Assembly (NCBI RefSeq): GCF_037300705.1
Contig: NZ_CP147776.1
Location: 3,286,001 to 3,350,000 of the forward strand
Length of the DNA: 64,000 bases
Direction: 5' to 3'
DNA from: Massilia sp. W12
GTDB taxonomy: Bacteria > Pseudomonadota > Gammaproteobacteria > Burkholderiales > Burkholderiaceae_D
Part shown: positions 1-64,000 of the stretch, one piece after another
Layout of the letters: every line of letters begins with the position of its first letter
How positions within the stretch are numbered: the first letter of the stretch is position 1
The notes under the pieces: model-generated
Database searches by the model: none
What the model was told of the DNA's origin: nothing
What the model saw: only the letters and a program-made list of their open reading frames with translations
Program-made: the position numbers and the translations under genes

Positions 1-890
1 ACGCACACATCGGCGGTGTTGAGCATATCGAGCAACACCTCATCCGGCGCACGCCCGGTGAAAGTGACATGATCGGCGATACCGAGATCTTTCGCCATCT
101 GCTTCATTTGCTCCAGCGATGTGCCGCCGCCGACCAGGCCGAAATGCACATCTTTGCGTCCCATATCGTGAATCAAATGGCGCGCGCATTGCAACAGCAG
201 ATCAATCCCCTCTTGCGCGCCCATCACGCCGACATAGCCGACCAGATATTGCTTGCCGCATTTGAGTTCAGGCTTGGGCGGCACAATCCGCAGGCGGTCG
301 AGTTTGGGGCCGCTGCGCACCACATACACCTTGGCCGGATCCATGCCGCCGCGTTCAATCGCAATTTTTTTATACGATTCATTGGTGGCGATCGAGACAT
401 CCGAGGTTTTAAAGCTCCAGCGCTCCAGCACGATCATCAATTTGTAGAAGAAATCGCGGCGGTTGAATTTGGCTTCGTACAACTCCGGATTGATGTCGTG
501 ATGATCGAACACAAAGCGCTTGCCGAACAGCTTGAAAAAGCCGCCCACCAAAAACAGCAGATCCGGCGGATTGCAGGCATGGATCACATCAAAGCCATGC
601 TTGAACAAGACTTTGAAAGCCAGCCGGAAGCTGTGGAACAGCGCCATCGAGTATTCGATGGCATAGCCCTTGGCGCCTTCCGCTTCCAGCGGCAAAGCGT
701 AGCGGTAGATATGAATGCCGTCGATTTCCTCGTAGCGCTTTTCATAGCCTTTACCGGTCGGGCAGATGATGCTGACCTGGTAGCCATTCGCGTGCAGGGT
801 GGTGGCTTCCTGCCACACGCGCCGGTCAAACGGCGATGGCAGGTTTTCCACCAGGATCAAAACGCGGCGCGGCTTACCAGCAGATGCCAT
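1..890 (-). CDS. GT4-family glycosyltransferase, C-terminus beyond window
   Basis: Last visible gene of the exopolysaccharide locus, cut by the left window edge, so only about 296 N-terminal residues are seen. It begins MASAGKPRRVLILVENLPSP and carries the pattern of family 4 retaining glycosyltransferases: an N-terminal Rossmann lobe with FDRRVWQEA, the DVIHACNPPD stretch, FDHHDINPEL, and the start of the C-terminal lobe (YLVGYVGVMGAQEGID). The EX7E motif would lie past the edge. The start ATG at 890 overlaps the end of the algD-like gene by 17 bases, suggesting translational coupling. Expected role: addition of a sugar to the lipid-linked repeat unit on the cytoplasmic face. Donor and linkage cannot be told from sequence. 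Confidence 0.88.
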   Translation of the reverse strand, partial: MASAGKPRRVLILVENLPSPFDRRVWQEATTLHANGYQVSIICPTGKGYEKRYEEIDGIHIYRYALPLEAEGAKGYAIEYSMALFHSFRLAFKVLFKHGFDVIHACNPPDLLFLVGGFFKLFGKRFVFDHHDINPELYEAKFNRRDFFYKLMIVLERWSFKTSDVSIATNESYKKIAIERGGMDPAKVYVVRSGPKLDRLRIVPPKPELKCGKQYLVGYVGVMGAQEGIDLLLQCARHLIHDMGRKDVHFGLVGGGTSLEQMKQMAKDLGIADHVTFTGRAPDEVLLDMLNTADVC

Positions 891-2184
891 CGTACTGTCC
901 CCCGCTTTGTTGTTTGGAAATGCGCACCAGATCCACCAATTGCTGACCTTCGCGCAGGCGGGTCGGCACGGCCTTGAATTCTTCCGCGCCATTGCCGATC
1001 ACCACGGTGTCGGCGAATTCCAGCACTTCATCAATCGAATTCACCATCAATTTGGAGATGTGCGGAATGTGGTTCAGGATGTAATCCTGATTCGCGCCGG
1101 TGAGTGCGGCCAGATTCACGTTTTTATCATACAGCTTGAGCTGATAACCCTTGCCCAGCAGATATTCAATCACATCGACCAAGGGCGATTCGCGCAAATC
1201 GTCAGTGCCGGCTTTAAACGAAAAGCCCAGGATGCCGACTTTTTTATGGCCCTTGTCAGCGATCATCTTGATGCCTTTTTCAACCTGGCGCTGGTTGGAC
1301 GGCAGAATCGAGTTCAGCAGCGGCAAATCAAGATCCAGGCTGCGCGCTTTATACGTCAGGGCGCGCACGTCTTTCGGCAGGCAGGAGCCGCCGAAGGCAA
1401 AGCCGGGTTTCATGTAATACGGGGACAGATTGAGTTTGGTGTCCTGGCAGAAAATCTCCATCACTTTATGGCCGTCGATGCCGAGCGATTTGCAGATATT
1501 GCCGATTTCATTGGCGAACGCCACTTTCACCGCATGCCAGGTGTTGTCGGTGTATTTCACCATTTCTGCGGTTTCAACATCGGTGCGCACCAGCGGCGCC
1601 TGCATTTTTTCATACAGGCCGACCAGCATTTCACCGGCGCGCGCATCGGTTTCGCCGATCACCGTCTTGGGCGGATTGTAGTAGTCATACACCGCCGTGC
1701 CTTCGCGCAGGAATTCAGGATTGTTGCAGACGCCGAAATCGACCCCGGCGACTTTGCCGGATGCTTCTTCAAGCACCGGAATCACCACGCTGCGCATGGA
1801 GCCTGGCAGCATGGTGCTGCGCGCCACCACCACATGGAAATCAGATTTTTCGCGCATCGCAGCGCCGATTTCCTGACACACTTTGCGCACATGGCTGAGA
1901 TCAAGATTGCCATTGAGCTGGCTGGGGGTGCCAACGCAAATCAGCGAGATGTCGGTGGACAATACCGCGTCGCGCACATCAATGGTTGCGCGCAGATGGC
2001 CGGATTTGACAGTGGCGGCGATCATTTCGCCAATGTCTTTTTCAATAATAGGGGTAATCCCCTGGTTGATCAGATCGACCTTGGTGCGGTTCGGGTCAAC
2101 CCCGACCACATTATGTCCGTCACTGGCCAGACAACCTGCCGAAACGGCGCCAACATAACCCAGGCCAAAAATACTGATTTTCAT
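874..2184 (-). CDS. algD: GDP-mannose 6-dehydrogenase (AlgD type)
   Basis: 436 residues, the length of Pseudomonas AlgD, and very like it from end to end. GLGYVG at 7-12 is the NAD Rossmann fingerprint, GFAFGGSCLPKD places the catalytic cysteine at residue 268 as in AlgD, and the C-terminus reads GICW as in AlgD. It oxidises GDP-mannose to GDP-mannuronate in the cytoplasm. UDP-glucose dehydrogenases share the fold, but the AlgD-like ends and length favour GDP-mannose. AGAGG lies upstream of the ATG. The gene is followed by an overlapping glycosyltransferase and preceded by a 245-base gap after the heparinase-like gene. Its presence predicts a mannuronic-acid-type residue in the polymer; this is inference. 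Confidence 0.85.
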   Translation of the reverse strand: MKISIFGLGYVGAVSAGCLASDGHNVVGVDPNRTKVDLINQGITPIIEKDIGEMIAATVKSGHLRATIDVRDAVLSTDISLICVGTPSQLNGNLDLSHVRKVCQEIGAAMREKSDFHVVVARSTMLPGSMRSVVIPVLEEASGKVAGVDFGVCNNPEFLREGTAVYDYYNPPKTVIGETDARAGEMLVGLYEKMQAPLVRTDVETAEMVKYTDNTWHAVKVAFANEIGNICKSLGIDGHKVMEIFCQDTKLNLSPYYMKPGFAFGGSCLPKDVRALTYKARSLDLDLPLLNSILPSNQRQVEKGIKMIADKGHKKVGILGFSFKAGTDDLRESPLVDVIEYLLGKGYQLKLYDKNVNLAALTGANQDYILNHIPHISKLMVNSIDEVLEFADTVVIGNGAEEFKAVPTRLREGQQLVDLVRISKQQSGGQYDGICW

Positions 2185-2263
2185 GGATTCACCTCTTGTC
2201 GGGAATTAATAGATGCAGCGATGCTGCAATAAGGAGTGTGAGAACTCAGCCGAAACTACTGCC

Positions 2264-2280
2264 GGCCCCGCTGCGGGGCC
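2264..2280. other. GC-rich hairpin between heparinase-like gene and algD
   Basis: GGCCCCG and CGGGGCC flank a three-base CTG loop in the 245-base gap between the heparinase-like gene and algD. On the minus strand, the direction of transcription, no convincing T-run follows, so it is not a canonical terminator; it could attenuate transcription or stabilise the upstream message. A similar hairpin (CGCCGGC/GCCGGCG, 5573-5589) sits in the gap between the glycoside hydrolase and the glycosyltransferase. Nothing else is recognised in the 2185-2429 gap. Confidence 0.35.
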
Positions 2281-2429
2281 GTGCATGCTTGCGTGCGAGG
2301 CGAAAACTGCGCTGCATTCAGGCACGGAAACAAGCTGCGTCCGCATATTGTCAAACTGGAAATATAGCATGTTTCACCCTGTGCCGTCTGCGAAATAAAC
2401 CTTTGCTCACATCTTGTGCGCTGGCCGCC

Positions 2430-4439
2430 TCACTGCGCGCCGGCCTCGCCTTCGATTTCAATGCGTATCATGGTGGTGCGTTTTAAGCAGCCCCGGAATT
2501 TTTCCTGCCAATACACAGTGGGACAGGGTTGCTTTTCATCAAAATGGCGCGAGATCCAACCCAGCTCCGGGTCTTCGCTGCCGTTGCGCAATTCCGGCAG
2601 GCCGACATGTCCCGCGTCTTCCTGCGTCATATACAGCTTGACTGCGCCGGATTGAATCAGCACATGATCGCCCTCGACCGTAACCTGGCAGGAATCATCG
2701 AAATGCCAGAAGAATTCCGCGCTGTGATCTTCGTCAGAGTCCAACACGTCTTCGACTAAAATCATGCGCCGCCGTTTGTCCCAGGCGATGGTGCGGCGGT
2801 GCAAGACCGGGTCATCCAAACGCATATAGCCGTCATGCTCGGCCACCAGGCGGTCGAAATTGACATTCGTGTCAAAGCTTTCCGCTTCACAAGTGGCTTT
2901 TTTGAGCCACATGAAATTGCCGCCGGATTCGGATTGATCCACCCCGTCCACCCGCACCGTGTTATGGGCTGACGTGCCACGGAAATAATCACGCCATTTG
3001 CGCTCGGTATGGTAGGCATAGGTGCCGGGATCGATCAGGATAGGCCGCCCGGCCACCGACAGGGTGAACGACAAGGCATCGGCATGGCCATGCGCGGCAA
3101 TCGAGAGATAACCCAGGGGGCCGGCGTCAGCCACAATCTTGACTTCACGCGGCGTATCGAAATCGCTGCCCAAAATGTAATAGCCGCCTTTGGGGAATTC
3201 GCGTTTTTGCGGAAATTCGAGCGGATTCGGATTGCCCAGCGCTTCATATTCCTGCGCGCCGCCATCGCCTAACAGCCAGCGGCTCTTGTCTTCAAAGCCG
3301 GCGGATTTGGCTTTAAAGTCAGCGCGTTTGAACAGCACCGCGCCGGTCGCCAGCAAGGAACGGAAGGCGTCGAAATTGTTTTGCCGCGAAAAACGCACCA
3401 TCAGCGCGTCATCCGAGTCGCCAATCATCGGCACATGTCCCTCGACATCCATAATCGCTTCGACAAATTCGAGCATGGCCTCCAGGCGGCGCCAGTAGGC
3501 ATTGGAAAATTCGACCCCATTGGCGCGCCCGAACAAGCCGTTTAACAAGAGCATGTCGGCGACTTCATGGTGATACCAGATGCCCTGCTCCAGATTCACG
3601 CCGTCATCCGCATTTTGCAACAGCGCCTGCACTTCCAAGCCTTCTTTGGCCAGCTTGCTCCATTTTGCGCTGTCTTCCCAGCATGGCCAGGTGGTGGCGC
3701 CGATGAACAGTCCCATGTATTCGCCCAGCAAATGATTGTTTGCCGAAGAATGCAAGGAGAAATGGCTGGCGATGAAATGGCAATGCTGGTAAATCGAATT
3801 CAGCCAGCGCTGTTTGATGAGCGCGCCTTCGCCGGCAAACAGCGGCGATTTGTCCGCCCCCAGCAAATGCCAGGCCACCGCCCAGTTCGACAGGCGCACC
3901 GCGTTTTCCAGCGAACTCGACCAGCCCAGTCCCTTCGGATAGGGACACTGTTCAAACCAGGAGGAAAGCAGATCGAGGCAGCCCTGGCCGTATTTCGCAT
4001 CGTGCGATAAATACCAGGCTTGCGCCAGCGTCACCAATTCGTAATGGCGGTTCGGCTCCCACAGATATTTAATATTGCCGACCAGGCTTTCATCGCGGTA
4101 ATCGATGGTTTTGCCAAAGCTCAGCGGCGCGCGGATGCCGGTTTTCGGATCGCGATTCCAATCCGGCGGAAAGCCCAGTTCGATATCGTGCAGCGCGAAC
4201 ACATCAAAGCGCCCGGCCAGAATGCGGTCGGCGGCGGCCAGATAGGGCGCGGCGTCAAAGCTTTGCGGCAATTCCGGCAGCCAGGCGCGGCCATAGGCGG
4301 GATGCGGATGCGGCGGCTCGGTGGCCAGATACCAGCCCTGCTCTTCCAGCCGGGTATGTACTGCGTTCATCACACGCCAGGTGATTTCGCCCGGCCCCAT
4401 GGTGCGCAAGCGATTGATTTTCCAGGCAAGAGAAGTCAT
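2430..4439 (-). CDS. Heparinase II/III (alginate-lyase-like) family protein
   Basis: 669 residues from the ATG at 4439, chosen because ATGA overlaps the stop of the upstream glycosyltransferase; a longer frame upstream has no support. The N-terminal part (MTSLAWKINRLRTMGPGEI and an alpha-helical toroid of aromatic-rich helices, for example YLSHDAKYGQGCLDLLSSW and HSSANNHLLGEYMGLF) is followed by the beta-rich heparinase II/III domain with AAHGHADALSF, LIDPGTYAYH and RGTSAHNTVRVDG. The family contains uronic-acid polysaccharide lyases and EPS-locus members that trim or remodel the polymer. No clear signal peptide is seen. Lying beside an AlgD-type enzyme, it may act on a uronate-containing polymer. 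Substrate unknown. Confidence 0.85.
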   Translation of the reverse strand: MTSLAWKINRLRTMGPGEITWRVMNAVHTRLEEQGWYLATEPPHPHPAYGRAWLPELPQSFDAAPYLAAADRILAGRFDVFALHDIELGFPPDWNRDPKTGIRAPLSFGKTIDYRDESLVGNIKYLWEPNRHYELVTLAQAWYLSHDAKYGQGCLDLLSSWFEQCPYPKGLGWSSSLENAVRLSNWAVAWHLLGADKSPLFAGEGALIKQRWLNSIYQHCHFIASHFSLHSSANNHLLGEYMGLFIGATTWPCWEDSAKWSKLAKEGLEVQALLQNADDGVNLEQGIWYHHEVADMLLLNGLFGRANGVEFSNAYWRRLEAMLEFVEAIMDVEGHVPMIGDSDDALMVRFSRQNNFDAFRSLLATGAVLFKRADFKAKSAGFEDKSRWLLGDGGAQEYEALGNPNPLEFPQKREFPKGGYYILGSDFDTPREVKIVADAGPLGYLSIAAHGHADALSFTLSVAGRPILIDPGTYAYHTERKWRDYFRGTSAHNTVRVDGVDQSESGGNFMWLKKATCEAESFDTNVNFDRLVAEHDGYMRLDDPVLHRRTIAWDKRRRMILVEDVLDSDEDHSAEFFWHFDDSCQVTVEGDHVLIQSGAVKLYMTQEDAGHVGLPELRNGSEDPELGWISRHFDEKQPCPTVYWQEKFRGCLKRTTMIRIEIEGEAGAQ

Positions 4440-5503
4440 GGACGTACTCCAAGTTCGTAATAAATGCGTTCCACCTGCGGCAAAATCTGTTCCGTGGCGA
4501 ACACATCGCATATGCGTTGATGCGCAGCCTGCCCCATTTGTTCGCGCAGCTTAGCATCCGCCAGCAGACGGTGCAAAGCTTGCTGCAAAGGGGCGACTTG
4601 GCGCGGCGGCACTAAAAACCCCTGTTGTTGATCTGTCACTGCTTCCGGAATCCCGCCCACCGTGCTGGCGACAATCGGCAAACCGCTGGCCATCGCTTCC
4701 AGCACGCTCATCGGCAAGCCTTCAAAATACGAAGGCAGCGCGAAAATCGCCGCCTGATCCAGCAGCTTTTGCTTGTCGGCGCCGACAATCCAGCCCGGCA
4801 GTTTGAGACGGTCGGCAATCCCCAATTCCGCCGCCAGGGCGCGCGCGGCGTCGTGGTCGCCATCGCCGCCCATCACCAATTCCAGCTGCGGGAATTCTTT
4901 CGCCAGTTCAGCGCAGGCGCGCATCAATTCGACGCTCCCCTTGGGCGGGCCGACCCGTCCCAAAAACAGAATCTGTTGCGGCTTGCGGCTGGCGAAAGGC
5001 ACTTGCGGCGGCACCTGCACCGGATTGTAGAGGGCGTAAATACGCGGGTTGTTGGTGATCGTTTTGGCCCAGCCCAGCCAGGTGTTGGAGAGCACAATCA
5101 CCGCCGCCGCATGGTCATACACATAGCGGATCAAGGCCTTGCCGCGCGCGCCGCAATCCTTGTCATAAAATTCGGCGAAGCGCCCGCCATGCAAATGCAC
5201 CACCAGCGGCACGCGCAGCCAGATTGCCGGCAACATAAAAAACAGCTTGCGCCAAAAACTCGGGCCGGACGACAGGTGCACATGCGCCAGGGCGACGCGA
5301 AAGGTCAGTAATTGCCACATAAAGCCAAGCCAGGCGCGTGCAAAATAACTGATCTTGCGCCACTTCGAGCCATCCCGATGCGTCTCCAGATACAACACAC
5401 CCCAGCGCGACAAAAGCCCGGCGGCGCGCCAGACTTTGACCACAGAGGAAATCCCGCCCAGCGTTTCAAAGCTGGTGCCCAACATCACGATTCTTTTTTT
5501 CAT
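4436..5503 (-). CDS. GT4-family glycosyltransferase
   Basis: 355 residues beginning MKKRIVMLGTSFETLGGISS, chosen because GGAG lies eight bases upstream of the ATG at 5503; a longer open frame upstream is compositionally odd. It shows the two-Rossmann GT-B pattern: the GGISSVV loop near residues 15-22, a basic patch in the N lobe, LFLGRVGPPKGS at about 179-190, and the EX7E motif (E261 and E269 in FEGLPMSVLEA). This predicts a retaining nucleotide-sugar transferase that builds the repeat unit. It ends in an ATGA overlap with the heparinase-like gene, so the two are probably translated together. Donor sugar unknown. Confidence 0.9.
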   Translation of the reverse strand: MKKRIVMLGTSFETLGGISSVVKVWRAAGLLSRWGVLYLETHRDGSKWRKISYFARAWLGFMWQLLTFRVALAHVHLSSGPSFWRKLFFMLPAIWLRVPLVVHLHGGRFAEFYDKDCGARGKALIRYVYDHAAAVIVLSNTWLGWAKTITNNPRIYALYNPVQVPPQVPFASRKPQQILFLGRVGPPKGSVELMRACAELAKEFPQLELVMGGDGDHDAARALAAELGIADRLKLPGWIVGADKQKLLDQAAIFALPSYFEGLPMSVLEAMASGLPIVASTVGGIPEAVTDQQQGFLVPPRQVAPLQQALHRLLADAKLREQMGQAAHQRICDVFATEQILPQVERIYYELGVRP

Positions 5504-5618
5504 GCAAACTCCAAATTGCTTCCGCAGGATGCGAAAGCGCACGCATGCCCGTTTGCGGCAGACGGCGGCAGGCGCCGGCTGCGCCGGCGATTGTCCCGCT
5601 GTGTGCACGCTGCAGGCT

Positions 5619-7829
5619 TCAATTGCGTGTCACGAGAAAATAAAAGCCGGGACCGGATGACAGTTTAGCCATGTCCAGATCGACAAGCCAGCCACTTGCG
5701 GTTTCTTGCACCGGCAACATATCAGTTAGCTCACCATTTTGGCGCATCGCCTGCACTTGCAAACGTCCGTTTTTGCCGCCGATTTCAAGGCGCGCGGCGA
5801 TTGGTTTGATACGCGCCGGCAAGCTGCCCAGGCGCACCAGCTCCTGTCGTTTGGCCGAGGTAAACCGCATGCCGGTATTGAGCGCATCGGTGGCCACAAT
5901 CAACAACATTTTTTTCGATTTATCCAGATTGGCCGCATCCAGCGCGGATAAGCTGACCAGGGCCGGCGCGTCGCTGCTCTTGATCTGCAATGTCCCCAAG
6001 GACAGCCCTTTGCCGACATCTTCAAATAAGGCGGCCTCGGTTTTCGGGGTGCGGATCTCAAATTGACGCTGTTTCATCTTGGCCAGCAATTGCCCGGTGC
6101 TGCTTTGAAACACGCCGGCGGCGGCCTGGGTGCGGTTGTCCGGCGCGCTTTGTTTGGCCAGTTTGTCAAACTCATCCTGCTCGCCGCCGATACCGATTTT
6201 AGCCAGCAATTGATCGACCTTGCGCCCGACCTTGGATTCTGCATTCACACTGAGCTTGGCCAGCGCTGCCGGATGCGGTTTGCTGCCATCGTCGCCCAAG
6301 CGGGTTTGCGTGCGCATGACCAGGGCATTGCGTTCGACTTCACGCCCGATGCCCCAATAGCGCGCCGAAGATTCTTCCTTGCCGCCGGGCAAGGTGATTT
6401 CCGCCACGGCGCTGGCGGCCTTGATATCGCCGCGCCGGTATAACAAGGCGGCCAGGGTTTCACCCGCGCGCAAGACCGGGTCGAGTCCGACCGCGTATGG
6501 ATGAATCGATTGCTTCCAGCCTTTGCTGTGGGCATAGGTGAGGTCAACCGCTGTGCTGGCGTGCTGGCACACCGCGTCCCAGTTTTGCATGGCGGCGTAA
6601 CTCGGCACCAGAATCGCTTCGCGCCGCCATTCATTCCAAAACGGCTGGCCGTATTCTGAAATGGTGTAAGCGCGCCCGGCCAGACGGTTTACCGCCAGGG
6701 TGGTGATGTGCTGCAGGTTTTTATCAAACGCGCTGTCATTGTGCATTTTCGCGCCCGGCTCTTTGCCGAATGCCTCGTCATGATAAATATGCATATCGGC
6801 CCAGTTGAACAGTGCGCGCGAACGCATATTCAGGCTGGTCGGGTTGTTGTTGAACGAGGTCAGCGGGCCTTTGTAGCCGAGTTTGCGCAGATGCGCTTGC
6901 ATCCATTGCGCGGTATTGCTGTGCAACTCCAAAAAGAAGGCCAGCACATCATCCATCTGCGGCGAGCGTTCGCTGTGGCTGGGCAATTTCAAACCACCCT
7001 GCTCTAATACGGCGGGCGATTGCTTCCAGACTTTTTCAAAATCGGCCCCTTTGGGATAGCGTTTTTTCAGCCACTGCTGCAGATGCGGCATCAGCTCATC
7101 CGGCACTTTGCGCCGCACATGGCTTAAGAATTGCAAGCCGCCCTCGTTCACTAAAATCATGCCGAACAGGGCTTCATCGGCCAGAATGCTTTTGCCGGTA
7201 TGCGGATTGACGCGGGCGAACAGTTTTTCGACCTGATCGCGCCAATGCTGCTGCGCCGCCGGATCGTAGTACAGACGCACCAGCAGATTATGCTTTTTCA
7301 CCCAGCGGTGCGGGAACACGCCGCCGAGCGAGCCGTTTTCAGAGGATTGCGCATCCAGCATCCAGTAAATGCCTTCGCGCTTGAGCGCGGCCAGGAAGTA
7401 ATGCAAACGCTCCAGTTGCTCGGCGTCATAATCAAAATCCTCGCCGCTGTTGTGCATCAAATTGGCTTCGATGTACATCAGGCGCACCAGATTGTAGCCG
7501 GCGCGCTTTAATTGGGCCGCATAGCGCTCGGCCTGGGTTTTATCCGGGTAGCCGCCATACGGCATGCCAAACACCATCGGCGCGCACATAAAGCGCTGCT
7601 CGCGCGCGCCGATTTGAAAGCGTCCCTCCGGGCTGATCGACACCGCTTGCTTGACGCCGCCTTCCTGCTCTGGAAACTGAAGTGAAAAGTCGAGCGGACT
7701 GCCGGCTTTGATTTCCAGATTGACATCGCGCATGGTGAGCCAGCCATTGTCCAGCGCCACCCCGTCGCCGCCATACGCCGGCAGACTCAGCAGCGCAGCC
7801 GCGCTGACAGCCATCAGATTGCGTTTCAT
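5619..7829 (-). CDS. Exported glycoside hydrolase, clan GH-A (cellulase-like)
   Basis: 736 residues with a signal peptide (cleavage near residue 20, LPAYG) and GAGG upstream of the ATG. The TIM-barrel signature of clan A glycosidases is visible: the acid/base glutamate in ILVNEGG (E229) and the nucleophile candidate in TISEYGQP (E392), with aromatic residues around. The region after about residue 540 has no recognised domain and looks partly beta-rich. It lies inside the exopolysaccharide operon, between the hexapeptide transferase and a glycosyltransferase, so a periplasmic role in cutting or editing the polymer during export is likely. The exact GH family and linkage specificity cannot be assigned by eye. 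Confidence 0.78.
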   Translation of the reverse strand: MKRNLMAVSAAALLSLPAYGGDGVALDNGWLTMRDVNLEIKAGSPLDFSLQFPEQEGGVKQAVSISPEGRFQIGAREQRFMCAPMVFGMPYGGYPDKTQAERYAAQLKRAGYNLVRLMYIEANLMHNSGEDFDYDAEQLERLHYFLAALKREGIYWMLDAQSSENGSLGGVFPHRWVKKHNLLVRLYYDPAAQQHWRDQVEKLFARVNPHTGKSILADEALFGMILVNEGGLQFLSHVRRKVPDELMPHLQQWLKKRYPKGADFEKVWKQSPAVLEQGGLKLPSHSERSPQMDDVLAFFLELHSNTAQWMQAHLRKLGYKGPLTSFNNNPTSLNMRSRALFNWADMHIYHDEAFGKEPGAKMHNDSAFDKNLQHITTLAVNRLAGRAYTISEYGQPFWNEWRREAILVPSYAAMQNWDAVCQHASTAVDLTYAHSKGWKQSIHPYAVGLDPVLRAGETLAALLYRRGDIKAASAVAEITLPGGKEESSARYWGIGREVERNALVMRTQTRLGDDGSKPHPAALAKLSVNAESKVGRKVDQLLAKIGIGGEQDEFDKLAKQSAPDNRTQAAAGVFQSSTGQLLAKMKQRQFEIRTPKTEAALFEDVGKGLSLGTLQIKSSDAPALVSLSALDAANLDKSKKMLLIVATDALNTGMRFTSAKRQELVRLGSLPARIKPIAARLEIGGKNGRLQVQAMRQNGELTDMLPVQETASGWLVDLDMAKLSSGPGFYFLVTRN

Positions 7830-7864
7830 ATGCGCCTCACTAAATTCTGCTGCTGCAAATCGGC

Positions 7865-8275
7865 TTAAACCGGCATCGGTTTGGCCGGCACCCCGGCCAC
7901 GCTGCTGCCGGCGGCCACATCTTTGACCACCACCGCGCCGGCGGCAACGGTGGCCCCGCGCCCGATGGTGACCGGGCCAAGCACACGGCAGCCGGCCCCC
8001 AGCAAAACGCCGGATTCAATCACCGGCACCTGTTTTTCGCCAGCGCGGCCGCCAATGATGACTTGCGGCCCGACATACACATCATCGCCCAAAACCGCTT
8101 GCGCATGCACCACCACGCCCAAACCTTGATAGGCGAAGGTGACATTGCGGCCGATTTTGGCCGTGGGCGGCAACACCACCGCAAATAAAATCCGGTTCAC
8201 GCCGTACAAAAGCTTGGGCAACAGCGGGATGCCCAAGCGGTGCAGCCAGGAATAAAAACGGAACAGTTTCAACAT
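7865..8275 (-). CDS. Left-handed beta-helix acyltransferase (serine acetyltransferase-like)
   Basis: 136 residues with imperfect hexapeptide repeats: AKIGRNVTFAYQGLGVVVHA, VLGDDVYVGPQVIIGG, ESGVLLGAGCRVLGPVTIGRGATVAAGAVVVKDV, ending AGVPAKPM, a common end of the CysE/LacA-type trimeric acyltransferases. GAGAGG lies upstream of the ATG. It is short compared with CysE, consistent with polysaccharide-locus O-acetyltransferases that use acetyl-CoA to decorate sugars. Neighbours are a glycosyltransferase upstream (74-base gap) and the glycoside hydrolase downstream (35-base gap). Likely role: O-acetylation of the repeat unit; the acceptor is unknown. Confidence 0.82.
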   Translation of the reverse strand: MLKLFRFYSWLHRLGIPLLPKLLYGVNRILFAVVLPPTAKIGRNVTFAYQGLGVVVHAQAVLGDDVYVGPQVIIGGRAGEKQVPVIESGVLLGAGCRVLGPVTIGRGATVAAGAVVVKDVAAGSSVAGVPAKPMPV

Positions 8276-8349
8276 ATTTTCCTCTCTTTGGCGGCTGGTG
8301 AATCAATTCAATCCCGATACGCAACCCGCAGGCAGCGGGGCGGCCCGGC

Positions 8350-9570
8350 TCAGTTGCGGCTCAATTGTTGATACGCCGCCGCCAGCTGACGCGCCAGCAC
8401 GGCATAGCTGCGCTGCGCTTGGACCCAGGCCGGGCCGTGTGCGGCGCGCGCGCGCGCGGCTTGCGGATCGTGCAAAATTTCCAGCATCGCCTGCGCCATC
8501 GCTTCGACGCTGCTGGCGCACAGCCAGCCGGCCTGGCTGCCTTGCAAGACCAAGACCTGGTCCGGGGTGTCATTGCCGACGCAAGGCATGGCCAGGGCCA
8601 AATATTCCAGCGGCTTGGTCGGGCTGGAAATGTCAAACAAATCGCCGCGCGGGATGTAGGAGACCGCCAAATCACAAGCGGCCAGCAAGGGCCAGGCTTG
8701 CGCCGCCGCCATCCAACCGGTGATGTGAACAGCCTCTTCCTGTCCCTGCTGTCGGGCGTAAGCGCGCAAATCATCCAAATCGGATGGCGTGGGCGAATCG
8801 CCGATCAAGAGCAGGCGGCAAGCTGGAACAGTGCGCCGCACCAGGGCCAGCATATCCACCACGCGCTCCATTTCGCGCGAGCGGTCAAGCGTGCCGAGGT
8901 AGCCGATCACCGGCAAACCCTGCCAACCGGGCAGGCGGGTTGGCGTAATCGCTGCGCCTTGCAGGCTTTCGCAATCCACCCCCATCGGAACCGGCGTCAT
9001 CTTTTCACGCGCCACGCCACGGCCAGCGATTAAATCGCGCATCGCCTCGCTTTGCACAAATACATGGTCGGCATTGGGCAAGACGAAGCGGTCGAGTAAA
9101 AACACTTCAATCAAGCCTTTCAGCAACACCAGGCGGTAACGCAAGCCGCCGCCTTTGGCGATTTCCGCACGGGCGCGCCCGATCCGTCCCTCGTTCATTA
9201 AAAACGACATCCAATAGGCAAAACGTATGCCTTTGATGCGCGCCAAAATCAGCGCCAGCGCGCCGATTCCCACCATATCGCGCACTTGCACCATGGCGTA
9301 CTGGCCGCGTTTGGCGCCTAAGATACTGCGCAGGCAGTGCCAGACATAGGCCGCTTCGCGCCACAATCTGCCACGCCCCTGTCCCGGCACGGTGACGGAG
9401 GCAAAACCCTGCTGTGTCACCTCGCCCTGGCCCTGGCGTCCGACCAGATCCGCGCGCACGCCTTCGCGCGGCAGATATTTGCCAAACAGCACCGCCACAT
9501 CCGCGCGGTAAGTCGGCATCGGTTCCGGCACAAAATACAATACCTTGATGTCTTGATTGCTTTGCTTCAT
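8350..9570 (-). CDS. GT4-like glycosyltransferase
   Basis: 406 residues starting MKQSNQDIKVLYFVPEP, with AGGAG in front of the ATG. GT-B features: N-terminal strand VLYFVPEPMPTYRADVAVLF, middle VIGYLGTLDRSREMERVVDMLALV, and the donor-binding region SPTKPLEYLALAMPCV in the C lobe, in place of a strict EX7E motif. It fits cytoplasmic or membrane-associated transferases of exopolysaccharide loci. The gap to the flippase upstream is 24 bases, so it belongs to the same operon. Sugar donor and acceptor are not predictable here. Confidence 0.85.
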   Translation of the reverse strand: MKQSNQDIKVLYFVPEPMPTYRADVAVLFGKYLPREGVRADLVGRQGQGEVTQQGFASVTVPGQGRGRLWREAAYVWHCLRSILGAKRGQYAMVQVRDMVGIGALALILARIKGIRFAYWMSFLMNEGRIGRARAEIAKGGGLRYRLVLLKGLIEVFLLDRFVLPNADHVFVQSEAMRDLIAGRGVAREKMTPVPMGVDCESLQGAAITPTRLPGWQGLPVIGYLGTLDRSREMERVVDMLALVRRTVPACRLLLIGDSPTPSDLDDLRAYARQQGQEEAVHITGWMAAAQAWPLLAACDLAVSYIPRGDLFDISSPTKPLEYLALAMPCVGNDTPDQVLVLQGSQAGWLCASSVEAMAQAMLEILHDPQAARARAAHGPAWVQAQRSYAVLARQLAAAYQQLSRN

Positions 9571-9594
9571 TTTTTTCTCCTTGACGGAGCCGCT

Positions 9595-11157
9595 TCATCG
9601 AACGCCGAACACCAGGCGCAGGATACGCGCCAGCTTGGGCGAAAATTGATGGATGGATTGCAATTCCTGCATTTTCATCATGCCGCTTCTGCGCAGCAGG
9701 AAAGCAAACGCCAGCATGGCGGCCAGCGCCGCCGGGATGCCGGGCCAGGGTTGCCAGCTTGCCGGCCAGGGCATGAGCAGCACAGCTTTGGCCATGATCA
9801 CCCCGCCCAGCAGCGGCGGCACGAGCGCGTGCAATTCACGCAAACCCAGTCCGGCTTGCAACAGCGGTTCTCTGCTTTTCCAGCGCAGCCAGGCAAACAC
9901 CAGGAAATACGGCAAGGCGCTGATAGCCACCAGCCACAAACTGTTTTTGGCCCAGGCGGCGGCGGCCAGCAAGACATAGCACAGCAGCGCTGCCCAGTTC
10001 CAGATGCGGTTGTGCAAAGCCAGCCGGCCCATCGGGTTTAAGCCTATCCATAAGGCTTCGCCCAGGGAAATCGCAGCCAATTGCAGCACAATCAAGAGCG
10101 CCAGCCAGACTTGCGAGCCGTAGCGGCCATGGGTGGCCAGATCAATCAATTCTTTGCCGCAGCCGGCCAGAAGCATCACGGCGGCGCATAAAATCGCCGC
10201 ATTCACGCGCAACAGCAAGGCCATCACCAGGCGGATGCGTTGCGGGTCGCGTTTTTCGGCATAGTCCGCCGCCAGGGTCGGCTCCAACATGCCGCGCATC
10301 AAAAACATCGGCGTCAGCTGGTAGGCGCGGTCGGCCAGGGTTTGGAAAAACCCGAATGCCGCCACCACCACCGGCGAGGCCACGCTGCCGACGATCAAAC
10401 GTAAAAACACGCCGCGAAACGGCAGATTCACCAGATAGGCGAACTGGGTGCTGATGCTGTCGCGCCATAAGCGGCCCCAGGCAAAACCGAACTGCAAACG
10501 GCCACTGGCCGGATGCGCGCGCGCAATCTTGCGCAATTCCAGCACCAGGCTCAGCTTTAAGGCCAGCGCCAGCAGCACTTCTGTGCCGGCCATCATCCAG
10601 GCCACGGCGATAAAGCCGGTCTGGCCGGCAAAACCCAGCCACAACAAAAGCGCCATGCGCAAGCAGGTGGCGCCCATTTGCAAAAACGCCTGCCGGCTTT
10701 GCAGCCCGAGCGCATTGCAATACACCGGAAATGAATCCGAACCGCCTAAAGCCAAGGCATACAGCAGCGCAGCCCAGGGCGCGCTTTGCAAGACTTGCCA
10801 TAATTGCGCCGGCAACCAGCGCTGGCCCAGCCAGAGCAGACCGAGAAACAGCAAGATCGTGGCGATGCGCACGCCCGAGAGGCTGACAAAAAGCCAGCAC
10901 AATTCGCGCCAGCGGCCCTGCTGGCGCAGCGGCGGCACAAAGCGATAAGCGATTCTGTCCACCCCGTACATGGTGCAAAACACCAGCACCGACAAGCAGC
11001 TGATGAAGATGGTGTAGGCGGCGTAATCTTCCACCGCCAGCGCGCGCACCAGCACAAACTGGGTGGCCAGGGCAATCACCGCCACCGCCAATTTAGCCAG
11101 GGCAAACCATTTCGCCTGGCGCGCTACCTGCGCTGCCTGATAGGGATGTTCGGCCAT
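9595..11157 (-). CDS. Wzx-like polysaccharide flippase
   Basis: 520 residues, almost wholly hydrophobic, with about 12-14 membrane segments; the N-terminal QAKWFALAKLAVAVIALATQ and the alternation of helices fit the MOP/Wzx oligosaccharide flippases. ATG at 11157 is preferred to a TTG two codons upstream because AGGGGG lies seven bases before it. Expected role: translocation of the undecaprenyl-linked repeat unit across the inner membrane. It lies between the Wzy-like gene (16-base gap) and a glycosyltransferase, the normal setting of a Wzx/Wzy pathway. Confidence 0.82.
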   Translation of the reverse strand: MAEHPYQAAQVARQAKWFALAKLAVAVIALATQFVLVRALAVEDYAAYTIFISCLSVLVFCTMYGVDRIAYRFVPPLRQQGRWRELCWLFVSLSGVRIATILLFLGLLWLGQRWLPAQLWQVLQSAPWAALLYALALGGSDSFPVYCNALGLQSRQAFLQMGATCLRMALLLWLGFAGQTGFIAVAWMMAGTEVLLALALKLSLVLELRKIARAHPASGRLQFGFAWGRLWRDSISTQFAYLVNLPFRGVFLRLIVGSVASPVVVAAFGFFQTLADRAYQLTPMFLMRGMLEPTLAADYAEKRDPQRIRLVMALLLRVNAAILCAAVMLLAGCGKELIDLATHGRYGSQVWLALLIVLQLAAISLGEALWIGLNPMGRLALHNRIWNWAALLCYVLLAAAAWAKNSLWLVAISALPYFLVFAWLRWKSREPLLQAGLGLRELHALVPPLLGGVIMAKAVLLMPWPASWQPWPGIPAALAAMLAFAFLLRRSGMMKMQELQSIHQFSPKLARILRLVFGVR

Positions 11158-11173
11158 TCGCAAGCCCCCTGCG

Positions 11174-12967
11174 TCAATGCGCCTGCGCGCCGGCGCGCTT
11201 GCGCTGCGGATACAAAGGCGCGGCGCGGCGCGGGCGGGGGATGAAGGCGCGCCGGCGGCCGGGCGCCGGCTCTTTCACCGGCGCAGCTTCCACTTTGGCG
11301 TCGGGCGCTTCCGGGAAGCGCGCAATTTGCACGATGCAACCCAAAATCCACAGGAACAGCAGTTGCAAAGTGGGTTCGTCAGTCAGGCTGCGGTTATAAA
11401 TCAGCTTGGACAGCATCAAGACCAGACTGGCGAAACAGGCGTCCATGATGGCGCGCTGGCGCTCGCTGCCCTGCCCTGAGCGCATAAAGCGCCACGCCAC
11501 CCAGATCCCGCCCAGCATCATGCCGACATAGGAAGTAAAGCCGAGCACGCCCAAATCCCACAGCAGCACAGCGACGGTGGTGGCGTCAATCGCCAGCGGT
11601 TCAAAGCGGCGCGCCACTTCGCCCTTGCCCAGCACGCTGCCGCTTTTGCTGGCGCCGGGGCCGTAGCCGATCATGCGGCGCGGCAAGCTGGCCTGGCGGT
11701 CTTCCGCCCACAGCGCGATTGAGGCGCCACGGCTGACTTCGCCTGTGGTGTAGTCGATATTGCGGGTGTCAAAGAAATAGCTGGTGGTGCGTTCGAGTTT
11801 TTCTGATGTGCCGGCTTTCTGGGTTTTTTCGTTTTTCCAATACAGCGCGTCATAGGTCACATACACACCGCCCAGCACGACCGCCAGCACAATCCCGGAG
11901 GCGATCACGGTGCCGACGTTTTTCAAAACGCGCTGACGCAGCACCATCAAACACATCACCGGAATCCAGACAAAACCGGCCTTGACCTCGCCTAACAGGA
12001 TGTTGGCGAAAATGCACAGCACGATGAAAATCACCCAGCGCCGGTCCAATTGCTTGCGATGCCAGGCGGCCAGGGCGTAGCCGAGCGCGCAAATCAGGAA
12101 AAACACCATCACCGCCGACAAGCCGCCGGCCACCTCGCTGCCGCCAAAGGTGCCGACCACCGAGTCAAAGCCCTGCGCGCGTTTGCCGGCGACGAAAAAA
12201 TGCTGATACGCCACCACTGGCAACTGGCACACCACCACCACCAGCATCAAGCGCCAGATGCGCTGCAAAAACAGGCTGTCCCATTTAAACCAGATCAGCA
12301 CGGCCAGCACGCCGAACATCGGGAAGGTGGTTTTCAGGGAGGAGATAATCTGCGAAGCGCCGGGGCGGTTGAGTGCAGTGCTGGCGAAAAAGCAGGCCAC
12401 AAACATCAACAGCGCAAACAACACCGGCCCAGCCTGGGGCAGCGGCTTCAAGTCGCGCCGGTTGTAGGTCGTGAATTCGAGTAAAGCGCGAAAAAACAGC
12501 AAGCCCCCCATGCCAACCGCAAGCCAGGGCGCTTTGCTGAATTTGGCGAAATACATAATCGAGCCTTGCACCAGAAAGGTCAGCACGAACAGCACTTGCA
12601 ACATGCCGCGCGTGCTCATCAGCACAAACACCATCACGGCAAACACCAGGCCGGCTAACAACACCACCAGAAAGGGGTTATCCAAGCCGGCCACAAAGCC
12701 CATGAAGGCCGGCACGATCATCAAAGGGATAAACAGGAGTTGCGGCGGCAAAAAAGGCCGCCGCCCCAGATGCGAACGCGAATAGCGCAAGCGATCCTGA
12801 TAAGTGCGCTTGATCCAGCGCCAGATGGTGCGCGGCAACAGCACGCACCAGACGCTCCCGCGCCACAACCACCGGGCGCCATCGCGCCAGGTTTGTGCGA
12901 CAAACAACAGGCGCACAAAGAGCCAAACAGCGCTGGCCCATTGGCCCATGCGGGAGAAAAATTTCAT
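11174..12967 (-). CDS. O-antigen ligase/polymerase family protein (Wzy-like)
   Basis: 597-residue integral membrane protein. A basic amphipathic N-terminus (about 1-75) precedes about a dozen hydrophobic helices; a long periplasmic loop (residues about 385-460, with TTSYFFDTRNIDYTTGEVS and GYGPGASKSGSV) and the RSLTDEPTLQLLF segment are typical of the O-antigen ligase/Wzy fold. The cytoplasmic tail after about residue 550 is rich in Pro, Ala, Arg and Lys. Within this locus it is the candidate polymerase joining repeat units at the periplasmic face. A ligase function is less likely because export genes epsE/epsF are present. Confidence 0.75.
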   Translation of the reverse strand: MKFFSRMGQWASAVWLFVRLLFVAQTWRDGARWLWRGSVWCVLLPRTIWRWIKRTYQDRLRYSRSHLGRRPFLPPQLLFIPLMIVPAFMGFVAGLDNPFLVVLLAGLVFAVMVFVLMSTRGMLQVLFVLTFLVQGSIMYFAKFSKAPWLAVGMGGLLFFRALLEFTTYNRRDLKPLPQAGPVLFALLMFVACFFASTALNRPGASQIISSLKTTFPMFGVLAVLIWFKWDSLFLQRIWRLMLVVVVCQLPVVAYQHFFVAGKRAQGFDSVVGTFGGSEVAGGLSAVMVFFLICALGYALAAWHRKQLDRRWVIFIVLCIFANILLGEVKAGFVWIPVMCLMVLRQRVLKNVGTVIASGIVLAVVLGGVYVTYDALYWKNEKTQKAGTSEKLERTTSYFFDTRNIDYTTGEVSRGASIALWAEDRQASLPRRMIGYGPGASKSGSVLGKGEVARRFEPLAIDATTVAVLLWDLGVLGFTSYVGMMLGGIWVAWRFMRSGQGSERQRAIMDACFASLVLMLSKLIYNRSLTDEPTLQLLFLWILGCIVQIARFPEAPDAKVEAAPVKEPAPGRRRAFIPRPRRAAPLYPQRKRAGAQAH

Positions 12968-12998
12968 TGCTTACTCAGTTTGCCGCAACAGCTGCGGC

Positions 12999-13679
12999 TT
13001 ATGCGCCAAATGTGCCAATCAAACGGCTGCGGCTCTTGGCGTCCAGATCGCGCAACATGCTGTTGACGAATTCATCTTGCAGTTTGTAAGACGCTTCCAG
13101 GTCGGTGTCGATATTCGATACGCGCACCAGCATGCCGTCCGGCACACGCCCGGTCAAGCCATAGGTCAGCGCCTGCAAACGGCGTTGCACCCCGGTCTGA
13201 ATCACTTTATCGCCCACCGTGATCCAATACGTGATCGGTTCATTGCGCGGGCCTTGCACCGCCATCAGGCGCTTGATCGGCAATTGGCCGTACTCGGTCA
13301 GCATCTGGCCCAGCACATTGCGGGTGACTTCAAAGCCTTGCGCGGTGTAGCAGACTTCCGGCTTGTGCACTTGCAAATTATTGCTCTGGTCGCCGCCGTA
13401 GGCGATTGAGAGCATGATGCGCTCGCCCTTGGTGTTGACATAGGTGCGCGAGAGCGTCTGGTCATACAGCACGGCCAGCTTGCGCTCGGTTTCCGGATCC
13501 GGTTTGACCGGAATAATGGTCGGGTCAACCTGCCAATCGCCAAACTTCTTGGGAATGATTTGTTCCAGAGAGAATTTGTCGTTTGCATTGATCTTCTTGG
13601 TCGGTTTCAGCGCCACAGCGCCCCAGGCTGCCGTCAGCAGCACCACCGCGATCAGAATTTGCCGGATATACGTCATCAT
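12999..13679 (-). CDS. epsI: Exosortase-B-associated protein EpsI
   Basis: 226 residues with an N-terminal membrane anchor (IRQILIAVVLLTAAWGAVAL) and the EpsI domain: FGDWQVD, YGGDQSNNLQVHKPEVCYTAQGF with its single conserved cysteine, and a second half containing TYWITVGDKV. EpsI proteins accompany or are fused to exosortases; their biochemical role is not settled. Translation is coupled to xrtB: the start codons at 13679/13676 overlap its TGA. The pairing with XrtB follows the methanolan-type eps arrangement. Confidence 0.9.
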   Translation of the reverse strand: MMTYIRQILIAVVLLTAAWGAVALKPTKKINANDKFSLEQIIPKKFGDWQVDPTIIPVKPDPETERKLAVLYDQTLSRTYVNTKGERIMLSIAYGGDQSNNLQVHKPEVCYTAQGFEVTRNVLGQMLTEYGQLPIKRLMAVQGPRNEPITYWITVGDKVIQTGVQRRLQALTYGLTGRVPDGMLVRVSNIDTDLEASYKLQDEFVNSMLRDLDAKSRSRLIGTFGA

Positions 13680-14587
13680 GCCCCCTGCTTTGCTGCCGGT
13701 TTATCTTTGAACAAGCCGATTTTGCCCACGATGGTGTCCATCAGGAACAGGAAACTCAAGGCCAGCACATATAAGAACATGCCGGTTGAGCCGTGGATAA
13801 AGCCCTGCCCCACTTCGTCACCAAAATAGTACGTGACCAGAATCAAAATCATCACCCGGATCACGTTTGCGACAAAGGCGATCGGCAAAATCGCCAATAC
13901 GATCAAGGCGTTGCGCAGGCGGTTTTGGTATTCCATCATGTACAGATACAGCACGCCGACGGCCGACAGCGAGAACATCGAGTGCAGGCCGGAACAGGCG
14001 TCGGCCACCAATAATTGATATTGTCCGATCACGAGTTGCACGCCTTCGCGCCCGATCGGATAACCGGCCCAGTACAAGACGTTTTCAGCAATGATGGAAA
14101 TGTATTTCTTCAGCGGTCCGGTCAGCGCATCCACCAGCGGGCCGGGCAAGGGCAGCAGGAAGATGATGAAGATAATCGGGAACCACAGATGGCGCAAACC
14201 GGCCCAGCCGCGCATGACCAAAACCACCCCGGCCAAGAGCGGGATAAAGGCGCCCAACTCAAAAATATTGATGACCTGCGAGCGGCCAATGGCGTAAATC
14301 AAGCCGCCAAAGATCAGGCAAAGCATGCCGGCGATCCAGGCCGGACGGTTGGGGCCGGCTTCGCACAAAAAGGCGTCGCGCAACTGCCACATGAGGTAAG
14401 AAATCACCGCCAGAATAATCGGGCCATGCGCCTGATCATCGGTTTGCCACAGGGTATTCCAAAAGTCATACACTGTGGGGCCGATCAAGGCTAAGCCGGC
14501 GGCCAGCGGCAGCCCCCATTCAATCAGGGCGGCCTTGAAATCACGACGCGCGCCAAAGGCGGCGGGGGATGCGGGGATAGCGCTCAT
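13676..14587 (-). CDS. xrtB: Exosortase B
   Basis: 303 residues, an eight-or-so helix membrane protease/transpeptidase. The catalytic triad of exosortases is visible: C198 in VADACSGLHS, R244 in VANVIRVMI and H265 in GFIHGSTGM. ATG at 14587 is chosen because GGAG lies nine bases upstream; it follows the epsG stop by two bases. Exosortases recognise C-terminal PEP-CTERM-type signals and cleave and anchor their substrates. The epsG/xrtB/epsI order identifies the B type. No PEP-CTERM substrate gene is seen in this window, so its targets lie elsewhere. Confidence 0.93.
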   Translation of the reverse strand: MSAIPASPAAFGARRDFKAALIEWGLPLAAGLALIGPTVYDFWNTLWQTDDQAHGPIILAVISYLMWQLRDAFLCEAGPNRPAWIAGMLCLIFGGLIYAIGRSQVINIFELGAFIPLLAGVVLVMRGWAGLRHLWFPIIFIIFLLPLPGPLVDALTGPLKKYISIIAENVLYWAGYPIGREGVQLVIGQYQLLVADACSGLHSMFSLSAVGVLYLYMMEYQNRLRNALIVLAILPIAFVANVIRVMILILVTYYFGDEVGQGFIHGSTGMFLYVLALSFLFLMDTIVGKIGLFKDKPAAKQGA

Positions 14588-14589
14588 TG

Positions 14590-15456
14590 TCAAAACTCCA
14601 GTAACACAGATCCAACCACTTCAGCATTGCTGCGTTGCACCTGTTCATTCATCACATTCACATCGGACAAACGGGTCTTATCTTTGCGCACCGCCAACAA
14701 CACGCCCCCCACGCGCGAGGCGATGGTGAGCGCATCGGCGCTGCTGGCAAAGTCGGAAGTGTCATACAAGACCACATCGTAACGCTTGCACAATTCGTCG
14801 TTCAAGGCGCCAAAACTGGTGCGCGCCAGCAATTCCTGGGGATTGGGCGGCAGCGTGCCGGCCTGCAGCACGGATAAATCGACAAAGGCATTGGTGCGCT
14901 GAATCACATCAAGACCTGCGCGCCCGGCCAGAATGTCGGATAAGCCCTGACGCCCTTCCAGGCAAAACAGTTTGTGTTGGCAGGGTGTGCGCAAATTGGC
15001 GTCCACCAGCAAAGTGTGTTCGCCCAGCTGGGAAAACACAATCGCCAGATTCGCCGCCAGAAAACTGGCCCCTTCACCGGAATTGATGGCGGCCACCATC
15101 AGCGCTTTTTCCCCTTGCGCAAACCAGCGCAGCATGAGTTGCGAACGGACAGCGCGCAAAGCTTCCACATGCACCGAAAAAGGGTGAAAGGCGGCCACCA
15201 GATCCACCGGATAGGGGCTGTGGCCGGCTTGCAGATAGGGATAATCAAACTGGTGCGCCAGCACGCCTTGAATATCCGCCTCAGTCACCAGGCCCAGATG
15301 CTGCGCAGCCTCGCCAAAGCGCATGCCTTTTTCGCGCTGGATGCGCAAAATCTGTTCTGCATCTTCCGGCGTGATCTTGCCCATTTCGAGCAGAATGCGG
15401 CCAATACTGCTGTCACGGCTGACCGCAGCCATGCCGACTTGTTTCTCCTCGCTCAT
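14590..15456 (-). CDS. epsG: EpsG-type tyrosine-kinase-like chain-length protein
   Basis: 288 residues. Residues about 15-75 form a GspE/MshE-like N-terminal domain (IGRILLEMGKITPEDAEQIL); the rest is a MinD/BY-kinase-like P-loop domain with SGEGASFLAANLA (Walker A region), LLVDANLRTP (Walker A' region) and VVLYDTSDF (Walker B region). The usual invariant Walker A lysine is alanine here (codon 15067-15069), and no C-terminal tyrosine cluster is present, so classical autophosphorylation is doubtful. It overlaps epsF by ATGA and precedes xrtB, the standard eps order. Expected role: partner of EpsF in controlling polymer length. Confidence 0.88.
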   Translation of the reverse strand: MSEEKQVGMAAVSRDSSIGRILLEMGKITPEDAEQILRIQREKGMRFGEAAQHLGLVTEADIQGVLAHQFDYPYLQAGHSPYPVDLVAAFHPFSVHVEALRAVRSQLMLRWFAQGEKALMVAAINSGEGASFLAANLAIVFSQLGEHTLLVDANLRTPCQHKLFCLEGRQGLSDILAGRAGLDVIQRTNAFVDLSVLQAGTLPPNPQELLARTSFGALNDELCKRYDVVLYDTSDFASSADALTIASRVGGVLLAVRKDKTRLSDVNVMNEQVQRSNAEVVGSVLLEF

Positions 15457-16889
15457 ACCTTCTTCTTCCTTTCGCCTTTAGCGCTGCTCTTGCTCTTGCG
15501 CGAAAACAGCTTGCGCAGCCATTGCATACGGCGTTTATTCGGCGCACCCCAGGACAGCTGCCCCATCACCGGGACTTCCAGCGCATTCACCAGATCGGTG
15601 GCGGAGCGCACGCGGCGATCCATCATTTCCGCCAACAGGCCAAAGCCGATGCCCAGCATGCCGCCGATGAAAATCGAAAGCGCCACATTCAAGACAATGC
15701 GCGGGCTGGAATGATCCAGCGGCGGCACCGCCGGGGCCAGCACGGCGATATCGGATTGATTGGACTGGCCTTCCAGATTGGCCTGGGTGAAGCGTTGTGA
15801 AGCAGTGTCATAGGCGCGCTGCGCGCTTTCGACTTCACGCATCAACAAATTCATTTGGTCGCGCGTGCGGTTCAATTCCAGGATCTTGGTTTTTTGCGCG
15901 CTCAAGGCGGCGCGGATTTCCGCTTCGCGTTGCTGCATGATGCGCGCATTGTTGGAAACGCTGTTGCTGGTGGCGGCGATATGCTCGGCCAGCGCGCTGC
16001 GCAGCTTATCCACTTCCGCCTTGGCGGATTGATATTGCGGATGGTTTTTATCCAGGCGCTGCGCCACTTCCGAAAACTTGGCTTCTGCGGTGGCCAGCGA
16101 AATGCGCATATTCTGCACCAGCGGATTGCCGCCCACGTCCGGCGATTCAATCGGGTTGGCCCCCTTCGCCATTTGCTGGCGCGAGGTCGCTTCGGCCATG
16201 GCCGCCTGCGCCAGCACCAATTGCCCGCCCAGATCGTTCAAGCGCGTGGTTTCCACGTCCAGCCGGTTATCGACGGAATACAGATTGTTTTCCTGCTGAT
16301 AGGTGGAGAGCTTTTTCTGCGCGCTTTCCAGATTGTCGCGCAATACCTTGAGCTGGCCGGTGAAGAAAGTGGCGGCCTTTTTCAGCGGATCAACCTTGAG
16401 TTGCACCGACATCTTTTGATATTGCTCGGCGAACATATTCGCCACCCGCGCCGCGCTGTCCGGGTCATTTGATTTATAGGTAATGGTCAAGACCGAGCTT
16501 TCCTTGGACGGCTCGACGATCAAGCCTTTGAGCAAAATCTCCGCCAACCATTCACGGATCTTGCCATTGCCCTTGGTGGCTTTCATGAACTCTTCTTTGT
16601 ACACCGGCTCGTCAGCCCAGCGCAACTCATCCACCACCGCCAAAGAGACCGACATCGAGCTGATGATATCGACCTGAGTCGCCATATAACCCGGCATCAA
16701 TTGCGCCGGCAGCGTCATGCCGGTGACCGGATCCACCCCTTTGTAATTCAATACCAGGCTGGTGGAGGCTTTATAGCTTTTCGGCAACATCATGCTGATC
16801 GCCAGCGTGGCGGAAACCGTCACGATGAGGGTGATCAGGCTGATTTTCAGGTGCGCCCTGAGGATCAGGAATAACTGGGAAAAATTCAT
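15453..16889 (-). CDS. epsF: Chain-length determinant protein EpsF (Wzz/GumC-like)
   Basis: 478 residues. A membrane segment at about 12-35 and a second at about 405-428 bracket a large periplasmic region with long coiled-coil helices (about 160-360, for example NLESAQKKLSTYQQEN and AEIRAALSAQKTKILELN). The proline-containing TM2 region (PPLDHSSPRIVLNVALS) and basic cytoplasmic tail (RKSKSSAKGERKKK) fit the polysaccharide co-polymerase family. It sits in the inner membrane and works with the outer-membrane channel EpsE and with EpsG. The gap to epsE is 21 bases; its stop overlaps epsG. Confidence 0.92.
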   Translation of the reverse strand: MNFSQLFLILRAHLKISLITLIVTVSATLAISMMLPKSYKASTSLVLNYKGVDPVTGMTLPAQLMPGYMATQVDIISSMSVSLAVVDELRWADEPVYKEEFMKATKGNGKIREWLAEILLKGLIVEPSKESSVLTITYKSNDPDSAARVANMFAEQYQKMSVQLKVDPLKKAATFFTGQLKVLRDNLESAQKKLSTYQQENNLYSVDNRLDVETTRLNDLGGQLVLAQAAMAEATSRQQMAKGANPIESPDVGGNPLVQNMRISLATAEAKFSEVAQRLDKNHPQYQSAKAEVDKLRSALAEHIAATSNSVSNNARIMQQREAEIRAALSAQKTKILELNRTRDQMNLLMREVESAQRAYDTASQRFTQANLEGQSNQSDIAVLAPAVPPLDHSSPRIVLNVALSIFIGGMLGIGFGLLAEMMDRRVRSATDLVNALEVPVMGQLSWGAPNKRRMQWLRKLFSRKSKSSAKGERKKKV

Positions 16890-16910
16890 TGCGTGCTTCT
16901 TTCAAAGTCC

Positions 16911-17723
16911 TCAGAACAGGCTTTCCTGGATGTACACCACATCCTCGGCGCGCAACAGGTCGTCATGTTTGGCTTGCAAGACCTGGATTTTGCCATCCGG
17001 GCCTTGGCGCTTGATGCGCACGCCGCGCTCTGTGCCGCGTGCGGTCAGGCCGCCGGCCATCGCCAGCCCCTGCAACACCGTCATATTCCGCTCCAGCCGG
17101 TATTGGCTGGGGCGCTGCACTTCGCCATAGATATAAAAACGCGGCGCACGTTCGACATACACCACGTCGCCGCCCTGCATCAAACCATTTTCTTTGAGTT
17201 CCGTGCTGCGGAACATGGCGACGATATCGATTTCTTCACGCTGCGGTTTGCCGTCGCGATAACGGATCACTGTCACCGTGTCTGCCGCATCCTGCGCCAA
17301 ACCGCCGGCCAGGGCCAGCACATCGCTCAACATACGCCGTCCTTCAAGCGGAAAACGGCCCGGACGGTTGACCATGCCCAACACCGACACCTGCTGGCTT
17401 TGCATCTGCGTCACCGTGACATTGATTTGCGGATTTTTCAAAAAACCGCCGGCTTCCAGCATCGCCGCGATTTTCTTTTCGGCGGCGGAGGGCGAGAGCC
17501 GGCCCACAATCACTTCGCCGACCAGGGGATAGGTGATTTTGCCCGATTCGCTGACCCGGGTTTCAAGCGTCATATCTGGATTGCCATACACCACGATGCG
17601 CACCGCATCGCCCGGCCCCAGCAGATATTCGGCAGCCGCAGCCACACCCGGCCAACTCGCCAGGCACAGCGAAAACAACAAGAGCTGCGCAAGCAGTCTG
17701 CGCAATTGGAGCATGTTCTTCAT
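16911..17723 (-). CDS. epsE: Polysaccharide export protein EpsE (Wza-like)
   Basis: 270 residues from the ATG at 17723 (MKNMLQLRRLLAQLLLFSLC), which starts a proper signal peptide; the longer upstream frame is a low-complexity Pro/Leu/Arg artefact of the epsD tail. YLLGPGDAVRIVVYGNPDM begins the Poly_export domain (about 30-105), followed by two SLBB-type repeats (QVSVLGMVNRPGRFPLEG and FYIYGEVQRPSQYRLE). No lipobox cysteine is evident at the cleavage site. It should form the periplasmic/outer-membrane export conduit. The gene lies 88 bases after epsD and 21 before epsF. Confidence 0.93.
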   Translation of the reverse strand: MKNMLQLRRLLAQLLLFSLCLASWPGVAAAAEYLLGPGDAVRIVVYGNPDMTLETRVSESGKITYPLVGEVIVGRLSPSAAEKKIAAMLEAGGFLKNPQINVTVTQMQSQQVSVLGMVNRPGRFPLEGRRMLSDVLALAGGLAQDAADTVTVIRYRDGKPQREEIDIVAMFRSTELKENGLMQGGDVVYVERAPRFYIYGEVQRPSQYRLERNMTVLQGLAMAGGLTARGTERGVRIKRQGPDGKIQVLQAKHDDLLRAEDVVYIQESLF

Positions 17724-17811
17724 ACCATCCCATCCGCGTGCCGGAGCCCTGCCCGCTCCGGCGGTTTGTCTCATATCGTGCGATTGCCGGCCAGGCAGGA
17801 CCGGCCTCAAA

Positions 17812-18792
17812 TTATTGTGCGGAAGCGGAAGCAGCAGCAGCCGATGCGGCCGGCGCAGCTTCAGCCGGAGCCGCTGCCGGAGCCGAAGCGGCGGCGGGAG
17901 CGGATGCAGCGGCGGAAGCGGATGCAGCGGCGGAAGCGGAAGCCGGGCCTTTCGGCGCACCCGGCAGGTAGTCGATCTTGGCGTTTTCACGCAAACGCTT
18001 GATCTCAGCTTCGGTGGTTTCCTTCTGCTTCTTGCTCATCAGGAATTGTTCGATTTGCGGCGAAGCCTGTTCCAGCGTGACCGGGGCGTCTTTGATATTG
18101 ATGATTTGCAGCAGGGTCGAGACCGGGCCTTCATTCACCAGGAACAGTTCGGTGCGTTTTTCCAGCATCTTGCTGCTCATCTGCGGCGGCAGATCAGAGG
18201 TCGAGCGGGCCAGATCATTGCGCGCGAATTTCAGGCCTTTCTTTTCCAGATAGGCGGCGACTTCATCGAGCGTTTTGACGGTATCGAGCATTTTCTTCAT
18301 TTCTTCGTCGATATCCTTGCCGGCCAATTGCAACTGCTTCATTTCAAACACTTTGCGCTCGCCGAAAAACACCGGGTTTTTCTTGAAGTAATCTTCGATT
18401 TCAGATTTGGTGGGTTTGCCCAGGGCCGCAATTTTCTTTTGCAGATAGGCTTGCGCAAGCATGGTGGACTTGGTGTTTTCGATGGCTTGCATCACGGTCG
18501 GGCTGCGGTCCATCTTTTCTTTGACCGCCGCTTCCACCAGCAATTGGCGGTTGATCAGCTCTTCCATCATTTGCTTGGAGGCCGCATCATGCTGCGCCTG
18601 CGGCACATTGGCGCGGGTCAGCGCATCGTTCAATTGAGAAATCGTGATTTCCTCGCCATTCACAGAGACGATGGACTGACCCGGTTTCTTCTCTTTGTCA
18701 CCGCAGGCGGATAAGGCGGCCACCAGCATCAACGATGCGGCAATGGTTTTGACGACCGGGGATGCCTTGCGGGAGGAATTGGCGAAGATCAT
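17812..18792 (-). CDS. epsD: EpsD-family peptidyl-prolyl isomerase lipoprotein
   Basis: 326 residues. A signal peptide ends in the lipobox LSAC, so the mature protein is a lipoprotein. Residues about 38-150 look like a SurA-type N-terminal chaperone domain (VNGEEITISQLNDALTR, IENTKSTMLAQAYLQKKIA), followed by a parvulin-like region (VFEMKQLQLAGKDIDEEM). The last roughly 45 residues are almost only Ala, Ser and Pro in short repeats, an odd tail for the family. AGGAG lies upstream of the ATG. It is the first gene after a 233-base gap, so it probably begins the epsD-to-algD transcription unit. Predicted role: folding of export components in the periplasm. Confidence 0.88.
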   Translation of the reverse strand: MIFANSSRKASPVVKTIAASLMLVAALSACGDKEKKPGQSIVSVNGEEITISQLNDALTRANVPQAQHDAASKQMMEELINRQLLVEAAVKEKMDRSPTVMQAIENTKSTMLAQAYLQKKIAALGKPTKSEIEDYFKKNPVFFGERKVFEMKQLQLAGKDIDEEMKKMLDTVKTLDEVAAYLEKKGLKFARNDLARSTSDLPPQMSSKMLEKRTELFLVNEGPVSTLLQIINIKDAPVTLEQASPQIEQFLMSKKQKETTEAEIKRLRENAKIDYLPGAPKGPASASAAASASAAASAPAAASAPAAAPAEAAPAASAAAASASAQ

Positions 18793-19025
18793 TGAGGTTT
18801 GCTCCTAAAAATATGTTTTTGATTTGATGCAAGCAATACAGGCGTATCAGACAAGGCCTGAGCACATACGCGCAGCGCGACTGAAAACTGATAAAAACGC
18901 TAAACCGGACGGCTCGGACTGGCTGGGTGATGTCTGAAGGCCTTGTTGCAAAGTTGCAATAAAAAAGCCTGCGGCATTATACACCAGCCAGAAATACTGT
19001 TAATGAATAGCGACTGCGCACAAGA

Positions 19026-20408
19026 TCAGTACGCATTTTCGCGCTTGGCCACCACCAGCACGGTGCGAATAATAATCCACAAATCCAGGGTAAGCGACCA
19101 ATTCCGCACATAATCGAGGTCATACTCAATGCGCGCCTGCATCTTGTCCAGGGTTTCCGTTTCGCCGCGCAAACCATTCACCTGAGCCCAGCCTGTGATG
19201 CCGGGTTTGACCTTGTGGCGCAGCATATAGCCCTTGATCAGCTTGCGGTACATTTCATTGTGCGCAACCGCATGCGGACGCGGCCCGACAATGCTCATGC
19301 GGCCTTGCAGCACATTGATGAATTGCGGCAATTCGTCCAGCGAGGTCTTGCGTAAAAACGCGCCGACGCGGGTGACGCGCTGATCATTTTTTTGCGCCTG
19401 CCTGACCACAGCGCCATCGTCGGCCACCGTCATCGAGCGGAATTTATAGACGATGATCTCCTCGCCATACAGGCCATAGCGGCGCTGCTTGAAAATCGCC
19501 GGCCCCGGCGAAGTGATCTTGACCGCCGCCGCCACCACCAGCATGATGGGCAACAGCATCAACAAAATCAGGCTGCCCAAGACCAAATCGCTGGCGCGCT
19601 TGATCACGCTGTTGACGCCGGTAAACGGGGTTTCGCACACCGCCACCACCGGCATGCCGCCCAGATTGTCGATGCGCGCCTGCATCAAATCAAACACATA
19701 GATATCCGGCAGGAAATACACCGAAGCAGTGGTGTCTTGCAATTCATCGAGCAATTTGCGGATGCGCGGCTGGGCCGAAATCGGCTGGCTGATGAAGACC
19801 ATCTTGATATTGTGCTTGTGCACATAGTCCGCCACATCGCTCATCTTGCCCAAAGGCGTGATGTTCGCCCCCGGCGGCTGGCGCGACACATCGCGATCAT
19901 CAAAAAAGCCATGCAGATGCATGAACATATAGGGGTTGTCGGCGATGCGCTTGGAGAGTTTCAAGCCGACATCATTGACGCCGATGATGATCACCGAGCG
20001 CGATTCGCCTTCCTTGCCCGGATCAATCACCATGCGCCGCACCGCCATATGGCTCATGATCAAAGCAAACGGCGTGGCGCCGAACCAGATCAGCATCACA
20101 TCTTCATCGTATTTATGTTCAAAACCGGTGACATGGCCGATCAGATACAAAATTCCCACCGTCAACAGCCAACCGACGATGATGTCGCGGATATAGGCAA
20201 ACATCTTGCCGCCACGCCAGGAACGATATGGATCAATCTGCTCATAAATCATGCCGGAGATGAAAAAGACGATAATCGCCAGCAATAAATAGTATGCGCT
20301 GAAATGCACGTCGCAAGCCCAGCTCACCAGGTACAACACGCCCCAGATGATGGAAGGGTCGAGCAAACGCTTGGAAAAAGATACCAGCGGAATGTCGGTC
20401 ACTGTCAT
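19026..20408 (-). CDS. epsB: Undecaprenyl-phosphate glycosyl-1-phosphate transferase EpsB
   Basis: 460 residues. About four N-terminal membrane helices and a nucleotide-binding-like CoA domain (SVIIIGVNDVGLKLSKRI, about 135-250) precede a fifth helix (LVLGSLILLMLLPIMLVVAA) and the catalytic bacterial sugar transferase domain with FKQRRYG, YKFRSM, SLDELPQFINVLQGRMSIVG and GITGWAQVNGLRG. This matches the WcaJ/EpsB family, which moves a hexose-1-phosphate from UDP-sugar to undecaprenyl phosphate and so starts repeat-unit assembly at the inner membrane. It lies 40 bases downstream of epsL and is separated from epsD by a 233-base gap in which no promoter could be identified with confidence. Confidence 0.93.
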   Translation of the reverse strand: MTVTDIPLVSFSKRLLDPSIIWGVLYLVSWACDVHFSAYYLLLAIIVFFISGMIYEQIDPYRSWRGGKMFAYIRDIIVGWLLTVGILYLIGHVTGFEHKYDEDVMLIWFGATPFALIMSHMAVRRMVIDPGKEGESRSVIIIGVNDVGLKLSKRIADNPYMFMHLHGFFDDRDVSRQPPGANITPLGKMSDVADYVHKHNIKMVFISQPISAQPRIRKLLDELQDTTASVYFLPDIYVFDLMQARIDNLGGMPVVAVCETPFTGVNSVIKRASDLVLGSLILLMLLPIMLVVAAAVKITSPGPAIFKQRRYGLYGEEIIVYKFRSMTVADDGAVVRQAQKNDQRVTRVGAFLRKTSLDELPQFINVLQGRMSIVGPRPHAVAHNEMYRKLIKGYMLRHKVKPGITGWAQVNGLRGETETLDKMQARIEYDLDYVRNWSLTLDLWIIIRTVLVVAKRENAY

Positions 20409-20448
20409 ATTTATCGCGCCAAAGTGTCAGCGGGCGGCGCCCGCATTA

Positions 20449-21708
20449 TCAGTATTCGTAATGTGCATTCAAGCCAATGCGGTTGTTATGGTAGGAACGG
20501 TATTCCAGATTGGAATCCAACTGATCCCGTCCTACATTTGCTGAAACTTGTAATTTTGGCAGTGGAACCCAGGTCAAACCCAGTGTTGCATTATAGACTT
20601 TCTCGACCAGATTGACGTTCATGCCAGGCATCGGCACAGCCGTGCGCCGCTCCAGATTCAAACGGCCATCCAATCTGAGTTTGCTGGAAATATTCCACAC
20701 CGGAATGATGCGCAGCCCATTGCTGAGTGAGAGACTGGTGCTTTCCTTATCCACGCCATCAAGCGCACGCCAGAGTTGCGCGCCAAACTCCAGCTTGGCG
20801 CTGGCGCGCCAATTGCCATTCAGATGCCAATTCAGCCCGGAGTAATCGCGCTCCGGCTGAAATTGATATTTGCGCCGCACATAGCCGGTCAGCAATTGCA
20901 ACTCGGTTTTGGCGGAATAAGCCCAATGCAGCTTGAGCTTGATTTCATCCGTGCTGCGGTCAAACTTATCGGCGGAGCGTTCGCTGTCCTTGAACAGCGG
21001 AAAACCTTCGCCGGTGCGGCGCACCATCAAACTCAAACTGCTGCCGCTGGCCGGCAGCCAGTCCAGCCAGGCCTCGCGCGTGATCTGCTTGCGGTCAAAC
21101 ATCTTCACGGTATCAAGCTCATTGCTCAAATCCAGCCGGCCAAGCGTGCCGCGCAGGCGGAAACTCGGATGAAAACGCCAGCCGCCATCGACAAAACGGT
21201 TATTTTGCTGGCGCAAATTACGCAAACTCACCAGCACCCTGCCCTCATACACATCAAACGGACTCATGGTTTTGGAGTTGCTCACGCCCAGATTGCCGGC
21301 AATATGGTTGCCAAGCTGCCAGGCCAGCGTGGTTTGTCCCTCGCGGCTGTCGTAATTCAAATCCGTGTGATTTTGAAACTTGCTGTGCCCGAGCACGAAA
21401 CGGCCCTGCAACAGCTGGCGGCCAAATTTCTTTTCCAGCGCCAGACCAAGGCGGGTATTGAGTTCCCAGTCCTGGCGCGCCTGCTTATCGCGCGCCTGGC
21501 GCTCCTGCTCACTGACATTCGGATTTTCCACATCTGGCCGGCTGCGCAGATTGCTGGCGTAGTTATAACTGAGGTCGGCAAAAGGCGTGATCAGCTTGCC
21601 GCTTTCGGCATGCGCACTGGCCGCCGCCGTCAACAGCAGCAAGCCGCACAAGCGGCGGCAAAGCCGTGACGGAACTGCAGGGGCCATATTATTTTCGGGT
21701 TGGAACAC
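20449..21708 (-). CDS. epsL: XrtB-associated outer-membrane protein EpsL
   Basis: About 419 residues. The start is taken as GTG at 21708 because GAGG precedes it by five bases and it leads into a signal peptide (RLCGLLLLTAAASAHA-ES); ATG at 21687 is the alternative. A longer frame would overlap the upstream gene. The mature part is rich in alternating aromatic/polar beta strands (KFQNHTDLNY, LNWHLNGNWRASAKLEFGAQ) and ends in a C-terminal aromatic (HYEY), as outer-membrane barrels do. It resembles the EpsL/putative barrel proteins of exosortase-B loci. Role in secretion or anchoring of the polymer at the outer membrane is inferred from context. Confidence 0.85.
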   Translation of the reverse strand: MFQPENNMAPAVPSRLCRRLCGLLLLTAAASAHAESGKLITPFADLSYNYASNLRSRPDVENPNVSEQERQARDKQARQDWELNTRLGLALEKKFGRQLLQGRFVLGHSKFQNHTDLNYDSREGQTTLAWQLGNHIAGNLGVSNSKTMSPFDVYEGRVLVSLRNLRQQNNRFVDGGWRFHPSFRLRGTLGRLDLSNELDTVKMFDRKQITREAWLDWLPASGSSLSLMVRRTGEGFPLFKDSERSADKFDRSTDEIKLKLHWAYSAKTELQLLTGYVRRKYQFQPERDYSGLNWHLNGNWRASAKLEFGAQLWRALDGVDKESTSLSLSNGLRIIPVWNISSKLRLDGRLNLERRTAVPMPGMNVNLVEKVYNATLGLTWVPLPKLQVSANVGRDQLDSNLEYRSYHNNRIGLNAHYEY

Positions 21709-21745
21709 GCTTGCCTCACATGAATGCTTCACAGAAATTGCCATT

Positions 21746-22411
21746 TTACCAATATTGCCAATTTCCTGTCTGCAAAACCCAGACGCCGAGCACGCCATTC
21801 GTGACGGCATGGGCAAATACCGCCGTCCACAAATTGCGGCTCTTCATATAAAGGAAACCATACGCCAGACCGGCAATCACGCCGGCGAACCATTCGGTAT
21901 GCGACACCGCAAACACCAGCGAGACCGCGAGCAGCCATTGATAGGGGATCGCGTTTGGATCAACTTGCTGAAAATCCGGCTTGACCAGCCAGCGTTGCAA
22001 AAAGGAGCGGTAAAACAATTCTTCCATCAGCGGCACCACCAGCGTCGCGCCAAAGATGCGCGTGCCGACTAAAAACCAATTCATTTTGTCCGGCGTGGTG
22101 TGCGGATCATAGCCGCGCCCCTCGCCCATCAACATCCAGGGCAGATTGGCGTTGATCCACAGCACAAACACCAGCACGCCGACGCCCAGCGAAAGCGCAA
22201 GCGCGCGTGCGCCCATGGCGCGCCGCAATTCATCATATTCATGACGGAAGTACCACAAAGCAGCCATGACCAGGCTGATCTTGACCGGATACAGCCACAG
22301 CAGATCGGGCTTGGAGACATGCAAGACCTTGCCCAACAAGTCTTCTATCGCCAAAAACAGAATATAAATTGCAAACGGTAAACAACGCGCCAGCATTGGT
22401 TTTGTCAGCAT
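21746..22411 (-). CDS. CPBP/CAAX-protease-related membrane protein
   Basis: 221 residues from the ATG at 22411. Six to eight hydrophobic helices and the CPBP (Abi) family residues are all present: E130-E131 with R135 (PLMEELFYRS), H171 (VSHTEWFAG) and H201/N205 (FAHAVTNG). This is the type found beside exosortase genes and called CAAX prenyl protease-related. The active-site set suggests a working intramembrane metallo- or glutamate-type protease. It starts the epsL/epsB unit, 37 bases ahead of epsL, after a 285-base gap. Substrate unknown. Confidence 0.85.
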   Translation of the reverse strand: MLTKPMLARCLPFAIYILFLAIEDLLGKVLHVSKPDLLWLYPVKISLVMAALWYFRHEYDELRRAMGARALALSLGVGVLVFVLWINANLPWMLMGEGRGYDPHTTPDKMNWFLVGTRIFGATLVVPLMEELFYRSFLQRWLVKPDFQQVDPNAIPYQWLLAVSLVFAVSHTEWFAGVIAGLAYGFLYMKSRNLWTAVFAHAVTNGVLGVWVLQTGNWQYW

Positions 22412-22477
22412 AGTGTTCTCTAGGTTTGGAATGAATGGCCCGCCTGGCGCCTGCAAACCGGGACGCCAATCACGCCT

Positions 22478-22538
22478 AAGTTTGACAGACTACAGGGAAA
22501 AAAATGGAAGGCCCGTCAGTACGGCAAGTTTGTCAGAC
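22478..22538. repeat. Pair of 13-bp direct repeats upstream of the eps locus
   Basis: AAGTTTGACAGAC (22478-22490) and AAGTTTGTCAGAC (22526-22538) differ at one base and start 48 bases apart, inside the 285-base gap between the RidA gene and the CAAX-protease-like gene. The spacing is close to a whole number of helical turns. They could be binding sites of a regulator of the eps locus. No clear -35/-10 or sigma-54 promoter was found nearby. The rest of the gap is AT-richer and holds nothing else recognised. Confidence 0.4.
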
Positions 22539-22696
22539 AATATTGCAGCAAATATGAATGCCACCTGTCTGTTTTGTACAACAAAGGCGGTAATCTTATC
22601 AAATTTCTTACATGATTGCAGCCTTTTATCAGAAAAAAATGTATGAATTCGTTTCTATAGGCTTGAAATTAATATTTCCAATTAGCAATATTGCAT

Positions 22697-23119
22697 TCAG
22701 GACATTGCGCCTTCTTTATTTGGCAACAAAGCCGTGGCCTCAATCTCAACTTTCGCCCGGCTTTCCAGCAAACCGGCCACCTGCAGCACCGACATCGCCG
22801 GGTAATGCGACCCCAGCACACGCCGATACGCCGCGCCAAGCGCAGCCCCGGCTTGCAGATATTCCTCACGCGACAGCACATACCAGGTCAGGCGCATGAT
22901 GTGCTGCGGCGCGCCGCCGGCCTCTTGCAATACCGCCAGCACATTTTGCAGCGCCTGCTCAGCCTGCGCCGCAAAATCATCCGACACCATACACTGCTGG
23001 CCATCCCAGCCTATACAACCGCTGATGCACACCAGCCGCGCGCCGCCGGGCAAGGGCGCCGCCACGCCATGCGCATAACCGCGTCCGCGCAGCCAACCGG
23101 GGGGCGATAAAAATTCCAT
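22697..23119 (-). CDS. RidA-family (YjgF/YER057c/UK114) protein
   Basis: 140 residues beginning MEFLSPPGWLRGRGYAHGVA; the ATG at 23119 follows the acyl-CoA dehydrogenase stop by one base. RidA-fold signatures: GGARLVCISGCIGWDG, FAAQAEQALQNVLAVLQEAG, RLTWYVLSREEY, YPAMSVLQVAGLLESRAKVEIEATA. Some RidA members deaminate enamine/imine intermediates; the arginine of the canonical active site is present in the RAKVEIEA segment. As the last gene of an aminobenzoyl-CoA-like operon it could hydrolyse an imine/enamine formed after ring reduction. A longer open frame upstream of the ATG is only antisense and shifted sequence of the dehydrogenase. Confidence 0.88.
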   Translation of the reverse strand: MEFLSPPGWLRGRGYAHGVAAPLPGGARLVCISGCIGWDGQQCMVSDDFAAQAEQALQNVLAVLQEAGGAPQHIMRLTWYVLSREEYLQAGAALGAAYRRVLGSHYPAMSVLQVAGLLESRAKVEIEATALLPNKEGAMS

Positions 23120-23120
23120 C

Positions 23121-24317
23121 TCACACTCCTTGCTGTAACACACTGCGCGCCACAATGTGCTGCTGCACTTCGCTGGCGCCTTCATAAATACGCAAAGCGC
23201 GCACTTCGCGATACAAGCGCGCCAGCGGATGGCCGTCGCACATCGCCGCCGCGCCGAATACTTGCTGGGCACGGTCAATAATCTGCTGGGCATGCTCGGT
23301 AGCCTGCCACTTGGCCTGCGCCACCGCCTGCGCCAGCGCGGCGTCTTGCGGCTGGCAATCATACAGCCAGGCGGCGCGCGCGCAGAGCAGGCCGGCCCCA
23401 TCCAGGCTGGCCGCCTGCTGCGCCAGCGTGGCAGCGCAAACCGCCTGATCCGCCAGCACGCCGCCATACATGGAGCGCTGTTTGGCGTGGCCGATGGCGC
23501 GCTGCAACGCGGCGCGCGCCATGCCCAAGGCCGCCGCCGCCACACTGCTGCGCAAAGCCTGCAAAACTTGCAGCGCCAGCGCATAACCACGCTGCGGCGC
23601 ACCCAACAGCGCCGCCGCCGGCAAGCCCACCCCATCCCAGGCGATGCGCGCCAAAGGATGCGGCGCTAACATCGTGAATTCCTCACACACCCGCCACGGC
23701 GACAGATGGCGCTCCACCACAAAGGCGGAAATGCCGTGCTGCGGCTTGGGCGTCTCGGCGCTGCGCGCAAATAGAATGCACACATCAGCATGCTGACCAT
23801 GTGAAATCCAGCACTTTTCACCCTGCACGACAAAACCATCCGGCTGCGGCCTGGCCTGGCAAGTCAAGGCGGCGGCGTCAGAACCGGCCGCGCTTTCAGA
23901 CAAGGCAAAAGCGCACAACACCTCCCCGCTGACAATCTGCGGCAGATACTGCGCCTGCTGCGCCGCACTGCCGCCGTGCAGCACGCTGGCCGCGCCCAAA
24001 GCCTGCATGGCGAACACAAAATCGGCCAGCGGCGCATAGCGCGCCAACACTTCGCGCTGCAAAACCAGGCTGCGCACAGAAAAAACCGCGCTATCAGCCA
24101 GACTGTCAAGCCAACCGCCCTGCCCCAGCAAGCGCGCAATCAGGCGGCAATCCTGCTCCATCGCTTGCGCGGTATGGCTGGCCGGATCATCCAAAGCAAT
24201 CCCGCGCCCGGCTAATGCGGGCAAGAGCGCGCCGCACACCCAGTCTTCAAACGCCTGCGCCATGGCGCGCTGGGCGTCGGTAAAAAACGGCGTCGCGCGC
24301 CAAGCCTGAATATCCAT
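23121..24317 (-). CDS. Acyl-CoA dehydrogenase family protein
   Basis: 398 residues from the ATG at 24317, one base after the hydratase stop, with GAGGG upstream. Full-length FAD enzyme: N-terminal helical domain, middle beta domain with CAFALSESAAGSD and GEKCWISHG, and C-terminal helical domain with the catalytic-region motif RALRIYEGASEVQQ. It oxidises an acyl-CoA at the alpha-beta bond and feeds electrons to ETF. In this operon it probably acts on a ring-derived or dicarboxylic acyl-CoA after ring opening. The coding sequence is very GC- and alanine-rich, like its operon partners. Confidence 0.9.
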   Translation of the reverse strand: MDIQAWRATPFFTDAQRAMAQAFEDWVCGALLPALAGRGIALDDPASHTAQAMEQDCRLIARLLGQGGWLDSLADSAVFSVRSLVLQREVLARYAPLADFVFAMQALGAASVLHGGSAAQQAQYLPQIVSGEVLCAFALSESAAGSDAAALTCQARPQPDGFVVQGEKCWISHGQHADVCILFARSAETPKPQHGISAFVVERHLSPWRVCEEFTMLAPHPLARIAWDGVGLPAAALLGAPQRGYALALQVLQALRSSVAAAALGMARAALQRAIGHAKQRSMYGGVLADQAVCAATLAQQAASLDGAGLLCARAAWLYDCQPQDAALAQAVAQAKWQATEHAQQIIDRAQQVFGAAAMCDGHPLARLYREVRALRIYEGASEVQQHIVARSVLQQGV

Positions 24318-24318
24318 C

Positions 24319-25149
24319 TTAATTTCCCTCAAATTGCAGCGGGCCGCGCGTGCTGAAAGCCTGATGCGCGCGCTTGAAATCGCCCGTCGCCATACACAGC
24401 GCCTGCGCCTGCGCTTCCGCCTCCAGCGCCTGCGGCAGCGACAGATTCCATTCCTGCTGCAACATTTTCTTGGTCATCGCATGGGCAAAGCGCGGCCCGG
24501 CGGCAAGCTCAGTCGCCAGCGCCAAGCCGGCCTGCGGCAAATCCGCCGCCGCATGCAGCGCCAGCAAATAGCCCCAGTCCAGCCCCTGTTGCGCCGTCAT
24601 ACTGCGCCCGCTGTATAACAACCAGGCCGCGCGCGCGGCCCCGATCTGGCGCGGCAACATCGCGCAAGCGCCCATATCCGCGCCGCACAAACCAACCCGG
24701 TTAAACAAAAAAGAAATCTGCGCCGCCGGCGTGGCCAGACGTAAATCCGCCGCCGTCGCCAGCATCGCGCCGGCCCCGGCGCACACCCCGTCCAGCAAGG
24801 CGATGATGGGTTGCGGACAATCCAGCATGGCCTGCACCACGGCGCAAGTCATGCGCGTGAATTCGAGCAATTCCGGCATGCTCATCTGCGTCAGCGGGCC
24901 GATGATTTCATGCACATCGCCGCCGGAACAGAAATCGGCCCCATCGCCGCTTAACAAAACCGCATGCACATCCGGCGCGCGCGCAATGCGCTGCAAAATT
25001 TCCAGCAAATGCGCATACGCGGCAAAGGTCAAAGCATGTTTGCGGGCGGGACGCACCAGGCGCACCCTCAAGACGCCGGCATCCAGCGCCAGCGCAATCT
25101 CAGAGCAAGGCGCGAGTTGCGCCAGCCAGGGGGCGAAAGCTTGTTTCAT
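24319..25149 (-). CDS. Enoyl-CoA hydratase/isomerase family protein
   Basis: 276 residues from the ATG at 25149, overlapping the upstream gene by ATGA. Crotonase fold: first oxyanion-hole region GADFCSGGDVHEI, second region GVCAGAGAMLATAADLRLAT, and FNRVGLCGADMGACAMLPRQ, a form common in hydratases of aryl-CoA degradation operons. It could hydrate, isomerise or hydrolytically open a cyclic CoA thioester. The order ligase, flavoprotein, hydratase, dehydrogenase, RidA supports a joint aromatic acid pathway. Exact reaction not determinable here. Confidence 0.88.
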   Translation of the reverse strand: MKQAFAPWLAQLAPCSEIALALDAGVLRVRLVRPARKHALTFAAYAHLLEILQRIARAPDVHAVLLSGDGADFCSGGDVHEIIGPLTQMSMPELLEFTRMTCAVVQAMLDCPQPIIALLDGVCAGAGAMLATAADLRLATPAAQISFLFNRVGLCGADMGACAMLPRQIGAARAAWLLYSGRSMTAQQGLDWGYLLALHAAADLPQAGLALATELAAGPRFAHAMTKKMLQQEWNLSLPQALEAEAQAQALCMATGDFKRAHQAFSTRGPLQFEGN

Positions 25150-27377
25150 GCGGATTCTCCAGAAAAAAGCGGCAAACTGATGCCGCGCGCCGCCGCCTGG
25201 CTGCGCGTCCAGGCCGGGTCTTGCAAATGGGGCCGGCCAATCGCACACAAATCGGCCCAGCCAGCCGCCAGCAAAGTGTCGGCCATCGCCATGTTTTGAA
25301 TATTCCCGGCGCACAACACCGGCATGCCGAGTTTGCGCCGGATCTGCGCCGCCGGCAATGCTTGATACATACGGCCATACGCCACCTGTTGATGGGGACT
25401 GACCTGCGCGCTCGACACGCTCAGCAAATCGGCCCCGCCGGCTTGCAGCAAGGCGGCGATTTGCAGCGCCTCATCCAGCGTATTGCCGCCCGCCACCCAA
25501 TCCAGCGCCGAGATGCGCACCGACAAAGGGCCGCGCCACACCGCGCGCACCGCCGCCAGCACTTGCAGCGGAAAACGGCAGCGCGCCGCCACATCGCCGC
25601 CATAGCCATCGCGACGCTGATTATAGAGCGGGGACAGAAAGCCGGACAGCAAATAGCCATGCGCGGCATGGATTTCCAACAGATCAAAACCGATCTGCGC
25701 AGCCAGCCGCGCGGCCGCGACAAAATCATCCAGAATCGCTTGCATGCCGGCCTCATCCAAGGCCTGCGGAGATGCTGAACGCCCGTCCTGCCAGGGCAGC
25801 GCACTGGCGGCAAACAAGGGCCAGGCTTGTGACGGCGGCAAGGGCGCCTCATAACCCAATCCGGCAGACGGCGGCAGACAAGCGCCCTTGGCTCCGGCAT
25901 GCCCGATTTGCGCCGCCAGCGCACAGCCGGCGGCGCGCGCCGTTTGCAGCACCGCGCGCCAGGCCGCCAGATCCGCAGCCTGCAAACTTAAACAAGCCGG
26001 CGTAATGCGCGCAGCCAGGCTCACCCCCAGCATTTCGGTGTACACCAGCGCCGCCCCGCCCTGCAGCAAGGCGCGCAAATGCGCCTGATGCCACGTCCCC
26101 AAACGCCCGTCCCTGGCCTGATATTGCGCCATCGGCGCGACCACGATACGGTTTGCCAGACGCAAACCGGCCAGCGCCAAAGGCTGCAAACAGGGCGCAG
26201 CCACCTGCCCCTGATTGCGGGCAAACCAGGCCGCATCCGCCGCCTGCAAATCGCTGTGCAGCACACGCATGCTGCGCGTCAGCAAGCTGTAGCAAAAAGC
26301 GCCAAAGTCTGCTTCAAACGGCGGATCAGCAAACCAATGCAAAGAATTATGGGCGGCATGCGCGCTGCGCATGAGTTGGCGCGGCCCCGCTTGCGCATAG
26401 GCGGCGCCGGCGGCGGCAAGAGAAGGCTGCTGCGCCAGCGTATGCGCCAGCAAGAGCGCATCCTGCCACGCCAGACGTGTCCCGGCGCCAATCGAAAAAT
26501 GCAGCTGATGGGCCGCATCGCCCAGTAAGAAAAGCGGGGTTTGGCCGGACTGCGCCTGCCAGCACGCGGCGACAAAGGGGTGAAATTGCTGCCACTGTGC
26601 GCCGGGCTGCGCCAACAGCGCCGCGCCCTGCAGCCAGTCGGCCAGGGTGTGCTGACAAAACGCCAGCCATTGCGCGCTGCTGGCGCCCGCCATATGCGCC
26701 TGCCACAGCGCCTCATCCGCTTCCAGCACCACACTGGCATGCCGCGCGGCGTGTGGATAGCAATGCGCATGCAGCCAGCCGTGCGGCGTTTGCACAAACA
26801 CAAAATGAAAGCCTGACAGCGCGCGCGCCAAGCCCAGCCAGACATAGCGCTTGGGGCGCGCCGGCATAGCCTGCTGCAGCGGCCCCGGCGCCGCCGCAAT
26901 CTGCAGCGCTTGCCGCCATGGACTGGCCACACCATCGCCAGCCAGCAGCAGATCCGCAGCAGGCGCCAGCTGCGCCGCATTATGCGGCAACAGCGGCGCA
27001 TCAAAATGCAGCGCAACCCCGGCCTGCTGCGCCGCCTGCGCCAAGACCTGCAACAACTGCCTGCGCCCAATCGCATACAGCGGCGCGGCCTGACACACAT
27101 CCTGCTGCGCCGGCTGGCCCAGACCCTGGCGCCAAATATGCAAAGCCTGAATCAGCTGCAAATGCGGCCGCAAAGCCGCCGCCGCCTGCGGCAGATGCGC
27201 CGCGCATTCCTCCAACCAGGCCGGCGGCAAAACCACGCCCCAGCCGGCCTGCTCCCACTGCGCCTTGGGATTGCGCTCATAAATACTGAGGCGATGCCCC
27301 TGCGCCCGCAGCAAGAGCGCGGCAAACAAAGCGGCCGGGCCAGCCCCGGCGCACGCGATCTGCAAAGGCCGGCTCAC
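25146..27377 (-). CDS. Two-domain aryl-CoA monooxygenase/OYE reductase (2-aminobenzoyl-CoA or salicylyl-CoA type)
   Basis: 743 residues with two flavin domains. Residues about 5-370 are a group A flavin monooxygenase: GAGPAALFAALLL near the N-terminus, AGDGVASPWR, and FLLGDAAHQLHFSIGAGTRL. Residues about 395-740 are an Old Yellow Enzyme-type NADH:flavin oxidoreductase: IVVAPMAQY, QIGHAGAKG, EIHAAHGYLLSGFLSP, NQRRDGYGG. This fusion is known for 2-aminobenzoyl-CoA monooxygenase/reductase of Azoarcus, which hydroxylates and then reduces the ring; salicylyl-CoA 5-hydroxylase annotations share the architecture. The RidA partner favours an amino substrate. It overlaps both neighbours by ATGA. Confidence 0.87.
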   Translation of the reverse strand: MSRPLQIACAGAGPAALFAALLLRAQGHRLSIYERNPKAQWEQAGWGVVLPPAWLEECAAHLPQAAAALRPHLQLIQALHIWRQGLGQPAQQDVCQAAPLYAIGRRQLLQVLAQAAQQAGVALHFDAPLLPHNAAQLAPAADLLLAGDGVASPWRQALQIAAAPGPLQQAMPARPKRYVWLGLARALSGFHFVFVQTPHGWLHAHCYPHAARHASVVLEADEALWQAHMAGASSAQWLAFCQHTLADWLQGAALLAQPGAQWQQFHPFVAACWQAQSGQTPLFLLGDAAHQLHFSIGAGTRLAWQDALLLAHTLAQQPSLAAAGAAYAQAGPRQLMRSAHAAHNSLHWFADPPFEADFGAFCYSLLTRSMRVLHSDLQAADAAWFARNQGQVAAPCLQPLALAGLRLANRIVVAPMAQYQARDGRLGTWHQAHLRALLQGGAALVYTEMLGVSLAARITPACLSLQAADLAAWRAVLQTARAAGCALAAQIGHAGAKGACLPPSAGLGYEAPLPPSQAWPLFAASALPWQDGRSASPQALDEAGMQAILDDFVAAARLAAQIGFDLLEIHAAHGYLLSGFLSPLYNQRRDGYGGDVAARCRFPLQVLAAVRAVWRGPLSVRISALDWVAGGNTLDEALQIAALLQAGGADLLSVSSAQVSPHQQVAYGRMYQALPAAQIRRKLGMPVLCAGNIQNMAMADTLLAAGWADLCAIGRPHLQDPAWTRSQAAARGISLPLFSGESA

Positions 27378-29032
27378 AGCGCCTCCAGCACGCTCTGCGC
27401 AGCGGCGGGCAATAGGCGGCGTTGCAATTTGCCGTTTTGATTGCGCGGCAGGGCCGCCACCGTCAGCCAGCGGCGCGGCATTTTATACGCCGCCAACACT
27501 TGCAGCCGGCGGCGTACATCCTGCTCCAGCGCCGCGCTCCAGACGGCGCCCTCTTGCAACACCAGCAAGGCCGCCAAAATCTGCCCGCGCTGCGCCTCCG
27601 GCAACAGGCAGACTGCCGCTTGCGCGACTTCGGGCTGGCCTTGCAACAGCAATTCGACTTCCAGCGGAGCCAGATTATGCCCATCCAACACCAGCAGATC
27701 ATCGCAACGGCCATGGAAAAAAATCCAGCCCTGCGCATCCATATGCGCCGCATCCCCGCTCAGATTCCAAGCCTGCTGCACATACTCGCCCTGGCGGCCG
27801 GAATCGCCTTCGCGCCAATAGCGGCAACCGCTCGGCCCCTGCACCGCCAGCCGCCCCGGCACGCCCGGCGCACAGGCTTGGCCGGCCTGATCCAATACCG
27901 CCACCCGGTAAGGCGGCAAGGCGCGCCCCAGGGCGCCGGGCGGGGCCGCCTGCCCGCTGGCGGGGCCGGCGATAAACACATGCAACATTTCGGTGGCCCC
28001 CAGCGCATCCAGCAGCGGAACATGGCTGGCGTCTTGAAACGCCTGCCGGGTGGCCTGCGGCAAGGCTTCGCCAGCGCTGATGGCCAGGCGCAAGCGCGCC
28101 GGCGGCAAATCCAGGCGCGCCAGCTGGCGATAAAACAGGGGGGAAGAAAAACACAGCGTCGCGCCGCAATCGCGCGCGCGCTGCCAAAACGCCGCCGGCG
28201 GCAGATGCGGCCCCAACAGCGCCGCCGCGCCATGCGCTAAAGGAAACAAGAGCAATCCGCCCAAGCCATAGGTGAAGGCCAGCGAAGGGGTGCCGCTGCA
28301 GACATCGTCGGCATGCAGCTGCAGATGGCGCGGAAAATAGTCGCATATCGCAAACAAGGCGCGCTGGTCATGCGCACACAATTTAGGCTGACCGCTGCTG
28401 CCTGAGGTTTGCGCCAGCAGGCAGATATCGTCCGGTGCGCCGGCATGCAGCGGCGCGGCGGGCAAATCGCGCCCGGCTTGCGCCAACTGCCAGAGGTCGC
28501 CGGTTTGCGCGCTGAGGGCATCGGGCGGCAAGTTCAGGGTCGGCGGCGGTTCACCCTCGCAGGCGGCCAGCCATTCCGGCAGCAAATCCGGGTCGCACAG
28601 CATCAAGCTGATTTCCCCCGGGCCAAAGCGTGCGCGCAATTTCGCCAATTCATGCCGGCGCAACATCGGCCCGCACAACAGCACTTGCGCGCCCTGCCGC
28701 CACAAGGCCAGCACAGCGGCTCCCAGCATGGGCGAATTCGGCGCATACAACAGCACCCGGCTGCCGGCCCCTATGCCCTGCCCCACCAGCGCCGTGGCCA
28801 GCAATTCGCAGCGCGCCGCCAGCGCCGCATAGCTCAAGCGCTCATGCACACCGATCAGCGCCGTGCGCGCGCCAAAGCGCGCCAGCGCGTCGGCCCCTAA
28901 CAGCCATTCATATAGATTGAATTGCGGCGGCAGCGCCGGCTGCGCCAAAAACAGCGGCCAATCCTGCGGCGGCGGTAAATCAGCCAGCGCGCGGCCAAGT
29001 GCTGATGCGGGAGAAGAGTGCAAAGCGGACAT
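27374..29032 (-). CDS. Aryl-CoA ligase (benzoate/2-aminobenzoate-CoA ligase family)
   Basis: 552 residues from the ATG at 29032 (MSALHSSPASALGRALADLP); alternative starts at 29059 or further upstream lack support, and no strong ribosome site is seen at any. ANL adenylate-forming enzyme: FNLYEWLLGADALARFG near the N-terminus, P-loop LLAQTSGSSGQPKLCAHDQ, A5-type motif LDALGATEMLHVFIA, FHGRCDDLLVLDGHNLAPLE and NGKLQRRLLP with the C-terminal catalytic lysine. It activates an aromatic acid with ATP and CoA and is the first gene of the operon. Substrate (anthranilate, benzoate or other) is inferred only from context. Confidence 0.87.
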   Translation of the reverse strand: MSALHSSPASALGRALADLPPPQDWPLFLAQPALPPQFNLYEWLLGADALARFGARTALIGVHERLSYAALAARCELLATALVGQGIGAGSRVLLYAPNSPMLGAAVLALWRQGAQVLLCGPMLRRHELAKLRARFGPGEISLMLCDPDLLPEWLAACEGEPPPTLNLPPDALSAQTGDLWQLAQAGRDLPAAPLHAGAPDDICLLAQTSGSSGQPKLCAHDQRALFAICDYFPRHLQLHADDVCSGTPSLAFTYGLGGLLLFPLAHGAAALLGPHLPPAAFWQRARDCGATLCFSSPLFYRQLARLDLPPARLRLAISAGEALPQATRQAFQDASHVPLLDALGATEMLHVFIAGPASGQAAPPGALGRALPPYRVAVLDQAGQACAPGVPGRLAVQGPSGCRYWREGDSGRQGEYVQQAWNLSGDAAHMDAQGWIFFHGRCDDLLVLDGHNLAPLEVELLLQGQPEVAQAAVCLLPEAQRGQILAALLVLQEGAVWSAALEQDVRRRLQVLAAYKMPRRWLTVAALPRNQNGKLQRRLLPAAAQSVLEAL

Positions 29033-29110
29033 CGGGCAAGCCCACGGAAAAGCGCGCATTGTAGGGGGAATCGGACGCGGCGGCAACCAGGGCCGGGCGC
29101 AGCCTGCTTT

Positions 29111-29133
29111 GCGACTGAAATCGCGCTCACAAC
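29111..29133. repeat. REP-like element, single copy
   Basis: GCGACTGAAATCGCGCTCACAAC in the gap between the lipoxygenase and the aryl-CoA ligase matches 19 of 23 bases of the element at 55808-55830. The GCGAnTnnAnTCGC core can form a small hairpin. Such elements resemble the 'GTGGGAGCGACTTCAGTCGC' family dispersed between genes in many proteobacteria. Confidence 0.45.
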
Positions 29134-29255
29134 AAATAGACAAGCTGGTGGCATTACTATGAAACTGGCGCCAGCCGCGCTTGATTTGCAGGAGGGGGAT
29201 TTCCCTATGTCTGCCGGCGCCGCCCAAGCGGCGGGCGGCGTCCGTATTGTCCCCC

Positions 29256-31151
29256 TCAAATATTAATCGAGGCTGGAATCCTGCTCGGCAGCAGATAGGG
29301 ATAAGGATGGCGTTGCGTGTTGCGCAAATTGATTTCCGCTTCCACTTCCTGCAAGCGCTGCTGGAAAGCTTCCAGCAAGGGTTGCACTTCGGGGTCGTGC
29401 AGCCAATTCGGATAGGGGAAGTGATTGCTCTTGTATTCGCCCAGCTTGCGGTAATACACCGAACCCAGCAAATACAGAATATTCAATTGCTCAAAGGCGA
29501 TTTTCAGATCCGGCAGGACTTGCAGCCAGTCTTGCATATTCAGCCCGGCTTGCTGCGCCGGCAGGTCGGCCCAGGCGGCGCCGGTGAACAGCGGACTGTA
29601 AATTTCCAGATCAAATTGCGGGAAATTCACCGCCGCATGCTGTGCGCTGGCGGTAAAAATGGCCATGGTCAAGACTTCGGCCAATTCCTCGCGGTTGCGC
29701 GGGGCGCTAAAGCCCTTGAGCAAACCATCTTCCTGCAAGCTCTTGCTCCAGGCGCTCAATTCACAATCGTCGCGCAGCGCTGCTTCATCGGCGTAATACA
29801 GCCAGACATAATTGCGGCACCATTCCTCAATCGCGCCCCATACCAGCAAAGCGTCGTCGCGATAAGGAAAATACGGCAGGCGCGCGACATCATCCAGGCC
29901 GCGCCGGCGTAAGTCGGCGGGCAACATGTTTTGCGTAAAATCAAAAGCCAGACGGTCGCCGCCAGCGCTTTTTTGCAATTCCTCAATCTTGGCGCCGAAG
30001 ATGTGGTCAATCGCCCCGCCCGGCGCGATCAGGCTGGAGGCGGCCAGGCTGTTGATGAATAAGCTGCCTTCGCAATGCGGCAGCAGCAGTAAATTGATGG
30101 GATGTTCCGGGGCCAGCTCGCGATGGGTGGCGACGGTGAAGGCTTCCATCACCAGATGGGTGCGCGCCAGATGGGCGAACAGTTCATGGTAGTTGGTGGC
30201 GGCAACCTGGACGATGGATTTGGCGAATTGCCAGCCCCAGTACAAAGGGTCTTGCGGCACGCGGCTGGCGATAAAGGTGGGGAATTTGCGCCCATCCTGG
30301 CCGCATTGAATCGCCACCGGCAGCAATTCTTTTTCATTTTTCGGCAGCACAAACAGCACCATGGGCGCAAATACTGTCTTTTTCTTGCCATCGACTTCGA
30401 CCGGGGCATGGGTCAGGCTTTCCAATTCGGCATAGTCTTCCCAGAACAAGCGCCCTTCGCGCAGCGCGTCTTGCAGATTGTCGCCGCCGCTGCCCTGGGC
30501 GAATTCGGCTTCGCTTAAGCGGAATTTTTCCGGCCAGGCATCCAAAGCGGATAGCAACATGGGGTTGGGGCCGGCGACGCGCATGCGCGAAAAAATCCGG
30601 TCGTCCAGCGTATCCTGCGCGATTTCCGGCACGGCGATGGTGCGAAACAGATCTTGATACGCTTGCAGGCTGTGCGGCTGGCCGTCTTGCTGCTCGGCAA
30701 AACGCTGCTGGATTTCCTGCAGGCGCTGCCATTGGCCTTGCAGCGCGCCTTGGCTGGGCGCAATCAGGGTGCGCAGGGCCTGGGCGGCCCCGGCCAGCAA
30801 GCCGGCGCCATCTTTTTCATGGCGTTTGTGATGTTCCTGCATGGCGCTGCGCAATTTGGACAATTCCTCTTCAACTGCCTCTTTTTCATCATGCGCCAGC
30901 AAATGCGCCAGATTGGCCAGGGCGTTTTCCAGAATGGCGAAAGCGCTGCCGCCGACTTTCACCAGCCATTCCAGGGTGGGATCATCATGCAGCGGGACTT
31001 TGGCCGCCATCGGCACCCCGACCACATTCGGAATCTCGCGGCTCCACAAATAGGTGTCGCGCTGTTTGGCCAAGGCTTCCTGGCGTTCTTGCTGTTGGGC
31101 TGGATTGCTGTCTTGCGGTAAAAGCGGTTTGCTGCGGGGCAAGTCAAACAT
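29256..31151 (-). CDS. Bacterial lipoxygenase
   Basis: 631 residues; AGGAGG precedes the ATG. All five iron ligands expected from plant and animal lipoxygenases are in register: H327 and H332 (HLARTH, the HX4H motif), H505 and N509 (QHAAVN, HX3N) and the C-terminal isoleucine I631 (IPASINI). The catalytic helical domain occupies about 170-631; the N-terminal part (1-165) is helical and charged rather than a PLAT beta barrel, and no signal peptide is seen. It should oxygenate polyunsaturated fatty acids to hydroperoxides. Most bacteria lack this enzyme and its substrates. It stands alone, between the aryl-CoA operon and tilS; regiospecificity cannot be read by eye. Confidence 0.93.
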   Translation of the reverse strand: MFDLPRSKPLLPQDSNPAQQQERQEALAKQRDTYLWSREIPNVVGVPMAAKVPLHDDPTLEWLVKVGGSAFAILENALANLAHLLAHDEKEAVEEELSKLRSAMQEHHKRHEKDGAGLLAGAAQALRTLIAPSQGALQGQWQRLQEIQQRFAEQQDGQPHSLQAYQDLFRTIAVPEIAQDTLDDRIFSRMRVAGPNPMLLSALDAWPEKFRLSEAEFAQGSGGDNLQDALREGRLFWEDYAELESLTHAPVEVDGKKKTVFAPMVLFVLPKNEKELLPVAIQCGQDGRKFPTFIASRVPQDPLYWGWQFAKSIVQVAATNYHELFAHLARTHLVMEAFTVATHRELAPEHPINLLLLPHCEGSLFINSLAASSLIAPGGAIDHIFGAKIEELQKSAGGDRLAFDFTQNMLPADLRRRGLDDVARLPYFPYRDDALLVWGAIEEWCRNYVWLYYADEAALRDDCELSAWSKSLQEDGLLKGFSAPRNREELAEVLTMAIFTASAQHAAVNFPQFDLEIYSPLFTGAAWADLPAQQAGLNMQDWLQVLPDLKIAFEQLNILYLLGSVYYRKLGEYKSNHFPYPNWLHDPEVQPLLEAFQQRLQEVEAEINLRNTQRHPYPYLLPSRIPASINI

Positions 31152-31249
31152 AGGGCCTCCTGATGGCGGGTGGATGGATGTTGCAACGCATCAGATTCTA
31201 AACCCCTGCGCAAGCCTTGTCTGTTACGCGTGATTACAGCGCTGGCCGC

Positions 31250-32629
31250 TTAATCGGCCTGCCAGCGCAGCAGCCAGCGCGCGCCGCCCTGCCCCATGTG
31301 CGCAGCCTCCATGCCGATCCCGCCGACATACAGCAAGCCGGCTTCGCTCTGCAGCAACGGCAGCCAGGGGCGCTCCCAAGGCGGCACGGCGGCGCTTTGC
31401 CAATGTTGCCGCAGGCTGCGCCTGGGCCGGCCCCACAGCTTGAGTTGATAGCCGGTTTGCGCCATGCGCGTCTGCAAGGACAGGGTTTGGCTGCGCAACC
31501 ATTCTTGCGCAAAGCCGGCTTCATGCGTTGGCGCAAAATGCAAGCTGCCATGCCAGGCCGGGAAATCCAGCCGCAGCTCGCCTTGCCAGCGGAAGTCGAG
31601 GCGCGGCGGCGCGGCGGCGCGCAGATCCAGCCGCGCAGTCAGATAGAGATGCTCGCGGTAGCGCCGCAGTTGTGCGCTTTCCAAGGTGATGCAGACCGCA
31701 GCGTCGGGGTCTTGGCTTGCGCTTTGGCGCCAGATTTCACGGCTTTGCGCGCTCGATGGCATGCGCTGACCGTGCGCGCCCAGCCAATAGCGCAACAAGT
31801 TTTCACGCCGCGCCGGCGACATCGCAAACAAATCGGCCAGCGCCAGGCGCCGGGTGTGGGCCGGCGCGCTTGCGCTAAGCTGCGCCCAATCGCGGGCGGT
31901 GTATTCCTGCAGCAATTCCAAGCTTTGCTGCAAATTCGCCGCACTGCGCGCAAAACAGGCGGAGGCGGCGGGAAACTCTTGCGCTAACTGCGGCAAAAAA
32001 TGCAGCCGCAGCGCATTGCGCGCATACGCCGGGTCTTGATTGGATTCGTCTTCGATATGGCGCAAGCCCTGCGCCTTGGCCCAGGCTTGCAATTGGCTGC
32101 GCGAAAACGGCAGCAAGGGGCGCAAGCGGCTCAGGCCATCGGCGCTGTCGCGTTGTTGCGCAGCCATGCCGGCCAGCCCGGCCAGGCCGGCGCCGCGCAG
32201 GGCCTGTAAAACAAAGGTTTCGGCCTGGTCGTCCTGATGATGCGCCAACAGCAAATGCGCCACCTCATGTTCCTGGCACAGCTGGGCCAGCGCGGCATAA
32301 CGCGCCTGACGCGCCGCCTGTTCCACGCCCTGCGCTTGTAACGCTGGTGCACTCAGGCAAACCCGGCGCGTGGCGAAGCCGATTCCCAGCGCCTGCGCAC
32401 TTTGTTCGCAATGCGCCAGCCAGGCGTCGGCATGCGGGCTGAGCCCGTGGTGGATATGAAAGGCAAACAGGCGGATCTCAGCTTGGCTTTCAGCCCAGCG
32501 CGAAAGCAATGCCAGCAGCACGCACGAGTCCAGCCCGCCGCTATAGCCCAGCGCCAGCCGGGCCGGACAGCCGGCGGCGCGCCATTGCGCGTTCCAGTGC
32601 TGCTCAAAAGCATGGCTCAAGGTACTCAT
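31250..32629 (-). CDS. tilS: tRNA(Ile)-lysidine synthetase
   Basis: 459 residues. PP-loop SGGLDS at 30-35, followed by FHIHHGLSPHADAWLAHC, LLAHHQDDQAETFVLQALRG and RPLLPFSR, all TilS signatures; an about 200-residue C-terminal region contains the tRNA-binding domains. It converts C34 of the CAU anticodon tRNA(Ile) to lysidine with ATP and lysine, which is essential for AUA decoding. It lies downstream of accA but beyond a strong terminator (32757-32786), so it probably has its own promoter in 32630-32756. Confidence 0.95.
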   Translation of the reverse strand: MSTLSHAFEQHWNAQWRAAGCPARLALGYSGGLDSCVLLALLSRWAESQAEIRLFAFHIHHGLSPHADAWLAHCEQSAQALGIGFATRRVCLSAPALQAQGVEQAARQARYAALAQLCQEHEVAHLLLAHHQDDQAETFVLQALRGAGLAGLAGMAAQQRDSADGLSRLRPLLPFSRSQLQAWAKAQGLRHIEDESNQDPAYARNALRLHFLPQLAQEFPAASACFARSAANLQQSLELLQEYTARDWAQLSASAPAHTRRLALADLFAMSPARRENLLRYWLGAHGQRMPSSAQSREIWRQSASQDPDAAVCITLESAQLRRYREHLYLTARLDLRAAAPPRLDFRWQGELRLDFPAWHGSLHFAPTHEAGFAQEWLRSQTLSLQTRMAQTGYQLKLWGRPRRSLRQHWQSAAVPPWERPWLPLLQSEAGLLYVGGIGMEAAHMGQGGARWLLRWQAD

Positions 32630-32756
32630 GGCGCATCAACCGGATGAACCGGATAACAGCGTAGCAAAGGGGGAACAGGCGCAGGCCGGGTTGCGCACGG
32701 CGATAACCCGGCGTCCGACACCATTCGCACCACAAACAAACCCGCCCCCGCGCACA

Positions 32757-32786
32757 AACAAAAACGCGCGGCATGCCGCGCGTTTT
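32757..32786 (-). terminator. Rho-independent terminator of accA
   Basis: A perfect 26-base palindrome (32761-32786, arms AAAACGCGCGGCA/TGCCGCGCGTTTT) lies 17 bases past the accA stop. Read on the minus strand, the stem is followed by TTTTTGTTTG. GC-rich stem plus T-run is the textbook form. Confidence 0.88.
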
Positions 32787-32803
32787 GCGAGAAAATGCCG
32801 CGC

Positions 32804-33778
32804 TTATTCCGGCGCATTGGTTTCCTTGAATTTGCCATACGCCATCAGCTTTTCATGCCGGGCAGCAAGCAAATCCTTGGTTTTCATGCCCTGGAATTGG
32901 CGCAGGGTGTCGGCCAATGCGCGTTTGAGCAGGGAAACCATTTGCTTGGGGTCGCGGTGTGCGCCGCCCAGCGGCTCGCTGACGATTTTGTCAATCAGGC
33001 CCATGGCTTTGAGGCGGTGCGCGGTTAAGCCCAGAGCTTCCGCCGCATCAGATGCTTTTTCCGAGGTTTTCCACAAGATCGAGGCGCAGCCTTCGGGCGA
33101 AATCACGGAATAAGTGGCGTATTGCAGCATCAGCACCGAGTCCGCCACCGCAATCGCCAGCGCGCCGCCGGAACCGCCTTCGCCGATGATGGTGGCGATC
33201 AGCGGCACCTTGAGTTCCGCCATCACATACAGATTATGTCCAATCGCTTCGGACTGGCCGCGCTCTTCAGCGTCAATGCCGGGGAAGGCGCCGGGCGTAT
33301 CGACGAAAGAGAAAATCGGCAGATTGAATTTTTCCGCCAGCTTCATCAGGCGCATTGCCTTGCGATAGCCTTCCGGCTTGGGCATACCGAAATTACGCGC
33401 TGCGCGCTCCTTGGTGTCACGCCCTTTCTGATGCCCGATCACCATGCAAGCCTGGCCATTGAAACGGGCCAGACCGCCGATCACCGACAAATCATCCGCA
33501 TAGGTGCGATCGCCATGCAATTCATGGAAATCAGTAAAAATGCCTTGGATGTAGTCGAGGGAGTAAGGACGTTGCGGGTGGCGGGCGATTTGCGAAACTT
33601 GCCAGGGAGTGAGTTTGGCGTAGATGTCTTTGGTGAGTTGCTGGCTTTTCTTTGCCAAGCGCTCGATTTCCTCAGAAATATCAACTGCCGAATCATCCTG
33701 TACGAAGCGCAACTCCTCAATTTTGGTATCCAGCTCTGCTATTGGCTGTTCAAAATTGAGGAAAGTGGGTTTTGACAT
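32804..33778 (-). CDS. accA: Acetyl-CoA carboxylase carboxyltransferase subunit alpha
   Basis: 324 residues (E. coli AccA has 319) from the ATG at 33778, preceded by AGGAG at a five-base spacing; the GTG two codons upstream overlaps that site. Diagnostic segments: [81 protein letters not shown]. With AccD it transfers CO2 from carboxybiotin to acetyl-CoA, the first step of fatty acid synthesis. A strong terminator follows. Confidence 0.97.
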
Positions 33779-33873
33779 TTTCACTCCTTTTTTTGTTGGA
33801 TTTGCGCAACAAAAACAACAGGCAAATCATTTTCTTCTGGCGTTTTGCGCCGACAGCGGATTGTGCCACGTCA

Positions 33874-34488
33874 TCAGGCAATGGGCAAGGGTTCTAAACT
33901 TTGCCACATATACCATACGGCCACGCTGCGCCAGGGTTCCCAATTGGCGGCCACTTCGCGCGCATCGCTGCGCGAGACCGGCTCGCCGGAAAAGTAATTC
34001 AGACTGATGGAACGGATCAGGGCGGCGTCATCCAAAGGCAGCACATTCGGGCGCTGCAAATTGAAGATCAAAAACATTTCCGCCGTCCAGCGTCCGATGC
34101 CGCGCACCTGCATGAGTTGCGCAATCACGCTTTCATCATCCATTTCCTGCCAGCCGGCGCGATCCATGGCCGGCAGGCGCTGCGCCAGGTCGAGCAGATA
34201 TTCCAGCTTGCGCTTGGATAAGCCGCAAGCGCTCAACAGCGCAGGATCAGTGGCCAGGATCTGCTCAGGCGAGCAGGCCGGGCACACTTCCAGCAAACGC
34301 AACCAGGTCGCTTCCGCCGCCTTGGCCGAAATCTGCTGCGATAAAACAGACTGGGCCAGGGTGCGGAAAGCATCGCCGCGCGCCATGATGTGCGCGTCGC
34401 CGAATTGCGGAATCAGGCGCGCCATGATACGGTCGCGCGCGGCCAGTTCTGTTCTGGCCTGTTCCCAAAAGTCAGGGGCTGAACTCAT
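33874..34488 (-). CDS. DNA-3-methyladenine glycosylase II-like (HhH-GPD)
   Basis: 204 residues from the ATG at 34488, which overlaps the cysS stop by ATGA. Helix-hairpin-helix with [15 protein letters not shown] followed by the catalytic aspartate region [26 protein letters not shown] is the usual N-terminal helix. It lacks the N-terminal beta domain of E. coli AlkA (282 residues) and is of the shorter type. It excises alkylated purines in base excision repair. No iron-sulphur cysteine cluster is seen, which separates it from Nth/MutY. Confidence 0.88.
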
Positions 34489-35867
34489 GCAGCGCGCCAC
34501 TCCGTGCGGCCGCCCGGTTTGTCTTCCAGCACCACGCCTTTTTCCAGCAGCTCAGCGCGGATGCGGTCAGCTTCGGCGAATTGCTTCGCCGCCTTGGCCT
34601 GGCTGCGCGCCTCAATTTGCGCCTCAATCCAGGCGGCATCCAGGGTTTTCACCTGAGCCTGCAAAAATTCCTGCGGGTCGCGCTGCAAGATCCCCAGCAC
34701 TGCGCCCAAGCCCTTGAGCTGGGACGCCAAACGCGGATCACGTTCGCGATTGAGCTTGCCGGCCAATTCAAACAGCGCGGCCATCGCCAGCGGAGTATTG
34801 AAATCATCATCCATCGCATCGCGGTAGCGTGCGGCGTATTCCTCATCCCAATCCCAGCCCGAACCGTCAGACGGGCAATCTTTCAAGGCGGTGTACAGGC
34901 GGGTCAAGGCTTGCTTGGCGTCGTCCAGATGGTGGTCGGAATAATTCAAGGGGCTGCGGTAATGGGTGCGCAGCATGAAGAAGCGCAGCACTTCGGCGTC
35001 GTATTCTTTGAGCACGTCGCGGATGGTGAAGAAATTGCCCAAAGACTTGGACATTTTTTCGCCATCGACTTCCAAAAAGCCGTTATGCAGCCAGAAACGC
35101 GCCATCTGGCCGCCGCTGGCGCCTTCGGATTGCGCGATTTCGTTTTCATGATGCGGGAACACCAGATCCAGGCCGCCGCCATGAATATCAAACGGCTCGC
35201 CCAGCAGGCTGCAGGCCATGGCCGAGCATTCGATATGCCAGCCCGGACGCCCGGAGCCATACGGAGAAGCGTATTTGACATCCGCCGGCTCTTCCGGCTT
35301 GCTGGCTTTCCACAACACAAAGTCGAGCGGGTCTTGCTTGGCGCCATCGACCTCAACACGTTCGCCGGCGCGCATATCGTCCAGATTGCGGCGCGAAAGT
35401 TTGCCGTAGCCCTCCAGCTTGCGCACGGCGAAATTCACATCGCCATTCGCACTCTTATACGCCAAGCCCTTTTGTTCAAGGGTTTGGATGATGGAGAGCA
35501 TTTGCGGCAAAAATTGGGTGGCGCGCGGGTTGTCGCTGGCCGGCAGAATATTCAGCTTCTCGATGTCTTCATCCATGAGCCGGATAAAACGCTCGGTCAG
35601 ATGGGCGATCGGTTCATTGTTTTCCACCGCGCGGCGGATGATTTTGTCGTCAATATCCGTAATATTGCGCACATAGCGCACAGCGTAACCGGACTGCTTC
35701 AGCCAGCGGTGCACAATATCAAACGCCATCAGCATACGCGCATGGCCGACATGGCAATAATCATAAATCGTCATGCCACAGACGTACATGCCCACCTGAC
35801 CCGGATTCAGTGGAACAAACACTTCTTTCTCGCGTGACAGCGAATTATAGATTTTCAACGAACTCAT
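34485..35867 (-). CDS. cysS: Cysteinyl-tRNA synthetase
   Basis: 460 residues (E. coli 461). The ATG at 35867 has GGAG six bases upstream; the longer frame does not fit the family. Class I signatures: CHVGHAR (HIGH equivalent) near residue 37, [10 protein letters not shown] (KMSKS), zinc-site cysteines in [11 protein letters not shown] and ECSAMAC, and [15 protein letters not shown]. It charges tRNA(Cys). The overlapping downstream gene is a DNA glycosylase, an arrangement common in this bacterial group. Confidence 0.97.
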
Positions 35868-36101
35868 CAATAGCTCCGGGCCTGTGCGTAAAAACAGTAT
35901 GGGGAAATTGGCAAAGGAACAGGCGCAGGCAAGGCGGAAAAAGCCATGCAAACGCCCGGCACGAAGGAAGGATTATCGCATGATTTTTCAGGCTGCGCGC
36001 CAAACCGAGATGTAACGGATTTCCTGCAAGCAAGAATTGCGGGGCGGGACAGCCTGCCGCGCGCCGTTTTATGCACAGTGTCACGCAGTTTGATTCTTCT
36101 T

Positions 36102-36110
36102 TGGTAGAAT
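36102..36110 (+). promoter_or_regulatory. Candidate extended -10 promoter of the TPR/L,D-transpeptidase run
   Basis: TGGTAGAAT contains an extended -10 (TGn then TAGAAT) in the cysS/TPR divergent gap. No good -35 hexamer is seen 17 bases upstream. An ATG at 36109 lies inside this element, which argues that translation begins further down. Prediction by eye only. Confidence 0.4.
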
Positions 36111-36135
36111 GCCGAACTTCGCTCAAAGTCTCTTG

Positions 36136-37440
36136 ATGAAACCCATGCAACTCTTGCCAGCAAGTTTTCTGCCCCCCCGATCAAAAACCTTGCCTTCAGC
36201 GTCACGCTCTCTGAAGTGGCCGCGCTTGCGTCATGGCGCCCTGGCCCTGCTCAGCGCGACGGTATTCGGCATGGCGGCCCTGCCTGTGCAGGCGGATGAT
36301 TTTTCCGATGTCAGCAAACTGATCCGCGCCGGCCAGTTCAATGATGCCTTGAGCAAGGTTGACGCCGTTTTGGCGCAACGCCCGAAAGATGCGCAAATGC
36401 GTTTCTTGAAGGGTTTGATTCTGACTGAGCAAAACAAGAACCCGGAAGCGATTGCGGTCTTCACCAAGCTCACAGAAGACTATCCGGAATTACCCGAACC
36501 GTATAACAATCTGGCGGTGCTGTACGCCGCCAGCGGTCAATATGACAAGGCGCGCGGCGCGCTGGAAGCGGCTATCAAAACCAATCCGACTTACGCCACC
36601 GCGCATGAAAACCTGGGCGATGTGTACGCCAAGCTGGCCAGCCAGTCGTATGACAAGGCGTTGCAACTGGATTCCGCCAATAACAGCGCCAAATCCAAGC
36701 TGACCATGGTGCGCACCCTGGTTGGCAACAGCAGCAGCGCAGCGCTGCCCAAGGCCGGCGCGACGACGGCGGCCAAGGCCAGTCCAAGCCCGCTGCCGCC
36801 GGCCAAACCGGCAGCCAGCCCCAGCCCGACAGTGTTGGCGGCGGCCAGCCCGGCCCCGAGCGCCAGCCCGGCCAAGCCGGCGGCCAGCCCGGCCCCAGCC
36901 GCCACCCCCAGCCCGGCCAAGCCGGATCCGAAGGCCGAAGCGAAAGCGGCGGCAGAGGCGAAAGCCGCCGAGGCCAAGGCAGCGGCAGAGACCCGCGCAC
37001 GCGAATTGGCTGAGGCGAAAACCGCCGCTGAAAACAAGGCCCGCGCAGAGAAAGCGGAAAAACAGGAGGCGGCGCGCAAGGAAGAGGCGCGCGCCAATGT
37101 GGAACGCGATGAAGTCTTGAAAGCAGTCAATGCCTGGGCCCGCGCCTGGAGCGCAAAAGACGTGAAAGCCTATCTGGCCGCATACGGCAATGATTTCCAA
37201 ACGCCCAACGGCGAAGCGCGCAAAGCCTGGGCCGAAGAGCGCAAGGGAAGAATTGAAAGCAAGGGCAAGATCAGCGTGCAGATTGAAGATGCGAAAGTCA
37301 GCATTGAAAACGGTCAGGCCACGGTGAAATTCCGCCAACTGTATAAATCTGACCGTTTGAGCGCCAACAGCCGCAAAATTCTGGTCTTAACGCGCCAGGG
37401 CGGCAAATGGCAAATCAAACAGGAACGCCAGGCAAGCTGA
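36136..37440 (+). CDS. Exported TPR protein with C-terminal NTF2-like (Cds6-type) domain
   Basis: About 434 residues from the ATG at 36136; a start at 36109 would lie within the candidate -10. A basic N-terminus and hydrophobic stretch (GALALLSATVFGMAALPVQA) form a long signal peptide or anchor. TPR-like repeats (about 55-190: FNDALSKVDAVLAQRPKDAQ, PYNNLAVLYAASGQYDKARG) are followed by a Pro/Ala/Ser linker, an Ala/Lys/Glu-rich helix and a C-terminal domain of about 105 residues (VNAWARAWSAKDVKAYLAAYGNDF) of the SnoaL/NTF2 kind. The same C-terminal domain type ends the next gene, which overlaps by TGATG, so the two likely act together on the cell wall. Confidence 0.85.
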   Translation: MKPMQLLPASFLPPRSKTLPSASRSLKWPRLRHGALALLSATVFGMAALPVQADDFSDVSKLIRAGQFNDALSKVDAVLAQRPKDAQMRFLKGLILTEQNKNPEAIAVFTKLTEDYPELPEPYNNLAVLYAASGQYDKARGALEAAIKTNPTYATAHENLGDVYAKLASQSYDKALQLDSANNSAKSKLTMVRTLVGNSSSAALPKAGATTAAKASPSPLPPAKPAASPSPTVLAAASPAPSASPAKPAASPAPAATPSPAKPDPKAEAKAAAEAKAAEAKAAAETRARELAEAKTAAENKARAEKAEKQEAARKEEARANVERDEVLKAVNAWARAWSAKDVKAYLAAYGNDFQTPNGEARKAWAEERKGRIESKGKISVQIEDAKVSIENGQATVKFRQLYKSDRLSANSRKILVLTRQGGKWQIKQERQAS

Positions 37441-38735
37441 TGTTGTCCCCTGCAGTCAAGCCGAATCAGGCGGCCCGCCGTCCACGCCGCAGCAGCAGCG
37501 CGCTGTTGCTGTGCGCCGCCATGCTGTGGTGTGAGGCCGCATTCGCGATTGGCGCATTCCGCCCGCCGCCGCCCACGCCGACACCGACGCCCGCCCCGGC
37601 AGCGCCGCTGCTGCCGCAGCGCGCTGACAAAAAGCCGGACCCGGACGCCAGCCTGATCGCGATTTATAAAGATCTGGGCAATAACCGGCGCAAAGAAGCG
37701 TTGGCCAAGGCCGACGCGCTGGTCGCCGCCTATCCCAATTTCCGCCTGGCGCACCTGGTGCGCGGCGATATTTTGCTGGCGCAAGCCAAGCCGGTGCAAG
37801 GTTTCGGCGCCGGCGCGAATGCGACCCCGGACAAAATCGCCGATTTCCGCGCCGAAGCGCAAGCGCGCATCCGCGCCTTGCAGCAAAAACCCGACCCGGA
37901 CATGGCCCCGCGCAGCCTGCTGCAATTGCGCGAAGACCAAACCCATGCGCTGGTGGTCGATACGCGCCAATCGCGCCTGTATGTCTATCAACACCAGAAC
38001 GGGCGCCTGCGTTTTATCACCGATTACTATATTTCGCACGGCAAATTCGGCGTGAATAAATTCAAGGAAGGCGACCAGCGCACACCGCTCGGGGTGTACT
38101 ACGTCACCAGCCGCCTGCCGCGCGCCAAGCTGCCCGATTTTTACGGCTCCGGCGCCCTGCCCATCAACTATCCGAATGAATGGGACAAGCTGCATGGGCG
38201 CAGCGGTTCCGGCATCTGGCTGCACGGCACCCCGGCGGCGAATTACAGCCGCCCGCCGCTGGCCTCGGATGGCTGCGTGGTCTTGACCAATCCCGATCTG
38301 GAACAGCTGTATTTATCGGTTGAAGCCGGCAAAACCCCGGTGGTGATTGCCGAGCGGGTCGAGTTTGTCAACAAAACCCGGCGTGAAAGCGAACGCCAGC
38401 AAGCCGCGAAAATGGTGGAAGACTGGCGCGCCGATCTGGAAAGCCTGGATTCAGCGAAATTCCTGGCGAACTACTCGCCGCGCTTTAAAGCCGCCAATGG
38501 CGACAATCTGCAAGCCTGGTACGCCAAAAACCGGCTGCAAGCCAACGCCACCAGTAATTTGAGCATCAAGCTGCGCGAAGTCACCCTGTTCCGTTATCCT
38601 GATGTGCCTGACATGGTGGTGGCCACCTTCACCCAGGACACCTATTTCGGCAAAAACAAATACACCTCCAGAAAGCGCCAGTATTGGCAAAAAGAAGGCC
38701 CGTCCTGGAAGGTGATGTACGAAACCCTGTTGTAA
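37440..38735 (+). CDS. L,D-transpeptidase/carboxypeptidase with NTF2-like C-terminal domain
   Basis: 431 residues; the ATG at 37440 overlaps the previous stop (TGATG). A signal peptide (ALLLCAAMLWCEAAFA) is followed by a proline-rich stretch, a short helical repeat region and a YkuD domain (about 165-300). The active-site block carries H262 and the catalytic C279 in SDGC, where many family members have SHGC. From about residue 318 an NTF2-like domain (VEDWRADLESLDSAKFLANY) follows. This architecture resembles Helicobacter Csd6. Expected site: periplasm, acting on peptidoglycan stem peptides. Confidence 0.87.
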   Translation: MLSPAVKPNQAARRPRRSSSALLLCAAMLWCEAAFAIGAFRPPPPTPTPTPAPAAPLLPQRADKKPDPDASLIAIYKDLGNNRRKEALAKADALVAAYPNFRLAHLVRGDILLAQAKPVQGFGAGANATPDKIADFRAEAQARIRALQQKPDPDMAPRSLLQLREDQTHALVVDTRQSRLYVYQHQNGRLRFITDYYISHGKFGVNKFKEGDQRTPLGVYYVTSRLPRAKLPDFYGSGALPINYPNEWDKLHGRSGSGIWLHGTPAANYSRPPLASDGCVVLTNPDLEQLYLSVEAGKTPVVIAERVEFVNKTRRESERQQAAKMVEDWRADLESLDSAKFLANYSPRFKAANGDNLQAWYAKNRLQANATSNLSIKLREVTLFRYPDVPDMVVATFTQDTYFGKNKYTSRKRQYWQKEGPSWKVMYETLL

Positions 38736-38755
38736 CCGTTTAAAAGGAGTTGCTT

Positions 38756-39424
38756 ATGCACACCCGCCGCCAATTACTGAGCTGCCTGCTGGCCGCTGGC
38801 GCCATGTTCTGCCTCAAGCCGTCCGCCGCACAGGAAAGCGCGGCAGCGAGCGCGCCGGCAGACGCCGCCAGCCCGGCGCCCGCCCCTGCCGCGCCGCCGG
38901 CGCCGCCGGTTGGCAACGGGCCGAAAGTCGTGCTGAAAACCAGCATGGGCGAAATCGTGCTCGAACTGAACCCGGAAAAAGCGCCCAAGACGGTGGAAAA
39001 TTTCCTCAAATACGTCAAAAAAGGCCATTACAACGGCACCCTGTTTCATCGCGTCATCGACGGTTTTATGATCCAGGGCGGCGGCTTTGATGAAAAAATG
39101 AATCAAAAACCGACCGATGCGCCGATTCAAAACGAAGCCAAAAACGGCCTGAAAAACGAAACCTACAGCATCGCCATGGCGCGCATGCCGATGCCGCATT
39201 CCGCCTCCGCGCAGTTTTTCATCAATGTCAACAACAACACCCCGCTCGACTATCCGGGCCGCGACGGGTGGGGCTATTGCGTTTTCGGACGCGTGATTGC
39301 CGGCATGGACGTGGTGGACAAAATCGCCAAGGTTGAAACAGGCAACCATGGCATGCATCAAAACGTGCCGGTGAAACCGGTGATCATCAAGCAAGCCGCG
39401 CTGCAAAAAGCAGGCGGCAAATAA
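38756..39424 (+). CDS. Exported cyclophilin-type peptidyl-prolyl isomerase
   Basis: 222 residues from the ATG at 38756 with AGGAG six bases upstream. A signal peptide (LLSCLLAAGAMFCLKPSAA) is followed by an Ala/Pro linker and a complete cyclophilin domain: [63 protein letters not shown]. The FHRV/QGGG and QFFINV residues line the active site. It should assist folding in the periplasm. It is paired with a cytoplasmic paralogue directly downstream. Confidence 0.92.
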   Translation: MHTRRQLLSCLLAAGAMFCLKPSAAQESAAASAPADAASPAPAPAAPPAPPVGNGPKVVLKTSMGEIVLELNPEKAPKTVENFLKYVKKGHYNGTLFHRVIDGFMIQGGGFDEKMNQKPTDAPIQNEAKNGLKNETYSIAMARMPMPHSASAQFFINVNNNTPLDYPGRDGWGYCVFGRVIAGMDVVDKIAKVETGNHGMHQNVPVKPVIIKQAALQKAGGK

Positions 39425-39436
39425 AGGAGCAGCATC

Positions 39437-39925
39437 ATGGCAGTTCTTCTGCAAACCAATATGGGCGACATCACGATTGAGCTGGACGCGGAAAAAGCGC
39501 CGAAATCCGTCGCCAACTTCCTCGAATACGTGCAAAGCGGCCACTATGACGGCACGATTTTCCATCGCGTGATGGGCCATTTCATGATCCAGGGCGGCGG
39601 CTTTGAACCGGGCATGAAGCAAAAAGAAACCCGCGAACCGATTGAAAACGAAGCCAACAACGGCTTGACCAACGACAAATACACCATCGCCATGGCGCGC
39701 ACCAATGCGCCGCACTCGGCCACTGCGCAATTCTTCATCAATGTGGTGGACAATTCCTTCCTGAACTATCCGGGTCAGGATGGCTGGGGTTATTGCGTAT
39801 TCGGCAAAGTCAGCGCCGGCACGGAAGTGGTGGACCAGATCAAGAATGTGAAAACCGGCCGCAGCGGTTTCCACGGCGATGTGCCGCTGGAAGACGTGAT
39901 CATCACCAAAGCCAGCGTCATCTGA
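39437..39925 (+). CDS. ppiB: Cytoplasmic peptidyl-prolyl cis-trans isomerase B
   Basis: 162 residues, the size of E. coli PpiB (164), without signal peptide. Cyclophilin motifs [31 protein letters not shown] and [25 protein letters not shown] lies upstream of the ATG, 12 bases after the exported paralogue. The high similarity of the two neighbours suggests tandem duplication followed by gain or loss of a signal peptide. Confidence 0.95.
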
Positions 39926-39932
39926 GCAGGGC

Positions 39933-40736
39933 ATGACGCCAGGCTTTAGCAGCGCACAGCGCCACGGCGAACAGCCGTTGGCGCTGTTTGTTTCTGATGT
40001 GCATTTGGATCCGGCAGCCGCCAAAGGCAGCGCAGCCGACGCCACGCGCAGCGCTTTTTTGCGCTTTTTACAGCATGCCAATCAGGCCCCTGCCCTGTAT
40101 CTGCTGGGCGATATTTTTGAATACTGGGCTGGCGACGACGATCTCGACGCGCCCGAACATGCCGACTGGCTGGCCGCCCTGCAAAGCTTGCATGAGCAAG
40201 GCGTGCAACTGTATTGGATCGCCGGCAACCGCGACTTTTTAGCGGGGGCCGCGTTTGCAAAGCGCTGCGGCATAACGCTGCTGGCGGAAAACCATGTGCT
40301 GCAATGCGGCCCGGCCAACATTTTGCTGTGTCATGGCGACGCCGCCTGCACCGACGACCATGAATACATGGCGTTTCGGGCGCAAGCGCGCACGCCAGCC
40401 TGGCAACAAGCGTTTTTGGCCCGTCCCCTGGCCCAGCGTAAAGCCATGATTGCGCAAATGCGCGCGCACAGCATGCAAAGACAGGCCGGCATGGGCGCCC
40501 AAGCCATGCTGCTGGACGTCAACCAGGACAGCATCGCGGCCTTGCTGGATGCGTATGATTGCCGCATCCTGCTGCACGGCCACACTCACCGCCCGCAATG
40601 CCATCGCTGGCAGCGTGACGGACTGAATTATGAACGCCATGTGCTGCCCGACTGGGATGTGGGCGCCGGGCGCGGCGGCTATATCCGCTTGGAAGCCGAT
40701 GGCAGTTTGAGCCATTGGCGGCTGCAACAAGATTGA
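39933..40736 (+). CDS. lpxH: UDP-2,3-diacylglucosamine diphosphatase
   Basis: 267 residues. Calcineurin-like phosphoesterase motifs in order: FVSDVHLD, LLGDIFEYW, IAGNRDF, LLCHGD and LHGHTHRP, which bind two metals. FEYWAGDDD and NRDFL are typical of LpxH. It cleaves UDP-2,3-diacyl-GlcN to lipid X in lipid A synthesis at the inner membrane. It is slightly longer than E. coli LpxH (240). It starts seven bases after ppiB and is followed five bases later by an MsbA-related exporter. Confidence 0.93.
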   Translation: MTPGFSSAQRHGEQPLALFVSDVHLDPAAAKGSAADATRSAFLRFLQHANQAPALYLLGDIFEYWAGDDDLDAPEHADWLAALQSLHEQGVQLYWIAGNRDFLAGAAFAKRCGITLLAENHVLQCGPANILLCHGDAACTDDHEYMAFRAQARTPAWQQAFLARPLAQRKAMIAQMRAHSMQRQAGMGAQAMLLDVNQDSIAALLDAYDCRILLHGHTHRPQCHRWQRDGLNYERHVLPDWDVGAGRGGYIRLEADGSLSHWRLQQD

Positions 40737-40741
40737 AAATT

Positions 40742-42544
40742 ATGGAAAAACAAGACAGCGCGCCCGCGCCTGAGAGCGTGCCGGCGCAACACAAAACCAG
40801 TTTGGCGATGTTAAAGGGCTTGCTGCCCTTTATGCGCCCGTATCGCAATACTTTTCTGCTGGCCGGCATCGCCCTGTTGCTGGCGGCCGGTTCCACCTTG
40901 ACCATTCCGCTGGCCTTCAAGCGCATGATCGACCTGGGCTTTGGCCCCGGCAGCGCAGGGGCTGAGCACGTCAACAGCGCATTTTTAACCCTGTTCGCAG
41001 TCGCCACCCTGCTGGCGCTGGCCACCGCCTGCCGTTTTTATCTGGTCTCCTGGCTGGGCGAACGTGTCACCGCCGACATCCGCAGCGCAGTCTATCGGCA
41101 TGTGGTGCAGCAAAGTCCGCAATTTTTTGAAACCGCCAAAACCGGCGAAGTCTTATCGCGCTTAACCACCGACACCACCTTGATTCAAAGCCTGGTCGGC
41201 ACCAGTATTTCCATGGCGCTGCGCAATATGCTGCTGTTCATCGGCGGCTTGATCATGCTGTTCATCACCAGCCCGCGCTTATCCGCCATCATCCTGGTGC
41301 TGTTGGCCGGCGTGGTGCTGCCGATTGTGGCGTTCGGACGGCGCGTGCGCCGCCTGTCGCGCGATTCGCAAGACCGCATCGCCGATGCTTCCGCGCTGGC
41401 GGGCGAAATGCTCAACGCCATGAGCACGGTGCAGGCTTACACCCACGAACAAAGAGAAGCGGCGCGCTTTGACGACTCGGTGCAGCGCGCTTTCGCCACC
41501 GCCGTGGCGCGCATCCGTGCGCGCGCCTTGTTGACCATGCTGGCGATTTTGCTGGTGTTTGGCAGCATTGTGTTTGTGCTGTGGCTGGGCGCGCACGCGG
41601 TGCTGGAAGGCCGCATGACCGGCGGCGAACTGGGCCAATTCATTTTATATGCCGCCACCGTGGCCGGCTCGATTGGCGCTTTGTCGGAAGTGATGGGCGA
41701 AGCGCAACGCGCCGCCGGCGCCACCGAACGTCTGCTGGATTTGCTGGCCTTGCAAAGCCCGATTCAATCGCCGGCGCAGCCGCAGGCGCTGCCCGCGCGC
41801 ACCGAAAACGGCGCCGCGCTCACCTTGCGCGACCTGTTCTTCCACTACCCGTCCCGCCCCGACGCCGCCGCCCTGTCCCATGTCTCGCTCGACATCCGCC
41901 CCGGCGAAACCGTGGCGCTGGTCGGCCCCTCCGGCTCCGGCAAAAGCACGCTGTTCCAACTGCTGCTGCGTTTTTATGATCCGCAAAAGGGACAAATCAA
42001 ACTCGACGGCGTGGACATCCGCCAACTCGGCTTGCAAGATTTGCGCAGCGCGATTGGCATCGTGCCGCAAGACACCGTGATTTTTTCCGCGAATGCGATG
42101 GAAAACATCCGCTATGGCCGGCCCGAAGCGAGCGATGCGGAAGTGATTGCAGCAGCCAAGATGGCGGCGGCGCATGAATTCATTGAACGCCTGCCGCAAG
42201 GTTATCAAGCGTTTTTGGGGGAACGCGGGGTGCGCTTATCCGGCGGCCAGCGCCAGCGCATCGCGATTGCGCGCGCCTTGCTGAAAAATCCGCCACTCTT
42301 GCTGCTCGACGAAGCCACCAGCGCGCTGGATGCGGAATCTGAACGTCTGGTGCAAGGCGCGCTGGAAGCTGCGATGGAGGGCCGCACCACCCTGATTATT
42401 GCGCACCGTTTGGCCACCGTGAAAAAGGCCGATCGCATCATCGTGCTGGAACACGGCCAGATCGTCGAAAGCGGCAGCCACGCCAGCCTGCTGGCGCAAG
42501 GCGGGGTGTATGCGAATTTGGCGAAGTTGCAGTTTCACAGTTAA
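40742..42544 (+). CDS. MsbA-related ABC exporter (fused permease/ATPase)
   Basis: 600 residues from the ATG at 40742. Six membrane helices (about 30-330) with the coupling region TADIRSAVYRHVVQQSPQFFE, then a nucleotide-binding domain: Walker A GPSGSGKST, Q-loop VPQDTVIF, signature LSGGQRQR, Walker B LLLLDEATSALD, H-loop IIAHRLAT. It is a half-transporter acting as a homodimer. It resembles the MsbA-related subgroup rather than MsbA itself; lipid or drug export is possible. Position after lpxH hints at an envelope role. No strong ribosome site; the end of lpxH is five bases away, so coupling is likely. Confidence 0.9.
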   Translation: MEKQDSAPAPESVPAQHKTSLAMLKGLLPFMRPYRNTFLLAGIALLLAAGSTLTIPLAFKRMIDLGFGPGSAGAEHVNSAFLTLFAVATLLALATACRFYLVSWLGERVTADIRSAVYRHVVQQSPQFFETAKTGEVLSRLTTDTTLIQSLVGTSISMALRNMLLFIGGLIMLFITSPRLSAIILVLLAGVVLPIVAFGRRVRRLSRDSQDRIADASALAGEMLNAMSTVQAYTHEQREAARFDDSVQRAFATAVARIRARALLTMLAILLVFGSIVFVLWLGAHAVLEGRMTGGELGQFILYAATVAGSIGALSEVMGEAQRAAGATERLLDLLALQSPIQSPAQPQALPARTENGAALTLRDLFFHYPSRPDAAALSHVSLDIRPGETVALVGPSGSGKSTLFQLLLRFYDPQKGQIKLDGVDIRQLGLQDLRSAIGIVPQDTVIFSANAMENIRYGRPEASDAEVIAAAKMAAAHEFIERLPQGYQAFLGERGVRLSGGQRQRIAIARALLKNPPLLLLDEATSALDAESERLVQGALEAAMEGRTTLIIAHRLATVKKADRIIVLEHGQIVESGSHASLLAQGGVYANLAKLQFHS

Positions 42545-42689
42545 CCGCGCAGGGTGGGCGCGTCTGTTTCGCCCCCACCCCACATGGCAGGCGACATTGC
42601 GCGAAAACGCATTATGAAATAAGCCGCGCAGAGAATAGCACGGCGGCGCGCCTGTCCAAGCAGCGGCTATCCATGCGTGAAGGCGGATG

Positions 42690-43184
42690 ATGAAACGGGC
42701 GGAAAAACGACTTGCACGGCAAATCAAACAGCGCAGCAATGTTGCACTGGCTGAGCCACGTTTATGGTCAAACAAAAGTCAGCAATCCGTACAGGCCATC
42801 TGGGCCAAAGAATACCGCGATATCCACTACCACTGCAGCAAATGCCATGCCGCCGCAGTCTTTTCAGCGCAAGATCAAAAGCACAGCTACGAGATTAAGA
42901 AAGCCTATATTGATCAAAAGCGGCGTCTATGCCATGACTGCTGGCTGGAATCATTGCGGATCAAACAGGCGCTGCAAGATTATGCAAACAAGTGGCATAC
43001 GCAAAAAAATGTTTTGCGCACGGACGAAAACTTCCTGCAAGCTTGGCTGGATTTGGTTTTATTGCATAAACTGTATTTAAGTCGCAAAGAGGATACGGCC
43101 AGGATCAATATGATTAAAAGACTTCTGGATGCTCTGCAAACCTCCAAAGCAATAGCTGATACGCTCGACGCAGCTATAAAGTAA
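42690..43184 (+). CDS. Zinc-ribbon domain protein of unknown function
   Basis: 164 residues (another ATG sits one codon upstream; AGG spacing favours this one). Residues about 48-88 hold a treble-clef-like zinc ribbon: CSKC then RRLCHDCW, with FSAQDQKHSYEIKKAY between, as in the 'probable zinc-ribbon' family. The N-terminus is basic (KRAEKRLARQIKQR) and the C-terminal half is helical without known domain. It is the first of four genes joined by TAATG or longer overlaps. It also marks the left edge of an AT-richer accessory island. Function unknown; nucleic acid or protein binding is possible. Confidence 0.75.
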   Translation: MKRAEKRLARQIKQRSNVALAEPRLWSNKSQQSVQAIWAKEYRDIHYHCSKCHAAAVFSAQDQKHSYEIKKAYIDQKRRLCHDCWLESLRIKQALQDYANKWHTQKNVLRTDENFLQAWLDLVLLHKLYLSRKEDTARINMIKRLLDALQTSKAIADTLDAAIK

Positions 43185-43687
43185 TGCTTATTCAGTTTTC
43201 TCCAACACTGTCCCATATTCCATTTCAATACAACCACGCTAACGCGAAGGCAGGCATAGCAATCTCATACAGCCTAAATTTATGCTATGATAAACTTCAA
43301 CTCAACTACAACGCAACACTAAAAATGTTTCCACTGAGTACTATTTCTGACTGGTTGACATTCCTCCCTTCTGTCGATGGGGAATTGGAACATGGCGAAT
43401 GGATTATTCGCATTCATTCTTTTTCTGACGACAAGGCCAGTCTTGTCTTTGAGAAAGAATTCTACGAAAGCAATAAGCATGCGCCCGGCTTGACAAAGTA
43501 TATTTTGACAACCCCCGCAGGAAAAAATCATTTATTGCACATTCTCCACTTCCTGGAAAGCAATGAATTCAATCTGCAGAAAATTCTTTCCTCATTGGAG
43601 GGCATGGAATTTGACGAAGTAGATGAGGTTTGCCTTGGCAAGTATGGAGATTATCAATTCATGGCCATGAAATTTGAGGCCAGATAA
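43184..43687 (+). CDS. Hypothetical protein, coupled to zinc-ribbon and toxin genes
   Basis: 167 residues, starting at a TAATG overlap with the zinc-ribbon gene and ending at a TAATG overlap with the next. No recognised domain, signal peptide or membrane helix. It is aromatic-rich with acidic patches (WLTFLPSVDGELEHGEW, LEGMEFDEVDEVCLGKYGDY) and looks like a small alpha/beta globular protein, of the kind often seen as immunity or accessory proteins, but nothing specific supports that. Base composition is lower in GC than flanking housekeeping genes. Confidence 0.7.
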   Translation: MLIQFSPTLSHIPFQYNHANAKAGIAISYSLNLCYDKLQLNYNATLKMFPLSTISDWLTFLPSVDGELEHGEWIIRIHSFSDDKASLVFEKEFYESNKHAPGLTKYILTTPAGKNHLLHILHFLESNEFNLQKILSSLEGMEFDEVDEVCLGKYGDYQFMAMKFEAR

Positions 43688-43857
43688 TGAATAAAAACAA
43701 GCAAAATACAGCATTTTTACTGCGCAACAAAAAAACCCAAAAAGATGCGACTGAAAAGAAGAGTGAAATTGATTGGCGTGCGGCGGCAATCAAAGGCGAA
43801 CGTCTCTTGAAATCCCCAACACTGTACAAAAAATCGGAGTTCACAGAATGGGAGTAA
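43687..43857 (+). CDS. Small protein, candidate antitoxin of the YafO-family toxin
   Basis: 56 residues, MNKNKQNTAFLLRN... to KSEFTEWE. It starts in a TAATG overlap with the preceding gene and overlaps the following YafO-like toxin by 10 bases, so it is almost surely translated with both. The sequence is strongly basic in its first half (many Lys) with an acidic/aromatic C-terminus, as expected of a short, partly disordered toxin-binding protein. It does not look like YafN/Phd. Assignment as antitoxin rests on position only. It is too short to be found by common gene-length filters. Confidence 0.65.
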   Translation: MNKNKQNTAFLLRNKKTQKDATEKKSEIDWRAAAIKGERLLKSPTLYKKSEFTEWE

Positions 43858-44246
43858 AAATTACAACAGCCAGTTTTCTGGAAAATCAATTAAGCCGAAA
43901 TGATCTGGAAGAGCTGGTCGAAGCATTCAGAAAATTCAAAGCAGATGGTGATTGCACAGACTTTTTCGGACGCGATTATCCTTACATGGGACCGCAGAAA
44001 GTAAAAGATGAAGATTTATGGCATGCACACATTCCTGATCCCGGCAGCCCCAGATTTAAATTGAGGGTAACTCAATTCAGACGCAGCAGCGATACCGCAC
44101 TGGTTTATTGTCGCGCATATTTTGATGACGATCATTATCTCTTGATCGGGATTTTGTACACTGCCCACACCGCCTATCAACAAACCCCGCGAACGTGGTA
44201 TTTACCTTTTCTTGAAATTGCAAAAGAATTTCGAGAGAGTCATTAA
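43848..44246 (+). CDS. YafO-family type II toxin (mRNA interferase)
   Basis: 132 residues from the ATG at 43848, the same length as E. coli YafO. Shared landmarks in order: LSRNDLEELVEAFRKFKADG, FGRDYPY, the HAHIPDP segment (HIHL in YafO), FRRSSDTALVYCRAYFDDDHYLLIGIL, TAHTAYQQT and a final IAKEFRES. YafO cuts mRNA in association with the ribosome and blocks translation. Here the partner is not a YafN-like gene but a 56-residue protein that overlaps the toxin start. The last gene of a coupled four-gene run; the following 269 bases hold no recognised gene. Confidence 0.85.
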   Translation: MGVKITTASFLENQLSRNDLEELVEAFRKFKADGDCTDFFGRDYPYMGPQKVKDEDLWHAHIPDPGSPRFKLRVTQFRRSSDTALVYCRAYFDDDHYLLIGILYTAHTAYQQTPRTWYLPFLEIAKEFRESH

Positions 44247-44515
44247 TATCAGAATGTTCACATTGAGCTTATCCTCGTCAGATCGAATTCATCAAAATAT
44301 TTTTGAAAATCAAGGAAATATATTTTCAGAAACATTAATGAAATATCAAAATTTATCAACCATGATTATTCACTAATGAAACGCTGATTAATTCATTTTT
44401 TCGCCGATTTCCGCTTCGTGACTCATTGGTTTATATAGATATGCGAATTTGAAATTCGATTAAATCAGTACTTCCTTAATTCCATTTTCAACAAACAGAA
44501 AACACAGGTAAAATT

Positions 44516-44803
44516 ATGCAATTAGAAATTGAATGGCAAACAGGCACACCAAAATTCCAAGATTTATACTTGGCCGCGATTAAATTGGAAAATGATGCAG
44601 GTTACTATGCATTTCTTTCCTGGGATGGAGAAACTTGGGATCAAACTTACCCAGAGGAGGTGATAGCATTTTATCCTGCTAGCGAGTTTGTCCGCCTTGC
44701 AGGACCAAAGTGGCCGGAGCCGGAACTTACGCCTGAAATAAAAGAAACATCCAAAACAGATATTGACAAATCAGAATTTGAAGAATTCGATCCGGATGCA
44801 TAA
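44516..44803 (+). CDS. Small acidic hypothetical protein
   Basis: 95 residues with CAGG ahead of the ATG. Strongly acidic, especially the C-terminus (KSEFEEFDPDA), with a W-rich core (YAFLSWDGETWDQTYPEE, GPKWPEPEL). No signal peptide, no known domain. The compact beta-like pattern recalls small phage or immunity proteins, but this is only an impression. It stands alone in the AT-rich island between the YafO-type toxin and another orphan gene; 269 bases before and 164 after it are empty. Confidence 0.55.
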   Translation: MQLEIEWQTGTPKFQDLYLAAIKLENDAGYYAFLSWDGETWDQTYPEEVIAFYPASEFVRLAGPKWPEPELTPEIKETSKTDIDKSEFEEFDPDA

Positions 44804-44967
44804 CAAGAACTTGGTGCTATATGTTACTTTCCATAGAATTCCCGCAAATACACGCATTGATCCGCAATGAATTTCATGGCGGGCTATTACAATAGAAATG
44901 AAGAATAATCATACAATCAGGTATTTTACAACTCTTATCTAAAAAAAGGATTCAATAACCACCTCCC

Positions 44968-45348
44968 ATGGAAGCTCCCCCGCCAGAATTTACCCCATTA
45001 CGTATTGGTGAAGTTATTTTTCGCCCTGACGAAGATGTATTCCCCGAACGCCAGCCTGGCGCCGAGTATTTGGCGGCTTTTGATGTGAAAACCAATGTCA
45101 AACTTTGGACAGTAAAGATTGCAGACCCATTACGTAACAGTCCAGGCGCGCCGCAACCTTACAGCGCTGTTCATATGACGCATTTGCAGAACCTGGAAAA
45201 TGAAAACGCGATTTTAGTCACGATGCAATTTGGCAAGCGTTACAAGCTTGATTTGCAGAGCAAAACTGTGACTTTGGTTTTTAACCCATTTGAAGGCAAG
45301 GAAAAAACAGCGCCAGTGGGAGATATGCCGCCAAGACCCAAGCGCTGA
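44968..45348 (+). CDS. Hypothetical protein
   Basis: 126 residues. No Shine-Dalgarno sequence is obvious at the ATG, so the start is uncertain. No signal peptide or known domain. The pattern of short strands (YLAAFDVKTNVKLWTVKI, ILVTMQFGKRYKLDLQSKTVTLVF) suggests a beta-propeller-blade-like or small beta protein, and the tail is Pro/Lys-rich. Codon use is closer to the chromosome average than that of its left neighbours. Function unknown. The 195 bases after it contain nothing recognised. Confidence 0.6.
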   Translation: MEAPPPEFTPLRIGEVIFRPDEDVFPERQPGAEYLAAFDVKTNVKLWTVKIADPLRNSPGAPQPYSAVHMTHLQNLENENAILVTMQFGKRYKLDLQSKTVTLVFNPFEGKEKTAPVGDMPPRPKR

Positions 45349-45543
45349 TTGGTTTGAAAGGCTGCTGCAAGCGACGTGCAAATCTATGCAAGTATGCAGC
45401 AGCCATCGTTTATGCAAACGGGTTCCCTGCCCCGCAAAACAGTAAAGATAATTTCATGCCTCCATTGGAGCTGAATAAACACGAATGGATTAACCGGGCA
45501 TAGTCGCATCAATGGAACGAAATCATACTTGCACCATGCAGAG

Positions 45544-46113
45544 TCACAACAAATCCCGATAGCGCTCCAATTGCTTAGCCGTCATGCTTAATCTATTTTT
45601 ATCCAACCTCAGGAAAAAATCTTGCACAGACATAGGCGGGGCTTTAAACCTTTCACGCATAGCCTTCAGCACAGGAACAATTGCCCCCGGATTGTCGAGG
45701 ATCAAATCAGAGATGAATTTATCCGGCGACTCTGCAATCACACCAAAAACTTTCAACACTTTGTTTGGAAAATCACTCAAATTCCAGGTGACAATTTTCT
45801 GTGCGCCACTTGCAATAGCCGCAGCCACCACATGCCTGTCATCTTTATCCGGAATATTGACCTCGGCAATGTAACGTTCATAATTACTGATCAAAGCCGC
45901 TGGTTTGATTTTATTCATCAAATCCAGCGTTCTGCCAATTTTCACTTCCGTAATATCAGGTTCATTTTTCAATAAATGCCCAACCCACTCCCGGGTGATT
46001 TTTTCAGTCCACTTTGCTTCATAGATGCCGGCAAAAAAGAGTGAAAGCAATAAATCCCGCAGGAAGCTGCCATATAATACATTGGCGTCCAGGACAATTT
46101 TTGATTTACTCAT
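45544..46113 (-). CDS. PIN-domain toxin (VapC-like ribonuclease)
   Basis: 189 residues. PIN fold with D9 in IVLDANVLYG, the acidic cluster IPDKDDRHVVAAAIASGA in the middle and TWNLSDFP, which supply the metal-binding acids of the nuclease. The C-terminal 60 residues extend past the minimal PIN domain. It overlaps the antitoxin-like gene upstream by ATGA (46110-46113), the common order for type II modules. Expected to cut tRNA, rRNA or mRNA when free of its partner; target unknown. Confidence 0.83.
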   Translation of the reverse strand: MSKSKIVLDANVLYGSFLRDLLLSLFFAGIYEAKWTEKITREWVGHLLKNEPDITEVKIGRTLDLMNKIKPAALISNYERYIAEVNIPDKDDRHVVAAAIASGAQKIVTWNLSDFPNKVLKVFGVIAESPDKFISDLILDNPGAIVPVLKAMRERFKAPPMSVQDFFLRLDKNRLSMTAKQLERYRDLL

Positions 46114-46388
46114 TCCGCATCTCCATCCTTTCGTGGTCTGCGCAACAAATGTTCAGGCACCGGCTCTGTATATGTGCGCCAATCCACATCTGCAACCAAA
46201 TCCGTAAATTCCGCCCACACTTCTTTATTGGGCAAATCAGTGGGATCTTTTGCGTAAATGGTGACCGTACCTTTCTCCGTATCAATAAAGAAATGCAATG
46301 GAATGCTTTGCGGCAATAATTCCAAAGCCTCTGGCGGCACTTGCAGCAGTCCATTTTGGATGCTGGCATAAGCAGTTTTAATTGCCAT
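46110..46388 (-). CDS. Antitoxin partner of the PIN-domain toxin
   Basis: 92 residues, first gene of the toxin pair, with GAGGAG upstream of the ATG. The N-terminus (MAIKTAYASIQNGLLQVPPEALELLP) reads like a short beta/AbrB-type or MazE-like strand pattern, and the C-terminus is acidic/basic and probably disordered (DWRTYTEPVPEHLLRRPRKD), as in toxin-wrapping tails. Identification rests on its size, position and overlap with the PIN gene. Confidence 0.72.
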   Translation of the reverse strand: MAIKTAYASIQNGLLQVPPEALELLPQSIPLHFFIDTEKGTVTIYAKDPTDLPNKEVWAEFTDLVADVDWRTYTEPVPEHLLRRPRKDGDAE

Positions 46389-46510
46389 GTGACATTCTCC
46401 TCATACCCAGATTGCAGTGAGGGCATCATAGCAGATCGTATTCATGCAAGCCGATTCACCACAAACAAAATGCGCAGGCTTTTGCATGCTTCACCAAACC
46501 CGGCGCATGC

Positions 46511-46540
46511 AAAAACCGCAAGGGCGCCGCGCGCCCTTGC
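46511..46540 (-). terminator. Rho-independent terminator of glk
   Basis: GCAAGGGCGC (46518-46527) and GCGCCCTTGC (46531-46540) form a 10-bp stem with a CGC loop seven bases past the glk stop; on the minus strand it is followed by GGTTTTTG. Confidence 0.85.
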
Positions 46541-46547
46541 CAATGTT

Positions 46548-47552
46548 TCAGCCCTCCCCCAACACCTCCTCCAACATCACCGAGACCCCCAAAAACGCCG
46601 GATACGGCGCCGTAATCACCCAGGTTGGCACTTGCGCCAGCCAGTTGGAAAAGCGGCCTTTGTGTTCAAAGCGCTGGCGGAAGGCGGATTGCGCAAAACG
46701 CTCGCCCAAACGCGGCACAATGCCGCCGCCTATATAAATACCGCCTTGCGCCCCCAGTGTAATGGCGATATTCGCGGCAATCGTGCCGAGCATGGCGCAA
46801 AACGCATCTACCGTTTCCACACTGATGGCGCAGGAGCCGTCGAGCGCGGCGGCGGTGATGTGCGGCGCGGCGGGCGCGCTTTGGAAGGACACGCCGCGCC
46901 AATCGGCCAGCGCGCGCCAAATCAATTCCAGCCCCACGCCTGAGAGCAGGCGCTCGGCGGAAACGTGGGGAAACTCGCGCCAGGCAAAACGCAAAATCGC
47001 AATTTCACGCTCATCCGCCGGCGCAAAACTGACGTGGCCGCCCTCGCTTTGCAAGGCAATCCAGCGCTGGCCCGCCGGAATCATGCCGGATACGCCAAGC
47101 CCGGTGCCGGCACCGATCAAACCCAGCACACCGCCGGCGCGCGGCGCACCGCCGCCGACTTGCTGTAATTGCGCCGCGCTCAAATGCGGCAGGGCGCGCG
47201 CCAGCGCGGTGAAATCATTCACCACCAACAGCGTGTCAAAACCCATTTCCGCCTTCAACGCGGCAATCGAAAACGCCCAATGGTGATTGGTCATGCGCAC
47301 CGCGTCGCCATCGACCGGATTGGCGATGGCAATCGCGGCATGGCGCAAGCTGCGCCCGGCCAGGCGCACATGCATGCGCTGCAGATACGCGCGCATCGCC
47401 TGCGCCAGACTGGGGTAATCGGCGCAGGGCAACACTTGCACTTCTTCATATTGTAAGGGCGCAAACTCCAGCGCAAAGCGCGCATTGGTGCCGCCAATGT
47501 CGGCCAAAAGACGTGGGCCGTATTCTTGTGATGTCTGTGGTAAAGCTTCCAT
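46548..47552 (-). CDS. glk: Glucokinase
   Basis: 334 residues. ADIGGTNAR (17-25) is the phosphate-1 motif of bacterial glucokinases; AIANPVDGDAVRMTNHHWAFS, LVVNDFTALARALPHL (with the catalytic aspartate), LGLIGAGTGLGVSGM and EGGHVSFAP are family hallmarks. It phosphorylates glucose with ATP in the cytoplasm. It diverges from a glucose-type ABC transporter across a 194-base region with paired operator-like repeats, so uptake and phosphorylation are probably co-regulated. A terminator follows. Confidence 0.95.
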   Translation of the reverse strand: MEALPQTSQEYGPRLLADIGGTNARFALEFAPLQYEEVQVLPCADYPSLAQAMRAYLQRMHVRLAGRSLRHAAIAIANPVDGDAVRMTNHHWAFSIAALKAEMGFDTLLVVNDFTALARALPHLSAAQLQQVGGGAPRAGGVLGLIGAGTGLGVSGMIPAGQRWIALQSEGGHVSFAPADEREIAILRFAWREFPHVSAERLLSGVGLELIWRALADWRGVSFQSAPAAPHITAAALDGSCAISVETVDAFCAMLGTIAANIAITLGAQGGIYIGGGIVPRLGERFAQSAFRQRFEHKGRFSNWLAQVPTWVITAPYPAFLGVSVMLEEVLGEG

Positions 47553-47611
47553 CTTCTTCCCGTTCTGTTTTTATCAGGCCGCAGCGCAGATCCGCTGTTT
47601 TTGCGCCGCAA

Positions 47612-47657
47612 GTAGTAATACAACAATCTGATTGCAATTTTATCGTAGTTTGACTAC
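47612..47657. promoter_or_regulatory. Paired operator-like inverted repeats between glk and the sugar ABC operon
   Basis: GTAGT-TTG-ACTAC (47645-47657) is a perfect inverted repeat; GTAGT-AAT-ACAAC (47612-47624) matches it at all but one arm position. Their centres are 33 bases apart, about three helical turns, as expected for two dimers on one face of the DNA. The form resembles sites of RpiR-type (HexR) sugar regulators, but the regulator is not in the window. The position suits control of both divergent units. Confidence 0.55.
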
Positions 47658-47746
47658 CATTGCCATGCGCTGACGTTTTTGTCAGACATTCACAACATGA
47701 ATAATTTCAGCCGCGCGCTGTGCGCGCCAGATAACAGGAGTCCGAG

Positions 47747-48988
47747 ATGAAAGCCACCACCCTTGCCGCCTTGCTGTCCATGAGCTTCGCCCTGCCCTCA
47801 TTTGCCGCAGATGTCGAAGTGCTGCATTACTGGACATCCGGCGGTGAAGCGAAATCTGCCGCTGAATTGAAAAAAATCGTGCAAGCCAAGGGATTTGGCT
47901 GGAAAGATTTTGCGGTGGCCGGCGGCGGCGGTGAAAACGCCATGACCGTACTGAAAAGCCGCGTGATGTCGGGCAATGCGCCGACTGCAGCGCAAGTCAA
48001 AGGCCCGATGATTCAGCAATTCGGCAAAGAAGTGGGCTTAGCCAATATCAATGACACAGCGCAGGCCGGCAAATGGGATGCGGTGCTGCCCAAGGTCGTG
48101 TCAGACGCCATGAAATACAAAGGCAATTACGTCGCCGTGCCGGTGAATGTGCACCGCGTCAACTGGGTGTGGGCGAATGCCGATGTGCTGAAAAAAGCCG
48201 GCGTGAATGAGATTCCCGCCACCTGGGACGCGTTCTTTGCCGCCGCCGACAAAATCAAAGCCAGCGGCGCAATTGCGATTGCGCATGGCGGACAACCGTG
48301 GCAAGACGCCACTGTGTTTGAATCGGTGGCCCTGGGCGTGGGCGGCGCCGCTTTCTATCAAAAATCCCTGGTTCAGCTTGATCAGGCCAGCCTGAGCAGC
48401 CCGACCATGATCAAAGTATTTGACACCCTGGCCAAGCTGAAAACCTATATCGACAAAGACGCCGCCGGACGCGAATGGAATCTGGCGACTTCGATGGTGA
48501 TCAATGGCAAAGCCGGCTTCCAATTCATGGGCGATTGGGCCAAGGGTGAATTCAGCGCCGCCGGCAAAACCCCGGGCAAGGAATTTTTATGCGCCCCGGC
48601 GCCGGGCACTGACAAGGCTTACACCTTCAATATTGACTCCTTCGTGATGCTGAACCAGAAATCGGCGGATGCGAAAAAAGGCCAGGACGTGTTGGCCGCC
48701 GCCATCATGAGTCCGGAATTCCAGGAAGTATTCAATTTGAACAAGGGTTCGATCCCGGTGCGCCCGGATGTGCCGCGCGGCAAGTTTGATGCCTGCGCCA
48801 CCCGTTCCATGGACGATATGGCGGCTTCCAATAAAAACGGTGGCTTAGTGCCCAGCTTTGCGCACGGCATGGCGATTTCCCCCGCCGCGCAAGGCGCAAT
48901 TGTTGATGTGGTGGCCAAATTCATGAACTCGAATATGAGTTCAGCGGATGCCGTGAAAGCCTTGGCCAAAGCCGCCAAGACCAAGTAA
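47747..48988 (+). CDS. gtsA: Glucose/mannose-type ABC transporter substrate-binding protein
   Basis: 413 residues, AGGAG upstream. A signal peptide ends at SFAADVEVLHYWTSGGEAKSA; the mature protein is a family 1 solute-binding protein (MKGPMIQQF-type ligand region, VPVNVHRVNWVWANADVLKKAG, GGQPWQDATVFESVALGVGG, QFMGDWAKGEF). The WTSGGE and GGQPWQ segments match the Pseudomonas/Thermus glucose-mannose binders. It collects sugar in the periplasm for the permease pair downstream. First gene of a four-gene operon. Confidence 0.9.
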   Translation: MKATTLAALLSMSFALPSFAADVEVLHYWTSGGEAKSAAELKKIVQAKGFGWKDFAVAGGGGENAMTVLKSRVMSGNAPTAAQVKGPMIQQFGKEVGLANINDTAQAGKWDAVLPKVVSDAMKYKGNYVAVPVNVHRVNWVWANADVLKKAGVNEIPATWDAFFAAADKIKASGAIAIAHGGQPWQDATVFESVALGVGGAAFYQKSLVQLDQASLSSPTMIKVFDTLAKLKTYIDKDAAGREWNLATSMVINGKAGFQFMGDWAKGEFSAAGKTPGKEFLCAPAPGTDKAYTFNIDSFVMLNQKSADAKKGQDVLAAAIMSPEFQEVFNLNKGSIPVRPDVPRGKFDACATRSMDDMAASNKNGGLVPSFAHGMAISPAAQGAIVDVVAKFMNSNMSSADAVKALAKAAKTK

Positions 48989-49066
48989 GCTCGCAGCAGC
49001 AGCTTCTGCACGCTGCCGCCCGGCGTTCCGGGCGGCAGCGCAGCCCTCCCTCACCCTGAGCAAGCA

Positions 49067-49951
49067 ATGAAGATACGCGCCCTGTTTGAGCGGTTCGCAC
49101 CGCAATTGGTGTTAGGCCCGAGTCTGTTGGCCAGCCTGATCTTTGTGTATGGCTTCATTCTGTTTACCGGCTATTTGTCGCTGACAGAATCAGGCATGAT
49201 GCCTAACTATGAATTCGCCGGCTTACTGCAATACCACGAATTGTTTGAGCATGAGCGCTTTTGGCAGGCGTTTAAAAATCTCGGCATTTTCGGCGGCCTG
49301 TTTATTCTGATCTCGGTTGCGGTCGGGCTGTTGCTGGCGATTGTGCTGGATCAAAAAATCCGCGCGGAAGGCGCATTGCGCGCGATTTATCTGTACCCGA
49401 TGGCGCTGTCTTTCATCGTCACCGGCGCGGCCTGGAAATGGATGCTCAACCCCGGGCTTGGCCTGGAAAAGCTGATGCATGATCTGGGCTTTAGCAATTT
49501 CACCTTTGACTGGCTGGTGAACCCGGATATGGCGATTTACACCGTGGTGATCGCCGGCGTCTGGCAATCCTCCGGCTTTGTCATGGCGCTCTTTTTGGCA
49601 GGCTTGCGCGGCATCGACGATGAAATCATCAAAGCCGCGCAAATCGACGGCGCCAGCCTGCCCACGATTTACCGCCGCATCATCATCCCGGCCATGCGCC
49701 CGGTATTTTTCAGCGTGCTCTTGATTTTGGCGCATATCGCCATCAAAAGCTTTGACCTGGTAATGGCCTTAACCAATGGCGGCCCCGGCAATGCGACCGA
49801 TGTGCCGGCGATTTTCATGTACCAATTCAGCTTCACGCGCGGCCAGCTCGGCTTGGGCAGCGCCTCGGCCATGATGATGTTGGCCACCATCGTCGCGGTC
49901 TTAGTGCCGCTGATGTATCTGGAAACCCGCGCCGCGCGCGCGTTCAAATAA
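49067..49951 (+). CDS. gtsB: Sugar ABC transporter permease 1
   Basis: 294 residues with six membrane helices. The EAA loop that contacts the ATPase is IIKAAQIDGASLPTIYRRII. Typical MalF/GtsB-family inner-membrane subunit. It lies 78 bases after the binding protein and nine bases before the second permease. No strong ribosome site is seen. Confidence 0.92.
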   Translation: MKIRALFERFAPQLVLGPSLLASLIFVYGFILFTGYLSLTESGMMPNYEFAGLLQYHELFEHERFWQAFKNLGIFGGLFILISVAVGLLLAIVLDQKIRAEGALRAIYLYPMALSFIVTGAAWKWMLNPGLGLEKLMHDLGFSNFTFDWLVNPDMAIYTVVIAGVWQSSGFVMALFLAGLRGIDDEIIKAAQIDGASLPTIYRRIIIPAMRPVFFSVLLILAHIAIKSFDLVMALTNGGPGNATDVPAIFMYQFSFTRGQLGLGSASAMMMLATIVAVLVPLMYLETRAARAFK

Positions 49952-49960
49952 GGAGTGGCG

Positions 49961-50821
49961 ATGCGTTCTGAGCGACTCACCCTCGGGCGGCTGGGCTTGT
50001 ATGCCCTGCTGGCTGTATTTGTTTTGTACTACCTCACGCCGCTGTATGTGATGCTGTCCACCAGCTTGAAAAGCGTGGATGAAATCCGCAACGGCAATCT
50101 GCTGGCGCTGCCGCACAGCTTGAATGGCCAAGCCTGGGCGCGCGCCTGGAGCAGCGCTTGCACCGGGGTCAGCTGTGAAGGCTTGCAGCCTTTCTTTTTG
50201 AATTCCCTGAAAATGACCATTCCGGCGGTCTTGCTCTCGACCTTGCTGGGCGCATTTAACGGCTATGTGTTTGCGCACTGGCGGTTTCGCGGTTCGGAAG
50301 TCTTGTTCACCGCCATGCTGGTGGGCTGCTTCATTCCGTTTCAAGTGGTGATTTTGCCGATGGCGCGCGTGTTGGGCGAACTCGGTCTGGCCAACACCAG
50401 CAGCGGCTTGATCATGGTGCATGTGATTTACGGCACCGCCTTCACTACCCTGTTTTTCCGCAACTACTATGTGGGCGTGCCGGAAGAATTGATCAAGGCG
50501 GCGCGCATCGACGGGGCCGGCTTCTTTTTGATTTTCCGCAAAATCGTGCTGCCGATTTCAGGGCCGATTTTTGTGGTGTGCATCATCTGGCAATTCACCC
50601 AGATCTGGAATGATTTTCTGTTCGGGGTGGTGTTCGCCAGCGGCGAAGCGCAGCCGGTGACAGTGGGGTTGAATAATCTGGTGAACACCTCAACCGGGGT
50701 CAAAGAATACAACGTGGATATGGCTGCGGCCATCATCGCCGCCCTGCCCACACTCTTGGTGTATGTGGTGGCGGGACGCTATTTTGTGCGCGGTTTGACG
50801 GCCGGCGCTGTCAAGGGATAA
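49961..50821 (+). CDS. gtsC: Sugar ABC transporter permease 2
   Basis: 286 residues from the ATG at 49961, five bases after AGGAG; a GTG two codons upstream overlaps that site. Six membrane helices, a MalG-type EAA loop (LIKAARIDGAGFFLIFRKIV) and a long N-terminal loop with YLTPLYVMLSTSLKS. Forms the membrane pore together with the preceding subunit. Confidence 0.92.
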   Translation: MRSERLTLGRLGLYALLAVFVLYYLTPLYVMLSTSLKSVDEIRNGNLLALPHSLNGQAWARAWSSACTGVSCEGLQPFFLNSLKMTIPAVLLSTLLGAFNGYVFAHWRFRGSEVLFTAMLVGCFIPFQVVILPMARVLGELGLANTSSGLIMVHVIYGTAFTTLFFRNYYVGVPEELIKAARIDGAGFFLIFRKIVLPISGPIFVVCIIWQFTQIWNDFLFGVVFASGEAQPVTVGLNNLVNTSTGVKEYNVDMAAAIIAALPTLLVYVVAGRYFVRGLTAGAVKG

Positions 50822-50832
50822 GGGGGAAAGCA

Positions 50833-51942
<1,110 letters not shown>

Positions 51943-51959
51943 ATCCTGCCCGCATCGCC

Positions 51960-54900
51960 TCATACAGCAGATGCAAGCGCCACCGGCGCCGGCGGAAAGC
52001 AAATACCCAGGCGTGCAGCGGCGTCTTGCATCCAGCGCGGTAACACCTTCTGCCGCCGCATTACACGCGCGTATTCCTCCCGCCAGCCTGGCGGGGTTTG
52101 TGGATGGGCTTGGGAATCGGCCAGGCAAAACAGCAGCAGGCGCGGCATTTGCCAATGGTCACGCTCAGAAAGACTCAAGGTCTTGGCTGCGCATAAGGCT
52201 GTATCCAATGTTGGAGTTTGCGGCATAGCCAAGGCTTGTAAGCAGGCTCGCCAGAAATCAAAACCACGTTTATCATACAATTTACCTTGTTCACCAGACT
52301 CAACCTGCACATCCGCAAACAGTGCCTCCTTCATATCCGCCCCATTGGCGCACCAATGCCAAAATACCAAGTTCAATCGAATTTGCTGATGCATCCAAAA
52401 CATAAGTCTTGGTTTTTTTCTAGAATGCCTAACACATTCTTCTAATCCATATTCGCAATATGAGATGGATTTAGCATAATCACCAACTGCTGCCAAGTAA
52501 AATCCATGGATATTCAGCGCACCTCCATAAAAAGAAAAAATTTCCTCAGAATTGGAATGAAAATTTTTCCCTATAATCTCCAACCCCTCCTCTGAAAACA
52601 TTATCGCATCATCTAATCGGCCTAACTGATACATGATAAGCCCTTGCGACACTAATACTGCTGCGTAATGATTTCGCTCATCTTCATTTCTAGCAACACC
52701 TAAATTTTTCCATATTTGCCTAACTTGCATGCTTTTCTGCAACGCCAAATCTATCTGTCCATTAAACACACATGTAACGCCCAACATTATTAAGCTTGAT
52801 GCCCACTCCATCAAGCTTTCTCTATTTTCTTTTTTCTTGCATTTCACCTCAAATTGCTTTGCCAACAATTCAAGCGCAAACATAAAAATATCATATATAG
52901 CATCAATTCTCCTCTCAATATTAACATTCACCTTCTTTGCAATTTCAAGCGCCAGTTTGTATGAATTACCACTATCATCTTGCGCCAGAATTTGAAAAAC
53001 CTGCACAAACACTTGCGAAAAAGGGCTGTCCACATCGCGGCAAACATCCAATACGGTTTGCAAGCTTTTTTGCAAACCTTGCAGCATCACATCGTGTAAG
53101 CACTCGCGCAAATCCGGTCTGTGCTTCAGCATGCGGGCGCAAACCGTAAGGGCGCTGTATTGCCAGGCAGAATTGTTTTGCCGCATCAACTCCAGCAGCA
53201 AATCTATGCCCCCATCCTGCTCCAGATAGGTGGCAAGCAAGGTTTCTGCCAATAAATCTGGCGCTAATGCAGGCAAACCTTTGGATGTTGGATAAAGCTG
53301 GCGCAATCTTTCAAATAGGCTTTTTAAATCTTTCTTCTCCTCACCCAAGGACGCCCAAATCACTTCCGCCTCTTTTGCCGTGCGCAAGCCGCCGCATAAG
53401 GTGTTTAAGCACATCAAGGTATCGCTCTGCCGCTGCCAATCCACCTCACGCCAGCCCGGCTCGATGGCATTGCGCCAATAGCGTTGCTCGTGCGCTAACA
53501 AGCTGCGCAGCAAGCTGCCGGGAGTATCGGCGCGCTCGCCGCGCAGGCAGAGCAAGGCGCTCATCTGTAAATACAGGGCGTGCTCGTAAAAAGCGGCGCT
53601 GATATCCGGGGCTTGCATGGTGGGGGCCAAACCCAGTTTGATGGCAAAAGCTTTGTGTGCGCAATACCAGGCTTGTTCGCGCTCACTCTGGCTTTGGTAC
53701 AACTGCGCAACTTCATATGGGCCGGTAGTGGCGCCACCGTCGAGTATGGCGGCGCAGTCTGCATTTTTATACGGCAATTGCCGCCACCAGTCGCCGCCCT
53801 GGCGCGCTAACAGCAATAAGCGCAAGGGCACGGCGCCAGCATGCAAGCGCCAGGCAGCCACAAAGGCTAACACCACATCTTGCCGGGTTTCGGCGTAATC
53901 AATCACGGCAAAACATGCTTGTCCGCTGGCTTGCAATTTAATGGCCAGATTTTTCGCCTGGCCGGGAGAGAGATCGCCGCCGACAAAGCCGGCTTGCCAG
54001 CCCAAGGCGCGCATGCGCTTACAACACTCCAGCGCCAAGCGAGTTTTACCGCAACCGCCCTGCCCATACAAAAGCCGCACTTGCAGCGGATCAGATTGCT
54101 GCGCCCACGCCAATTGTTCTTGCAAAAAGCCCTCGCGCGCCGGGTCGAATGGAATCACCTCTTCTTCCGCGCGCAGCAAAACGCTGTCAGACAGACCGGG
54201 ACGCCAGGCGGCTGGTGGCAAAAGTAAAAGTTGGGCTGGCGCGCTGGATACGGGGGCTGGCGCTGCGGGCGTGGGGGCTGGCGCGGGAACGGGGGCAGCA
54301 TCTGCCGCCTGCGGCGCTTGCGCCGCTGAACGCATCAAATTTCCCCAGGCCAAGGGTGTTAAAAACGTTTCAGCGCAAGCGCGCCAAGTATAGTTTTCCT
54401 TCAACTTACTGCGCAGTCGGGCGGCGTGGTCTTTCCACTTCTTGGCATCTTTCGCCACACAAATAATCGCTTCAGCCAGACTGTTTAAATCCTCAGGAAT
54501 AAAGTAAGGGTGCTCGCAAGCACTGCCACGCACGTCAATGGCTTGATACTGATTGCTGTATTCCTCTTTCAAAAAACGGTGCAAGCCGGATTTATTGCTG
54601 ATGATGATGGGCACGCCTGCGGCGATAGCCTCCCACCCCACCAGACCAAAGCCTTCATGCCAGGACGGCATCATGGCCAGACTGGATTGCTTTAATTCCT
54701 TATCCCAGATCGCTTCCCTTTCATGCGTAAATGGCAGCGCCTGCAGGGAAAAGGCCCGGTTGGCGTATAGCTCGGCAAAGCGGCGCAACTCGGCTTCAGC
54801 TTCCTCCGCATAAGCCCCTTGCGGTCCTTCAAAATTCACACCACGCAAACGCAAGCGCGGCTCTTCACAGCCCTGCAAACAATCCGGCAGGCGTTTGGGG

Positions 54901-55616
54901 TCTGCATCAGCCTGACGGATTGCATCGCCAAATGCGGCCACGCCCAATTCCGCCTGCTTGATTTTTTCGCCCAAGCGCCCGCTCAAAAAAGCCGTGAACG
55001 TTTTTGGTGGATTGCTGCGCGGCTCAATATCCGCCATGCCGGGTATAAGTTGAAATGCATGTTCACAGCCAAAGCCATCCAGGGCATTGAATAATGTCGG
55101 CCCCACGCCATAACAAATGTCAGCTTGCGCAAACAATTCGCGCTGCATTTCGACTTTTTCTTCTGCCTTGGCGCTGTTTTCCGCAAAATCCTCATACGCG
55201 CTGTAGCTCATATGATGAATTAAAGCCACGCGCCCGCCGCCAAATTCCTTACGCGCCGCCAGCGCGATGCCGCCGCTGATCCTGTCGTGCCCCAACCACA
55301 CAATGTTTTGCGGCTGCAGATGTGGCCATTCCTGGCGCAAAATTTGGCAGGCTTTGAGGTAGTCGTTGTCGCCAAATGCGCCTTCCTGCGCATCCAGCCC
55401 GCGCAAATACACCACATGCGACAAGGCTTGCTTTTGCTGCGCAGCATCGGTCTGCGGCACGATGCAAATCACCTGCATAAAACCATCGCAGGCGCTGCCC
55501 ATGGCGCGCAGAAAATCATAATTGAAGCTGTTGATGCCGCCATATTGCGGCCCCCAGCCGGTGGCGAATACGATCAGGGCGTGACTGACTTGGCTGGGCG
55601 GGGAACAGGTGGTCAT
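51960..55616 (-). CDS. Glycosyltransferase-STAND NTPase-helical repeat fusion protein
   Basis: 1218 residues in one frame. Residues 1-425 are a GT-B, family 4-type glycosyltransferase: FATGWGPQYGGINSFNYDFL, FLSGRLGEKIKQAELG, and an intact EX7E motif (E321, E329 in HEGFGLVGWEA). A Pro/Ala linker (about 430-465) joins it to a STAND P-loop module: Walker A GQGGCGKT (518-525), Walker B FAVIDYAE (D573), sensor arginine R605 in LLLLAR followed by WW. From about 650 it is helical, with TPR-like repeats at about 930-1110 (LVSQGLIMYQLGRLDDAIMF, GFYLAAVGDYAKSISYCEYG). The DNA for the repeat part is far poorer in GC than the rest. STAND proteins sense a ligand with the repeats and activate an effector; here the effector would be a sugar transferase. 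Function unknown; a conflict/defence or signalling role is inference. Confidence 0.85.
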   Translation of the reverse strand: MTTCSPPSQVSHALIVFATGWGPQYGGINSFNYDFLRAMGSACDGFMQVICIVPQTDAAQQKQALSHVVYLRGLDAQEGAFGDNDYLKACQILRQEWPHLQPQNIVWLGHDRISGGIALAARKEFGGGRVALIHHMSYSAYEDFAENSAKAEEKVEMQRELFAQADICYGVGPTLFNALDGFGCEHAFQLIPGMADIEPRSNPPKTFTAFLSGRLGEKIKQAELGVAAFGDAIRQADADPKRLPDCLQGCEEPRLRLRGVNFEGPQGAYAEEAEAELRRFAELYANRAFSLQALPFTHEREAIWDKELKQSSLAMMPSWHEGFGLVGWEAIAAGVPIIISNKSGLHRFLKEEYSNQYQAIDVRGSACEHPYFIPEDLNSLAEAIICVAKDAKKWKDHAARLRSKLKENYTWRACAETFLTPLAWGNLMRSAAQAPQAADAAPVPAPAPTPAAPAPVSSAPAQLLLLPPAAWRPGLSDSVLLRAEEEVIPFDPAREGFLQEQLAWAQQSDPLQVRLLYGQGGCGKTRLALECCKRMRALGWQAGFVGGDLSPGQAKNLAIKLQASGQACFAVIDYAETRQDVVLAFVAAWRLHAGAVPLRLLLLARQGGDWWRQLPYKNADCAAILDGGATTGPYEVAQLYQSQSEREQAWYCAHKAFAIKLGLAPTMQAPDISAAFYEHALYLQMSALLCLRGERADTPGSLLRSLLAHEQRYWRNAIEPGWREVDWQRQSDTLMCLNTLCGGLRTAKEAEVIWASLGEEKKDLKSLFERLRQLYPTSKGLPALAPDLLAETLLATYLEQDGGIDLLLELMRQNNSAWQYSALTVCARMLKHRPDLRECLHDVMLQGLQKSLQTVLDVCRDVDSPFSQVFVQVFQILAQDDSGNSYKLALEIAKKVNVNIERRIDAIYDIFMFALELLAKQFEVKCKKKENRESLMEWASSLIMLGVTCVFNGQIDLALQKSMQVRQIWKNLGVARNEDERNHYAAVLVSQGLIMYQLGRLDDAIMFSEEGLEIIGKNFHSNSEEIFSFYGGALNIHGFYLAAVGDYAKSISYCEYGLEECVRHSRKKPRLMFWMHQQIRLNLVFWHWCANGADMKEALFADVQVESGEQGKLYDKRGFDFWRACLQALAMPQTPTLDTALCAAKTLSLSERDHWQMPRLLLFCLADSQAHPQTPPGWREEYARVMRRQKVLPRWMQDAAARLGICFPPAPVALASAV

Positions 55617-55698
55617 ACCGGGCGGCGTGAGTTGATCTGACTGTCAGCATAAATTTGCCGGTGCGGCTTTGTCAAATCCGTGCATGGCGGCGCATGGC

Positions 55699-55796
55699 TT
55701 TTTGTGGGAGACGCGCCAGCCCCGAATGGCGCCGGCCATTTGCCACATGTTTTTGTGGGAGGGGCTTTTGCCCCGAATGGCGCCGGCCATTTGCCA
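55699..55796. repeat. Two tandem 47-bp copies of an intergenic repeat
   Basis: Copies at 55699-55745 and 55750-55796 share TTTTTGTGGGAG, then nine differing bases, then an identical 26-base block starting CCCCGAATGGCGCC. A third, decayed copy is visible as TTTTTGTGGGAAGCGCGCCAG (55894-55914) with GGCGCCGGCCA at 55957-55967. GGCGCC is itself palindromic, and the first copy's CGCCAG could pair with parts of the block. The whole 364-base gap 55617-55980 between the GT-STAND gene and the amidohydrolase is filled by these and the element at 55808; no gene is seen in it. Confidence 0.8.
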
Positions 55797-55807
55797 AGAC
55801 CTGATTC

Positions 55808-55830
55808 GCGACTGAAGTCGCTCCCACAAG
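55808..55830. repeat. REP-like palindromic element
   Basis: GCGACTGAAGTCGCTCCCACAAG; read on the minus strand it is CTTGTGGGAGCGACTTCAGTCGC, the 'GTGGGAGCGACTTCAGTCGC' type of intergenic repeat, with GCGACTTCAGTCGC as hairpin core. It is inverted relative to the GTGGGAG ends of the two tandem copies beside it. A related single copy lies at 29111-29133. Confidence 0.65.
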
Positions 55831-55980
55831 CTTGGCAGCGGCTGTGGGTTTATCTTTTTTCAGGCTTGTCGCTGAGCTTCAGCCAAGCTGTGTTTTTTGT
55901 GGGAAGCGCGCCAGTCCTTTGTGTTTTCAGGCTTGCTCAGGCGGCTGGCGCCGGCCAAATAAGATAGCCGGCGACTGGCT

Positions 55981-57699
55981 TTATTTTTTCTGCTCCGCCG
56001 GCCAAACCCGCTGGCCGCCGACCCAGGTTTGCAAGACCTTGATCTGTTGCAGTTGCTGCGGCGGGGTTTGGAAGATGTCTTGTTCCAATACGATGAAGTC
56101 GGCCCATTTGCCCGGCTCCAGGCTGCCGGCTTCTTTTTCCTGGTGGGCGGCGTAGGCCGCATTCAGGGTGAAGCAGGCCAGCGCTTCTTTGAGCGAAAGC
56201 GCAGCCTCGGGGTACCAGCCGCCGCGCGGCTGGCCTTTATCGTCGCTGCGGGTGATGGCGGCTTGCAAGCCGGCCAGGGGGTGCGGCGCTTCGACCGGAA
56301 AATCCGAGCCGCAGGCCAGATGTGCGCCGGCGGCCTGCAGGCGGCGCCAGGCATACGCGCCTTCAATGCGCGCCGGGCCGACTCTGGCTTCGGCCATATT
56401 CATGTCCGACACCGCATGCACCGGCTGGATTGAGGCCAGCACGCCCAATTCGGCAAAACGCGGAATGTCTTGCAGCGCAATCACTTGCGCATGCTCAATG
56501 CGCGGGCGCAGTGCGCGCCACTGCGGTTGCTGACGCAGCAGGGCGGCGAAGGCGTCCAGCGCCTGGCGGTTGGCGGCGTCGCCAATCGCATGCACATTCA
56601 CCTGATAGCCGCGCGCCATGGCCTTGGCGATTTGCGCGCGCAAGGCGCTGTCGGCGCTGAATAATAAGCCGCTGGCTTGCGGCGCATCGGCATACGGGGC
56701 CAGCAATGCCGCCCCCCGGCTGCCCAACGCGCCATCGGCAAACAGTTTGACGGCGGCCAGCGAATAATATGGCGTGCGCCAGGGTTGCGCATCGCGCTGC
56801 AATAAGGCGTCAAAACGCGCATCCACGCCGCGCCACATGCCATAGACGCGCAAACTCAGGCGTCCTTGGGCGGCGTATTCGCGCAACAGCTTGTCTTGCG
56901 CCGGGCCGATGCCGGCGTCATGCATGCCGGTCATGCCGAGTTGCGCCAGCATGGGCAGGGCGGCATCCAGCGCTGCGCGCAAGCCGGCTTCATTTTCTGT
57001 TGGCAAAACCGGCTTGATCAAGTCCATGGCGCGGTCGATCAAGATCCCGCTTGGCTCGCCATTCGCCAGTTTTTCTATGCGTCCGCCTTGCGGGTCGGGG
57101 GTGTCGCGGGTAATGCCGGCCAGGGCCAGGGCGCGCCGGTTGACCCAGGCCGCATGGCCGTCCACCCGCACCAGAAAAGCCGGCTGGGCGCAGGCCGCTT
57201 GCAATTCGTCGGCGTCGGGGAAGCGTCCCAGTTTCCAATTCGCCTGATTCCAGCCGCCACCCAGCAACCATGGGGTGGGCAGCTTGGCGCAGGTGTGGCG
57301 AATGCGCGCCAGCGCGCTGTGCAGATCTGGGGTGTCGCGCAAGGAGAGTTCGCCGGCTTGTTCGCCCAGCGCAAACAAATGGCCGTGCGCATCAATCAGG
57401 CCGGGCAATACGGTGCGTCCCTGCAGATCGAGTTTTTCATATGCGCGGGTGCCCAGGGCGGCGCGCACCTGGGCGCTGGCGCCGGTGGCCAGAATCCGGC
57501 CCTGTTCATCAATTGCGATGGCCTCAAATTGGCGCAATTGCTGGCGCGCGCCATCTTGCACAATCGTGTAACCATTCGCGTTTTCCAGCAGGCGCGCCGG
57601 GGCTGCGCCGGCGGCATGGCAAAGCAGGCTGGCGGGCAGAATCAGCGCCGCCAGCGCACGCCGCGCCGGTATGGCGGCGGCAAAAAAAGAAGCAAACAT
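55981..57699 (-). CDS. Exported YtcJ-like amidohydrolase
   Basis: 572 residues from the ATG at 57699, which has GGAG five bases upstream; the frame extends further but without a ribosome site. A signal peptide (RRALAALILPASLLCHAAGA) is followed by the composite beta domain and a metal-dependent TIM barrel: LPGLIDAHGHLFALG (HxH), KLFADGALGSRGAALL, NVHAIGDAANRQ, PRIEHAQVI and CGSDFPVEAPHPLAGLQAA. These are the YtcJ/LAF3-type amidohydrolase 3 marks. Natural substrates are not known for the family; aryl amides or N-acyl compounds are possible. It is divergent from a GntR-type regulator, 89 bases apart. Confidence 0.88.
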   Translation of the reverse strand: MFASFFAAAIPARRALAALILPASLLCHAAGAAPARLLENANGYTIVQDGARQQLRQFEAIAIDEQGRILATGASAQVRAALGTRAYEKLDLQGRTVLPGLIDAHGHLFALGEQAGELSLRDTPDLHSALARIRHTCAKLPTPWLLGGGWNQANWKLGRFPDADELQAACAQPAFLVRVDGHAAWVNRRALALAGITRDTPDPQGGRIEKLANGEPSGILIDRAMDLIKPVLPTENEAGLRAALDAALPMLAQLGMTGMHDAGIGPAQDKLLREYAAQGRLSLRVYGMWRGVDARFDALLQRDAQPWRTPYYSLAAVKLFADGALGSRGAALLAPYADAPQASGLLFSADSALRAQIAKAMARGYQVNVHAIGDAANRQALDAFAALLRQQPQWRALRPRIEHAQVIALQDIPRFAELGVLASIQPVHAVSDMNMAEARVGPARIEGAYAWRRLQAAGAHLACGSDFPVEAPHPLAGLQAAITRSDDKGQPRGGWYPEAALSLKEALACFTLNAAYAAHQEKEAGSLEPGKWADFIVLEQDIFQTPPQQLQQIKVLQTWVGGQRVWPAEQKK

Positions 57700-57788
57700 G
57701 CTCACTCCACAGAAAAGGGCAGCCAGGGTTGGCAATGCTACAATCCGCATCAGGCCGGCTTGGGCTGGCGTAAGCGGAGGGTTGAGGT

Positions 57789-58514
57789 TTGGACGAAGTG
57801 GCGCAAAGTGTACCTGCTTTTCAGCGGATTAAAGAATTTCTGCTGCATGAAATCCAACAGGGCCGCTGGCAGGCTGGCGATTTGATTCCCTCGGAAACTG
57901 CGCTGACGCGCCAGTTTGGCGTGGCGCGCATGACGGTCAACCGCGCCGTGCGTGAACTGACGAATGAACAGGTGCTGGTGCGCAAGCAGGGTTTGGGCAC
58001 CTATGTGGCGCAACCGAAATATCAGGCCACGCTGCTGGAGATCAAGAGTATTGCGGATGAGATACGCATGCGCGGCCATGCGCACAGCAGCGCCCTGCTC
58101 TGTCTGGATGCCTGCGAAGCCAGTTTGAAGTTGGCGCGCGAATTTGCGCTGGGCAGTGGCGCGCCGCTGTTTCATTCACGCATTGTGCATATGGAAAACG
58201 GCTTGCCGATTCAAGTTGAGGAACGCTGGGTGAATCCGGCTTTGGCGCCGGATTATTTGCAGCAGGATTTCAGCCACAGCACGCCGAATGAATATTTAAT
58301 GCGGGTCGCGCCGCTGCAGGCGGCGCATTACAGAATTGAAGCCATGATGCCGCCGGCGGAGGTGGCGCAATGGCTGCAGATGCCGGCCAGCGAACCTTGC
58401 CTGGTGTTGCACCGGCAAACCCTGGCTTTGGGACAGGTGGCTTCCATCGCCACCATGTGGCATCCGGCTTCACGCTACCAGTTCGCCGGCAGCGTCGGGC
58501 CGGGAATATCCTGA
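57789..58514 (+). CDS. GntR/HutC-family transcriptional regulator
   Basis: 241 residues using TTG at 57789 with GGAGGG seven bases upstream; a GTG three codons later is the alternative. N-terminal winged helix (IPSETALTRQFGVARMTVNRAV, about 33-56) and UTRA effector domain (about 85-235) with NPALAPDYLQQDF, TPNEYLMRVAPL and WHPASRYQFAG, all very like histidine-utilisation repressor HutC. No hut genes are nearby; the divergent neighbour is the exported amidohydrolase, which it may control. No clear HutC-type operator was seen in the 89-base gap. Confidence 0.87.
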   Translation: MDEVAQSVPAFQRIKEFLLHEIQQGRWQAGDLIPSETALTRQFGVARMTVNRAVRELTNEQVLVRKQGLGTYVAQPKYQATLLEIKSIADEIRMRGHAHSSALLCLDACEASLKLAREFALGSGAPLFHSRIVHMENGLPIQVEERWVNPALAPDYLQQDFSHSTPNEYLMRVAPLQAAHYRIEAMMPPAEVAQWLQMPASEPCLVLHRQTLALGQVASIATMWHPASRYQFAGSVGPGIS

Positions 58515-58515
58515 T

Positions 58516-58932
58516 CTATTCAATGTCTTTTAACATGTCCTGCAATTGCGCGAGCGAGACCGGCTTTTCCACCGGGCCAAGCACGCGCAATTGGTGAAAG
58601 CGGCCCATCAGTTTGGCCGAGTGCAATACATGCGCCTGTTGGCCTGAAATCAGCAGCACCACGCCGTCATAATGCATATCCGCCAAGCCCTGCATGACTT
58701 GAAAGCCATCAAGTGAGCCGGGCATATGCAAATCGCACAGAATCAAACCCGGTTGCGGGCGCATGGTGTGCAGCAGATTTAATACTTCACGCCCGCCGTG
58801 ACAGGTTTGCGGCTCGGTAAAGCCGGCCTCTTTTAACAAATCGACAAAATATTCTCTGAAGAATGCATCGTCATCCACCACCAGAGCACGGGTCTGCCGC
58901 AGCGATGTTTGGTCTTTCTCTTGCAAATCCAT
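58516..58932 (-). CDS. Single-domain response regulator (1)
   Basis: 138 residues from the ATG at 58932; another ATG lies two codons upstream and neither has a strong ribosome site. A receiver domain alone: acidic pair in VVDDDAFFREYF, phospho-acceptor in LILCDLHMP, conserved Lys in GPVEKPVS. No output domain, so it signals by protein contact like CheY or as a phosphorelay step. Converges with the GntR-type gene (one base between stops). No histidine kinase is in the window. Confidence 0.88.
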   Translation of the reverse strand: MDLQEKDQTSLRQTRALVVDDDAFFREYFVDLLKEAGFTEPQTCHGGREVLNLLHTMRPQPGLILCDLHMPGSLDGFQVMQGLADMHYDGVVLLISGQQAHVLHSAKLMGRFHQLRVLGPVEKPVSLAQLQDMLKDIE

Positions 58933-59052
58933 ATACATTCCAGTCAAAACAAAGGTGGCTGCACGGCGCATGCACAGCCACAAACCGCTTGCTTATTTTC
59001 AACCCGCCCCCTTGCATGCCCTGTGATGCAGGCGGCTTGCGTATTTTTACTT

Positions 59053-59421
59053 TCATTCATCAGCAGCGCTTACGCGCCGGCTCAATACTTCTTCAACTTT
59101 TTGCTGCAGTTTTTGCGCCGGAAAAGGTTTGTGCAGACAGACATCGACCAAATTTTCAGCCAAGCGCAAATATTCCTGATTAGATGAGATGGCGATGATG
59201 CGCAGCCCCTGCTTTTGACGCGCCAGGAAGATGCCCTCGATTCCCTCATGTCCCGGCATAATCAAATCGGTCACCAAAACCTGCGCCTGCTGCGCCTGTA
59301 ACACATTCAAGATGCCACGGCTGTTGGCTGCCACATGCACCTGATGTCCGGCCAGCCGCAAGGCGCTTGCATACAATTCGCACAAATCACTGTCATCTTC
59401 CAACAAGACCACGCTCGCCAT
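59053..59421 (-). CDS. Single-domain response regulator (2)
   Basis: 122 residues; GGAG lies seven bases before the ATG at 59421. Receiver marks: VVLLEDDSDLCELY, VLVTDLIMPGHEG (phospho-Asp), AISSN, CLHKPFPAQKL (Lys). It follows the third receiver gene by 10 bases, so they are in one operon; 120 bases separate it from the first receiver gene. Confidence 0.9.
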   Translation of the reverse strand: MASVVLLEDDSDLCELYASALRLAGHQVHVAANSRGILNVLQAQQAQVLVTDLIMPGHEGIEGIFLARQKQGLRIIAISSNQEYLRLAENLVDVCLHKPFPAQKLQQKVEEVLSRRVSAADE

Positions 59422-59431
59422 GCGCCATCTC

Positions 59432-59830
59432 CTAACTGGTGGCGAGGGAATGCAACAAAGCCACCCTGTCGATCGGTTTTTCATATGCGCCCAACACCGT
59501 CAAGCCGTGCGCGCGCGCCAGTTTCTCCGCCGCCCGCATCACGCCTGCGCCCACGCCGGAATGCAATACCACGTTTCCAGCATAGCCAAGCCGCGCCAGC
59601 TTGTCCAAAAATTCAATCCCATCCATATCCGGCATGCGCAAATCACACACCAGCAAGGCTCGCGGCCAGCGCAAGATGTCGCACAAGGCGTCTTTGGCGT
59701 TACTGAAACAATGCACATGTTGCGCGCCCAGATCGCGCATCATTTCTTCCATCACTGACAACATGAAGCTGTCATCATCCAGCAGCACCACATGTTCAAT
59801 CCGTTCGCGCATCACCTGTTCGCTCTCCAT
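59432..59830 (-). CDS. Single-domain response regulator (3)
   Basis: 132 residues; GGAGG precedes the ATG at 59830. Receiver marks: VVLLDDDSFMLSVMEEMM, LLVCDLRMPDMDG, LHSG and AYEKPIDR. It is the first gene of the three-receiver group. The three proteins differ well beyond a recent duplication. The 133-base gap upstream holds an inverted repeat (CTGTC/GACAG around 59909-59925) of unknown use. Confidence 0.9.
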   Translation of the reverse strand: MESEQVMRERIEHVVLLDDDSFMLSVMEEMMRDLGAQHVHCFSNAKDALCDILRWPRALLVCDLRMPDMDGIEFLDKLARLGYAGNVVLHSGVGAGVMRAAEKLARAHGLTVLGAYEKPIDRVALLHSLATS

Positions 59831-59963
59831 ACCACCTCCACTGACGCAGCCAGCTGTTGACCTTGAGTCTATTGTACGAGTGGACTGTAAGCGCCCTCAC
59901 CTGTCAGGTTCGACAGTGGCGTCCGGTAAAATTTCTGCAACAAAAGATTGCCATGCGGCAAGC

Positions 59964-62285
59964 TCAAAATTCCTTCGCCACATAGACCTGCCGGCTGAAG
60001 GCATCGGAAAACGGGCGCGGCATGATGTCCGGTTGCAAGGGGGCCTGGGCTGAGGGGTCCAGATCAAAGCTGCGCTCCAGCACGCCGCAGTGCAGGCGCA
60101 AGCCGCTTTCCAGCTCAAATTGCAGATGCAAACCCTGTTCGCCAAAGCCATGTGCGAGCCAGATCCAGGGGCCATCTTCAAATTTATCCATGCGCCGCCC
60201 TTCCACATGCACCGCCAGTAAGCGCCCTTTACATTGCAATTTCAATTGCGCATCTGCGCGTGCGGGACGGATCTTGAGTTCTATCGCGCGCACCGCGCCG
60301 CGCCTTTGCAAGATGCGGTCGGACAGGACTTCAATTTGCGGCGGGGCCAGGCGGCCAGGGGCGGGATGCAGCCACAGCAAGCTGCGCTCATCGCCCAATA
60401 CCGGCAAGGGACGCAGGCGCGCCTGCTGCGGGAAGAAAAAGCGGGTGTAATGATCGGGTTGCGGATCGCGTGAAAACCACCAGCTTTCTTCGTTTTCGGC
60501 GTCATACAACCAGGCCAGATGGCTGGGACGCGGATAGTGCGGGCTGTATTGCGGCGTCAGCAGACCGGCGGCGCCGCAGGCCAGGAACAGGGCGGCGCTG
60601 AGCGCTGCGGTGAGCGGCCAGGGTTTGCCGGAGACTGGCGGGCGGATTGCCGCCAGCCAGGGGGCAAACAATGCCAGCAATAAAGCCAGCAGCAAGGCGC
60701 AGACCCAGGCCATGGCGGGGGTCAGGGCTTGCGCCACCAGCCGCCATAAGGGCGCATGCAGGCATAGCGCCAGAATCAGCAAGCCGCTCCACAGGCAAGC
60801 CGCCGGGGCCGGGCGGCGCCAGTACGCCATGCTTTGCAAGAGTCCGCCCAGCAAGGCTAGCGCCAGCGGCCCCAACAGGAGATAACTCATGCCCGGGGCC
60901 CGCCATAAACTGAGTCCGAGTAAGAACAGCCACAGCAGCGCTGCGCCAAGCCGCCATTCGTGCAAGGAAAACAGGCGCAAGCAGCCTTGCAGCATGGCGG
61001 CGCAGACTGTCAGCGCGGCCAATTGCATGGCCAGCAGATGCCAGAGTTGCTGCGGCATGCCGCCATGTGCGGAAATGCGGTAGTCGCCATCCATCCACAA
61101 CTGCAAGCGCCATAGCAGCCAGGCGCTGCCGGCCGCCAGTCCCAGCCATACAAGCTGCACGGGCAAGCTGGCCAGGGTTTTCCACAATCGCAGATGTTGC
61201 TCCCGGCGTGCGCTGCGCACCTGCCACAGCAACAGCCCGGCGCACACGAAAAAGGGCAGCCAGGATGGCGGGTAGTACGCCATGCCCCAGACCGGCAGAT
61301 GAAAATACACCAGCTCGCCGCCATGGCTTTGCTGCTTTTCCTGCTGACCGAAGGCGCGCACTGCCGCCAGCATGCTTTGCCCGAGTTGTTGCAAGGTGGC
61401 GGGATCAATGTTTTGCAGCGTATCGGTGCGGCTGTGGTAGCGCGTGTGGTCTTCGATGGCGGCAAAGTTCAGGCCGGCCACGCCCTGGTTCTTGAATACG
61501 GAAAAATCGGTGTAATTCGGCATCAGCCGATAGACTTCATAAAACAGGGAATTGGCCTGGATTTGCGGCAGGGCTTGCGCCAGGGTGCGGATCTGCGGCG
61601 CGCTGCCGGACTGGGTTTCAAACATCAACAGCGGGCCGCCGGCGCCGCGCATTTCAAAATTCAACACCAGGCCCACCGCATCGCGCGCCGGATGTTCTGA
61701 GGCGAATAATTGGGCGCCCAGCATGCCCGCCTCTTCGCCATCGGAAAACAGTACGATCAGGTCGTGTAACAGCGGCGGCTCCTGGCGCAGCTGGCGCAAG
61801 GTTTCCAAAACCGCCGCCACCGCCATGCCATTATCCGCCGCGCCGGGGGCATGCGGGGCCGTGTCGTAATGCGCCATCAGCAGCACGGCTTTGCCGCCGG
61901 GACGGCTGCCGGGAATCCGGCTGATGATGTTTTTCACGCGCCCGCTGCTCCAGGCCGAATGGCCCACGCCTTCTTGCACCTCTACCGCCATGCCCAGGTC
62001 TTGCAGAGATTTGATCAGATATTCGCGCACCCGGCCATGTTCTGCGCTGCCGATTGGATGCGGCGCGCGCGCAATCTGTTCCAGACTGGCTTGGGCGCGT
62101 TGCACATCAAACACGCCTGGCCCGGGCGGGGTCGGATCGAAGTGTGGGGTCAGCGCCGCCAGCAAGGCGGCGCAACATATGGCCGTCAGGCTGAGCAAGA
62201 TCATGGCCAGCGGCCAGGAGACAACACTGTCTGCGTCCCCGGGGACGGTATCTGCGGATGATGGCGTGGGTTTGAATTCAGACAT
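59964..62285 (-). CDS. Membrane-bound M28-family peptidase
   Basis: 773 residues from the ATG at 62285. One membrane helix near residue 30 (WPLAMILLSLTAICCAALLA) is followed by an M28 aminopeptidase domain (about 85-320) with metal ligands in LMAHYDTAPH, GAADNGM, SDGEEAGMLG and the later IEDHTRYHSRTD. About eight more helices occupy 330-590, then a C-terminal soluble beta-rich domain of about 170 residues. The layout resembles the ER Fxna/ERMP1-type and bacterial multi-pass M28 proteins. The peptidase domain should face the periplasm. No strong ribosome site. Substrate unknown. Confidence 0.87.
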   Translation of the reverse strand: MSEFKPTPSSADTVPGDADSVVSWPLAMILLSLTAICCAALLAALTPHFDPTPPGPGVFDVQRAQASLEQIARAPHPIGSAEHGRVREYLIKSLQDLGMAVEVQEGVGHSAWSSGRVKNIISRIPGSRPGGKAVLLMAHYDTAPHAPGAADNGMAVAAVLETLRQLRQEPPLLHDLIVLFSDGEEAGMLGAQLFASEHPARDAVGLVLNFEMRGAGGPLLMFETQSGSAPQIRTLAQALPQIQANSLFYEVYRLMPNYTDFSVFKNQGVAGLNFAAIEDHTRYHSRTDTLQNIDPATLQQLGQSMLAAVRAFGQQEKQQSHGGELVYFHLPVWGMAYYPPSWLPFFVCAGLLLWQVRSARREQHLRLWKTLASLPVQLVWLGLAAGSAWLLWRLQLWMDGDYRISAHGGMPQQLWHLLAMQLAALTVCAAMLQGCLRLFSLHEWRLGAALLWLFLLGLSLWRAPGMSYLLLGPLALALLGGLLQSMAYWRRPAPAACLWSGLLILALCLHAPLWRLVAQALTPAMAWVCALLLALLLALFAPWLAAIRPPVSGKPWPLTAALSAALFLACGAAGLLTPQYSPHYPRPSHLAWLYDAENEESWWFSRDPQPDHYTRFFFPQQARLRPLPVLGDERSLLWLHPAPGRLAPPQIEVLSDRILQRRGAVRAIELKIRPARADAQLKLQCKGRLLAVHVEGRRMDKFEDGPWIWLAHGFGEQGLHLQFELESGLRLHCGVLERSFDLDPSAQAPLQPDIMPRPFSDAFSRQVYVAKEF

Positions 62286-62502
62286 GGCAGGCGCGCAATA
62301 GTGTGAGCACATTGTGCGCGATGGCGTGCAGCGATGCAAGCCGCGCAGACGTGAGAATCAGGCGATCCGGACTTGCGGCGCGACATGCGCAAGGCTCATC
62401 CCGGCCCGGGTCTGCGCAATTATGGTTGATGCAGCAGCGCTGTTGCGCGCTGCCGGCAAGAGCCTGTGTCAGGTTGCGGCGCGCGGCGTTGTGTTAGCGC
62501 GC

Positions 62503-63255
62503 TCAGGCTGCGCCCTCGCCTTTGCGCGGGCCAAGGCCATACACCAGCATCGCCACCACGGTCAAACACCAGACCACCAGGGCGCCGGAAGGCAGATCGA
62601 ATTGCACGGAGAGCAAAAGGCCGAGCAGATAACCGAGCGCGCCGGTGAGATAGGCCAGCGGCAAACGCAGCCCCTCGCGATAGTGGCGCACCGCCAGACT
62701 CGGCACGATCAGGCTGGTAAACACCAGATACACGCCAACCAGCTGCACCGAAGCGGTGACGGCCAGGGCGAACAAGAGGTAAAAGCCGAGCGTGCCCAAT
62801 TTTTCACGCCAGCATTTCAGCAGCAGCACGATGATGGCGCTGCCGATCGCCGGCAAAATCAATTGCGAGGGACGCACCCATAAAATCTGGCCGGCTAATA
62901 AATCTTGAATATGTTCGCCGCCATGCGGGTTTTTGGAGACCAGCAACAAGCCGGCGGTGGCGGCCAGAATAAACATGACGCCGATCTGCGCTTCCTGCAC
63001 GTCTGGCCAGCGTTTTTCGGTCCAGGTCAGCAAAAAAGCGCCGCCGATGGCCGCGCTGGCGGCGGCGGCTTGCACCATATAGCCTTGCAAATCGAGCAAG
63101 CCGGCGATGATCACGCCCAGTGCGGCGATTTGTGCAATCGCCAGATCAATAAAGACAATGCCACGGCGCAAGACCTGGGCGCCGAGCGGGACATGTGTGC
63201 ACAATACCAATAAACCGGCCAACAAAGCCCACCCGATAATTCCCAAGTCCTGCAT
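62503..63255 (-). CDS. znuB: Zinc/manganese ABC transporter permease
   Basis: 250 residues with seven to eight membrane helices of the ABC-3 family: RRGIVFIDLAIAQIAALGV, KNPHGGEHIQDLLAGQILW and VFTSLIVPSLAVRHY. It lies 10 bases after the binding-protein gene, so they share an operon. The ATPase gene is not between them and must be outside the window or elsewhere. Confidence 0.88.
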   Translation of the reverse strand: MQDLGIIGWALLAGLLVLCTHVPLGAQVLRRGIVFIDLAIAQIAALGVIIAGLLDLQGYMVQAAAASAAIGGAFLLTWTEKRWPDVQEAQIGVMFILAATAGLLLVSKNPHGGEHIQDLLAGQILWVRPSQLILPAIGSAIIVLLLKCWREKLGTLGFYLLFALAVTASVQLVGVYLVFTSLIVPSLAVRHYREGLRLPLAYLTGALGYLLGLLLSVQFDLPSGALVVWCLTVVAMLVYGLGPRKGEGAA

Positions 63256-63265
63256 CCATCACCCC

Positions 63266-64000
63266 TTATTTGGCGGCGTCCAATAAACGCTGCACCGTCA
63301 CATCAAAAAATGCAAACAAGTCTTTCGCCTTGTCTTCACCGCCCACGGTGAATGGCAGCACCACCGGCTTGATCGCGCTGCGTTCGGCTAACCATTGTGA
63401 GGCGCGGCCATCCTGATACACCGCGCGCAACACCATTTTAACCGGCTGCTTTTGCAATTGCTGTTGCAAACCGGCCAAATGCGCTGCCGAAGGCTCCACG
63501 CCCGGTTTGGGTTCGAGCGTGGCGACCGATTTCATGCCCAGCCAGTGCAAGAGGTAGCTCATGTTTTTATGATGCTCCACCACCGCCACGCCTTTCAAGG
63601 GGGCGGCCTGCTGCTCCCATTTTTGCATGGATTGTTGCCAGCGCGCGCTGAAATCTTTATAGCGGCTCTGGTAATACGCAGCGTTGGCGGGATCCACTTC
63701 GGCTAAGCGTTGCGCCAAGGCTTGGGCGATTTTGGCGATATTGCGCGGGTCCTGCTGGATATGCGGATTGCCGGCGCCGTGCACGTCGCCATCAGCGCGG
63801 TCTAAGCGCGCCGGCACATCCAGCGCGGTGACATAGGCGCCGGCCAGGAAGTGTCCCGGCGCACCGGGGTTGAGCTTGGCGTTGCCGGCCTGCTGCAGCA
63901 GAACCGGCAGCCAGCCGACTTCCAGATCCATGCCGGTGCACACCAGCAAATCAGCGGAGCGGGTGCGTGCGATCAGGCTGGGACGGGCTTCGATTTTGTG
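63266..64000 (-). CDS. znuA: Zinc ABC transporter substrate-binding protein, N-terminus beyond window
   Basis: The frame stays open to the right edge; 244 C-terminal residues are visible, starting HKIEARPSLIARTRSADLLV. Cluster A-1 metal-binding protein marks: that first His, GNPHIQQDP (His), EHHKNMSYLLHWLG (His) and FTVGGEDKAKDLFAFFD at the end. No His-rich loop is seen in the visible part. It captures Zn2+ or Mn2+ in the periplasm and delivers it to the permease encoded next. An internal ATG at 63949 is not the real start. Confidence 0.87.
   Translation of the reverse strand, partial: HKIEARPSLIARTRSADLLVCTGMDLEVGWLPVLLQQAGNAKLNPGAPGHFLAGAYVTALDVPARLDRADGDVHGAGNPHIQQDPRNIAKIAQALAQRLAEVDPANAAYYQSRYKDFSARWQQSMQKWEQQAAPLKGVAVVEHHKNMSYLLHWLGMKSVATLEPKPGVEPSAAHLAGLQQQLQKQPVKMVLRAVYQDGRASQWLAERSAIKPVVLPFTVGGEDKAKDLFAFFDVTVQRLLDAAK

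Follow-up and report, generated by a model that had tools for sequence, protein, structure and literature searches.

The aerobic 2-aminobenzoyl-CoA pathway of Azoarcus evansii, encoded by the abm genes, is the closest described system. It comprises a CoA ligase and a monooxygenase/reductase flavoenzyme, and its later steps are ascribed to beta-oxidation enzymes (PMC4539516, PMC8388817). For Arthrobacter, a role in anthranilate breakdown was proposed for a ligase and a fusion of this type, and the activity of the ligase was measured (PMC3534580). Fusions of an FAD-dependent monooxygenase with an Old Yellow Enzyme (OYE) domain are widely annotated as salicylyl-CoA hydroxylases; the genes that accompany them fit anthranilate.

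We analyzed a 64,000-nucleotide stretch of the Massilia sp. W12 genome (hereafter, the window) that contains a five-gene operon at positions 22697-29032 of the minus strand. Like the A. evansii set, which we compare by its published description, the operon combines a CoA ligase with a monooxygenase/reductase flavoenzyme, and the remaining genes are in keeping with later steps of the beta-oxidation kind; the Arthrobacter pair is likewise compared by description. Unlike in A. evansii, the substrate is predicted only, and the proteins are far from every relative that we compared. We consider it probable that this is the 2-aminobenzoyl-CoA (abm-like) operon of the Massilia/Duganella/Janthinobacterium family, residing at an old locus, cut to five genes and fast-evolved, with enzymes that still work. 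It would thus be a catabolic operon of a known kind whose state, stripped and fast-evolved, is unusual, and the anthranilate type is the best available assignment for it. Because the regulator gene is lost and the proteins have changed far more than those of relatives, we are unsure of the present substrate, and the aromatic acid has possibly shifted. A literature search, conducted mostly outside subscription journals, found no paper on this diverged form of the operon.

Organization of the operon

A frame check shows that all five genes are intact and tightly packed, with overlapping or one-base junctions. The first gene (27374..29032, minus strand) starts with ATG and encodes a 552-aa AMP-forming aryl-CoA ligase with the Pfam domains AMP-binding and AMP-binding_C. 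Next is a 743-aa FAD monooxygenase/OYE fusion of the 2-aminobenzoyl-CoA monooxygenase/reductase type (25146..27377, minus strand; NF006101; Pfam FAD_binding_3 and Oxidored_FMN), whose GTG start overlaps the ligase stop. It is followed, through an ATGA overlap, by a 276-aa crotonase of the PRK08258 type (24319..25149, minus strand; NF006107) and, after a one-base gap, by a 398-aa acyl-CoA dehydrogenase (23121..24317, minus strand; Pfam Acyl-CoA_dh_1 and _M). Another one-base gap precedes the last gene, which encodes a 140-aa Rid-family protein (22697..23119, minus strand; Pfam Ribonuc_L-PSP). Gene ends, Pfam and NCBIfam therefore agree with the compact operon with ATGA or one-base junctions that an initial annotation of this DNA had described, and the gene set fits the CoA-dependent aerobic anthranilate type that it had named. 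Upstream of the ligase gene lies a promoter-like site, TTGCCG-17-TACAAT (29058..29086, minus strand); the consensus scan of the region returned two sites against 1.3 expected, so that this site is a weak candidate.

In the proposed route, the ligase would make the aryl-CoA, the FAD domain would hydroxylate the ring, and the OYE domain would reduce it to an amino-oxo-cyclohexene-carbonyl-CoA that is no longer aromatic. Deamination, opening and oxidation of this product would then fall to the Rid protein, crotonase and acyl-CoA dehydrogenase, and 3-hydroxyacyl-CoA dehydrogenase activity would come from elsewhere in the genome. We infer the substrate and each catalytic step by analogy, and likewise a control that operates without a local MarR.

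The canonical operon and its distribution

The initial annotation regarded the gene set as rare. This did not hold, since 207 of 392 family genomes, the window's own included, have a match to the fusion at an E-value no higher than 1e-80; in a class sample, fusions were found in 15 of 369 genomes at E 1e-100, again counting the window's own. Loci of the Massilia/Duganella/Janthinobacterium type (L035, L051, L089 and others) usually run ligase, fusion, (SDR), MarR, crotonase, dehydrogenase, Rid, with the shared genes in the same order as in the window, and in several other loci the ligase gene is at the opposite end. Around the fusion, the best 80 of 529 named loci mostly encode relatives of the four remaining operon proteins, a company that speaks for the abm-like assignment. 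Paracoccus and Deinococcus fusions are also accompanied by SDR, MarR, crotonase, dehydrogenase, ligase and Rid genes. A complete anthranilate-type operon on a Deinococcus plasmid (L145) lies beside genes for a cyclase-family protein and a thiamine-pyrophosphate enzyme, neighbors that perhaps link it to indole or auxin degradation.

The window operon differs from the canonical one in gene content and in sequence. The canonical operon usually contains MarR and often SDR, whereas the window operon lacks both. MarR is present in 63 and SDR in 44 of 67 comparable loci (those among the best 80 of 529 matches that hold fusion, crotonase and dehydrogenase); this tally counts presence anywhere in the locus under score limits of our choosing, an unrelated SDR could count as present, and some absences may be cut-offs, as 23 of the 67 loci are shorter or without a ligase or Rid match. 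In the window's genome, the usual MarR has no match at 1e-10 and the usual SDR nothing above 42% identity. Average identity to ten canonical rows is 42-60% for the window proteins, compared with 75-85% among those rows.

No gene for a 3-hydroxyacyl-CoA dehydrogenase, a transporter or a regulator lies within the operon. The initial annotation had pointed to all three as missing. The dehydrogenase is indeed absent from the operon, but the gene that usually fills the gap is an SDR, which is also absent in 23 of the 67 loci; the missing regulator is the rarer feature, as MarR is absent in 4 of these 67 loci drawn from the best 80 of 529 matches. Three 3HCDH-domain matches lie elsewhere in the genome, where it had proposed to look for beta-oxidation genes, and its idea that the operon is a variant is supported.

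A locus shared with other genera

Genes for a sugar transferase, a BBP2 porin and a CAAX-type protease flank the operon in the window (19026..22456, minus strand; Pfam and synteny). We compared the distance between operon and sugar-transferase gene in four complete genomes from other genera: it is at most about 20 kb in three (G156, G336 and G202), whereas the two are far apart in the fourth (G334). In those three, whose loci we chose because their coordinates put both genes close together, the sugar-transferase and porin genes flank the operon in the order and relative orientation of the window, and the protease gene does so in two. The three differ from the window in having an additional 6-12 kb between the Rid gene and the protease or porin gene. 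In a sister species of the same genus (G001, 68% complete), a Rid gene adjoins the same CAAX-type protease gene; its product and the window's Rid protein are 55% identical. Against ten Oxalobacteraceae rows, the sister-species protein reaches 65-72% identity and the window's 55-63%.

Because this exopolysaccharide locus is shared with other genera, the operon appears to be the 2-aminobenzoyl-CoA-type operon of the family in an old location. The shared order and orientation in three of the four genomes and the position of the sister-species Rid gene both speak for this reading, and the distance between operon and exopolysaccharide gene in G334 speaks against it. The shared locus is our main argument for descent, which the gene trees (see below) do not settle.

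The monooxygenase/OYE fusion

The window's genome (one contig, 6.14 Mb) encodes one fusion. Its best NCBIfam model is NF006101 (bifunctional salicylyl-CoA 5-hydroxylase/oxidoreductase, equivalog), with a score of 634.6 bits; this is below the cut-off of 1078 bits, whereas the relative from Massilia sp. CF038 (L051) reaches 1379.9. We compared 20 presumed cofactor and catalytic positions, chosen on our own assumption of their roles and invariant or nearly so among 80 relatives. The window fusion keeps 19 of them across both domains, and the one change replaces the third glycine of the FAD motif with alanine. The predicted model has a mean pLDDT of 84.4. Its FAD part resembles VioD (Z 37.9 over 349 residues, in an alignment that extends into the second domain), and the OYE part resembles ene-reductases (Z 46.4); the best 50 Foldseek rows are OYE structures only, and the match of the FAD part comes from a second comparison.

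The fusion has no close relative in any of the samples. The closest other family fusion is 44% identical, and none exceeds this value in 392 family genomes, which are a sample from a larger group. None is above 40% among the matches in 369 class genomes or above 42% (best segment) among the best 80 of 529 named-genome matches, and the listed plasmid rows reach 42.5% at best. The two halves have changed unevenly. Identity to the relatives is 34% in the FAD half and 48% in the OYE half, against averages of 72% and 77%, respectively, when the relatives are compared with each other. The initial annotation had proposed to judge the assignment by the catalytic residues of both domains and by the place of the fusion in a tree; the checked residues are kept in both domains, but the fusion clusters firmly with no group. 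A fusion so diverged and apparently catalytically intact would be a natural test of the residues that set the substrate.

The name of the NCBIfam model invites the reading that the operon encodes a true salicylyl-CoA 5-hydroxylase route to gentisate. In addition, a Massilia study assigns sdgC, perhaps another gene than this fusion, from annotation (PMC13215587). We regard this reading as very unlikely. Two annotated loci (L138 and L139), which we take to be salicylate-type, do have a related FAD hydroxylase domain and a benzoate-type CoA ligase, as the window does, but their hydroxylase lacks the OYE part and is accompanied by genes for a thioesterase, a cupin, a maleylpyruvate isomerase and a fumarylacetoacetate hydrolase. 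The window has an OYE part, a crotonase, a dehydrogenase and a Rid protein instead.

Two Rhizobium and Nitratireductor plasmid loci (L137 and L138) carry the salicylate-type FAD hydroxylase and the benzoate-type CoA ligase in one frame.

The ligase and a possible supply of anthranilate

Among solved structures, the window ligase matches a benzoate-CoA ligase best (165 bits), with the anthranilate-CoA ligase 4wv3 at 142 bits. The ligase of the canonical relative L051 has 4wv3 as its best match (290 bits; benzoate ligases about 254), which is a point in favor of the anthranilate-type assignment of this operon family, as is the Arthrobacter proposal. In the alignment, the window ligase keeps the motifs that we take to be those for nucleotide binding and the lysine. 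At the pocket position that we take, by numbering, to be Tyr228 of BadA, the window shares tyrosine with four rows that we regard as salicylate-type (two of them with annotated genes of the gentisate type); phenylalanine stands there in the 14 printed ligases of the anthranilate type.

This pocket, unlike that of anthranilate-type ligases, counts against the abm-like assignment and is a point for a tentative, rather unlikely alternative, in which the operon as a whole has become adapted to a different aromatic acid that is dearomatized by the same chemistry. Freed of MarR and of a tryptophan-derived supply, the operon would have been re-specialized by rebuilding the FAD domain and the ligase pocket while ring reduction and the downstream chemistry were kept. 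The loss of MarR and the greater change of the FAD half are in line with such a shift. However, the tyrosine is not decisive for the substrate because benzoate-CoA ligases accept 2-aminobenzoate too (PMC8388817). In addition, the FAD domain has the salicylate-type residue at only 3 of 63 columns particular to fusions, in a comparison with five salicylate-type loci of which two have an annotated gentisate-type neighborhood.

Kynureninase releases anthranilate, and its gene is present in the window's genome (G000:C1:1729334-1730509, in L223), which favors the abm-like assignment. Tryptophan dioxygenase (PF03301) was found in neither genome of this genus, one of which is incomplete, and its gene lies beside that of kynureninase in all four other genera searched; its absence counts against the assignment. 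A gene that is HtpG-like by sequence alone lies directly beyond the kynureninase gene in the window's genome.

The crotonase, acyl-CoA dehydrogenase and Rid protein

The crotonase scores 374.1 bits with NF006107, above the curated cut-off of 330, which supports the abm-like assignment. Its active-site segments resemble those of relatives, and the acyl-CoA dehydrogenase keeps the YEGAS motif with the catalytic glutamate; the roles of these segments and of the glutamate are those that we assume. The Rid protein has methionine at the position of the catalytic Arg105 of RidA, as do all 63 relatives aligned with it (64 rows; the relatives are loci among L035-L114, out of the best 80 of 529 matches). 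In RidA, Arg105 binds the substrate carboxylate and its replacement with alanine almost abolished imine hydrolysis (PMC4433059). A Rid protein without this arginine would fit a CoA-thioester substrate, because a thioester has no free carboxylate, and the alignment thus suggests a role on CoA thioesters for Rid proteins of the operon type. The agreement of the window's Rid protein with its operon relatives rather than with RidA, together with the catalytic residues that appear to be kept in the other enzymes, argues for the abm-like reading.

Divergence of the operon and of its host

We placed the fusion in a tree of 56 fusions under a mixture model (34 of the best-80 named loci, 7 plasmid loci, 14 class loci and the window). 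The window forms a very long branch, with an end branch of 5.42 changes per column against a median of 0.23 and against 1.28 and 2.16 for two archaeal fusions. Split by domain, the end branch is 6.46 for FAD and 2.7 for OYE, and its extreme length is mostly owed to the FAD domain. With a long-branch artifact in mind, we used a mixture model, under which the end branch stays long in both domains. The other window branches measure 3.86 (ligase), 3.82 (crotonase), 3.68 (dehydrogenase) and 1.03 (Rid), with medians of 0.18-0.24; the window is exceeded by a Streptomyces row in both the crotonase tree (8.62 against 3.82) and the dehydrogenase tree (4.14 against 3.68).

Of the columns that are at least 95% conserved in relatives, the window keeps 204/335 in the fusion, 130/179 in the ligase, 118/178 in the dehydrogenase, 101/127 in the crotonase and 36/42 in the Rid protein. 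The rows of the best 80 loci that passed the 85% length filter numbered 80, 61, 68, 71 and 63, respectively. The 131 of 335 fusion columns that differ and the score below the NF006101 cut-off both tell against the abm-like assignment. So do the trees, which do not place the operon proteins: the Rid tree pairs the window with one Oxalobacteraceae row (95/84, weak), and a quick crotonase tree pairs it with another, proteobacterial row (90, weak). A quick ligase tree had the window in a starred 12-row set with Massilia and Janthinobacterium nearest; we dropped this placement because the careful ligase tree does not contain that set.

To give a host baseline, the extra distance of the operon proteins was set against that of eight other window genes, hand-picked, with two to four relatives each from genomes different from those used for the operon genes, and including glk and malK, which have paralogs. 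The operon values are 0.68 (fusion), 0.58 (dehydrogenase), 0.56 (ligase), 0.42 (crotonase) and 0.31 (Rid), and the host values range from -0.05 to 0.37, so that Rid falls inside this range and the other four above it. Expressed as a ratio, the contrast is weaker, with 0.9-3.9 for host genes and 2.5-4.6 for operon genes. The kynureninase of this genome shares 60-63% identity with three relatives, among which identity is 71-83%. By these comparisons, the divergence appears to be owed to both host and operon. The four values of 0.42-0.68 above all eight host genes favor a shift of the operon to another aromatic acid, but the partly host-wide divergence, with the AlkA ratio of 3.9 inside the operon range, weakens this point.

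No internal stop interrupts the 2,109 sense codons of the five frames; among random codons of the same composition, about 52 stops would be expected. Together with the 19 of 20 positions kept in the fusion, this indicates that selection still acts, as the abm-like reading with working enzymes has it. An improbable alternative is that the operon is a relic under relaxed selection and on its way to loss. MarR, SDR and tryptophan dioxygenase are missing, several host genes are fast-evolving, and in the sister genome, which is 68% complete, no fusion was found and the 226 bases left upstream of Rid on the contig hold no dehydrogenase match. A relic would nonetheless be at odds with five intact frames, with retained catalytic residues and with the confident predicted fold of the fusion.

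Base composition and other features of the window

The operon genes have a GC content of 0.64-0.67 and 15-22% alanine, figures that were computed on slightly longer frames for the crotonase and dehydrogenase and on a much longer one for Rid, which makes the Rid value unsafe. The GC and alanine richness remarked on in the initial annotation thus stands as a number, but the third-position GC of the five genes pooled (0.74) is not unusual here, since 0.65-0.78 covers most of the frames listed for the window. The surplus GC comes from the amino-acid content and is no sign of foreign DNA. The nearby tilS is likewise rich (17% alanine, 9% glutamine).

The biosynthetic use that had been suggested on this basis found no support; the alanine and GC content point to neither a foreign nor a biosynthetic origin. 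That the operon is a recently acquired or biosynthetic cluster is the least credible of the readings, even with its high alanine and GC and with no fusion relative closer than 44% identity among the matches listed. Pfam finds no secondary-metabolite domain in four neighboring proteins, and horizontal acquisition is rejected because third-position GC is ordinary and the locus is shared with other genera.

Directly upstream of the operon, the window encodes a bacterial lipoxygenase (PF00305; 29256-31151, minus strand), which has a partial match (58%) in the sister genome and none in five other family genomes at 1e-15. In the gap between tilS and accA (about 32670-32744), some 40-67 bases match 16 other sites of the same genome and constitute a dispersed repeat. 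Finally, the region at about 42500-46500 is low in GC (0.39-0.41 at its minimum) and holds small frames, unlike the remaining window, and is possibly acquired DNA.
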